From a virus: 31,102 bases of DNA. Positions within the stretch are counted from its first letter, which is position 1, and the number at the start of each line of letters is the position of its first letter. The stretch lies in IMG/VR virus record IMGVR_UViG_3300042691_012312, positions 1 through 31,102 of that record. One strand, given 5' to 3'. Shown one piece after another: positions 1 to 31,102 of this stretch. The notes under the pieces were generated by a model, which made no database searches, was not told where the DNA came from, and saw only the letters and a list, made by a program, of their open reading frames with translations. Position numbers and translations under genes: made by a program.

Positions 1-69
1 CACTCGACGTGGATCGTGTGCACCGGGTGTGCGGACCGGCCGAGCATCGTGCGGGTGATCGCACCCATG
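1..69. repeat. Left copy of the 69-bp terminal direct repeat
   Basis: The first 69 bases are identical to bases 31034-31102. The repeat lies inside the metallophosphoesterase gene, and reading from one end to the other keeps that frame open. This shows that the two ends are the same locus and that the molecule is closed or circularly permuted. It is most simply an assembly overlap; a physical terminal repeat inside a coding sequence is less likely but not excluded. Confidence 0.97.
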
Positions 70-944
70 CGATGTGTGTGCCCTTGGATGGTGGACACGG
101 CCACCGGATCCCGGGACGCCTTCGCGCTCGAGACCTTGGTTCCGTGGTGGACGAGGACGTCGTCGCGGAGCCACACTCGTGCGGCCGGGTAGCCGGGGTG
201 CCATCCGATGCCGAGCTCGTCGAGGCGGAGGAGGTTAGCGATCGACAGGACCGGCCACTCGGCGGGCATCTGTGCCCGGCGTAGGCCGAACGCTGCGGAC
301 GCGTTGCTCTGGATGAGCGTCGACAGCCGGCGGTCGTGGTTTCCCTCGATGAGGTCGATGCGGGCGCCGGGGGCCGCGGCGCGGACCTGTGCCAGCCATG
401 CGTGGGCGGTGTCGATGCTGGCCTGTGTGGTGCGGGCGAACGTCGGCGTGGTCAGCCACTTCGTGGACGCTTCGCCGAGGTCGAGTAGGTCGCCGAGGAT
501 GACGACCCGGTGGGGGCGTGCCCGGCGGACCAGCTCGACCGCGACCGCCAGCGCGGCCGGGTCGTGCATCGGCACCAGGCCGTCGTCGACCTGCCACCAT
601 CCGACCTGCGAGTCCGGCAGCACGACGGCGGTGATGCAGTCGTCGGCCGGTGTCGCCTTGGTGGCGGCGACCCGGACGGGTGCGGCGGGTGCGACGACGG
701 GCCACGCCGGTCCGGCCTGCCACACCGGCGTGAGGACGAGCGAGTCGGCGGCCTGTCGGATCACCTCGATCCGGTCGGTGCCGTCGTCTTGGCGGACCTT
801 GACTGCGACTTCGTGCTCGCCGACCCGCACCTTGTCGACCCGGGCGATCTCCTCGAGCGGGATCCCGGAGCGCTCCAGCAGCTCGGCGACTCGGCCGAGC
901 CGCTCGGCTCCGGCTGCCCGGTCGAACGGGCCGAGGTCCGGCAT
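1..944 (-). CDS. Calcineurin-like metallophosphoesterase, N-terminal part (gene crosses the window join)
   Basis: This is the first 314 codons of a 385-residue protein that starts with ATG at 944 and continues at the other end of the window to 30820. The metallophosphoesterase motifs appear in order: D111-S-Q113 (the usual second residue is His), G151-D152-x2-D155, G201-N-H-D204, H266-H267-G and G288-H-T-H291. These are the metal ligands of the two-metal phosphoesterase fold. The first 100 residues have no recognised motif and may form a separate N-terminal region. The start overlaps the upstream stop by one base (TGATG), so translation is probably coupled. Such enzymes are common near the ends of actinophage structural operons; the substrate is unknown. 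Sure of the family, unsure of the role. Confidence 0.93.
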   Translation of the reverse strand, partial: MPDLGPFDRAAGAERLGRVAELLERSGIPLEEIARVDKVRVGEHEVAVKVRQDDGTDRIEVIRQAADSLVLTPVWQAGPAWPVVAPAAPVRVAATKATPADDCITAVVLPDSQVGWWQVDDGLVPMHDPAALAVAVELVRRARPHRVVILGDLLDLGEASTKWLTTPTFARTTQASIDTAHAWLAQVRAAAPGARIDLIEGNHDRRLSTLIQSNASAAFGLRRAQMPAEWPVLSIANLLRLDELGIGWHPGYPAARVWLRDDVLVHHGTKVSSAKASRDPVAVSTIQGHTHRMGAITRTMLGRSAHPVHTIHVE

Positions 945-1186
945 CACTCCACGCCGTTGCGTCTGCGCCATGTGCGGACCGCGGCGTCGGACACCGGAAC
1001 GCCCCACTGCTGTTGCACGACCTGGGCGACCGTGACCGGCGAGTAGCGGAGGTCGCGTAGCGCTGCGTCGAGGGCGGCGGCCTTGTCGGCGGGCAGCTCG
1101 GCGAGGACGGCGTCGACGCGCAGCGGCTGCCCGGCGCGACGGGACGCCTGGATGGCGTCGAACGCGCTGAGGTCGGGGGCGCTCAT
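944..1186 (-). CDS. Small helix-turn-helix-like protein
   Basis: An 80-residue protein whose C-terminal half looks like a small DNA-binding domain: an acidic-basic helix, then SPVTVAQVVQQQWGVPVSDA, then a basic helix RTWRRRNGVE. The start ATG at 1186 overlaps the upstream stop (ATGA), and its own stop overlaps the metallophosphoesterase start by one base, so it sits in a coupled pair. The role is unknown; the helix-turn-helix assignment is from pattern only. It lies in the virion and late-gene operon, so late regulation or genome handling are both possible. Confidence 0.75.
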   Translation of the reverse strand: MSAPDLSAFDAIQASRRAGQPLRVDAVLAELPADKAAALDAALRDLRYSPVTVAQVVQQQWGVPVSDAAVRTWRRRNGVE

Positions 1187-1500
1187 GGGACCCGGATCGC
1201 GCCGACGGGCCAGACGGCAACCTCGCCGCCGGCGGTGACCCGCACCCAGGCGCGGTAGGTGCCGCCGGATGCGACGACGAGTTGGCCGGATGCGCCGATG
1301 GTCGGGCTGACGGCGGTGGCTCGGCCGCCGGTCCATGTGCCGTTCCACGACCCGGCGGTCCACGACCCGGGGGCGGTGGCGCCGGGCGCGGTGAGCGACC
1401 AGTCGGGGGCGGTGGCGGTCGGGTCGGAGGTGGCGCGGATCGGCACCTCGAGCCGCTCCAGGGTGGCGGCGTGGAGTGTCACGGTCCCGGACATGGTCAC
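1183..1500 (-). CDS. Small Thr/Ala/Trp-rich virion-associated protein, unknown
   Basis: A 105-residue protein rich in Thr, Ala, Gly and Trp, with a beta-sandwich-like composition: alternating hydrophobic and polar residues, repeated GSW, GTW and GG turns, and an ending WVRVTAGGEVAVWPVG. It has no enzyme motif, signal peptide or membrane span. GTG at 1500 overlaps the previous stop (GTGA); ATG at 1494 is an equally plausible start. Its place after the fibre-like genes suggests a minor virion component, by inference only. Confidence 0.75.
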   Translation of the reverse strand: MTMSGTVTLHAATLERLEVPIRATSDPTATAPDWSLTAPGATAPGSWTAGSWNGTWTGGRATAVSPTIGASGQLVVASGGTYRAWVRVTAGGEVAVWPVGAIRVP

Positions 1501-2222
1501 CTGCTCAGGGTCAGCTCGCGGGCCTTGCGGGTGAGGCGCAGCTCCGCGAAGCGGCGGGTCAGGTCGTCGTCGTCGAAGCGGCGGGCCAGCGCGCCCTCAG
1601 CGAACTGCGAGATGCCTGCAGTGAGGACCGGTCCGGCGACGATCGTGGCGGCGACGGTGACCGTGGTGGCGCCGATGGGTGCGGCGCTGACGGTGACCGC
1701 GCCGGCGATCACCGACGTGGTGGCGGTCGTCGTGGCTGCGCCGATGCCGACCTGGCCGCTGCCGGACACTGCGCCGGCGACGACGGAGGTGGTGGCCGTG
1801 GTGGTGGCCGAGCCGATGGTCTGCGGTGCGGCGCCCTGGGTGACCGCTCCGGCGACGACGGAGGCCGTGGCCGTAGTGGTCGTGGCGGCGATCGTGACCG
1901 GGCCGACGGTGACGGCTCCGGCGACGACGGAGGCCGTGGCGGTGGTCGTGGCGGCGCCGATGGTGACCGGGCCGACGGTGACCGATCCGGCGACGACCGA
2001 GGCCGTGGCGGTGACGGTGGCCGAGTCGATCGTCTGCGCGCCGCCGGACGTGGTGACCGCACCGGCGACGACGTCGGTGGTGGCGGTGACGGTGGCCGAA
2101 GCGATCGTGACGGCGCCGACGGTGACGGCTCCGGCGACGACCGACGTGGTCGCCCCGACGGTCGTGGCGCCGATCGTCTGGCCGCTGCCTGGCGTGCCGC
2201 CGAACAGGAGCAGGAGGCTCAT
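1497..2222 (-). CDS. Solenoid-like repeat protein, probable tail fibre or virion surface component
   Basis: A 241-residue protein that opens with the hydrophobic MSLLLLFGG. Residues about 16-195 then form eight near-repeats of 22-25 residues with the pattern TIGAATTTATASVVAGAVT, followed by a short Gly or Pro linker. Alternating small, Thr and Val residues suit a beta-solenoid or beta-helix. The C-terminal 45 residues change character (FAEGALARRFDDDDLTRRFA) into charged helix with two similar RRF segments. No function is recognised. Its position among tail-fibre-type genes suggests a virion surface protein. The underlying DNA repeats (about 66-75 bp) may let the repeat number vary. Confidence 0.85.
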   Translation of the reverse strand: MSLLLLFGGTPGSGQTIGATTVGATTSVVAGAVTVGAVTIASATVTATTDVVAGAVTTSGGAQTIDSATVTATASVVAGSVTVGPVTIGAATTTATASVVAGAVTVGPVTIAATTTTATASVVAGAVTQGAAPQTIGSATTTATTSVVAGAVSGSGQVGIGAATTTATTSVIAGAVTVSAAPIGATTVTVAATIVAGPVLTAGISQFAEGALARRFDDDDLTRRFAELRLTRKARELTLSR

Positions 2223-2238
2223 CGGCTCGCCTCCCCGG

Positions 2239-2397
2239 TCAGCCGGTCAGATCGTCGAGCTGCGCCTGCGTGGCGCTGATGTCGGCGTCGAGTGCGAGGA
2301 CCCGGTCCACGTCGCCGAGCTGCGCTGCGGCCGACCGCAGCTGCGACAGCGTCGCAAGCCGACGCGTGAGGAGCTGTGCGAGCTCGCCGGGATCCAT
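2239..2397 (-). CDS. Small helical protein, unknown
   Basis: A 52-residue protein, MDPGELAQLLTRRLATLSQL and onward, almost entirely amphipathic helix and probably coiled coil: leucines at heptad-like spacing, then LGDVDRVLALDADISATQAQ. The ATG at 2397 overlaps the stop of the upstream virion gene by one base (TGATG). It has no cysteines and no signal. It resembles the short helical proteins common between phage tail genes. No function can be assigned. Confidence 0.7.
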   Translation of the reverse strand: MDPGELAQLLTRRLATLSQLRSAAAQLGDVDRVLALDADISATQAQLDDLTG

Positions 2398-3842
2398 CAC
2401 ACCACCATCGACCGCAGCACGATGTTGGACGTGTTCAGGATCATGTACAAGTAGACGATGACGGTGGATCCGTCCTTGTACTCGACGTCCCACGACGTGT
2501 CGCCGATGAGCGCCGCGCCCTGGAGGTTCGGCATGGTCGAGTAGCCGTCCTGCGTGTCGGTGAGCAGGTCGTAGCGGAACCAGCGGCCGGTGCCGTCCTT
2601 GTGGCAGTACAAGTAGCGGTCGCTGTCGTAGACCCACTTCGTGCCGGTCGTGAACGTCTCCGTGGCGGGGACGTAGGTGCGGCCGCTCTGCCAGGCGTTG
2701 AGGGCGATGTCGTAGCGGTCGAGGACCGCTCCCGCTGCGCCGCGGAAGGAGTAGATGTAGCGCCCGTTGATGATGGCGCTCTCGTCGTTCCACGCCGTGT
2801 CGGGGACGCTGTGGATCCAGTGTCCCGACATGCCCGCGCCGGGGGCGGCGGCACGGGCGGCGGTCGGCGTCAGCGTCGTCCAGGTCCCGGCCGAGATGCT
2901 GTAACGGAACAGGGTGACGGCGCCGGACCCCAAGTAGTAGATGAAGTCGTCGTTGCCCTCGATGCTGTAGACGCTGGTGGCGTCCGGGTTGGTCGCCCAC
3001 GCAGCCGACACGGTCAGCACCGTGCCCGTGTTGCTGGCGATCGTGCGGATCTGACCTGCGCCGGTCCCGGACACGATGCGGACCTGGCTGTTGGTCCACT
3101 GGTTGGTGGTCCACGCCTTGGCCGAGTTGGTCAGCGTGGTCGCACCGCCTGCGGTGGCGGTGCCGGTGGCGAACTGCTTGTAGTCGCTGTCGATCCAGCT
3201 CGGGCAGTGGACGAGCTTGCTGTCGGTGGTGATCGCCGCAGCCGGTGCGATGCCGTCGGTTGCGCCCGTCTCGGCGCTGGACCACGTGTTGAGCGCGTAG
3301 TCGTAGAACCGGAACACGTTGGCCGTGGTGGTGCCCGCCGAGGCGATGGCGTTGAGGATGTACCAGCGCGGCGTCAACAGCCGGAACGTGGTGGACGCCG
3401 AGAACGCCGAGCCCTGCGTAGCAACCGTGATCACAGAGTTCGTGCCCGTGGTGTTGGACGCGATCGGCAGGGTCACGCCCGCGTTCGGGCCGCCGGTGAT
3501 ATGGATGCTGTAGCCGCGCAGGTCGCGAGCCAGCGTCAGGCCGGTGGTGATGGTCGACGTGGTGCCCGCAGTGGCGGTGCCGGACGGGCCGACCGCCGTC
3601 GCGGTGCCGCACGCGCCTGCGCCGAACGCGCCGCCGAGGCCCGCCGCCGGAACCTGCGTCCAGCCGTCGGTGCTCGGGTTGTACAGGAAGGCGTTGGCGG
3701 CCGAGGTCACCAACAGCTGCTGCTGGCGGAAGTGTCGGGACGACACGACGAACCACCCCGCGGACGAGGTAGCGGGCGCAGCGCCGACCATCTCCCATCG
3801 GGGGAGGTCGAGGATGGCCCGGTTGCCGTTGGTGGTAGGCAT
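2397..3842 (-). CDS. Large beta-rich virion protein, kelch/beta-propeller-like tail fibre candidate
   Basis: A 481-residue protein with repeated segments of the type F-x-Y-D-x-A-L-N-x-W (FYDYALNTWSS, RYDIALNAWQSG) and RYSISAGTWTTL. These resemble kelch or beta-propeller blades. Gly/Thr-rich inserts such as GTATAGTTSTITTGLT separate them. There is no signal peptide, membrane span or enzyme motif. A good ribosome site (AGGAGA) precedes ATG 3842. Its place between the lysis genes and the late-operon end, beside other fibre-like genes, supports a receptor-facing tail or baseplate protein. The fold call is from motif pattern only. Confidence 0.88.
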   Translation of the reverse strand: MPTTNGNRAILDLPRWEMVGAAPATSSAGWFVVSSRHFRQQQLLVTSAANAFLYNPSTDGWTQVPAAGLGGAFGAGACGTATAVGPSGTATAGTTSTITTGLTLARDLRGYSIHITGGPNAGVTLPIASNTTGTNSVITVATQGSAFSASTTFRLLTPRWYILNAIASAGTTTANVFRFYDYALNTWSSAETGATDGIAPAAAITTDSKLVHCPSWIDSDYKQFATGTATAGGATTLTNSAKAWTTNQWTNSQVRIVSGTGAGQIRTIASNTGTVLTVSAAWATNPDATSVYSIEGNDDFIYYLGSGAVTLFRYSISAGTWTTLTPTAARAAAPGAGMSGHWIHSVPDTAWNDESAIINGRYIYSFRGAAGAVLDRYDIALNAWQSGRTYVPATETFTTGTKWVYDSDRYLYCHKDGTGRWFRYDLLTDTQDGYSTMPNLQGAALIGDTSWDVEYKDGSTVIVYLYMILNTSNIVLRSMVV

Positions 3843-3853
3843 CGTCTGCTCTC

Positions 3854-4300
3854 CTAGCTGGTCGAGATGTTGCGGCGCAGGCTGTCAGCGCCGAGCTGCA
3901 TCAGCGCCGGGATCTGCGGGGCGGCGTTGATGCCACCGATCTGCGTCTGGTTGGTCAGCGTCGACAGCGTGGTCACACCGGTCACGGTCGTCACGGTCGA
4001 CACGGTCGTCACACCGGCGGCGGTGCCGCCGCCGATGAACACCTGAAGCCGGCCTCGGTCGTCGGCGTAGGCACGGCCGATCGAGCCGGTGAGCATGTTG
4101 GCGATGGCTCGCAGCGCCTGCGTCGCCTCGACCAGCTCGCCGGAGATCACTGCCGTCGGGAACGGTGCAGCGTCGGACGTGTCGGTCGCGGTGCCGTCGC
4201 CGCCGTGGGCGATCTTGACCCGCTGGTAGTTGACGCCGCCGATGTCGTCGGTGGCGACCGTGGCACCCGAGCCTGGCGTGATGTCGACGTTGTCGGCCAT
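3854..4300 (-). CDS. Conserved phage virion protein, unknown
   Basis: A 148-residue protein with the recognisable opening ADNVDITPGSGATVATDDIG and then GVNYQRVKIAHGGDGT. This pattern recurs in many phage structural modules. The middle (LVEATQALRAIANMLT) is helical, and the end is a Thr/Val-rich stretch, TTVSTVTTVTGVTTLSTLT, that looks like beta repeats. It is probably a tail- or fibre-associated subunit. The ATG at 4300 sits two bases from the upstream stop. The family is known from sequence pattern, not from assigned function. Confidence 0.85.
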   Translation of the reverse strand: MADNVDITPGSGATVATDDIGGVNYQRVKIAHGGDGTATDTSDAAPFPTAVISGELVEATQALRAIANMLTGSIGRAYADDRGRLQVFIGGGTAAGVTTVSTVTTVTGVTTLSTLTNQTQIGGINAAPQIPALMQLGADSLRRNISTS

Positions 4301-4301
4301 G

Positions 4302-4739
4302 TCAGGCGATCCGGTAAATCTCTGCCGCCACCGTCACGTCGGAGCCGTTCAGGGTGAGCGGCAGGCCCGTCGCCGTGTCGATGCACATGATCGGCACGTT
4401 GTTGGCGTCGTTCGTGCCGGTGTGCTTGTAGATCAGCACCTGGCGGATCGTGCCCGAGTTGAGCGCCGTCCACGTCTGCGAGTTGGTCGCATGGTCGACG
4501 CGGTTGTTGGCGTTGTCGACGGTGACGGTCATCGTCAACGTCTTCCGGTCCGCCGAGCCGGCGCCCGGGGTGTAGCCGGTGGCGGACAGCTCGGCCGCCG
4601 CGGCGAGCACCGCCGACACGGTGGTGTGATCCGGGTCCGGTGCCGTGCTGCCCGAGATCAACAGCATCTTCACCGTGTCGGTGTCGATGTCGAGCGACCC
4701 GTCGATCTTCTTCGAGATGTTGTAGACGGTGTTGGCCAT
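4302..4739 (-). CDS. Phage virion protein (MANTVYN type), unknown
   Basis: A 145-residue protein with a typical phage structural pattern: N-terminal DGSLDIDTDTVKMLLISGS, SATGYTPGAG in the middle, and then alternating strands ending VTVAAEIYRIA. Similar small beta-sandwich proteins are frequent near fibre genes in phages. ATG 4739 was chosen over an ATG 13 codons upstream because it lies just after the upstream stop and begins the conserved MANTVYN. It is likely virion associated; the exact position in the particle is unknown. Confidence 0.82.
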   Translation of the reverse strand: MANTVYNISKKIDGSLDIDTDTVKMLLISGSTAPDPDHTTVSAVLAAAAELSATGYTPGAGSADRKTLTMTVTVDNANNRVDHATNSQTWTALNSGTIRQVLIYKHTGTNDANNVPIMCIDTATGLPLTLNGSDVTVAAEIYRIA

Positions 4740-4740
4740 C

Positions 4741-4938
4741 TCAGCCCTCCAGGCTGTCGGGGGTCCACGGGGTGACACGGCGGCGCACCAGCTCGGCGGC
4801 GACAGCGATCCACGCCGCGGCGGCGAGCACCAGCGCGGCGACCAGATCGGGGTCGACGCCGGCGAACAGCAGCAGGCCGAGCGTGGCGGCCAGCGCCGTG
4901 TTCAGCAGGCCGACGATGCGGACAGGCTCAGAGGTCAT
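4741..4938 (-). CDS. Holin-like two-span membrane protein
   Basis: A 65-residue protein with two hydrophobic segments (residues about 8-25 and 29-47: VGLLNTALAATLGLLLFAGV and LVAALVLAAAAWIAVAAELV) and a basic then acidic tail RRRVTPWTPDSLEG. Size, topology and position directly after the endolysin and another small membrane protein fit a holin that lets the amidase reach the wall. The ATG overlaps the upstream stop (ATGA). Holins have no conserved catalytic residues, so the call rests on topology and context. Confidence 0.72.
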   Translation of the reverse strand: MTSEPVRIVGLLNTALAATLGLLLFAGVDPDLVAALVLAAAAWIAVAAELVRRRVTPWTPDSLEG

Positions 4939-5150
4939 CGGTCGTCCTCCTCGTGCGCGTGCCAGCGCAGATGGTCGGTCAGGGTGTCGTGGATCTGCTC
5001 GGTGCGATGATCGAGCCGCTCGAGCAGCCCGAAGCTGGCAGCGTGCTGCGCCGAGTTCTCGGCCCGTAGCCGCCTGAACCCTGCCCACGCCGGGATGCCA
5101 GCGGTGATGAGCGCCACCAGGACGGTGACGACGGCGCTGGTGCCGTCCAC
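4935..5150 (-). CDS. Holin-like or holin-partner one-span membrane protein
   Basis: A 71-residue protein that starts with GTG at 5150. One N-terminal membrane span (residues 5-23, SAVVTVLVALITAGIPAWAG) is followed by a charged helix with FGLLERLDHRTEQIHDTLTD, probably coiled coil. This layout is common for the second membrane protein of actinophage lysis cassettes. It lies one base after the amidase and overlaps the next holin-like gene (ATGA). It could be the holin itself, an antiholin, or a membrane anchor. Confidence 0.7.
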   Translation of the reverse strand: MDGTSAVVTVLVALITAGIPAWAGFRRLRAENSAQHAASFGLLERLDHRTEQIHDTLTDHLRWHAHEEDDR

Positions 5151-5151
5151 G

Positions 5152-5898
5152 TCACAGAACCCCGGGACGCACGACCGGGCCGACGGCCATGTCGAAGCTG
5201 GCGGGATCCATCATCACGACCGGGAGCTGGTTCACGTCCCGCCAGAACGCAACCTTGTCCCAGGCGGCGATGCGGAACACGCCGCCCGGTGCGGACAGGA
5301 ACCAGTGGTCCCTTGCCTGGATGTAGACGAGCTCCATGCCGGTGTCCTCGCTGTCGGGGGCGGGCGGGGGCGGAGGCGGTGCGACCGTGCCGAGCATCTC
5401 GGCGACCGTGTCGGCGTGGACCTGGGCGACCCGGTCGAGGTTGTCCCACATCCAATCGGCGTCAGCCTTGTTCGTGGCGAAGCCGTGCTCCATCAGCACC
5501 CGGAACGGGGCCGACGTGCGCTTCCACGCGTAGTAGTTGCGGAGGCCGGCGGAGTAGTTGTCGGGGCGGAACCCGCCCGGCCAACCCGCCTTCGCGTACC
5601 GGGCCTTCCACGCCTGCGCCCAACGCTCGTTGCCGGAGCCGGCCGGGTAGCCGACCGACGCGCCTCGAGCAGCGGCGTTCACGCTGCCGTCCTGGTGCAG
5701 AGCGATGAACACGTCGCACGCCGGGATCGGATCGTCGGCGCCGATGACGATGCACCGGTGGCCGAGCTGCTCGACACGGGAGGCGATGCGCGGTGCGAGC
5801 TGCCGGGCGAACTCTTGCTCGGTGCCACGGTGGCCGCTGGTGCCGGTGGCGCCCTTGGTGCGAGGAACGTGACCCATCTGCACGACGACGGTCGCCAC
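5152..5898 (-). CDS. Endolysin, N-acetylmuramoyl-L-alanine amidase (Amidase_3 type)
   Basis: A 248-residue protein. Residues 1-170 match the zinc amidase fold: H10 in VVVQMGH, a glutamate at about position 27 or 29 (GTEQEF), H68 in IALHQDGS as the third ligand, and E137 in VLMEHGFATN as the catalytic acid. The enzyme would cut the amide bond between muramic acid and L-alanine. A proline-rich linker PPPPPPAP (about 174-181) leads to a 60-residue C-terminal part (MELVYIQARDHWFLSAPG) that may bind the cell wall. It starts with GTG at 5898. There is no signal peptide, so release depends on the adjacent holin-like genes. Confidence 0.9.
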   Translation of the reverse strand: MATVVVQMGHVPRTKGATGTSGHRGTEQEFARQLAPRIASRVEQLGHRCIVIGADDPIPACDVFIALHQDGSVNAAARGASVGYPAGSGNERWAQAWKARYAKAGWPGGFRPDNYSAGLRNYYAWKRTSAPFRVLMEHGFATNKADADWMWDNLDRVAQVHADTVAEMLGTVAPPPPPPAPDSEDTGMELVYIQARDHWFLSAPGGVFRIAAWDKVAFWRDVNQLPVVMMDPASFDMAVGPVVRPGVL

Positions 5899-5899
5899 G

Positions 5900-6496
5900 T
5901 CAGGCCGCCTCGTAGACGACGAAGCCGCCGATCACGTCGTTCGTGGTGATGCCCGCCGTGAAGCCTGCGACGCCGAGCTGGTTCGCCGCAGCGGTGCCGG
6001 TGCCGTGCTGGCGGAAGTCGCACGTCGTGGTCGTGTTGATGTACGTGGACCCGCTGTAGCCGAGCGACGCCGAGCTGTCGAAGATGAACCCGGTGCCGGC
6101 CACCATGTCGGCCCGAGCCGCAGTCACCGGCAGCGACACCGTCACCGCGTTCGACGCAGCACCCAAGTTGGGGTTCGGGATCGTGATGCGGAACCACGCC
6201 ACGACGAGCTTGCCGAGCGAGAAGTACACGGCGTGGTTGACCGTCGCGCCGACTGCGTACGACTGCGTCACCACCGGCGTCCACGTCGCCGCAGCGCCCC
6301 ACCGGCCGAACTCCAGCCACGCCGACCCGGAGTACACCTCGAGGGCGTTCGTGTTGGTGGCAGCGACCACCATGCCCTCGTGTGGCGCCGACGGCCTGGT
6401 CGTGGTCGTCGCCTGGATGACGGACTGTTCCATCAGGTAGTCGTTCACGTCGGCCGCCGTCAGCGTCGCGTTGGTGAACGTCTTGAAGCCAGGCAT
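5900..6496 (-). CDS. Minor tail / tail-fibre protein
   Basis: A 198-residue protein with the familiar phage tail opening MPGFKTFTNATLTAADVNDY and LMEQSV, then ALEVYSGSAWLEFGRWG. Phage receptor-binding and tail-tip proteins often carry this arrangement ahead of a beta-sandwich. The rest is Thr/Val/Gly-rich strands ending VIGGFVVYEAA. The start overlaps the stop of the upstream minor tail gene by one base (TGATG). Likely part of the tail tip; receptor unknown. Confidence 0.87.
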   Translation of the reverse strand: MPGFKTFTNATLTAADVNDYLMEQSVIQATTTTRPSAPHEGMVVAATNTNALEVYSGSAWLEFGRWGAAATWTPVVTQSYAVGATVNHAVYFSLGKLVVAWFRITIPNPNLGAASNAVTVSLPVTAARADMVAGTGFIFDSSASLGYSGSTYINTTTTCDFRQHGTGTAAANQLGVAGFTAGITTNDVIGGFVVYEAA

Positions 6497-7755
6497 CAGT
6501 ACCCCAGGATCTTCGGGCCGCCGAGGGCGGACGAGCCGAGCACGAAGAAGTCGGACGGGTTCACCGTCTTTACGCTGACGCCGACCGTCATGACGTGATC
6601 GCCGGGCGTGATCCGGTGCGTGATCCGCTGCACCCGGTACTCCGCCGACACTGCGGAGCCGGCGACCGGCGTGAACTTCACCCGGACCGTCTGGTGCAGA
6701 TCGAGCTCGAGCAGGTCGTTCAGGTTCGCCCCGGACACCGCCGCGTACGGCTTCACCTCGACGCCATCGACCCGCCACGCCGGACTGCCGTACGTGTCAC
6801 TGAGCAACGTCAGCACGCCGAGCGTCTGTGCGTCGCTGTGGTTGAGCAGCCCCGACACTCGCAGGTCGACCGTGCCGTACGTGGCCGCACCGGCAGACGT
6901 CACCGAGAGGACTGTCCCGGTGCTCGGCGACTGGCCGACCACCTGCGTGTAGAGCACGTCGCCGCCGCCCGAGCCACGGATCGCCCGGTACTTCACGCCG
7001 ACGTACCCGCCGGTCGTGGTCGTGTCGGTGAACTCGATGGCCGGACCGGTGCCGGCGGCGCCCGTCCAGATCGGTTCGGAGTACCGGCCGAACGCGACGA
7101 ACATGCCGGTGTTCGCGACGAAGATGCGGCCCTGCTCGGACGCCTCGAGGTCGGCGAGGTAGTCGAGGACGTTGCGGCCGTCGAGATCGGCGACGTCTGC
7201 GGCCACCACTGTCGCCGTCGACGTGCCGACCGCCGGGTCGAACGTGCCCCACGCAGACTGCACGGCGCTGATCTCGGTCGCCCAATCCGCCCACGTGAGC
7301 ACGTCACGGACCGTCTGCCCGGACGACTGCTCGGGGTGCGTGAACCCGGAGAACCGGCGGCGAGCCAACGCCGCCAACCCGTCCTCGGCCAGCACCCGGA
7401 CCATCGCCTCGCCGCCGAGCCGGTAGTCGTAGTCCACCGACCGGATCCGGCCCACGAAGATCCACATGTTCCCCGGCCCGGCCCGAGCCACCACGATCTT
7501 CCCCGGGACCAGCAGCGTCGCAGGCGGCGACGCCGTGCCCACGCCGGAGATCGGCGCCAGCGACGCGCCCGTGTTGCCAGGGTTCCAGAAACCGGTGTCG
7601 TTGCGAAGCACGAACTCGCAGGTGCCAGCTCGAGGCGGGTCCAGCTCCCGGTTTCGGCCGCGGTCGACGGTGATCGACTGCACCCAGTCGCCGAGGTCGT
7701 GCGCCGGGGTGAGGCCGGCGCCGAACAGGATGATCGTGCCGTCGGGCAGGCTCAT
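6496..7755 (-). CDS. Minor tail protein, tail-hub-like
   Basis: A 419-residue protein directly after the tape measure. It begins with beta strands including DLGDWVQSITVDRGR and ELDPPRAGTCEFVLRNDTG, a pattern typical of actinophage minor tail proteins that form the distal tail hub. Later parts contain VRVLAEDGLAALARRRFSGF and a C-terminal domain VKFTPVAGSAVSAEYRVQRI. ATG 7755 overlaps the tape-measure stop (ATGA); an ATG five codons earlier is less likely. No peptidase or lysozyme motif was seen. Confidence 0.85.
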   Translation of the reverse strand: MSLPDGTIILFGAGLTPAHDLGDWVQSITVDRGRNRELDPPRAGTCEFVLRNDTGFWNPGNTGASLAPISGVGTASPPATLLVPGKIVVARAGPGNMWIFVGRIRSVDYDYRLGGEAMVRVLAEDGLAALARRRFSGFTHPEQSSGQTVRDVLTWADWATEISAVQSAWGTFDPAVGTSTATVVAADVADLDGRNVLDYLADLEASEQGRIFVANTGMFVAFGRYSEPIWTGAAGTGPAIEFTDTTTTGGYVGVKYRAIRGSGGGDVLYTQVVGQSPSTGTVLSVTSAGAATYGTVDLRVSGLLNHSDAQTLGVLTLLSDTYGSPAWRVDGVEVKPYAAVSGANLNDLLELDLHQTVRVKFTPVAGSAVSAEYRVQRITHRITPGDHVMTVGVSVKTVNPSDFFVLGSSALGGPKILGY

Positions 7756-9809
7756 CCCGCCGACCGCCACGAGGTGCCGTTGCTGCGCTCGAACTCGCGG
7801 ATCGCGTCGACCACGACCCGGCCCGCCTGGGCAGGATCCAGAGCGTTCACGGTGATCGAGTAGGACCGGCCGCCGCCGACGTTCGGGTGCACGTACCCGG
7901 ATGCGCCCATCGTGACGATCTCCGGGCCGCGCTCCCCGACGAGGTAGGTGCCGCCCGCCATCACCGGACCACCCGTGGCGCGAGTGCCGTCGAGGAAGGA
8001 CCAGTCGATGTTCGGGATGGGCGGCGGCGTGTACAACGAGCCCGGCGACGAGCGGCCCGAGACGACGTTGGTGATCGCCTGCAACTCGCGCGCCTTGCGG
8101 AGCGCCAGGTCCAGGTCGCCCTGCTCGACGGCGAGCGCGATCTCCATCACGATCGGGTGATCGTCGAGCCGACCCGTGGACTCGGCCAGCAACGCCACCG
8201 CAGCGACCGCATCGAAGACCTCGTCCTTCGCGTTCGCAGCGCCGGTGAACATGGCGGCGAAGGCTTCCTCCATCTGCTGCTTGGCGTTGTCGATCGCCTC
8301 GCCCTCATCGAGCGCGTCCCGCAGCAGCTCGAACGCCGTGCGAGTCTCGTCGGTCGCCTCGGCCGCTTCCTCGGTGACGTCCCGGTAGTCGGCCATCCGA
8401 TCCCGGGCCACCAGGCTCGCGTCGGCCAGCTCGCCCAGGCTGACGCCGGCAAGACGTGCGGTGCGCTCGACGTTGGCCTGCGCCACGGGGATTCTGCCCA
8501 GCTCGGTGACGAGCTCTCGGAACCCGGTCTTCCCCAGGTCGGCGTCGCCGACTGCGTCGAGGAGCTTCTGCGAGAAGTCGGCGAACGCCGCCTCGCCACC
8601 CAGCGCCGCTTCGGCCAGGTCGGCCGTCGTCATCCCGGCGGCCTCCATCGTGGCCGCCAACGCCGGCATGTCAACGATCATGTCGTTGATCTGCTGGCGG
8701 AGAGCGTTGACGTCGCCGTCGGCGTTCCCGAACGCGTTCTCCCACCGGCTGAGGACCGCCTCGACCTCGGCGGCGCGCTGCTGCATCTGGATCAGCACGC
8801 CGGTGGCCGCGGCCAGCGCACCGGTGAACGCCACGACCTTCGTCGTGCCGAACCGCTCCGTCAGCTGGCCGAGCCCGGATCGCAGCTCGATCGCCTTCCC
8901 GATCACCGTCGACAGCGCACCGCCAGCCAGCAGCAGGCCGGTGCCCCACGTAGCTACGGTGGTCACCAGACCGTCGGTGCGCTCGTTCAGGCTCATCACG
9001 CCGCCGAGCAGATCGTTGGCGGCGCCTAGGACGTCCTCCATGATCGGCAGCACCTGCTCGCCGAGGGCAGCCTGGAAGTCCTCCCACTGGGCGGTGAGGC
9101 GGCGCTGTGCGTTGGCGGCGCCGTCGGCAGTGTTCGCGAAGTCGCCCTGGTAGCGGCTGGTCTGCTCCATGATGAGCGCCAACGTCGCCTGCGCCTTGCC
9201 GTTCGCGTCGACCTGCGACGTGGACGCAGCGAGGCCCATCTCGACGGCCTTGAGCCGGACCGCCTCGTCGGACAGCATCACGTTGAACGCCCGGATCGGT
9301 TCCGTCTCGCCGCGGATCGCCGAGCCGAGCGCCTGCACGGCTTCGGCCGGTTCCCGGTTGAACGCCGATCCGAGATCGGACGCCAGCCGGGTCAGGTCGA
9401 TCGACAGATCGGCCGCCTCGGTCTGCGTGAACCCGAGGTTCTGGAGCAGCCCGCCGAACGACGCCGTCGCCTCCCGGGCCGCCCGCTCCGACTGGCCGAG
9501 CGCCTCGGCCGCGGTCTGAGCGAACGCGGACACCTCGTCGGCGGCAGCGCCGAACGTGATGTTGGTGATGTTCGTCGCCTCGGCCAGGTCGCTCGCAGCG
9601 CCCGCCGCCTTCACCAGCCCGGCCGCGGCGAGACCGCCGGCGGCGAGCATCGCCGCACCGGCCCGGGTCATGCCGACGCCGAGCTTGTCGATCTTCGACT
9701 CGACACCGCCGAGCTTCTCGTCGGCGGCCTTGCCGACCTGCTCGAAGCCCTTGATGGCGTCGCCGACGTCGGCCTCGATGATGAATCGGAGGCGCTCGGC
9801 GATGCTCAC
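7752..9809 (-). CDS. Tail tape measure protein
   Basis: A 685-residue protein, the longest gene here, in the canonical place after the frameshifted tail chaperone and before the minor tail genes. It has an N-terminal helix (AERLRFIIEADVGDAIKGFE), Ala/Gly-rich hydrophobic stretches at about 50-75 and 290-310 (LLLAGGALSTVIGKAIEL), and long Ala-rich helices such as AAREATASFGGLLQNLGFTQ, as in TP901-type tape measures. At about 1.5 angstrom per residue a tail near 100 nm is expected (inference). It starts with GTG at 9809. The C-terminus contains GGPVMAGGTYLVGERGPEIV, a segment common at tape-measure ends. Confidence 0.95.
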   Translation of the reverse strand: MSIAERLRFIIEADVGDAIKGFEQVGKAADEKLGGVESKIDKLGVGMTRAGAAMLAAGGLAAAGLVKAAGAASDLAEATNITNITFGAAADEVSAFAQTAAEALGQSERAAREATASFGGLLQNLGFTQTEAADLSIDLTRLASDLGSAFNREPAEAVQALGSAIRGETEPIRAFNVMLSDEAVRLKAVEMGLAASTSQVDANGKAQATLALIMEQTSRYQGDFANTADGAANAQRRLTAQWEDFQAALGEQVLPIMEDVLGAANDLLGGVMSLNERTDGLVTTVATWGTGLLLAGGALSTVIGKAIELRSGLGQLTERFGTTKVVAFTGALAAATGVLIQMQQRAAEVEAVLSRWENAFGNADGDVNALRQQINDMIVDMPALAATMEAAGMTTADLAEAALGGEAAFADFSQKLLDAVGDADLGKTGFRELVTELGRIPVAQANVERTARLAGVSLGELADASLVARDRMADYRDVTEEAAEATDETRTAFELLRDALDEGEAIDNAKQQMEEAFAAMFTGAANAKDEVFDAVAAVALLAESTGRLDDHPIVMEIALAVEQGDLDLALRKARELQAITNVVSGRSSPGSLYTPPPIPNIDWSFLDGTRATGGPVMAGGTYLVGERGPEIVTMGASGYVHPNVGGGRSYSITVNALDPAQAGRVVVDAIREFERSNGTSWRSAG

Positions 9810-9810
9810 G

Positions 9811-10367
9811 TCAGCCCCCTTCCGCCCGCCGGCGGTCGATCATCTGCCACAGCAGCGACGACAGGTCACCGACCCGCTCGGCGCGAATCTCCGAAGGGCG
9901 CCACTGCCGCAACGTCGCCACGTGGTCGACGTAGGCCGTCAGCGGCCACGGGACAAAGGGCGCCGAGCCACCTCGACCTGCTGCACGGCGTTGAGCATTG
10001 CGTCGCCTGCCAGCGGACCCGCTGCTGCGCGAGCCTCGGCGCGAGACATGCCGCAGCGGTGTTCGAACACGGCCGTCAGGATGGCGCGCATGTTCGCCGC
10101 TGCTGCCAGTGGCGCTATCTGCGTCCACGGCTTCTTCACGATCTCCTCGACCGCACACCACTCGTCGAGCGTGAGGTCGTGTTCAGCGATCACCATGTCG
10201 GCGCCGGCGACCGGCGACGGAATGACGAGCTGCCACGTGAAGGAGCGCAGTCGCTCCTCTTGGCGGGTAACGAGCGCCTGGAACACGTCGACTAGATCGC
10301 CGTCGAGGCGCCCGTCGATGATCGCGTCGAGCAGCTCGGACACGTCGGGCGTCGCGACCTCACTCAC
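9811..10367 (-). CDS. Tail assembly chaperone, long frameshifted form (lambda GT-like)
   Basis: A -1 shift at C CCT TTG (9954-9960) joins the first 138 residues of the short form to a 47-residue extension that starts VPWPLTAYVDHVATLRQWRP and ends DRRRAEGG at 9811. The total is 185 residues. The extension frame has no good start of its own near the shift and is proline/tryptophan-rich like other T extensions. The coordinates cover both frames, so translating straight through gives the wrong tail. The long form is thought to link tape measure and tail-tube protein. Confidence 0.85.
9939..10367 (-). CDS. Tail assembly chaperone, short form (lambda G-like)
   Basis: A 142-residue product of the unshifted frame, ending VARRPLSRGR. 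It starts with GTG at 10367, overlapping the upstream stop (GTGA). It is mainly helical and acidic in its first third (SELLDAIIDGRLDGDLVDVF), as expected for a G-type chaperone that binds the tape measure during tail assembly. The slippery heptamer C CCT TTG lies at 9954-9960, just before the stop. The function comes from position and the frameshift arrangement rather than sequence similarity. Confidence 0.87.
   Translation of the reverse strand: MSEVATPDVSELLDAIIDGRLDGDLVDVFQALVTRQEERLRSFTWQLVIPSPVAGADMVIAEHDLTLDEWCAVEEIVKKPWTQIAPLAAAANMRAILTAVFEHRCGMSRAEARAAAGPLAGDAMLNAVQQVEVARRPLSRGR
9954..9960 (-). other. Programmed -1 frameshift slippery site C CCT TTG
   Basis: In the frame of the short chaperone the bases read C CCT TTG, a perfect X XXY YYZ heptamer. 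After slippage the tRNAs re-pair on CCC TTT and reading continues at GTC. The site lies between the tail-tube genes and the tape measure, exactly where siphophages shift. I did not identify a definite downstream pseudoknot by eye. Confidence 0.88.
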
Positions 10368-10993
10368 TTCATCATCTCCCACAGCACCGTTCGCCTCATC
10401 TCGGCGGCCTGAGCCTTCGTCGCGGATGGCACCGCTCGCCGTGCCGCCGACTGGAACGTCGGCCGGCCCTTGGTGCCGCGGTGGCGCGCGTACAGGCGTG
10501 GCCGCTGCGCTCCGGGGATGCTGAGTGCCTGCTTGCCCGACGCCGAGTCCTTCGTCTGCGATAGTCCCATCAGCCGACCGATGCCGAGCCCGGGACCTTC
10601 GGACAGGGCTGACGCAGTCGTGACCCTCGCGCCGTTCACGCGTCGCGTCATGGACGCAACACCGCCGAGCGCCTCGGCGCGTCGCCGACGAGTGCCGCCG
10701 ACGCCCTTGGCAACGATGAAGTGCTCGGACGTCGGGTTGTTCCACAAATGGATCGGCGGGGCTGCCACGACCAGTACCCGACCTTCGGTCTGGCGGCGCA
10801 GGAGCACGCCGGGCCAGGGCCGTCGTGCGATCTGGGTGGTGCCAGCCTTGACGCCTCGCGCTGCGAACTCCGCCTCGATGATCCCCTTGAAGACCTCGGC
10901 TGCGGCCATGTTCGCCGCTGGGTACGCCTTGGTGAGCGCGCCCTTGCCGCGACTGATGGCTTGCACCAGGCCGTCGACCGAGTGGACGGTCAC
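10364..10993 (-). CDS. HK97 gp10-like tail-completion / head-tail protein
   Basis: A 209-residue basic protein, GTG start at 10993. The C-terminal segment LYARHRGTKGRPTFQSAARR followed by a helix ending LWEMMK resembles the HPGTKxxPF segment near the end of HK97 gp10-like proteins. The earlier HLWNNPTSEHFIVAKG resembles their histidine-containing middle. This family helps join or finish the tail. The position is unusual: such genes normally precede the tail-tube gene, whereas here it follows two tube paralogs and precedes the chaperone. The family call is tentative. Confidence 0.62.
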   Translation of the reverse strand: MTVHSVDGLVQAISRGKGALTKAYPAANMAAAEVFKGIIEAEFAARGVKAGTTQIARRPWPGVLLRRQTEGRVLVVAAPPIHLWNNPTSEHFIVAKGVGGTRRRRAEALGGVASMTRRVNGARVTTASALSEGPGLGIGRLMGLSQTKDSASGKQALSIPGAQRPRLYARHRGTKGRPTFQSAARRAVPSATKAQAAEMRRTVLWEMMK

Positions 10994-10994
10994 G

Positions 10995-11405
10995 TCAGAT
11001 GGTGCCCATGGTGACGGTGCCCGTGCAGGTGATCGTCGCCGAGAACGTCGCCGCCGACCCGACCTGTGCGTTCATCGAGAAGGACGACACGTACGCCTCG
11101 GCGGTGATGGTCGGGTAGCCGGCGGTGTTGCCCATCGGCCGGTACTGGATCGACCGGGTCGTGCCGGACTGGCGGATCCCGGCGATCTGCGCGTACAGCA
11201 CGGAGTCGAGCGGACCGGAGATCGACAGGGTCGTCCCGGCGAGACCTTCGAGGTACTGGCGGGCGCTCACGCCCAGCGTGGTGACCTCGGTAGCGTCGAT
11301 CGCGTCCGCCAGGTTGGCGGTGTCGACGAACTGGGTGATGTCGGTGAGGGTCCCGGCAGCGTTGTCGAGGCTGACGGTGGCGACCCGGGAGTGTGCCTTC
11401 GGCAT
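10995..11405 (-). CDS. Tail-tube (major tail) protein paralog B, single domain
   Basis: A 136-residue protein with segments VTTLGVSARQYLEGLAG, SISGPLDSVLYAQIAGIRQS and PTITAEAYVSSFSMNAQVGS, ending in strands SATITCTGTVTMGTI. The layout, with an extended loop then TFSATI at the end, matches phage tail-tube subunits. It is clearly related to the next gene upstream, sharing MPxxHSR, VTTxxVSARxYLEG, RQxG and AExxxxS. A good AGGAGA ribosome site precedes ATG 11405. Either paralog could be the main tube subunit; this shorter one lacks the extra surface domain. Confidence 0.82.
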   Translation of the reverse strand: MPKAHSRVATVSLDNAAGTLTDITQFVDTANLADAIDATEVTTLGVSARQYLEGLAGTTLSISGPLDSVLYAQIAGIRQSGTTRSIQYRPMGNTAGYPTITAEAYVSSFSMNAQVGSAATFSATITCTGTVTMGTI

Positions 11406-11423
11406 CGGTGTCTCCTGTGGTGG

Positions 11424-12137
11424 TTATCGGCGGGCGAACCCGACAGCGAACGTGGCCGAGGTGAACGTGCCGGACCAGATCGACCGCAGGTAGCGGTTCA
11501 CGGTGGTGCCGGCGGCAACCTCAATGTGCTGCGCTCCGGCGGCGGTCGCAGCGGTGAACGTGACCAGATCGGCCCAGGTGCTGTTGTTGGTCGAGTGCTG
11601 CACCCGGACGGTGATGCTGGTGCCGGTGAACGCCGACACGTGCAGGATCGCGGCGCCGCCGTTGGTGGTGCCGGCCGTGTTGTCGACGCTGGTGCTGTTG
11701 CCGCCCGCCGTCTCCGCCGCGGTCACGTCGTGCAGCGACACGCCGAGGTCGGGGCGGGCGGCGACCTGGAACCCTGCGCCGAACGTGACGGCGTCCGTCA
11801 GCGGCGACGCGTACTCCAGCGACATCAGCTCACCCTCGGCCAGCCACACCTGCTCACCGACCGCGTACCCGGACGGCGCGACGCTGATCGGGTTCTCCAG
11901 GCCGTTCTGCCGCAGCGCGTTCAGCGGCGTCCACAGCTGCGCCACGGTGTTGTCGAGCAGTCCGGCGAAGCTGAACGTGCCTGTCTCCATGCCCTCGAGG
12001 TACTCGCGGGCGCTCACGCACATCGTGGTGACGTCGACCATGTCGACGGTGTGGTCGATCCCGACCTGGCGGATGTGGCACGCCATCGGGATGGCGGCGA
12101 CATGCGCCCGGGTGCGGCGGCTGTGCACGATGGGCAT
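11424..12137 (-). CDS. Tail-tube (major tail) protein paralog A with C-terminal added domain
   Basis: A 237-residue protein. Residues 1-155 match paralog B (VDVTTMCVSAREYLEGMETG, LNALRQNGLENPISVAPSGY, AEGELMSLEYASPLTDAVTF). The last 80 or so residues, from about GGAAILHVSAFTGTSITVRV to the end, form an added beta-sandwich with VQHSTNNSTWADLVTF, a pattern seen in phage surface-display or carbohydrate-binding domains. Paralog B lacks it. A GAGGAG site precedes ATG 12137. A tube decorated by this domain, or one protein for the tube and one for its terminal ring, are both possible. Confidence 0.82.
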   Translation of the reverse strand: MPIVHSRRTRAHVAAIPMACHIRQVGIDHTVDMVDVTTMCVSAREYLEGMETGTFSFAGLLDNTVAQLWTPLNALRQNGLENPISVAPSGYAVGEQVWLAEGELMSLEYASPLTDAVTFGAGFQVAARPDLGVSLHDVTAAETAGGNSTSVDNTAGTTNGGAAILHVSAFTGTSITVRVQHSTNNSTWADLVTFTAATAAGAQHIEVAAGTTVNRYLRSIWSGTFTSATFAVGFARR

Positions 12138-12140
12138 CGA

Positions 12141-12326
12141 CTACTCCTCGTCAGTCTTGGCTGCCCGCTTCCGGGCAGGCGCCGCCGGTTCGATCGCCCC
12201 GCACTCCACGAGCCAGCCGTGGTCGGCGGGCTGGAGGTCGTCGACGACGTCGCCGACCTCGGCACGCTTCGGCTTCCCGGCCGGGGTGCGGTAGTCGATG
12301 CCGGCGAGCACGCGGTACGTGGTCAT
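12141..12326 (-). CDS. Small head-tail region protein, unknown
   Basis: A 61-residue protein: MTTYRVLAGIDYRTPAGKPK, RAEVGDVVDDLQ, HGWLVECGAIEPA and a basic tail RKRAAKTDEE. This compact pattern is common beside phage connector genes. It starts with ATG four bases before the upstream tail-terminator stop (ATGA overlap). The role is unknown; it may be a small connector or assembly factor. Confidence 0.78.
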   Translation of the reverse strand: MTTYRVLAGIDYRTPAGKPKRAEVGDVVDDLQPADHGWLVECGAIEPAAPARKRAAKTDEE

Positions 12327-12745
12327 GGCTGCTCCGTCGTGATGTCGAGCCGGACCGTCAGGACGGCGCCGTAGAAGCCCATCTCTGCGACGTCTTCGAA
12401 CCCGACCACGACGACGCCCTCGACCGACAGGTCGTCGAAGGTCTCGTAGTCGCCGGCGTCTTCGAGCGCCTGGCGGATGCTCTGGTCGCCGCTGTTGGCG
12501 AGGTAAGCGTCGAGCTTCTCCTGTGTCGAGCGGCTGACCTGGCCACCGACCGACAGCGCCAGGCGGAAGCGAACGGTCGTCAACCCTGCGCCGAAGGTCC
12601 GGTTGTACTCCGGCGTTGCATCCATGACGACGATCGCCGGGAAGTGCAACGCTCCGGCGTCCGGGTTGTAGGCGTAGGCGCGCAGGCCGTTGATCGCGCG
12701 CAGCAGGTCCGCGAGCTCCTCGCGCACCTCGGTGAGCGACCGCAT
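12323..12745 (-). CDS. Tail terminator-like protein
   Basis: A 140-residue protein with an alpha/beta pattern typical of tail terminators: an N-terminal helix (TEVREELADLLRAINGLRAY), strands ALHFPAIVVM and VRFRLALSVGG, a helix SIRQALED, and final strands VVVVGFEDVAEMGF and AVLTVRLDITTEQP. It follows the head-tail connector with a one-base overlap (TGATG) and precedes the tube genes, as expected for the ring that stops tail growth and joins head and tail. The assignment rests on position plus pattern. Confidence 0.78.
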   Translation of the reverse strand: MRSLTEVREELADLLRAINGLRAYAYNPDAGALHFPAIVVMDATPEYNRTFGAGLTTVRFRLALSVGGQVSRSTQEKLDAYLANSGDQSIRQALEDAGDYETFDDLSVEGVVVVGFEDVAEMGFYGAVLTVRLDITTEQP

Positions 12746-13374
12746 CAGATCACCAGGAACTGACGCTCGAGCCGCACGTACGGCTTGAGGAGGCGCTGCA
12801 CGTCACCGTCGAGCGGCGACACTCGCACGGACGTGCCATCGCCGGAGAACTCGAGCAGGCCCGCCGGTGCTTCGCGCCGCTTCAGTAGGCGCGACGCCTG
12901 AATCAGCGTCGCCATGCGAACGTCGTCCGGGCAGCTCTGCCAGCCCCACTTCGCGGTCACGCGCACCGTGGCTGCGTCGCCATCCCACGGCCAGTGCTCG
13001 CCCGTGTCGAGGACTCGGATGCGCTCGTAGGGCCAGCCGGGCGTGCCGTAGCGGACGCCGTTCAGCGGTTCCAGCTGCCACATCGACGAGGGCCATGCGA
13101 CCCAGGCGTCATCGGACGTTTCGCGCGTCTCGACCGTCAGCCCGTCGGTCGTCCAGAAGTCATCGACCACGACGACGTCGTGCAGCGTCGGCGCGAACAC
13201 TCGGGCGGTGGCCGCTGCGGCTGCGCCGACGAGCGTGTTGAAGGTGCGGCCGCAGTGCTGCTCGACCGCTCGGTGTGCCGCCGACAACGCGACGGCCACG
13301 TCGGCGTCGTCGAGCACGTCGTCGATGGACAGACGCACCCACCGCTTGAACTCGGCATCGGTCACCCACGCCAT
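12745..13374 (-). CDS. Head-tail connector (gp6-like) protein
   Basis: A 209-residue protein with an N-terminal helix WVTDAEFKRWVRLSIDDVLD, then ALSAAHRAVEQHCGRTFN, as in connectors that form a ring under the portal. The middle is beta-rich (WTTDGLTVETRET, RVTAKWGWQSCPDDVRMATL), and a C-terminal helical part follows (IQASRLLKRREAPAGLLEFS). KWGW followed by a helix is a recurring feature of this family. A good AGGAG site precedes ATG 13374. It sits two genes after the capsid gene. Confidence 0.85.
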   Translation of the reverse strand: MAWVTDAEFKRWVRLSIDDVLDDADVAVALSAAHRAVEQHCGRTFNTLVGAAAAATARVFAPTLHDVVVVDDFWTTDGLTVETRETSDDAWVAWPSSMWQLEPLNGVRYGTPGWPYERIRVLDTGEHWPWDGDAATVRVTAKWGWQSCPDDVRMATLIQASRLLKRREAPAGLLEFSGDGTSVRVSPLDGDVQRLLKPYVRLERQFLVI

Positions 13375-13383
13375 GTTCGGCTC

Positions 13384-13560
13384 CTAGGCCCTGCGTCGGC
13401 GAGGCTTGGGCATCGCCGTCGTTTCGGCGGGCCCGGCGTCGGTTGCGTCGACGCCGGACGCCCGAGCGATCTCGGCGTCGACATCGTCGGTGGGTAGGCC
13501 GCGCTCGATCAGCGACTGGCGCTCCACCTTCAACGCTGCGACGTAGGCGTCGGTGTCCAT
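13384..13560 (-). CDS. Small head protein, unknown
   Basis: A 58-residue protein starting MDTDAYVAALKVERQSLIER, with a DVDAEIARASGVD helix and a basic RRRR end. ATG 13560 is preceded by AGGAGA at a good spacing, which is why it is preferred over an ATG six codons earlier. It lies just after the capsid gene and before the connector. Similar small proteins occur there in many actinophages; the function is unknown. Confidence 0.75.
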   Translation of the reverse strand: MDTDAYVAALKVERQSLIERGLPTDDVDAEIARASGVDATDAGPAETTAMPKPRRRRA

Positions 13561-13600
13561 CGGGTCTCCTGTCGACATGCGATCGGAGGACGTCGAGCGC

Positions 13601-13624
13601 CCCGCCGGACAGGTCTCCGGCGGG
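13601..13624. terminator. Hairpin after the major capsid gene
   Basis: CCCGCCGGA (13601-13609) pairs with TCCGGCGGG (13616-13624) around CAGGTC: a perfect 9-bp stem with no U run. It lies 25 bases past the capsid stop at 13649. It could be a partial terminator that lowers transcription of downstream tail genes relative to capsid, or a 3' RNA stabiliser. Confidence 0.5.
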
Positions 13625-13648
13625 ACGCTGCGACGTCACCCGTGTGGG

Positions 13649-14977
13649 TCAGAACCCGGACGGGGCCGCCTGGCCGGTGCCGGTGATCGCCGAGAAGGCG
13701 GTCGGCCGGGCGCCGGCGGTGAAGGCCACGTAGCGGTACAGCTGGAACCGCACCGTGAGCGTGCCCGAGCCCACGTCGGGCAGCGCCCGGGTGCGGACCG
13801 CGCCTTCCATCAGGTACGCCTGACGGAAGTCGCCGACCACGATCGGGTCCTGGTTGGTGGCCACGGTGGTCGGCATCGTCGCGTCGCTGTAGGTGCCGAC
13901 GCCGAGGACCGAGCCGCGGAAGCCCTGTCCGGCGGAGCCGACCTGATCGGCGCCGATGGCGTTGAACGGACCGTGGGCGACCGGCACGACGAGCGGCCGG
14001 TTCTGGCTGTCGAGCGCCGACGTCATCCAGTTCCAGCGACGAGGATGCATGACGATCGCGTTCGCCGGCAGGAACGAGTTGGTCTCGACGCCGTTCACGG
14101 CCTGCGCGAGCGGCACGTAGAGCAGCGGCACGGTCGGGCTGGCGTTGGTGAACGTGACGGCGTTGATCCCGACCGTGTTCAGGATGCCGCGGACCTGGCC
14201 GGAGCCGCCGGACCCGTTCAGGATCTGCGCGCCGAGGACCCGCTCGTAGTCGGCGAGCAGCTGCCCGTAGATGAGCTGGTCCATGCCGCCGGCGAGCGGC
14301 GACTGCTCGACGAGCTGGATGGAGAGGTCCTGCTGACCGGCGATCGTGACCACGGGGGCGGTCACGGTCGCGGTGACGGCGTCGGTCTCCTGCACCGCAG
14401 CGTTGTCGGCGGTCTGGATCGCGACCTGCGGGCCGGTGGTGATCCGGGGCAGGTTGATCGAGTCGGTCCCGGGCGGCAGCGCCAGCTGGGTGCAGAGGTT
14501 CGCGACGACGCGGCCGGGCCGCGGGAAGTCGCCGAACATGTCCACGAGCCACAGCGGCGGCACGAACTCGCCGCCGGCGCCGTCGGTCCGGGAAATGTCG
14601 CGGGTCTCGACCGCGACCTCGGCGGCGTGACGGCGGAGCCGCTCCCACGCCTGCGGGTCGTTGCGCGTCACGGCCAGGACGGTGTCGCGGACGTGGCTGT
14701 TCGGGGCGCCCTTGCCGTAGGTCTGCGCCTCGGCCCGGACGACGACGCCGCCGACCTTGGGCAGCGGCTTGGCGGCGAGGGCGTTGCGCTCGGCAAGGTC
14801 GGTCAGCTCGGCGATGCGCTCGTCGATGGCCTTGGCCTCGTCGGCGGACCGCTTCACGACCTCGAACTCGTCGGCGGTCAGGTCACGGGCCTCGGACTCG
14901 GCCTTGGCGATGATCTCGTCGGCGGGTGCGACGATCTTGGCGCGCTGCTCGCGCACCATGTCGATGAGGTGGTTCAC
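13649..14977 (-). CDS. Major capsid protein, HK97 fold
   Basis: A 442-residue protein, GTG start at 14977 with GAGGAG upstream. Residues 1-85 or so form a charged helical scaffold-like delta domain (IIAKAESEARDLTADEFEVV). The mature coat begins somewhere around residues 95-125. HK97-type features follow: GAGGEFVPPLWLVDMFGDFP, LPRITTGPQVAIQTADNAAV, VTIAGQQDLSIQLVEQSPL, ANAIVMHPRRWNWMTSALDS, the C-terminal DPIVVGDFRQAYLMEGAVRT and FQLYRYVAFTAGARPTAFSA. It directly follows the prohead protease that would remove the delta domain. Neighbouring order is portal, protease, capsid. Confidence 0.95.
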   Translation of the reverse strand: MNHLIDMVREQRAKIVAPADEIIAKAESEARDLTADEFEVVKRSADEAKAIDERIAELTDLAERNALAAKPLPKVGGVVVRAEAQTYGKGAPNSHVRDTVLAVTRNDPQAWERLRRHAAEVAVETRDISRTDGAGGEFVPPLWLVDMFGDFPRPGRVVANLCTQLALPPGTDSINLPRITTGPQVAIQTADNAAVQETDAVTATVTAPVVTIAGQQDLSIQLVEQSPLAGGMDQLIYGQLLADYERVLGAQILNGSGGSGQVRGILNTVGINAVTFTNASPTVPLLYVPLAQAVNGVETNSFLPANAIVMHPRRWNWMTSALDSQNRPLVVPVAHGPFNAIGADQVGSAGQGFRGSVLGVGTYSDATMPTTVATNQDPIVVGDFRQAYLMEGAVRTRALPDVGSGTLTVRFQLYRYVAFTAGARPTAFSAITGTGQAAPSGF

Positions 14978-15088
14978 GGGTTGTCTCCTCGAGACGTCGT
15001 TGGACGGTGTCGGGGTGACGACGTGGTGGCGCGGCGTGGTGGCCCTGGTCGGGCTCCGGGTCCGGCTCCGGGTTCGTCTCGCCGCCGG

Positions 15089-15757
15089 TCAGGCGGCGGG
15101 GTCGAGGCCGAGCAACGCCCGGGCCTCGGCGAGCGAATACGTGCGCGGCTCCTCGGCCGGCGCATCGGACTCGTCGGAAGGGTCGGCCTCGTCGGCCACG
15201 GGTTCGGCGTCGAGCTCGGCGAGCACGACAGTGCGCTGCTCCGGGGTCAGCGACCGCAGCGACACGAGCGCCCGGTCGACGGACCGGTCGCCGGTCAGCC
15301 CCACGGACGTGTCCTCGTACCACGGGTACGTCACCACGCTGACGTCGTAGAGCACCGTCTCGCGCAGCTCCCGGACGCCATCGACGACCGGGTCGTCGAG
15401 CGCGACGAACGCGAACGACATCTGGTCGATGTCGCCGCGGCTCATCGCCGACACCAGTTCCTGCGCCGTCGGGTTCGCCATGTCGAGCGCGGGCACCTCC
15501 ACGAGGAGGCCACGCTCGTCGACCGACAGCGTCATCGTGCCGGCCTTGGTGCTGGCGAGCGGTACGCCGTCGTGGTTCACGAGCAGGCGCACGTTGTCGC
15601 GCTGGGCGAGCGTGCGGTTGAACGCGCCCCGCTTCACGACCTCGCCGTGCGCCTCGTAGTCGAACACCGCCGCGTACCCGCGAAGGCCGACAGTGCCGTC
15701 AGCGGCACGCCGCACCTCGAGGTGCGTCTCGGTGAACCGGCGCTCGATCGTCTTCAT
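15089..15757 (-). CDS. HK97-type prohead protease
   Basis: A 222-residue protein starting at ATG 15757, which overlaps the portal stop (ATGA). U35 serine-protease motifs are present: an N-terminal strand VGLRGYAAVFDYEAHGEVVK, catalytic H62 in VNHDGVPLAS, and catalytic S114 in QMSFAFVA. The acidic residues in RELRETVLYDVSVVTYPWYE fit the third member of the triad. The C-terminus ends in an acidic tail (EADPSDESDAPAEEPRTYSL) that may act in scaffolding. A strong GGAGGT site lies upstream. It matures the capsid encoded next. Confidence 0.93.
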   Translation of the reverse strand: MKTIERRFTETHLEVRRAADGTVGLRGYAAVFDYEAHGEVVKRGAFNRTLAQRDNVRLLVNHDGVPLASTKAGTMTLSVDERGLLVEVPALDMANPTAQELVSAMSRGDIDQMSFAFVALDDPVVDGVRELRETVLYDVSVVTYPWYEDTSVGLTGDRSVDRALVSLRSLTPEQRTVVLAELDAEPVADEADPSDESDAPAEEPRTYSLAEARALLGLDPAA

Positions 15758-17028
15758 GCACCACCTCCGGCGGTGAACGGGCCGGGGACCGACAGGCCCG
15801 CACCGGCACGGTTGGCGATGTCTCGGGCCTCGTCGGCGGTCAGCACCGACCCGACACCGAGGTAGATCCTCTGGATCAGCTCGGCGATGCCACGGGCGTC
15901 GACCAGCTCCTCGGAGGTCTCGGCCAGCGGCGGCCGGTCCTCCAGGCGGCGGACCTCGTCGACGGTGAGCCATGGCTGCTCGGCGTTCAGCGCCATCGCA
16001 TAGGACTCGTAACGGGTCTTGAGGTCGGTCTTCAGCAGGGCGCCAGTGTTGAACCGGACCATGTACGGCCGCGGCGTGAGCCGGGTCAGCGCCTCCTCGA
16101 GGCGCACCAGCCACGGCCGCAATGTGAACGTCAGGAAGTCGATGGCGCGCTGCTCGCGATTGGCGTAGGTCACGGCGCTGCCGCTGGTGGCGACGCCGAC
16201 CATCTCCGGCGGCACGCCGAACCACTGGCACACCATCGACGCGTTCGCGTTCACGGTCTCCAGGAACTGCGACTCGTCCGGTGCGACCTGCACCGCTTCC
16301 CACTTCAGCCCGGACCCGAGCACCGCCGGCTCACCCGACCGCCACGACGCTCGCACCCGATCCTTGATCAGCTGCGCCGTCGGCGCGTCGAGCTGGGCGT
16401 CGGCGTAGATCAGTGCGCTCGGATGGGCGCCACGATCGAACCAGTCCAACCCGTGCGACTGCGCTTCCAGGCCGAGCGCGATCGACGCCGCAGCGTGACC
16501 GATCGGCGACAGCCCCACGGGCGAACCCGGTGAGTCGTAGGCGGCAACGTGCCACACCAGCTGCGGATCCAACTCTTCGCGACGCGTCCCGGACGCCAGC
16601 AGATACCGCCACTGGCCGCCGTCTTCGCGCACCTCCACCCGATCCGGGTGCAGCAGCTCGATCTTGGACGGCCAGCCGTCGCGACCGACCTGAGTGATCA
16701 GCCCGAACGCGTTCCCGCGCAGCAGCAGCGACGACATGACGGCGTACTTCCAGCCGGTCGTCGACTGCGTCCCGCTCGGCGACGCCAGCAGCGGCGACAA
16801 CGTCACCGGAGTGACCTCCTCGCCGGACCGGAACTGCTGCCACGGCAGCGTGGCGACCGTCCTTGCCAGCAGGTCATGGCACGCCCACACCGTCGAGTGG
16901 CGCATCGCCTGGTCCGCCGACACCTGACGGTACGCGTACTTGCCGCCCTCGGACGACGGCGCCGGGATCGCCGACGACCACCGCCTGCGCTCCACCGGCC
17001 CGCGGGCTCGCCTTGACAGCAGACTCAC
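15754..17028 (-). CDS. Portal protein, HK97 family
   Basis: A 424-residue protein starting with GTG at 17028, overlapping the upstream small gene stop (GTGA). Typical portal signatures: HSTVWACHDLLARTVATLPW, LLLRGNAFGLITQVGRDGWP, ELLHPDRVEV, WFDRGAHPSALIYADAQLDA, QWFGVPPEMVGVATSGSAVT and DFLTFTLRPWLVRLEEALTR. The portal forms the dodecameric DNA gate at one capsid vertex and docks the terminase. The adjacent protease and terminase confirm the packaging cluster. Confidence 0.95.
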   Translation of the reverse strand: MSLLSRRARGPVERRRWSSAIPAPSSEGGKYAYRQVSADQAMRHSTVWACHDLLARTVATLPWQQFRSGEEVTPVTLSPLLASPSGTQSTTGWKYAVMSSLLLRGNAFGLITQVGRDGWPSKIELLHPDRVEVREDGGQWRYLLASGTRREELDPQLVWHVAAYDSPGSPVGLSPIGHAAASIALGLEAQSHGLDWFDRGAHPSALIYADAQLDAPTAQLIKDRVRASWRSGEPAVLGSGLKWEAVQVAPDESQFLETVNANASMVCQWFGVPPEMVGVATSGSAVTYANREQRAIDFLTFTLRPWLVRLEEALTRLTPRPYMVRFNTGALLKTDLKTRYESYAMALNAEQPWLTVDEVRRLEDRPPLAETSEELVDARGIAELIQRIYLGVGSVLTADEARDIANRAGAGLSVPGPFTAGGGA

Positions 17029-17174
17029 GGCTCGTCACCAGCCTGCACTTGCGCCACCCACAACAGCCCTGCGCCTGCCGCCAACAGGCCCGCCGGCGGC
17101 CACGCCAACGCAGCGCCGGCGACGACGAACGCCAGGCCGACGAGCTCGAGGAGCGTGGCAACGACAGCACGCAT
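17025..17174 (-). CDS. Small two-span membrane protein between terminase and portal
   Basis: A 49-residue protein read directly from the minus strand, with two hydrophobic spans: VVATLLELVGLAFVVAGAAL and PPAGLLAAGAGLLWVAQV. It starts at ATG 17174 behind a strong GGAGGT site (spacing 8) and its stop overlaps the portal GTG (GTGA). Coupling and a good ribosome site make it a real gene. Role unknown; a lysis accessory or membrane attachment during assembly are possibilities. Confidence 0.72.
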   Translation of the reverse strand: MRAVVATLLELVGLAFVVAGAALAWPPAGLLAAGAGLLWVAQVQAGDEP

Positions 17175-17193
17175 CGGCACCACCTCCAGGCGG

Positions 17194-18627
17194 TCAGTAG
17201 GCGAACACGGGAGCGGGCGCGACGGGTACCTGTTGGACGCCCCACGCGGCCAAGGTGGCAGCCATCAGCGGCGACACGTCGACGACGGCGTCACGCTGCG
17301 CCCACACCCACGCATCACCGACCAGGCGGCGGCGGGCTGCGCCCACAGCGGCCGACAGGTCGGCGTAACCGGAGTGACGGACCTGCCTGTCCGTCACAAG
17401 ATCGAAGAACAGGCCGCACGCCCTCGTCAGGTCGCGGGTTGCGACCAACTCGAGCGGGAACGCCACCAACGGCACCAACGTGCCGGCAGCGCCCGCGGCG
17501 TCGATGAACCAGCGTGGCGACCACCGCTCATGCAGTTCCGCCATGCGCCCAGGCAGCCAACGCACCCCGTCGCGCACGTCAACCTGCTCCACATGGACCA
17601 GGCCGTCAGGACGAACCCATGCGGCGACGATCGCCGACCGGGTCCGATCCGGCGCGACCTGCACGCCGAACGCCACCGGCGCGCTGATCGACGCACCAGG
17701 GTCCCGGCACGCCTCCCAATCGTCGACCGACAGCGCAAGATCCGCCGACGTCTCCGTGGGCTCATCACCGACCCCGAGCCGTTCACGCAGGAACTCGCCG
17801 AGCGGCAACGCGTCGAACTCGGCGGCGATGAACTCCTCGGGGATACGAATGCCCATCGCTGGGTTCGCAGTGGCCCAGCGGTCACGATCCGCCGCCCACG
17901 CACGCAGCTGCTCGCTGTCCAGCCCCGTCGGCGGGGCTGCCACCGACCAGGACACGAACGCCAAGCGGCCCGGATCGCCGGACATCGCACGGCGCCGCAC
18001 CGAATGCCACTGCGAACTGCTGGCCAGCGGCGCCGACCCGAAGTAGTTCACCTGCGGATTGGGTCGCGCCGCCAAGGTCGGCAACACCGCACCCATCATC
18101 GACGCGTCGAGGATCATGCACTCGTCAAGGATCACCCGGTCGCCAGTGAACCCACGCCCAGAGCCCGTTGACCGGGCGAGCCAGCGGATCCGCTGACCCG
18201 ACCTCAGCTCGATCGACGTCTCTTCGTTCGACTGGCGCACCTGCCTGACCCGACGATCCAGGTCCGGCGTGTTCTCGATCAAGAACCGGAGCCGCCGGAA
18301 CGCCTCGCGCGCCGTGTTGAACTTGTGCGCCGAGTGCAGGATCAGCTGTTCGCCGAACAGGAACAGGCCGGCCAGCTCGACCGCCTCGATGATCCCGCCC
18401 TTGCCGTTCTGCCGCTGGCACTCCACGCCCGTCTCGAAGGCGGCCCAGCGCCCATCGGCGCGCTCGCCGAGCATCACTTCGAGGCACAGCCGCTGCCACG
18501 GATCCAGCACCAGGCCCGCAGTCTCAGCCAGCTCCACCGCCTCGGCGGCGGCGCTGCTGACCGCCGGCGGCGCCACCATCACCCGAGGCACCTGCGATCC
18601 GATCCGCACGTCGACGGGTGAGCTCAT
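17194..18627 (-). CDS. Terminase large subunit
   Basis: A 477-residue DNA-packaging motor. The N-terminus carries the actinophage pattern GSQVPR (10-15) and AVELAETAGLVLDPWQ. A deviant Walker A lies at VECQRQNGKGG (about 68-78), and Walker B at RVILDEC (164-170). The coupling segment NYFGSAP follows. C-terminal nuclease-domain acidic residues are plausible in GVQVAPDRTRSAI and FIDAAGAAG. ATG 18627 was chosen because AGGAGGT stands 11 bases upstream and the GSQxPR element must be included. It overlaps the small terminase gene by 104 bases. ATP hydrolysis drives DNA through the portal. Confidence 0.95.
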   Translation of the reverse strand: MSSPVDVRIGSQVPRVMVAPPAVSSAAAEAVELAETAGLVLDPWQRLCLEVMLGERADGRWAAFETGVECQRQNGKGGIIEAVELAGLFLFGEQLILHSAHKFNTAREAFRRLRFLIENTPDLDRRVRQVRQSNEETSIELRSGQRIRWLARSTGSGRGFTGDRVILDECMILDASMMGAVLPTLAARPNPQVNYFGSAPLASSSQWHSVRRRAMSGDPGRLAFVSWSVAAPPTGLDSEQLRAWAADRDRWATANPAMGIRIPEEFIAAEFDALPLGEFLRERLGVGDEPTETSADLALSVDDWEACRDPGASISAPVAFGVQVAPDRTRSAIVAAWVRPDGLVHVEQVDVRDGVRWLPGRMAELHERWSPRWFIDAAGAAGTLVPLVAFPLELVATRDLTRACGLFFDLVTDRQVRHSGYADLSAAVGAARRRLVGDAWVWAQRDAVVDVSPLMAATLAAWGVQQVPVAPAPVFAY

Positions 18628-18859
18628 CGACCGGGTCGACCTCCTGCGGCGCTGCCTGCTCGAGCGCAGCGATCTCGGCCAGCACCGCCTGCAACTGGCG
18701 AGCCAGCGCAGCAACCTGCGGCGGGTCCGCCGATGCCAGCGTCGACGCCAACGTCGCCCGCAGCGCACGCAGCGTCGCGAGCCGATCGCCGGCCTCAGCG
18801 ACCTCGACGAGCCCCGCCGGCTGCTTCCGAGCACGAGGCAACGCCCACCGCCCTTGCAT
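18524..18859 (-). CDS. Terminase small subunit
   Basis: A 111-residue basic protein with an N-terminal RARKQPAG segment, a long central helix (LRATLASTLASADPPQVAAL through ARQLQAVLAEIAAL) and a C-terminal VDELTRRRADRIAG like that of many actinophage small terminases. It lies directly upstream of, and overlaps, the large subunit. No clear ribosome site precedes ATG 18859, and it is the only Met in the frame. It would recognise the packaging site, perhaps in the noncoding gap just upstream. Confidence 0.82.
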   Translation of the reverse strand: MQGRWALPRARKQPAGLVEVAEAGDRLATLRALRATLASTLASADPPQVAALARQLQAVLAEIAALEQAAPQEVDPVDELTRRRADRIAGASGDGGAAGGQQRRRRGGGAG

Positions 18860-19022
18860 AACGATGCGTACTGGAGAGAGAACGAAGGATAGACGGGGCT
18901 TCCCGGTCGGAGCTGCCTGCTAGAAAAGGCCTAGTCAGAGGCCCGGAACGGGTGTGGCGTCGCGTCGCGGTCGGCCGCTGGTGTGCATGGTCATGCAGGC
19001 TGGATGCATAGACCGGGCTCGT
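18860..19022. other. Noncoding packaging-region candidate (cos/pac) between HNH and small terminase
   Basis: This 163-bp gap is the largest noncoding stretch inside the late operon. It holds an imperfect palindrome with CTAG arms (about 18914-18943), a perfect TGCATG-GT-CATGCA palindrome at 18984-18997 and an ATGCAT at 19004-19009. The flanks are an HNH endonuclease and the small terminase. In HK97-like phages the HNH protein acts with terminase in cos cutting and cos is nearby. I cannot fix the cut site. Confidence 0.4.
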
Positions 19023-19271
19023 TCACCATCTGCCGGGCGGCGGTGCCGTGCGTTCCGGTGCCCGCGCGCCTCGCTCGCTGTTGCAGCTGAGGTGCGCTGC
19101 CCGCATGTTGGCGGGGTCGAGGGCCAGGTGTGGGTGCGTGCTCACGGGTCGGACGTGGTCGACCGTGGTGGCGCCTGGTCGTCCGCAGATCCAGCAGACG
19201 CCGCCGGCTGAGGCGAGCACGTCGAGTCGCAGTTTGCGGTAGCGACGGTGGCTGTACGGGTTGGCGTACAT
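19023..19271 (-). CDS. HNH endonuclease, packaging-associated type
   Basis: An 82-residue HNH protein: zinc cysteines C26 and C29 (CWICG), D38-H39 in TVDHVRPV, N55, and H60-L-S-C63-N64, followed by the closing CN and a basic tail. ATG 19271 gives MYANPYSHRRYRKLRL, a common start for such proteins, with CAGGGGG just upstream. In several siphophages an HNH protein encoded beside the terminase is required for genome cutting; that role is inferred from position. It is the first gene of the late block. Confidence 0.9.
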   Translation of the reverse strand: MYANPYSHRRYRKLRLDVLASAGGVCWICGRPGATTVDHVRPVSTHPHLALDPANMRAAHLSCNSERGARAPERTAPPPGRW

Positions 19272-19292
19272 GGCGCCCCCTGCAACGACGAC

Positions 19293-19315
19293 GGTCCGGG
19301 GACACGTCCCGGACC
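19293..19315. other. Hairpin in the leader of the late operon
   Basis: GGTCCGGG (19293-19300) and CCCGGACC (19308-19315) form a perfect 8-bp stem with a 7-base loop. It lies 21 bases upstream of the HNH start and downstream of the candidate late promoter. It could be an attenuator or terminator between early and late genes, or an operator. Confidence 0.4.
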
Positions 19316-19322
19316 AAACCAC

Positions 19323-19352
19323 AGATTGGCACGAAGTGGCGCGGTGCGTCAA
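19323..19352 (-). promoter_or_regulatory. Candidate late promoter
   Basis: On the minus strand TTGACG (19347-19352) is followed after 18 bases by CAATCT (19323-19328). It lies in the 98-bp gap between the last early gene and HNH, where a separate late transcript would be expected to begin. The -10 is imperfect. Confidence 0.35.
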
Positions 19353-19369
19353 GAGGTGCCACGACTGCG

Positions 19370-19630
19370 TCACTCCCGCCCGGTCCACAGGCGCCACAGG
19401 TAGCCATCGTCGACGGACATCGACGGAGTGCGCCGACCCGCTCGGTAGCAATCATCGCAAACGCACTGGTGAGCCTGTGCCACGCCACAGCCGGGGCAGT
19501 TGTATGGCAGCGGCACGTGGTGGCAGTCAGGACAACACTTGCGCGCCCCAGGGACGTGAGCCGGTGGGCCGTCGGGCAAACCGCAGTACGTGCATCTCGA
19601 CGTCGGCGTGTCGCCATGTACCGGTGTCAT
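19370..19630 (-). CDS. Cysteine-rich zinc-ribbon protein
   Basis: An 86-residue protein with at least four CxxC-type knuckles: CTYCG, CCPDCH, CPGCG and CVCDDC. This suggests two zinc sites in a rubredoxin-like or zinc-ribbon fold. The ATG at 19630 overlaps the upstream stop (ATGA). No enzymatic motif is visible. It is the last early gene before the late promoter gap, so an RNA-polymerase- or DNA-binding regulator is possible but not shown. Confidence 0.8.
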   Translation of the reverse strand: MTPVHGDTPTSRCTYCGLPDGPPAHVPGARKCCPDCHHVPLPYNCPGCGVAQAHQCVCDDCYRAGRRTPSMSVDDGYLWRLWTGRE

Positions 19631-20145
19631 CCCGTGCGCTCCCCGATCACGCCCTGCTCCCTCGCCCACAGGAGCAGCACCTCGCCCCGGTCGAGGTGCG
19701 GGTGGACGGCGGCCAGTTCCCGGACGTCGTGGTAGCAGGCGTTACACAGCCCGGAGCGGAGCCGGTCGCCGGGCGTGCAGGCGACGGTGCGCTGGCAGCC
19801 GGCGCAGAGCGCCGTGGTGGTGCGGCGTCCGGTGTCGGTGGAGCGGTGCAGCAGGTCGACGCCGAGGCGGGTGAGTCCGTCGCAGGCGGCGACGAGCGCC
19901 CGGACGGCGTCGTCGAGCTGGTCGACGGGTCGGCGCTGCCACGTGCCAGGCGGTGGCGGGCTGCCGTCCTGGCCGCCGCCGGACACCTTGACGTCGGCCT
20001 GGCCGGCGCTGTACCCCGGGCTCCAGTCCATCGCCAGGGCGTAGAGCTGCTCGATGGCGCCGAGCATGGGTGCGGCGTGCTCGATGGCGGTGACGGCGTG
20101 GCGCTGCTGCGCTCGCCCGTGGCGGTGGGTGCGGGGTGGGGTCAT
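19627..20145 (-). CDS. Zinc-finger protein with helical N-terminal domain
   Basis: A 172-residue protein. Residues 15-45 and 70-100 are helical (AIEHAAPMLGAIEQLYALAM, VDQLDDAVRALVAACDGLTR). Then a zinc knuckle pair CAGCQ and CNACY is joined by TPGDRLRSGL. This C-terminal module is common in phage proteins that precede replication genes. It overlaps both neighbours by four bases. It may bind DNA or act as an adaptor; no function is established. Confidence 0.8.
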   Translation of the reverse strand: MTPPRTHRHGRAQQRHAVTAIEHAAPMLGAIEQLYALAMDWSPGYSAGQADVKVSGGGQDGSPPPPGTWQRRPVDQLDDAVRALVAACDGLTRLGVDLLHRSTDTGRRTTTALCAGCQRTVACTPGDRLRSGLCNACYHDVRELAAVHPHLDRGEVLLLWAREQGVIGERTG

Positions 20146-20294
20146 CGGCGGGCGGTCTCCTTGAGCTGCTGGCGGATGGCGGCGATGGCGGCGAACGCTC
20201 GTGCTCGTCGGTCGGCTTCGCGTTCAGTGGCTGCGTCCCGTTGTGCTCGGCGGCGGGCGAGCTCGTCGTCGAGTGCGTGGTCGGTGTCGGTCAT
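20142..20294 (-). CDS. Small charged helical protein, unknown
   Basis: A 50-residue protein, MTDTDHALDDELARRRAQRD onward, ending IRQQLKETARR. It appears to be one long amphipathic helix, acidic at the front and basic behind. It overlaps the initiator-like gene upstream (ATGA) and the zinc-finger gene downstream by four bases, which supports it as a real coupled gene despite its size. Function unknown. Confidence 0.72.
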   Translation of the reverse strand: MTDTDHALDDELARRRAQRDAATEREADRRARAFAAIAAIRQQLKETARR

Positions 20295-20815
20295 CGGTCC
20301 TCCGGTGCGACGAGTCGGAGTGCGGCTTCCTGGGTTCGGGTCGGGTCGGGCGGCGGGACGTAGTCGGTGCGGGCCGCGCGCGAGTTAGTGGAGAGTTCTA
20401 TTGGAGAGTTAGGGCGCGATGGTCGCGCTAGGTCTGGCGCGGTGGTCGCGCCACCCTGGCGCGATGGTCGCGCTACCCCTGGCGCGGTGGTCGCGCTAGC
20501 AGCGGCCTCCCCTAGCGCGGTGATCGCGCCAGCAGGAAGGGTCGCGGTGTACCGGTTGACGGCCCGATCGGAGCGCTTCACGGTGATCCAGCCGCCGTCC
20601 TCGAGCTGCCGCAGGGCGGTCAGAACGGTGTTCCTCGACAGCCCGGATTCGGCTTCGAGGGTGCTGATCGACGGGAAGCACGACCCGCCCCGCTCGTTCA
20701 TGTGGAGCGACAGCGTGAGGGCGACGTGACGGGCCGACGGCGGCAGCTCGGAGTCGCAGATCGCCGAGCGCCACGAGAACAGCGGCTTCAGCTCGCGCAG
20801 CTTGTCGGCGGTCAC
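20291..20815 (-). CDS. Winged-helix replication initiator-like protein
   Basis: A 174-residue protein starting with GTG at 20815 (GTGA overlap). Residues 1-90 form a winged helix: helices in FSWRSAICDSELPPSARHVA and LSLHMNERGG, recognition part PSISTLEAESGLSRNTVLTA, and wing LEDGGWITVKRSDRAVNRYT. This HTH_36-like layout is used by phage and plasmid replication initiators and by some repressors. Residues about 95-135 are low complexity (ATTAPGVARPSRQGG) because the DNA there carries five palindromic iterons. As with lambda O, the origin probably lies inside its initiator gene. A regulator binding sites inside its own gene is the main alternative. Confidence 0.8.
   Translation of the reverse strand: MTADKLRELKPLFSWRSAICDSELPPSARHVALTLSLHMNERGGSCFPSISTLEAESGLSRNTVLTALRQLEDGGWITVKRSDRAVNRYTATLPAGAITALGEAAASATTAPGVARPSRQGGATTAPDLARPSRPNSPIELSTNSRAARTDYVPPPDPTRTQEAALRLVAPEDR
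20383..20412. other. AT-rich patch beside the iterons, possible unwinding element
   Basis: About 18 of 30 bases are A or T in an otherwise strongly GC-rich genome. It contains the direct repeats GGAGAGTT (twice) and GTTAG (twice). It abuts the first iteron, as the AT-rich unwinding segment does in iteron-type origins. Confidence 0.45.
20412..20531. repeat. Five palindromic iterons, probable replication origin
   Basis: Five 19-bp sites follow the consensus TGGCGCG-RTGGT-CGCGCYA at 20412-20430, 20435-20453, 20457-20475, 20480-20498 and 20513-20531. Site 2 (TGGCGCGGTGGTCGCGCCA) has perfect inverted arms. Start-to-start spacings of 23, 22, 23 and 33 bp correspond to about 2, 2, 2 and 3 helix turns, so all sites face the same side. 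They lie inside the winged-helix gene, next to an AT-rich patch. Confidence 0.85.
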
Positions 20816-21012
20816 GGCGGCGTCCTCCGCTGCGTGGTGGCGTGGCGGATGAGGTTGATCTCGGCTTCCCACTGGTGGCCGTCTTCGCACTGCACGACGG
20901 TGATGAGGGTGCGGCAGATGCCGGTGCGTGGCTCCTCGTGGCGGATCTGGTTCACGAGGCCGAGCGGCATCCCGTCGAGCGGGCACGTCATGTGGAGGTG
21001 CCAGGAGGTCAT
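20812..21012 (-). CDS. Small Cys/His protein, unknown
   Basis: A 66-residue protein starting at ATG 21012 (ATGA overlap). It has HLHMTCPLDG at the front, CRTLITVVQCEDGHQWEAEI in the middle, and IRHATTQRRTPP at the end. Three cysteines and several histidines could hold one zinc. Function unknown; it is co-translated with the winged-helix gene downstream. Confidence 0.75.
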   Translation of the reverse strand: MTSWHLHMTCPLDGMPLGLVNQIRHEEPRTGICRTLITVVQCEDGHQWEAEINLIRHATTQRRTPP

Positions 21013-21278
21013 GCGGTGCGTCCTCGGCCGCTGGCCCATGCCCACAGGTCGGCGAGGACGTCGCCGGCGGTGAAGCTGGCGGCGGGCCTCACGGCTGCCC
21101 AGGCGAGCGCTTCGTCGACGAGGCCGGTGTCTCGGGACGGGTCGGCGACGTCGAGCGCGGCGACGACCTGGGCGAGGTGGGCGTCGTGGCGGCGGAGTCG
21201 GACCAGCCGTTCGGGTTGGTCGTCGTCTGCCATCGCCTGCTCGAGGCGGGCGAACGCCGCGGCGAACGGGTCAGTCAT
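21009..21278 (-). CDS. Small helical protein, unknown
   Basis: An 89-residue protein from ATG 21278, overlapping both neighbours by four bases. It is mostly helical: FAAAFARLEQAMADDDQPER, RLRRHDAHLAQVVAALDVAD and VLADLWAWASGRGRTA. No cysteines, signal or membrane span. No function recognised. Confidence 0.75.
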   Translation of the reverse strand: MTDPFAAAFARLEQAMADDDQPERLVRLRRHDAHLAQVVAALDVADPSRDTGLVDEALAWAAVRPAASFTAGDVLADLWAWASGRGRTA

Positions 21279-21616
21279 CGGGTCACCCCGTAGGCGGTGG
21301 CGAGGATGACGGCGATGATCGACACGACCATCAGGCCGATGAGGAGCCATCCGAGCGTCTGTTCCTGGCGCTCCCAGCAATCCGACTTTCGGCCTTCGTA
21401 GGCCGTCAGCGCTACGGCCATGAGGTCGTGGAACCGCTGCGCCGTGACGAGGTCGTCGGTGCGTGGCTTCGGGTCCCGGGCGACGAGCTCGCGGTACTGG
21501 TCGTCGTCGAGGTCTTCGGCGCTCGGGTTGCGGAGCATCCAGGCAGACAGCGACGCTCGGCGCCCGGCGAGGTCGTCGGCGTAGCCCCGGAGTCGGAGGT
21601 AGGCGTCGTCGGTCAT
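21275..21616 (-). CDS. C-terminally anchored membrane protein, unknown
   Basis: A 113-residue protein. Residues 1-85 are charged and helical (AYLRLRGYADDLAGRRASLS, VTAQRFHDLMAVALTAYEGR). One membrane span lies near the end (LGWLLIGLMVVSIIAVILAT) with a short AYGVTR tail. That makes a tail-anchored protein facing the cytoplasm. It sits among small early genes and could act in exclusion or host takeover, but nothing proves this. Confidence 0.77.
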   Translation of the reverse strand: MTDDAYLRLRGYADDLAGRRASLSAWMLRNPSAEDLDDDQYRELVARDPKPRTDDLVTAQRFHDLMAVALTAYEGRKSDCWERQEQTLGWLLIGLMVVSIIAVILATAYGVTR

Positions 21617-21882
21617 GAGCCTGCTCCCGTGACGGCCACGAGCGTGATGGCGCCGCCCACGATGAGCGCGACGAAGGCGATCAGGGCGAGGCAGTGCCAG
21701 ACGGGCACGCCGGGCTCAATGACCGGTGGGATCGCAGGCAGCCGCCAAAGGTCCGGCATTTCCTTGAGGCCGGGACATTCGCCCTCTCGGCGGGCGACGT
21801 GGCACTTCGGCTGGCCGTTGTGGTCGGTGTGCAGGCCGCATTCGGTGCCGGGTTTGTCGCACAGGTCCCAAGTGTCATCCAC
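21613..21882 (-). CDS. Cys-containing protein with C-terminal membrane span
   Basis: An 89-residue protein starting with GTG at 21882 (GAGGAGG upstream) and overlapping the previous stop by eight bases. The N-terminal half has four cysteines (WDLCDKPGTECGLHTDHNGQ, KCHVARREGECPG); the C-terminal half carries a membrane span (WHCLALIAFVALIVGGAITL). A second tail-anchored protein next to another one suggests they act together, by inference. Confidence 0.75.
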   Translation of the reverse strand: MDDTWDLCDKPGTECGLHTDHNGQPKCHVARREGECPGLKEMPDLWRLPAIPPVIEPGVPVWHCLALIAFVALIVGGAITLVAVTGAGS

Positions 21883-22261
21883 GGCGTCCTCCTCGTGCGG
21901 GTCGGGGTGAGATGGGGCGGATCCACGCCCCGTCGGGGTCGTGGACGAGCTCGTTGCGACCACAGCCGCAGCGCCGGCGTTCGCCGACGGGGGCGGTGAC
22001 CCGGTCGGCGCAGCGGGGGCAGGTGGCGGCGGCGTCAGTCACGGTCGCCCTCTCCTCGTCCTCGCAGCGGGCGACGCCGGGCCGGACGACGTGCAGGTCG
22101 CAGTCGGGCCGGTCGCACATCGGCCACACCGACCCGAACCCGTCGTCCACCGTGGCGCGCTGTGGTGCGCGCTTGCGCCGGGTGAGACGTGCGGCGATGT
22201 CGGCCGGGTTGATGCCCCGACCCTGCGGCATGTTGCCGGCCGGCACCCAGCGCCTACCCAC
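21875..22261 (-). CDS. Zinc-ribbon protein, unknown
   Basis: A 128-residue protein starting GTG 22261 behind AAGGAGG. It has an N-terminal basic helical region (INPADIAARLTRRKRAPQRA), then CDRPDCDLHVVRPGVARC, CPRCADRV and RRCGCGRNEL. Eight or so cysteines in pairs make one or two zinc ribbons likely, consistent with nucleic-acid binding. Unknown role. Confidence 0.78.
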   Translation of the reverse strand: MGRRWVPAGNMPQGRGINPADIAARLTRRKRAPQRATVDDGFGSVWPMCDRPDCDLHVVRPGVARCEDEERATVTDAAATCPRCADRVTAPVGERRRCGCGRNELVHDPDGAWIRPISPRPARGGRRG

Positions 22262-22601
22262 GGTCGTCCTCCTTCGTGGCGGCGGCAAGGAGGGCGTCCT
22301 CGGCGGCGACAAGTTCGTGGGGTATCGGCTCGTCCTGCCACCACTCCGCCAAGGGGGCTGAGGTCCAGGCGTCGATCAGACCTTGCAGTCGCTTCATTTC
22401 GGCTGCCGACTGCCGCAGCAGGTCGAGTCGGATCTGGTCGAGTGATCGCCACGACTGGTTCTCGGCTCGCAGTTGCTCGATCTCGTCGGCGGCTTCTCGC
22501 AGTAGGTCCGTGTCAGAGCGGATGCCGTTGAACCCGTCGCTAGCCCGAAAGACCTTGAACCCGTCGCTCTGCCGCAGCCGTTCCACGATGTCGTTAGCCA
22601 C
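22254..22601 (-). CDS. Small coiled-coil protein, DIVERLR family copy 1
   Basis: A 115-residue protein: ANDIVERLRQ, SDGFKVFRASDGFNGIRSDT, then the coiled coil DLLREAADEIEQLRAENQSW, ending TKEDDRG. The GTG at 22601 overlaps the upstream stop by eight bases (GTGGCTAA) and has AAGGAGG in front. It is paralogous to the next upstream gene, sharing DIVERLR, AADEIExLR and TKEDDRG. Function unknown; such short coiled-coil proteins with DIVERLR occur in many phages. Confidence 0.8.
   Translation of the reverse strand: MANDIVERLRQSDGFKVFRASDGFNGIRSDTDLLREAADEIEQLRAENQSWRSLDQIRLDLLRQSAAEMKRLQGLIDAWTSAPLAEWWQDEPIPHELVAAEDALLAAATKEDDRG
22258..22279 (-). repeat. 22-bp duplicated gene-end/SD element, copy 1
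   Basis: Identical to 22599-22620. It encodes the end of DIVERLR copy 1 (KEDDR) and, on the same RNA, AAGGAGG plus the GTG start of the next gene. Its ends CCACG and CGTGG are inverted, so a short hairpin could place the Shine-Dalgarno in a loop and the start codon in the stem. Confidence 0.85.
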
Positions 22602-22797
22602 GGTCGTCCTCCTTCGTGGTGAGCCCAACCATTCGCAGCCCGTTGATGGCGCTCATGCGGATGTAGATGCGGAGATCGTCTACTTCTCTACGCAGTCGTT
22701 CGATCTCGTCGGCGGCGGCAGCGATGCAGTCGTGGCCTCTGCGGCCTTCATGGATCGGCACAATGAACCGCAGCCGTTCCACGATGTCGTCACCCAT
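22594..22797 (-). CDS. Small coiled-coil protein, DIVERLR family copy 2
   Basis: A 67-residue protein: MGDDIVERLRFIVPIHEGRR, GHDCIAAAADEIERLRREVD, ending GLTTKEDDRG. It is a shorter relative of the adjacent copy 1 and ends with an identical 22-bp DNA segment. The ATG at 22797 overlaps the upstream stop by eight bases (ATGGGTGA) and has AGGGAGG in front. Unknown function; it arose by tandem duplication or domain recombination. Confidence 0.8.
   Translation of the reverse strand: MGDDIVERLRFIVPIHEGRRGHDCIAAAADEIERLRREVDDLRIYIRMSAINGLRMVGLTTKEDDRG
22599..22620 (-). repeat. 22-bp duplicated gene-end/SD element, copy 2
   Basis: Exact copy of 22258-22279, at the end of DIVERLR copy 2 and holding the ribosome site and GTG start of copy 1. 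The two copies are 341 bp apart, so recombination between them would remove exactly one gene. Confidence 0.85.
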
Positions 22798-23059
22798 GCC
22801 GGGCCTCCCTGGTGGCGTGCAGCAGGTCGCTGCGGAGCTGTTGGATCTCGTGGCGGGCGTGCTCGGCCTGCCGTCGCCATTCGGCGCCGACGACACAGCC
22901 GTCGGGACACTCGGGCAGCGGCAGGTCCCGGACCCGGATCTGCTCGAGGAGCCGGGCGTCGTGGTCACGCACCTCGGTGATGACGAGTCGGGCGAGCCGG
23001 GCGGCGTTGCGGCACCCGTGCTGCTCCAGCGCCCGGGTCACGGTGGCGGCGAGGGTCAC
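22790..23059 (-). CDS. Small helical protein with two cysteines, unknown
   Basis: An 89-residue protein from GTG 23059 (GTGA overlap): TLAATVTRALEQHGCRNAAR, LARLVITEVRDHDARLLEQI, LPECPDGCVVGAEWRRQAEH, then helix EIQQLRSDLLHATREARHG. The C-terminal helix resembles the coiled coils of the next genes. No catalytic pattern was found. Confidence 0.75.
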   Translation of the reverse strand: MTLAATVTRALEQHGCRNAARLARLVITEVRDHDARLLEQIRVRDLPLPECPDGCVVGAEWRRQAEHARHEIQQLRSDLLHATREARHG

Positions 23060-23325
23060 GGGGCGACGGTCCCGAGCTCGCCCCACGCCCACTGACGCTC
23101 GGTGCCGCACGGCTGCGGCGCCTCGGGCGTGCCGTGGCACCAGTACATCCAGGTGCGGACGGTGCGGTCGGTGACGCCGTCGCCGTTGTCGTCCCGGTCC
23201 ACGTCGAGGATCCAGACGGAGCTGCCGTCGGGCAGGAACCCGGGCGACGACGGGTGGAGCCGGCAGCCGGTCAGGCCGAGTGCGGCGGCGGCGGCGAGGG
23301 CGAGGAGGAGGGTCTTGCGGGTCAT
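23056..23325 (-). CDS. Early-operon lipoprotein
   Basis: An 89-residue protein with a bacterial lipoprotein signal: basic MTRK, hydrophobic TLLLALAAAAALG and lipobox LTGC (Cys at about 21), which would be lipidated and anchored outside the membrane. The mature part has DVDRDDNGDGVTDRTVRTWM, an acidic Ca-binding-like loop, plus two more cysteines. ATG 23325 has AAGGAGA upstream. In prophages such lipoproteins often block superinfection; this one is in the lytic early operon. Unknown target. Confidence 0.82.
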   Translation of the reverse strand: MTRKTLLLALAAAAALGLTGCRLHPSSPGFLPDGSSVWILDVDRDDNGDGVTDRTVRTWMYWCHGTPEAPQPCGTERQWAWGELGTVAP

Positions 23326-23546
23326 GGGTGGTCTCCTTGTTGGTCGAGCGGTGCGCCGGTCCACACGTCCCACAGGCAGCCGCAGGTGCGGCAGCGGGAC
23401 GCGCATCGCAGGTCTCGGCTCTCGGGGTCGGGATGCAGGCACGAGCACGCCGGTTCGATCCACGGCCGCCCGTCCCGGCGGGCCGCCATCCAGTCGATGG
23501 CGACAAGGACGGCGAGGATGCCGAGCGGGGCGAGCGACCAGATCAC
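23322..23546 (-). CDS. Cys-rich membrane-anchored protein, unknown
   Basis: A 74-residue protein from GTG 23546 (GTGA). It has an N-terminal membrane span (WSLAPLGILAVLVAIDWMAA) and then a Cys-rich part (CSCLHPDPESRDLRCASRCR, CGCLW). The ATGA overlap with the lipoprotein gene suggests paired expression. It might be a zinc-bearing membrane protein; function unknown. Confidence 0.76.
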   Translation of the reverse strand: MIWSLAPLGILAVLVAIDWMAARRDGRPWIEPACSCLHPDPESRDLRCASRCRTCGCLWDVWTGAPLDQQGDHP

Positions 23547-23824
23547 GGGGTCAGCTCCAGCGTCTGCTGCCCCTCGACCTGGCCGGCGAGGCGCAGGACG
23601 TGGTCGTGGCCGGGCAGGAACGCCTTCGGGGCGATGCCGCCGGCGTCGTCGTCGAACACGTCGCCGAGGCTGTTGGAGTGCTCGTAGGCGATCACGACCG
23701 GCCCGATCGTCGACTGGAGCACGTCGGTGACCATCCACCGGTGGTCCCACCATGGCGCACGGCGCGCGTCGGGCTGGTTGAACCGGACCTCGACGACGTC
23801 GCCGACGGCGGGCACCCAGGTCAT
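23543..23824 (-). CDS. Small beta-rich protein, unknown
   Basis: A 93-residue protein from ATG 23824 (ATGA overlap), beginning MTWVPAVGDVVEVRFNQPDA and containing WWDHRWMVTDVLQSTIGPVV, an SH3-like small-barrel pattern. It ends QVEGQQTLELTP. No cysteines or membrane span. No known function. Confidence 0.76.
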   Translation of the reverse strand: MTWVPAVGDVVEVRFNQPDARRAPWWDHRWMVTDVLQSTIGPVVIAYEHSNSLGDVFDDDAGGIAPKAFLPGHDHVLRLAGQVEGQQTLELTP

Positions 23825-23973
23825 GGCTCGGACTCCGGTGTCCACGGGGCGAGCTGGTCGACCGGCAGCACGGCGGTGCTGCCGTCGTCGTACTGCACCT
23901 CCACGGCAGGCACGTCGCCGATGACGAACACGACGCAGCCGTTCGGGGTGATGACGGTGTCGCCGCAGATCAC
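23821..23973 (-). CDS. Small beta-strand protein, unknown
   Basis: A 50-residue protein from GTG 23973 (GTGA overlap with the Wbl gene): CGDTVITPNGCVVFVIGDVP, then VEVQYDDGSTAVLPVDQLAP. Repeated short strands suggest a small barrel. It is not homologous to anything I can name. Overlaps on both sides support a real gene. Confidence 0.72.
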   Translation of the reverse strand: MICGDTVITPNGCVVFVIGDVPAVEVQYDDGSTAVLPVDQLAPWTPESEP

Positions 23974-24347
23974 GAGCCGACCTCCGTGCGTTGCGCCTGC
24001 CGGATCAGCCGGCGTTGCCGTTCGCTCGTGCCGCCCCACACGCCGATGAGGCTCGGGTGGGCCAGCGCATAGGTGCGGCATCGGTCGATCACCGGGCAGG
24101 CGGCGCAGATCGCCCGCAGCGCCGTCAGCGACCCGCCACGCACCGGGAACCAGTCGTCGAGGTCGGTGCCCTTGCAGGCGGCGTGCTCGACCCACCGGCC
24201 GGGCGGCGGCGGCAGGTAGTCGTGGCCGCTGCGATGCACGGTGCCGGTCCGCAGGAGGCGCTTGTGGTGCATGTCGCACAGCGCGCCGTGGCGGGTCTTG
24301 CGGATCACGGCCTGGTCGCCGCAGTGGTCGCACGTCGTGAGGCTCAT
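23970..24347 (-). CDS. WhiB-like (Wbl) iron-sulfur regulator with N-terminal zinc motif
   Basis: A 125-residue protein. The C-terminal two thirds carry the Wbl signature: EHAACKG, then CAACPVIDRC (C-x2-C-x5-C) for a 4Fe-4S cluster, and GVWGGTSERQRRLIR, the glycine turn and basic helix that contact sigma factor and DNA. The N-terminus adds CDHCGDQAVIRKTRHGALCD with a following His pair, a possible zinc finger. Wbl proteins are known only from actinobacteria and their phages and regulate transcription with SigA. It is coupled to a second Wbl gene. Likely role: redirecting host or phage transcription. Confidence 0.92.
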   Translation of the reverse strand: MSLTTCDHCGDQAVIRKTRHGALCDMHHKRLLRTGTVHRSGHDYLPPPPGRWVEHAACKGTDLDDWFPVRGGSLTALRAICAACPVIDRCRTYALAHPSLIGVWGGTSERQRRLIRQAQRTEVGS

Positions 24348-24796
24348 AGCGCCGCCTCGGAGCGGGCTCGGTAGGCGGCGATGCGGTGCCGCTCGCCGGG
24401 CTGCGTGCCGCCCCAGATGCCGAGCGCCTCGTCCTGCTCGAGTGCGTGCTCGAGGCAGTCGGTGCGGACCGGGCAGCCGCGGCAGATGGCGATGGCCTGG
24501 GCCGCCTCGCGCTGGTTGGTCCATCCGTCCGGGTGCCACAGGCTCGGGTCGTGGCCCTTGCAGGCGGCCTCGCCGAACCAGTCGGGTCGCGGCGTGACGA
24601 TCCGCCACGGCTGCTGCGACACGGCTCGGCGGCGGCTGCGGGCACGGGTCCGGGACCACGTCCGGCACAGGTCGCACGAGCAGTCCCGGCGAGGGCACGC
24701 CTCGGTGGTCTGCGCCCGCCCGTGCGCCTGCGAGTAGTGGCCGCCGAGCGACGCCGCCGACTTGAGCAGCACACCGCAGTCGGGGCACGGGATCAC
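24344..24796 (-). CDS. C2H2-like finger fused to a WhiB-like domain
   Basis: A 150-residue protein from GTG 24796 (GTGA). Residues 1-30 hold CPDCGVLLKSAASLGGHYSQ followed by AH: a C-x2-C, 12-residue, H-x4-H finger with an LGGH core. A second Cys cluster CPRRDCSCDLC follows. Then the Wbl module: GEAACKG, AICRGCPVRTDC (C-x2-C-x5-C), and GIWGGTQPGERHRIAA. The combination of a C2H2-like finger and a Wbl domain in one short protein is unusual. It is encoded directly before the other Wbl gene, so the two may act together. Confidence 0.88.
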   Translation of the reverse strand: MIPCPDCGVLLKSAASLGGHYSQAHGRAQTTEACPRRDCSCDLCRTWSRTRARSRRRAVSQQPWRIVTPRPDWFGEAACKGHDPSLWHPDGWTNQREAAQAIAICRGCPVRTDCLEHALEQDEALGIWGGTQPGERHRIAAYRARSEAAL

Positions 24797-25128
24797 AGCA
24801 GCACCGCCACGACCCGATCCCAATCCCTCGGCCGCCAGACGTGGACCTCGACGTGCGGGTTGGCGGCGGCGACCGTCTGGAGCTCGACGAGGACGACCTG
24901 CTGCTCGGCGGTGAGTCGGCCGCCGTCGGCCTTCAACTCGATGAACAGGAGGCGCGGTCCGCGCCAGGCGACGAGGTCGGGCCAGCCCTTGAGGGTGGTG
25001 GCGGTGACCCATCCCTTGCCCTTGCCGCCGATCGAGCGACGGGTGTGGTTCCACGTCCAGCCCTTGACGTCGAGCGTCTCGCAGACGGTGCGCTGCCAGT
25101 CGACCTCACGGACGGCCGCTGCGGTCAT
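24793..25128 (-). CDS. VRR-NUC family nuclease
   Basis: A 111-residue protein from ATG 25128 (ATGA overlap). The PD-(D/E)xK core is visible: P50-D51 in LKGWPDLVAWRG, E64-L-K66 in LLFIELKADGG, and Q76 in LTAEQQ. The whole protein is the small VRR-NUC domain. This family includes phage Holliday-junction or structure-specific nucleases, fitting the adjacent recombination genes. A good candidate for branch resolution during recombination-dependent replication. Confidence 0.88.
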   Translation of the reverse strand: MTAAAVREVDWQRTVCETLDVKGWTWNHTRRSIGGKGKGWVTATTLKGWPDLVAWRGPRLLFIELKADGGRLTAEQQVVLVELQTVAAANPHVEVHVWRPRDWDRVVAVLL

Positions 25129-25649
25129 GCGGCCACCTGCCGGGCGTGCAGGCCCCTCCTGCGCAGCCAGCGGCAGGCCCGGCAGTGCCTTCCATCGGGC
25201 TTGCCCGGACGACGGACCAGCACCGTGTTCTCCGGGGTGAACTCGTGCCCCCACTTGCAGTGGGTCTTCCGGGCGTTCTTGGCCAGCAGCGACTCACCTC
25301 GGGCCTTGTTCTCGGCCAACGTCACCAGCTCAAGGTGGTCCGGGTTGCAGCAGTGACGGGTTCGGCACAGGTGATCGAGCACGAGATCGGGCGGGATCGG
25401 TCCGACGAGCGCCGTCCACGCCATCCGATGAACGAGCACGGTCCGCTTGTTGCCGTGGTGGAGCCGCCCGACGCCGATCTGCCCGTACCCGCTGCTGATC
25501 GCTCCCTGCCAGAGCCAGCAGCCCGACTCGTCGAACCGCACCCGTCGAAACAGCCGATCGAGCAGCGACTCGGCGTCGGCCTCGTCGGCGACGTACTGGG
25601 TGAGGTCGACGACCGCATCGAAGGGTGATCGGCGAGACCCTCCGCTCAT
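25125..25649 (-). CDS. HNH endonuclease (HNH_3-type, homing-like)
   Basis: A 174-residue protein. The core is GCWLWQGAISSGYGQIGV, VHRMAWTALVGPIPPDLVLD-HLC, then CCNPDHLELVTLAENKARGE, the HNH_3 pattern with D-H, N-P-D-H-L. The C-terminal THCKWGHEFTPENTVLVRRP and CRAC form a zinc part. Freestanding HNH_3 genes often act as homing nucleases between phage genomes. It is inserted between RecT and VRR-NUC yet keeps ATGA overlaps on both sides, so it may be a settled resident. Confidence 0.87.
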   Translation of the reverse strand: MSGGSRRSPFDAVVDLTQYVADEADAESLLDRLFRRVRFDESGCWLWQGAISSGYGQIGVGRLHHGNKRTVLVHRMAWTALVGPIPPDLVLDHLCRTRHCCNPDHLELVTLAENKARGESLLAKNARKTHCKWGHEFTPENTVLVRRPGKPDGRHCRACRWLRRRGLHARQVAA

Positions 25650-26536
25650 GCCAGCTCCTCCGGCGCCTGGAGCCAGTCGAGGACGGCGGCGGCGAGGTCC
25701 TGGCGGCTGGCGATGGCCGTGAGGTTCGCCACCGGCTCCCCGGCGTGCTCGGACGCCCAGCGGATCACGTCGCCGTGCCCGACCCCGGCGAGCTTCTGGG
25801 CGCTCTTGAGGTCGGCGACGGTGATCGTGTCGCCGAGCATCGCCGTCTGCTCGGGCTCGTCGACCGGCTCGACGATCTCGGCGTCGATGATCTCGCCCGT
25901 GTCGACGTCGGCGGTGGGGACGGGCCGGGGAGCGGCGGCGGGGGGAGCGGCGTCCCCCGGCCCGTCGATCTGGACCGGGGCGAGCACCTCGGTCGGGTCC
26001 ATCACGTCGTCGTCAGCGGCGAGGCCGACGAGGACGCTCGGGGCGAAGAAGCGGATGGCGTTCGTGGTGGCCCTGGCGACCAACATGTTCCGGGGCGTCT
26101 TCTGCCAGTTCGACTTGCCGGTCAGGCCCTGCCGCTTCGCCTCGTCGAGCGTGAACGTCTCCCGGCCCAGCTCGGAGCCGTTGCGGAGCACGATCACGGT
26201 GGCCGCCTGGTCGGACAGGTCGACGACCCGCACCTCGTAGCCGGCCCTCTCGGCGAGCGCCCGCTGCATGGTGGCGTCCACGACCGGTCGACCGTCCACG
26301 AAGCTCACGGTCTGGATGGCGGTCAGCGTGTCGATGCCACGACTGCGAGCCCACTGGTCGGCGAGCAGCACCGCGCCCGGGTTCTCCCGGTAGCTGCGCG
26401 GCAGGGCGTCCTTGGCTCGGGCGATGGCCTGCGCTCGGCGCAGCTCCACCTCCAGCAGCTCCATCGCGCCGCCGGACGGTGCCGGTTCGGCCACGGCCGG
26501 GGTGGCGTGGCGACTGACGAGCACGGGCTTGTTCAT
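25646..26536 (-). CDS. recT: RecT-like single-strand annealing recombinase
   Basis: A 296-residue protein with RecT features: AIARAKDALPRSYRENPGAV, LTAIQTVSFVDGRPVVDATM, TFTLDEAKRQGLTGKSNWQK and TPRNMLVARATTNAIRFFAP-SVLVGL. It binds single strands made by the exonuclease and anneals them. The C-terminal third is acidic and low in conserved motif (DGPGDAAPPAAAPRPVPTAD) with a final helical part that may bind partners. ATG 26536 overlaps the exonuclease stop (ATGA). The exo-RecT order matches many phages. Confidence 0.92.
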   Translation of the reverse strand: MNKPVLVSRHATPAVAEPAPSGGAMELLEVELRRAQAIARAKDALPRSYRENPGAVLLADQWARSRGIDTLTAIQTVSFVDGRPVVDATMQRALAERAGYEVRVVDLSDQAATVIVLRNGSELGRETFTLDEAKRQGLTGKSNWQKTPRNMLVARATTNAIRFFAPSVLVGLAADDDVMDPTEVLAPVQIDGPGDAAPPAAAPRPVPTADVDTGEIIDAEIVEPVDEPEQTAMLGDTITVADLKSAQKLAGVGHGDVIRWASEHAGEPVANLTAIASRQDLAAAVLDWLQAPEELA

Positions 26537-27525
26537 CGGGTCTCTCCCTTGGGTGCGGTCACGGTGAGGCGGCGAGCGCCGAGCGGGCGGCGTGCGGCCT
26601 CGTACAGGTCCGGCGCTTCGGCCTTCGCCCTGTCCCGGTCGAGGACGAGGCGGCCGAGGTCGGGGCGGGCGGCGAGCAGCTCGGCCTCCGCTTCGGCGGT
26701 GACCGTGAGCGCCGGCTTCGACAGCGACACGCGCCAGCCGTCGTCGGCGACGCCCTTGGTGGCGGCGGCGAGCCGGTCCCGGATGCGGGCCTCGATCAGG
26801 TCCCGCTCATCTGTCACGGCGCGCACGGCGGCCTTGATCTCGTCGAGGCGGCGCAGGTCGTCGACCATGTCGGACAGGTCGACCGTGTCAGCATCGACGG
26901 CCACGGCGTGGACGGCCTTCACGACGTCCAGCGCCGAGGCGACGTCCGGCTCGGGCAGCGTCTCGGCCTGGACGTGCTCCCACAGCTCATCGGCCAGGAC
27001 GACGAGGTCGTCGCACTCGAAGGCGTCGAACGTGACCCAGCGCAGCCGCAGCGCGACCAGCTCGTCGGCATCGTCGTCGATCTCGGCGGCGGCGACGAGG
27101 GTGCGGGACATGCCCGTCACCCACATCTGCCAGGTCACCTGCGGCATCCAGTAGTCCCATGCGGGCCGGACGTTCGCGCCGTGCGTCTTGATCTCGAGCC
27201 CGGCGGCGACGTCGTCCATCGTCGCCTCAGCCAGCGGCGAGAGGAACCCGTCGACCGTGGCCCGGTGGTGCGAGTAGTCGGGGTGCTGGCACCATGCCTG
27301 CTCGCCGACGACGTGCAGGCCGGTGATGGTGGCGACGCTGTCGGCGATGACCTGCTCCCAGCGGAGGCCGCGGCGCATCACGTCGGTCGTCTCGGCCGGC
27401 GGCGTCAGGCCGAGCTTGTCGGCGACGACCCCGTAGCGGCCGCCGTAGCGCCCGGAGCGCGCCCGGGCGATGTCGGAGGCGGTGATGCCTGCCTTGCGCC
27501 AGGCGAGCCAGTCGGTGTCGGTCAC
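26533..27525 (-). CDS. YqaJ-type phage exonuclease
   Basis: A 330-residue protein from GTG 27525. The YqaJ/lambda-exo core is clear: GITASDIARARSGR, RRGLRWEQVIADSV with E57, RATVDGFL with D92, GLEIKTHG with E111 and K113, and MPQVTWQMWVTG with Q129. This 5'-3' exonuclease would make 3' single strands for RecT. Residues about 200-330 form a helical tail (VDDLRRLDEIKAAVRAVTDE). Paired with the RecT-like gene it gives a complete annealing recombination module. Confidence 0.93.
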   Translation of the reverse strand: MTDTDWLAWRKAGITASDIARARSGRYGGRYGVVADKLGLTPPAETTDVMRRGLRWEQVIADSVATITGLHVVGEQAWCQHPDYSHHRATVDGFLSPLAEATMDDVAAGLEIKTHGANVRPAWDYWMPQVTWQMWVTGMSRTLVAAAEIDDDADELVALRLRWVTFDAFECDDLVVLADELWEHVQAETLPEPDVASALDVVKAVHAVAVDADTVDLSDMVDDLRRLDEIKAAVRAVTDERDLIEARIRDRLAAATKGVADDGWRVSLSKPALTVTAEAEAELLAARPDLGRLVLDRDRAKAEAPDLYEAARRPLGARRLTVTAPKGETR

Positions 27526-27782
27526 GCCCGGCCCTCCCGGTCGACGACTCGGAGCAGGACGTGGTGGCGGGCGGCCATCGCGTCGACCATCACGGCCTGG
27601 ACGTCCTCAGGCGTCCACGCCACGTCGATCACGGACCACTCCCGGGACTGCCGGTCCAGGCCCTCGACGGTCCACCGAGGACCCAGAGGCGGCAGTTGCG
27701 GCCGGTTGCGGACCCGGCCGAACCACAGCGCCGGGACGACCAGCGCGACGACGATGACAAGCGCCTCGATGACCGGGCTCAT
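27522..27782 (-). CDS. N-terminally anchored membrane protein, unknown
   Basis: An 86-residue protein with an N-terminal span [20 protein letters not shown] and a cytoplasmic part [40 protein letters not shown]. It starts ATG 27782, overlapping the pentapeptide gene (ATGA). It is placed between the pentapeptide protein and the exonuclease. Function unknown. Confidence 0.76.
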
Positions 27783-28354
27783 GCTGCGTCCCCGACGACG
27801 GGCACGAGATGCGACTCGATGCGCTCCAGCCCGGCAAGGGCGTCGGCGATCAGGGCGTCACGGTCAGCGCGGTCCCGGTACTCGGGTGGCCCGCCAGGCT
27901 GGGTCAGGTTTGCTCGGCACTCGTCGGCGGTGCCTGACCAGCACCCGGCCCAGATCCGCAGCGTGCCGTCGATGACGGCGCCGAGCATCAGATGCCCGAG
28001 GCCCACCTGGCCCGCTGACCAGGCGGCGACGCCGTACGCATCGGCGAGGTTCGCACGGGCGAGGTTCGCATCGGCGAGGTTCGCACGGGCGAGGTCCGCA
28101 CCGGCGAGGTACGCACGGGTGAGGTTCGCACCGGCGAGGTCCGCACCGGTGAGGTCCGCACGGGTGAGGTTCGCACCGGCGAGGTTCGCACCGGCGAGGT
28201 CCGCACGGGCGAGGTCCGCACCGGCGAGGTACGCACCGGCGAGGTTCGCACCGGCGAGGTACGCACCGGCGAGGTCCGCATGTTGGCCGCCGGGCTCCCC
28301 GTCGAGCCACAGTCGGTGCAGTCGCAGAACATCAGCCAGGTCATCGGGCGCCAT
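27779..28354 (-). CDS. Pentapeptide-repeat protein
   Basis: About 191 residues. After an N-terminal helix ([16 protein letters not shown]), some sixteen A(D/N/Y)L(A/T)x pentapeptides run from about residue 26 to 106 ([15 protein letters not shown]). These fold as a right-handed quadrilateral beta-helix resembling DNA in shape and charge. The C-terminal 85 residues ([20 protein letters not shown]) form a separate domain. Known relatives such as MfpA and Qnr protect or inhibit gyrase; some phage versions act against host functions. ATG 28354 is taken; GTG 28357 just before it also overlaps the upstream stop. It is among the first early genes. Confidence 0.92.
28044..28283. repeat. Sixteen tandem 15-bp units inside the pentapeptide gene
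   Basis: The DNA reads as sixteen direct 15-bp copies close to GCGAGGTTCGCACCG, one for each pentapeptide, with variation mainly at three positions. Near-perfect DNA identity, beyond what the protein requires, indicates recent expansion or ongoing slippage. Confidence 0.92.
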
Positions 28355-28572
28355 CACGCACCCCCGACGACGGGCAGGCAGGCGAGCAGGTCGGAGGCGA
28401 TGGCAGCGGCGATGCCGTGCGCCTGGTCGGCGGGGACGACGATGCGGATCGTCTCGTTGCCGATGCGGACCTCGAGGACGGAGTCGATGGAGGTGAGCCG
28501 GTCGACCTTGGCGGAGGCGCCGAGCGCCTTCGTCTGGAGGGCGTCGATGATGATCGTGGTGCGGGCCATCAC
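28354..28572 (-). CDS. Small alpha/beta protein, unknown
   Basis: A 72-residue protein beginning at GTG 28572 (or ATG 28569): [60 protein letters not shown]. Strand-helix-strand with no cysteines; possibly a small fold for RNA or peptide binding. The same GTGATGGC junction is used at its start and at the next gene's start. Second gene of the early operon; unknown. Confidence 0.76.
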
Positions 28573-28757
28573 GCCACCTCGGTGGTGGCGCTGGCGGCGG
28601 CGAGCTCGTCGAGCTGGTCGGGGTGCCAGAGCATGGCGCCGTTGCGGAGCCGTGCGGCTGGGGTGATGCGGCCGAGCTGGACCCTGCGGGTCAGCGTGGA
28701 CCGGTCGACGCCGAGGCGTTCAGCGACTTCGGCGGTGGTGAGCAGGTCGGGAACCAT
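28569..28757 (-). CDS. Helix-turn-helix excisionase/early regulator
   Basis: A 62-residue protein, [52 protein letters not shown]: a MerR-type winged helix (HTH_17) as used by phage excisionases and small Cro-like regulators. ATG 28757 was chosen over an upstream ATG that would overlap the promoter. It is the first leftward gene facing the repressor. Either excision (Xis) with the integrase or Cro-type control is plausible. Confidence 0.85.
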
Positions 28758-28765
28758 GGGGACGC

Positions 28766-28795
28766 AAGATGGCGCATTGCACCAGTATGTGTCAA
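28766..28795 (-). promoter_or_regulatory. Candidate early leftward promoter
   Basis: On the minus strand TTGACA (28790-28795) matches the -35 consensus exactly. About 18 bases later CATCTT (28766-28771) is a weak -10. It lies 9 bases upstream of the excisionase-like start. Operator O2 covers its -35. Transcription from here would drive all early genes. Confidence 0.5.
28777..28795. promoter_or_regulatory. Operator-like palindrome O2
   Basis: TTGCACCAGTATGTGTCAA has inverted ends TTGCAC and GTGtCAA around CAGTAT. It shares TGCACYAGTMTGTG with O1, an identity expected for two binding sites of one repressor. It overlaps the -35 of the leftward promoter. Confidence 0.65.
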
Positions 28796-28832
28796 GTACC
28801 CAAGGCACAGTTTCCGGCGCGCTGAGCCGATC

Positions 28833-28861
28833 TTGAGGTTTGCCCCTTCCTGCACTAGTCT
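28833..28861 (+). promoter_or_regulatory. Repressor/integrase promoter
   Basis: TTGAGG (28833-28838), a 17-base spacer, then TAGTCT (28856-28861): a good actinobacterial sigma-A-type promoter facing right. The repressor ATG is at 28892. O1 covers the -10, so the repressor could limit its own synthesis. Confidence 0.7.
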
Positions 28862-28866
28862 GTGCA
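28851..28866. promoter_or_regulatory. Operator-like palindrome O1
   Basis: TGCAC-TAGTCT-GTGCA is a perfect 5+5 inverted repeat overlapping the -10 of the rightward promoter. Its core matches O2 at 13 of 14 positions. Probable binding site of the divergent repressor. Confidence 0.7.
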
Positions 28867-28891
28867 TGGCCACGGATAGTGGGAGGCGGCT

Positions 28892-29185
28892 ATGGCAACG
28901 ACAGGACTCGATCTCGGGTGGACGCTCGGGGACCGGATGGCGAAAGCGAGGCGCGCATCGGGCGTCTCCAGCTACGCCATGGCGGCGCACCTCGGCGTCA
29001 GCCGCAACACGATCGGACGATGGGAGAACGGGCACACCACGCCGACCAAGTCGGTGGTGATTGTCTGGTCACAGGTGACCGGCGCCCCGATCGACTGGCT
29101 CGCCGGGGACGACCTCGACGGACCCTTTCCTACCGCTGACCTGCCTATTCAGCCTTCCCCATGCAATCTGCAAAGGGCCGCATGA
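28892..29185 (+). CDS. XRE-family immunity repressor
   Basis: A 97-residue protein with a Cro/CI helix-turn-helix at about 12-67: TLGDRMAKARRASGVSSYAM, AAHLGVSRNTIGRWENGHTT, PTKSVVIVWSQVTGAPIDWL. It has no peptidase or second domain, so dimers form by another surface or the protein acts as a small CI-like repressor. GGGAGG sits five bases before ATG 28892. It is divergent from the excisionase-like gene and co-directional with integrase three bases downstream, giving a lysogeny operon. Confidence 0.9.
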   Translation: MATTGLDLGWTLGDRMAKARRASGVSSYAMAAHLGVSRNTIGRWENGHTTPTKSVVIVWSQVTGAPIDWLAGDDLDGPFPTADLPIQPSPCNLQRAA

Positions 29186-29188
29186 CCC

Positions 29189-30127
29189 ATGGTCGATCAC
29201 ATGGCGACGCATACCCTCTACCGCCACTTGAGTTTGCCGACGGTGGAGGTGGCAGAGGTGCAGACGCCGGCACACACGGCGGCGCGGGCATACATCGAGG
29301 ACCGGACCCGGCGGGGTGAGATCGTCCGAACCACGGCCCGTCAGCAACGGATCATCCTGCGGCGGTTCGCAGACCGGCTCGGAGAGCGTGACCCGTCGAG
29401 CATCACGCGACGTGACATCGACTCGCACATGCGTGACCGGGACGGCTTGAGGCCATCCTCGCGAAGAGTTGAGCTCGGGATCCTGAACGCCTTCTGCGTC
29501 TGGCTGGTCCGCAACGGCAAGCTACGGCGGAACCCGATGGTGGACGTGGCCCGGCCGAAGAAGCGGCGCACCGTTCCGGCGGCGTTGCCAGCCGATGCCG
29601 TGGCGCGGCTGCTCGAGGTGTCGGAGGCCGACGCACGCCTACACGCCATGGTCTGGTCGATGCTAGGCCTCGGGTTGCGACGCGCCGAGGTGGCGACGCT
29701 GCACATCGACGACTGGGACCGGCGCTCCGGCACGGTGCGGGTGGTCGGCAAGGGCGGCCACGAACGCGTCCTGCCGGTCATCGAGCAGGTGGACCGGGCG
29801 TGGCGTCGCTACTTGGCCGACGAGCCGGCGGCGTCGGGGCCGCTGTTCCGGTCGCGGAAGCCGCCGCATGACGGGCTGTCGATCGGCACGGTCGGGTGGC
29901 TGGTCGGTCAGTCGTTGCGGCAGGCCGGGATCAAGGTCCACGCTTGGGATCGGGTGTGTCCGCACGCGTTGCGCCACACGGCGCTGTCGGACGTGATGGA
30001 CAGCTGCGGCGATCTGCGGGTGGTGATGGAGATGGGCGGCCACCGGGACCTGTCGACGGCCAGCATCTACCAGCGCACGGCCACGGTCGCCCAGCTGCGG
30101 CAGGCGATGAGCGTCCGCCCGTACTGA
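29189..30127 (+). CDS. int: Tyrosine integrase
   Basis: A 312-residue tyrosine recombinase. An N-terminal SAM-like core-binding domain (about 28-115) is followed by the catalytic domain: R164 in LGLRRAEV, K188 in GKGGHERV, H259-x2-R262 in PHALRHTAL, H285 in GGHRDLST and nucleophile Y294 in ASIYQR. It lacks a large extra arm-binding domain, with only 27 or so residues before the core. ATG 29189 is taken; ATG 29201 (MATHTLY) is possible. It follows the repressor in one transcript and ends before a strong hairpin terminator. It would insert the genome at a host site; the attachment site was not identified. Confidence 0.94.
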   Translation: MVDHMATHTLYRHLSLPTVEVAEVQTPAHTAARAYIEDRTRRGEIVRTTARQQRIILRRFADRLGERDPSSITRRDIDSHMRDRDGLRPSSRRVELGILNAFCVWLVRNGKLRRNPMVDVARPKKRRTVPAALPADAVARLLEVSEADARLHAMVWSMLGLGLRRAEVATLHIDDWDRRSGTVRVVGKGGHERVLPVIEQVDRAWRRYLADEPAASGPLFRSRKPPHDGLSIGTVGWLVGQSLRQAGIKVHAWDRVCPHALRHTALSDVMDSCGDLRVVMEMGGHRDLSTASIYQRTATVAQLRQAMSVRPY

Positions 30128-30138
30128 GCCACAACGGC

Positions 30139-30170
30139 AACGACCCCCGGCCAGCGCGCCGGGGGTCGTT
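30139..30170 (+). terminator. Terminator of the repressor-integrase transcript
   Basis: AACGACCCCCGGC (30139-30151) pairs perfectly with GCCGGGGGTCGTT (30158-30170) around CAGCGC: a 13-bp stem 12 bases past the integrase stop. It lacks a U run, as many actinobacterial terminators do. Confidence 0.88.
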
Positions 30171-30280
30171 CGCGTTCGGCCTCAACTTCGGGCACGGTCG
30201 TGCCGATGAGTGGCGGACCGGCCCAGGGTTGCAGCCCTGGGCCGGTCCTAGCCCAACCCCTGAGTCAGCAGGAGCAGGAC
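30171..30280. other. Intergenic segment with two further hairpins, possible attP region
   Basis: GGCACG-GT-CGTGCC lies at 30191-30204, and a perfect 14-bp inverted repeat (30215-30228 with 30235-30248, loop TTGCAG) follows. It lies between the integrase terminator and the small rightward gene. An attP core or a second terminator would fit. No tRNA-like 3' end was seen, so the attachment site cannot be placed. Confidence 0.4.
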
Positions 30281-30463
30281 ATGTACACCTTCGCGCCCAC
30301 GATGCGGCCGCGGCAACGCCGGCTGTCGGAGCACGCACCGCACATCGCTGCCCGTCTCGTCGAGATGGCGGAGCGGCTGGAGGCACGGGGCGAACCGCTC
30401 GACGTGCTCGACGGCCTGGCGCTCCGCAACATCGCCGCCATCGTGCGGACCGGCGGCCGCTGA
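30281..30463 (+). CDS. Small basic helical protein, unknown (moron gene)
   Basis: A 60-residue protein: MYTFAPTMRPRQRRLSEHAP, HIAARLVEMAERLEARGEPL, DVLDGLALRNIAAIVRTGGR. AGGAGCAGGAC precedes ATG 30281. It is basic in front and amphipathic behind. It lies between two strong terminators, with its own reading direction opposite to the late operon. It may be expressed from the prophage. No family recognised. Confidence 0.7.
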   Translation: MYTFAPTMRPRQRRLSEHAPHIAARLVEMAERLEARGEPLDVLDGLALRNIAAIVRTGGR

Positions 30464-30470
30464 CCTGGCG

Positions 30471-30668
30471 TCAGTCGAGCGGCTGTTCGTCGCCGCCTTC
30501 GGCTCGGCATCCGGCGAGCCACTCGTCGCGGTCGATGCCCGGCTGCTGGGCGTTGCCGAGGCCCTGTTCCCATGCCTGCTCGCACGGGGTCAGGTCGGCG
30601 CTGCTGTCGTCGCCTCCGCACGCTGTCAGTGCGAGGACGACGGCGAGGACTGCGATCGTGGTCTTCAT
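30471..30668 (-). CDS. Small lipoprotein (moron gene)
   Basis: A 65-residue protein with a lipoprotein signal: MKTTIAVLAVVLALTACGGD, lipobox LTAC with Cys at 17. The mature part is acidic (DDSSADLTPCEQAWEQGLGN, GIDRDEWLAGC) with two more Cys, possibly one disulfide. ATG 30668 follows GGTGGTGGGC. It converges on the 60-residue gene with seven bases between stops. Prophage lipoproteins commonly exclude related phages or change the surface of the lysogen; here that is inference from position between terminators. Confidence 0.83.
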   Translation of the reverse strand: MKTTIAVLAVVLALTACGGDDSSADLTPCEQAWEQGLGNAQQPGIDRDEWLAGCRAEGGDEQPLD

Positions 30669-30738
30669 GGTGCCCACCACCTGTGTCGGGCGCAGCTGGT
30701 GCTGCGCGTCAGCGGGCAGGGTAGCGGCCCAGGCGCGC
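30669..30738. other. Short noncoding segment upstream of the lipoprotein
   Basis: Seventy bases hold the ribosome site and, on the minus strand, TACCCT as a possible -10. No convincing -35 lies before it, partly because the late-operon terminator begins there. Confidence 0.4.
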
Positions 30739-30775
30739 AGCGACCCCCGGCCGGGAGAGACGGCCGGGGGTCGCT
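30739..30775. terminator. Terminator of the late operon
   Basis: AGCGACCCCCGGCCG (30739-30753) pairs perfectly with CGGCCGGGGGTCGCT (30761-30775) around a 7-base loop: a 15-bp stem. It follows the metallophosphoesterase stop on the minus strand and lies upstream of the lipoprotein. It shares an 11-base arm, CGACCCCCGGC, with the integrase terminator exactly 600 bp away. Confidence 0.88.
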
Positions 30776-30819
30776 AGTGCCGCCTGGGGGCGAAGTGAGA
30801 ACACAGTGCCCGGCTGCTA

Positions 30820-31102
30820 TCAGATCGGGGCGGTGTAGGTGCGGCCACGCCATCGGGCTCGGCCGTCGTGGATCGGGACCAGCTCGACGGTCGGCAGGTC
30901 GCCGGGCTCCGGTGCCATCTCCAGCACGACGACGCCCTGCTGCCAGTCCTCGAGCTGGCGGACGGGGCGGCCGTGGTCGTCGACGCTGCCATGCACCGAC
31001 GGGACTGCGCCATCGACCCGGGCGAGGGTGCCGCACTCGACGTGGATCGTGTGCACCGGGTGTGCGGACCGGCCGAGCATCGTGCGGGTGATCGCACCCA
31101 TG
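30820..31102 (-). CDS. Calcineurin-like metallophosphoesterase, C-terminal part (continues from position 944)
   Basis: This is the end of the same 385-residue protein. The ATG at 31101 looks like a start but is an internal Met (residue 293) directly after the metal-binding GHTH motif. The last 90 or so residues are a beta-rich tail after the catalytic core, ending TYTAPI. The gene is last in the leftward late operon; the stop at 30820 is followed after 44 bases by the strong hairpin at 30739-30775. Calling this part alone as a 93-residue gene would be an error caused by linearising the circle. Confidence 0.93.
   Translation of the reverse strand, partial: MGAITRTMLGRSAHPVHTIHVECGTLARVDGAVPSVHGSVDDHGRPVRQLEDWQQGVVVLEMAPEPGDLPTVELVPIHDGRARWRGRTYTAPI
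31034..31102. repeat. Right copy of the 69-bp terminal direct repeat
   Basis: Exact duplicate of bases 1-69. Removing one copy leaves a 31,033-bp circle in which the metallophosphoesterase reads continuously from 944 leftward through base 1 to 30820. Confidence 0.97.

Follow-up and report, generated by a model that had tools for sequence, protein, structure and literature searches.

In phage lambda, the replication origin lies inside the initiator gene, where inverted-repeat iterons bind dimers of the O protein and are accompanied by an A+T tract; there are four iterons in lambda and six in Stx phages (PMC5043065, PMC7466680). In-gene repeats bound by the initiator, together with an A+T-rich DNA-unwinding element, have been described for gene 38/oriL of Bacillus phage SPP1 (PMC6316719), and mycobacterial prophages have been proposed to have an origin inside repA (PMC7157519). 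Here, we analyzed the whole of IMGVR_UViG_3300042691_012312, a 31,102-base uncultivated virus record from IMG/VR (referred to below as the window), in which the segment 20382-20531 is very probably a lambda-O-like replication origin located within the gene of its own putative initiator. The in-gene arrangement as such is already known, and what varies here is the short protein, the missing partner gene and the modular comparison with relatives.

Gene content and layout of the locus

The record (71% G+C, 29% A+T) carries the gene set of a temperate tailed phage, including terminase, portal, head and tail genes, an endolysin, RecT, RecE/YqaJ, HNH and a tyrosine integrase. No near-identical sequence was found in a search of phage records. 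The closest counterparts of the terminase large subunit, at no more than 41% identity, are those of Arthrobacter, Rhodococcus and Gordonia phages, from which we infer that the host is probably an actinobacterium. A pentapeptide-repeat protein (PF00805, 2.8e-24) is encoded at 27779-28357, upstream of the RecE/RecT pair. The features relevant to the analysis are as follows.

17194..18834, minus strand: terminase large subunit, marking a tailed phage
20291..20815, minus strand: initiator gene, 174 amino acids, GTG start, with HTH_36 and PHROG matches and AlphaFold model m245bb452724e
20382..20412, minus strand: putative DNA-unwinding element, 60% A+T over 30 bp, with the 13-bp-spaced repeat AACTCTCCA...AACTCTCCA
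20412..20430, unstranded: iteron 1, GGGCGCGATGGTCGCGCTA, adjoining the A+T patch
20435..20453, unstranded: iteron 2, TGGCGCGGTGGTCGCGCCA, with perfect outer arms
20457..20475, unstranded: iteron 3, TGGCGCGATGGTCGCGCTA, a palindromic 19-mer
20480..20498, unstranded: iteron 4, TGGCGCGGTGGTCGCGCTA, a palindromic 19-mer
20513..20531, unstranded: iteron 5, TAGCGCGGTGATCGCGCCA, with a GTGAT center
25646..27525, minus strand: RecT-like annealing protein and RecE/YqaJ-like exonuclease, in a leftward block shared with the initiator gene and outside the origin
29189..30127, plus strand: tyrosine integrase, marking a temperate phage

An earlier note on this DNA had described five 19-bp sites inside a winged-helix gene, and both their positions and their start-to-start spacing (23, 22, 23 and 33 bp) were confirmed. 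The arms that it gave, TGGCGCG/CGCGCCA around RTGGT, are perfect only in site 2; sites 1, 3, 4 and 5 deviate at an outer base, and the center of site 5 is GTGAT. All five copies of the 15-bp core GCGCGRYSRYCGCGC in the 31,102-base record lie within the array, and the observed iteron count was reached by 0 of 100 dinucleotide shuffles. When IMG/VR was scanned with a pattern for tandem iteron copies, the sole match (L017) was an Ala-rich repeat of a virion gene that fitted the pattern by chance.

The A+T patch beside the iterons, put at about 60% in the same note, was recovered at that level, though it is short: only 3 of 31,073 windows along the record reach the value of the 30-bp patch, and widening it to 40 bp lowers the content to 45%. 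The motif AACTCTMCA has two copies in the record, both within the patch. In the cumulative GC skew, the minimum at 18,862 is a local one only, and no clear switch marks the iterons.

In comparison with gene O/ori-lambda, the window likewise has its putative origin in the initiator gene, inverted-repeat iterons 20 to 24 bp apart (with a last gap of 33 bp) and A+T-rich DNA on the 3' side in gene orientation, here over 30 bp only; we computed spacings of 20, 24 and 23 bp for lambda, with the A+T tract on the same side. However, lambda O has 299 amino acids versus 174 in the window initiator and reaches its loader via a C-terminal domain, whereas the window protein has no such recognized domain, and lambda has a P gene, whereas the window record has neither a recognized P nor another loader. 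The iteron sequences are unrelated, and the window patch is shorter and less extreme. The published description of SPP1 gene 38/oriL also resembles the window layout, although SPP1 has loader (gp39) and helicase (gp40) genes of its own, and counterparts of neither were found in the window record.

The protein is an HTH_36 winged helix (PF13730, E 1.4e-13, Pfam search). In PHROG searches, residues 14-148 matched phrog_270 "replication initiation protein" (4.6e-12), and phrog_678/391 "replication initiation O-like" matched as well. Wherever a matched family has a stated function, it is that of a phage replication, primosomal or helicase-loader protein. The family match combined with in-gene iterons, as in U2, phi2LM21 and L023, places the window protein among the HTH_36 phage replication initiators (phrog_270 and kin). 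It falls outside the lambda O family proper, as Pfam Phage_rep_O was absent among its matches at E<=0.01 and the C-terminal domain and adjacent P/loader or helicase gene of that family were not found here. The AlphaFold model shows a confident winged helix at residues about 11-93, a disordered linker encoded over the iterons (about 110-151) and, with low confidence, a short C-terminal helix (159-166); neither this model nor the Pfam search revealed a recognized C-terminal domain. A PDB fold search with the predicted structure retrieved generic winged helices, with MarR/ArsR-type regulators as the best matches, while a PDB sequence search gave zero matches.

Selection on the repeat DNA

Translation passes through the 15-bp core in two different frames, with ARPSR encoded at sites 1 and 3 and ATTAP-like peptides at sites 2, 4 and 5, so that protein repeats cannot explain the iterons. 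To evaluate the constraint on the DNA, the codons of the gene were resampled with the protein kept unchanged (300 synonymous-codon shuffles). The repeat score was 122, against a shuffle mean of 16 and a maximum of 58, and the out-of-frame repeat score was 61, against a mean of 2.3 and a maximum of 18; none of the 300 shuffles was as high in either case. The palindrome score (5, shuffle mean 1.1) was matched by 1 of 300. Among 235 gene windows in the record, the one containing the iterons ranks top in out-of-frame score, with the rest far below. Given the use of two frames across the iterons and a degree of repetition above that of every synonymous shuffle, selection acts on the DNA of the iterons and not on the peptide, in agreement with the earlier attribution of the low-complexity segment to DNA constraint.

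Lambda O, used as a positive control, was flagged by the same test (28 versus 0.8, 0/200), as were the genes of Pseudomonas phage U2 (0/200), phi2LM21, L005, L007, L016 and L023. The BgVeeders33 relative scored weakly, and those of PVA1 and KS9 did so partly.

Relatives, partner genes and the A+T motif

The wing was found at 48 to 64% identity in five relatives, comprising four IMG/VR phages and one metagenome-assembled contig. Four of them (L005, L007, L012 and L016) have in-gene repeats just past the wing, with sequences unlike those of the window: CCCACCGGGAGCCGGTGGG in L005, CTGAACGACGTTCAG in L007 and GTCACCA..TGGTGAT in L012, while iterons of the CCCACCGG type, with the same half-site, are common to L005 and L016. 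The order of wing, iterons and, often, an A+T repeat is thus kept while the iteron sequence changes completely. In L006, the wing is kept, and a search for in-gene iterons found none; however, the linker is missing there too. Loss of the palindromes from a retained protein segment, which according to the earlier note would refute an origin, is therefore not what L006 shows, and the iterons persist in four of the five relatives. The two relatives closest to each other, L005 and L016 (62% across the wing region), share a half-site and have an almost identical recognition helix, ESTVREH, which suggests that wing and iteron may change together, although the cases are very few and common descent could explain the same pattern.

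Some of these relatives present additional domains. In L007 (1013-1834), a single protein combines the HTH_36 wing, in-gene palindromic iterons and DnaA_N (PF11638, 1.2e-11), and in L012 (2480-3241) the HTH_36 wing is joined to Phg_2220_C (2.8e-13), with iterons at 21-bp spacing and apparent further copies in opposite orientation. Both, from uncultivated phages, resemble the window in wing, iterons and their position, but the window protein ends in neither DnaA_N nor Phg_2220_C; the L005 initiator, like that of the window, is devoid of a recognized C-terminal domain. A long Ala/Trp repeat of the AAEAAWAARAAW type characterizes a protein encoded near the L005 initiator gene (4833-5564). The contig L016 (JACTVF010000357.1) was binned into a Methanoregulaceae archaeon genome and carries a phage initiator and a tyrosine integrase, the latter related to that of the window (30% over 164 amino acids); it is likely misbinned phage DNA.

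The absence of a visible helicase or loader gene, already remarked in the earlier note, holds for the record searched, which may be incomplete: DnaB_C and IstB/DnaC-type domains were searched in six frames of its whole length and none was found, and those neighboring ORFs of the initiator that were searched gave zero replication family matches. The records of L005, L012, L023, L006, phi2LM21 and Rivra also gave no DnaB_C or DnaC-type match, so that the window is not exceptional within a group where this absence is common. Among more distant relatives, DnaB adjoins the initiator gene in KS9 and BgVeeders33, and replication protein P adjoins it in Y8A. Pseudomonas phage vB_Pae_U2 (HTH_36, phrog_270/1032) is similar to the window in its wing (45% identity over 58 residues) and in its in-gene palindromic iterons (GGTGCAACGGTTGCACC, 22-bp spacing), but its protein continues for about 130 more residues past the iterons, and the next genes encode a DnaC-like loader and DnaB, neither of which was found in the window.

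The A+T motif is common to the window and L007 even though their iterons differ. The patch TAACTCTCCAATAGAACTCTCCA aligns with TAACTCTACAAAGAACTCTACA of L007 with a score of 29 versus a mean of 13, and 0 of 300 shuffles were as good; the motif is partly present in L016 and present in L023, while a clearly elevated A+T tract was looked for in L005 and L012 and was absent. A strict pattern derived from the window and L007 matched three contigs across IMG/VR, namely L007's own record, L022 and L023. L023, retrieved by the motif alone, contains an HTH_36 gene (3.7e-13) with palindromes GGTGG..CCACC directly before the motif, which may be considered a small prospective success for the strict pattern. 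The L022 match is a 12-bp microsatellite; at 2858-3184, a gene without an assigned function contains a long 12-bp tandem repeat that encodes SSLE/SSLR/SSLG units. A relaxed pattern gave 21 matches; winged-helix genes among them were limited to L023 and L024 (the record that contains L007), the other matches inspected being unrelated, e.g., KPAKEPAK peptide repeats. The relaxed motif is without predictive value, and the strict one has some, on few cases (three matches).

Alternative readings and proposed mechanism

The lambda-O/ori-like layout proposed in the earlier note is supported by the constraint at the DNA level, the retention of iterons in relatives, the behavior of lambda O in the same test, the side on which the A+T patch lies and the replication genes next to distant relatives. 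The winged-helix protein might instead be a transcriptional (auto)regulator and the palindromes its operators, located within the gene that encodes it, as the predicted fold is nearest to MarR/ArsR regulators, palindromic sites suit dimers and autoregulation is frequent among initiators. However, the five sites lie 280-400 bp within the gene and not at a promoter, the family matches are replication proteins, and distant relatives sit in replication gene clusters; in addition, the extreme A+T patch that adjoins the sites has a motif that recurs between phages, and we consider this explanation improbable.

A protein origin of the repeats, that is, a duplicated low-complexity Ala/Thr/Pro/Arg linker with palindromes arising from GC-rich codons, would fit the 45-bp (15-amino-acid) two-unit pattern and a record with 71% G+C, but it is very unlikely given the two reading frames, the failure of all 300 synonymous shuffles to reach the repeat score and the recurrence of palindromic repeats in relatives with different linker peptides. 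There is also very little chance that the palindromes work at the RNA level, through hairpins that attenuate the early transcript or affect mRNA stability. A 5- to 7-bp stem with a 3- to 5-nucleotide loop could fold at each site on either strand, yet the regular spacing of ~22 to 23 bp and the neighboring A+T repeat would be left unexplained, and the same arrangement in lambda is an O-binding origin.

In the favored reading, the segment is the replication origin. Dimers of the 174-amino-acid winged-helix protein would bind the five palindromic iterons, which follow each other at intervals of about two helical turns (about three before the last one), and a compact nucleoprotein complex would be formed. 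Strain imposed by this complex would melt the neighboring 30-bp A+T patch, which contains the 13-bp repeats; a DnaB-type helicase, presumably supplied by the host, would be loaded there, and the low-complexity linker would be a by-product of iteron maintenance. DnaB of Escherichia coli is bound by domain I of DnaA (PMC5448010), so DnaA_N would be a natural helicase-recruiting part, and actinobacteria have DciA instead of DnaC (PMC5109545). It is plausible that the short initiator recruits the host helicase directly, as the earlier note suggested, or through DciA or DnaA; in an actinobacterial host the contact would be made through DciA or directly.

As a more tentative extension, which we regard as possible but rather doubtful, these genes might represent a modular origin cassette. 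Wing and iterons would change together, the short A+T repeat AACTCTMCAAWAGAACTCTMCA would persist across otherwise unlike phages as a specific signal for unwinding or loading, and the C-terminal part that recruits helicase would be exchanged (DnaA_N, Phg_2220_C and others) or dispensed with, the 174-amino-acid protein being a minimal initiator that depends on the host helicase alone.

For an uncultivated, probably actinobacterial phage, the locus resolves a candidate replication origin to the base. The combination of an HTH_36 wing, out-of-frame palindromic repeats and an A+T repeat provides a recognition rule by which candidate phage origins can be found from sequence. An A+T motif common to phages with unrelated iterons would suggest a sequence-specific role for the unwinding element and, should the minimal protein need no partners other than those of the host, it would offer a small model of helicase recruitment by a phage initiator in bacteria that rely on DciA instead of DnaC.
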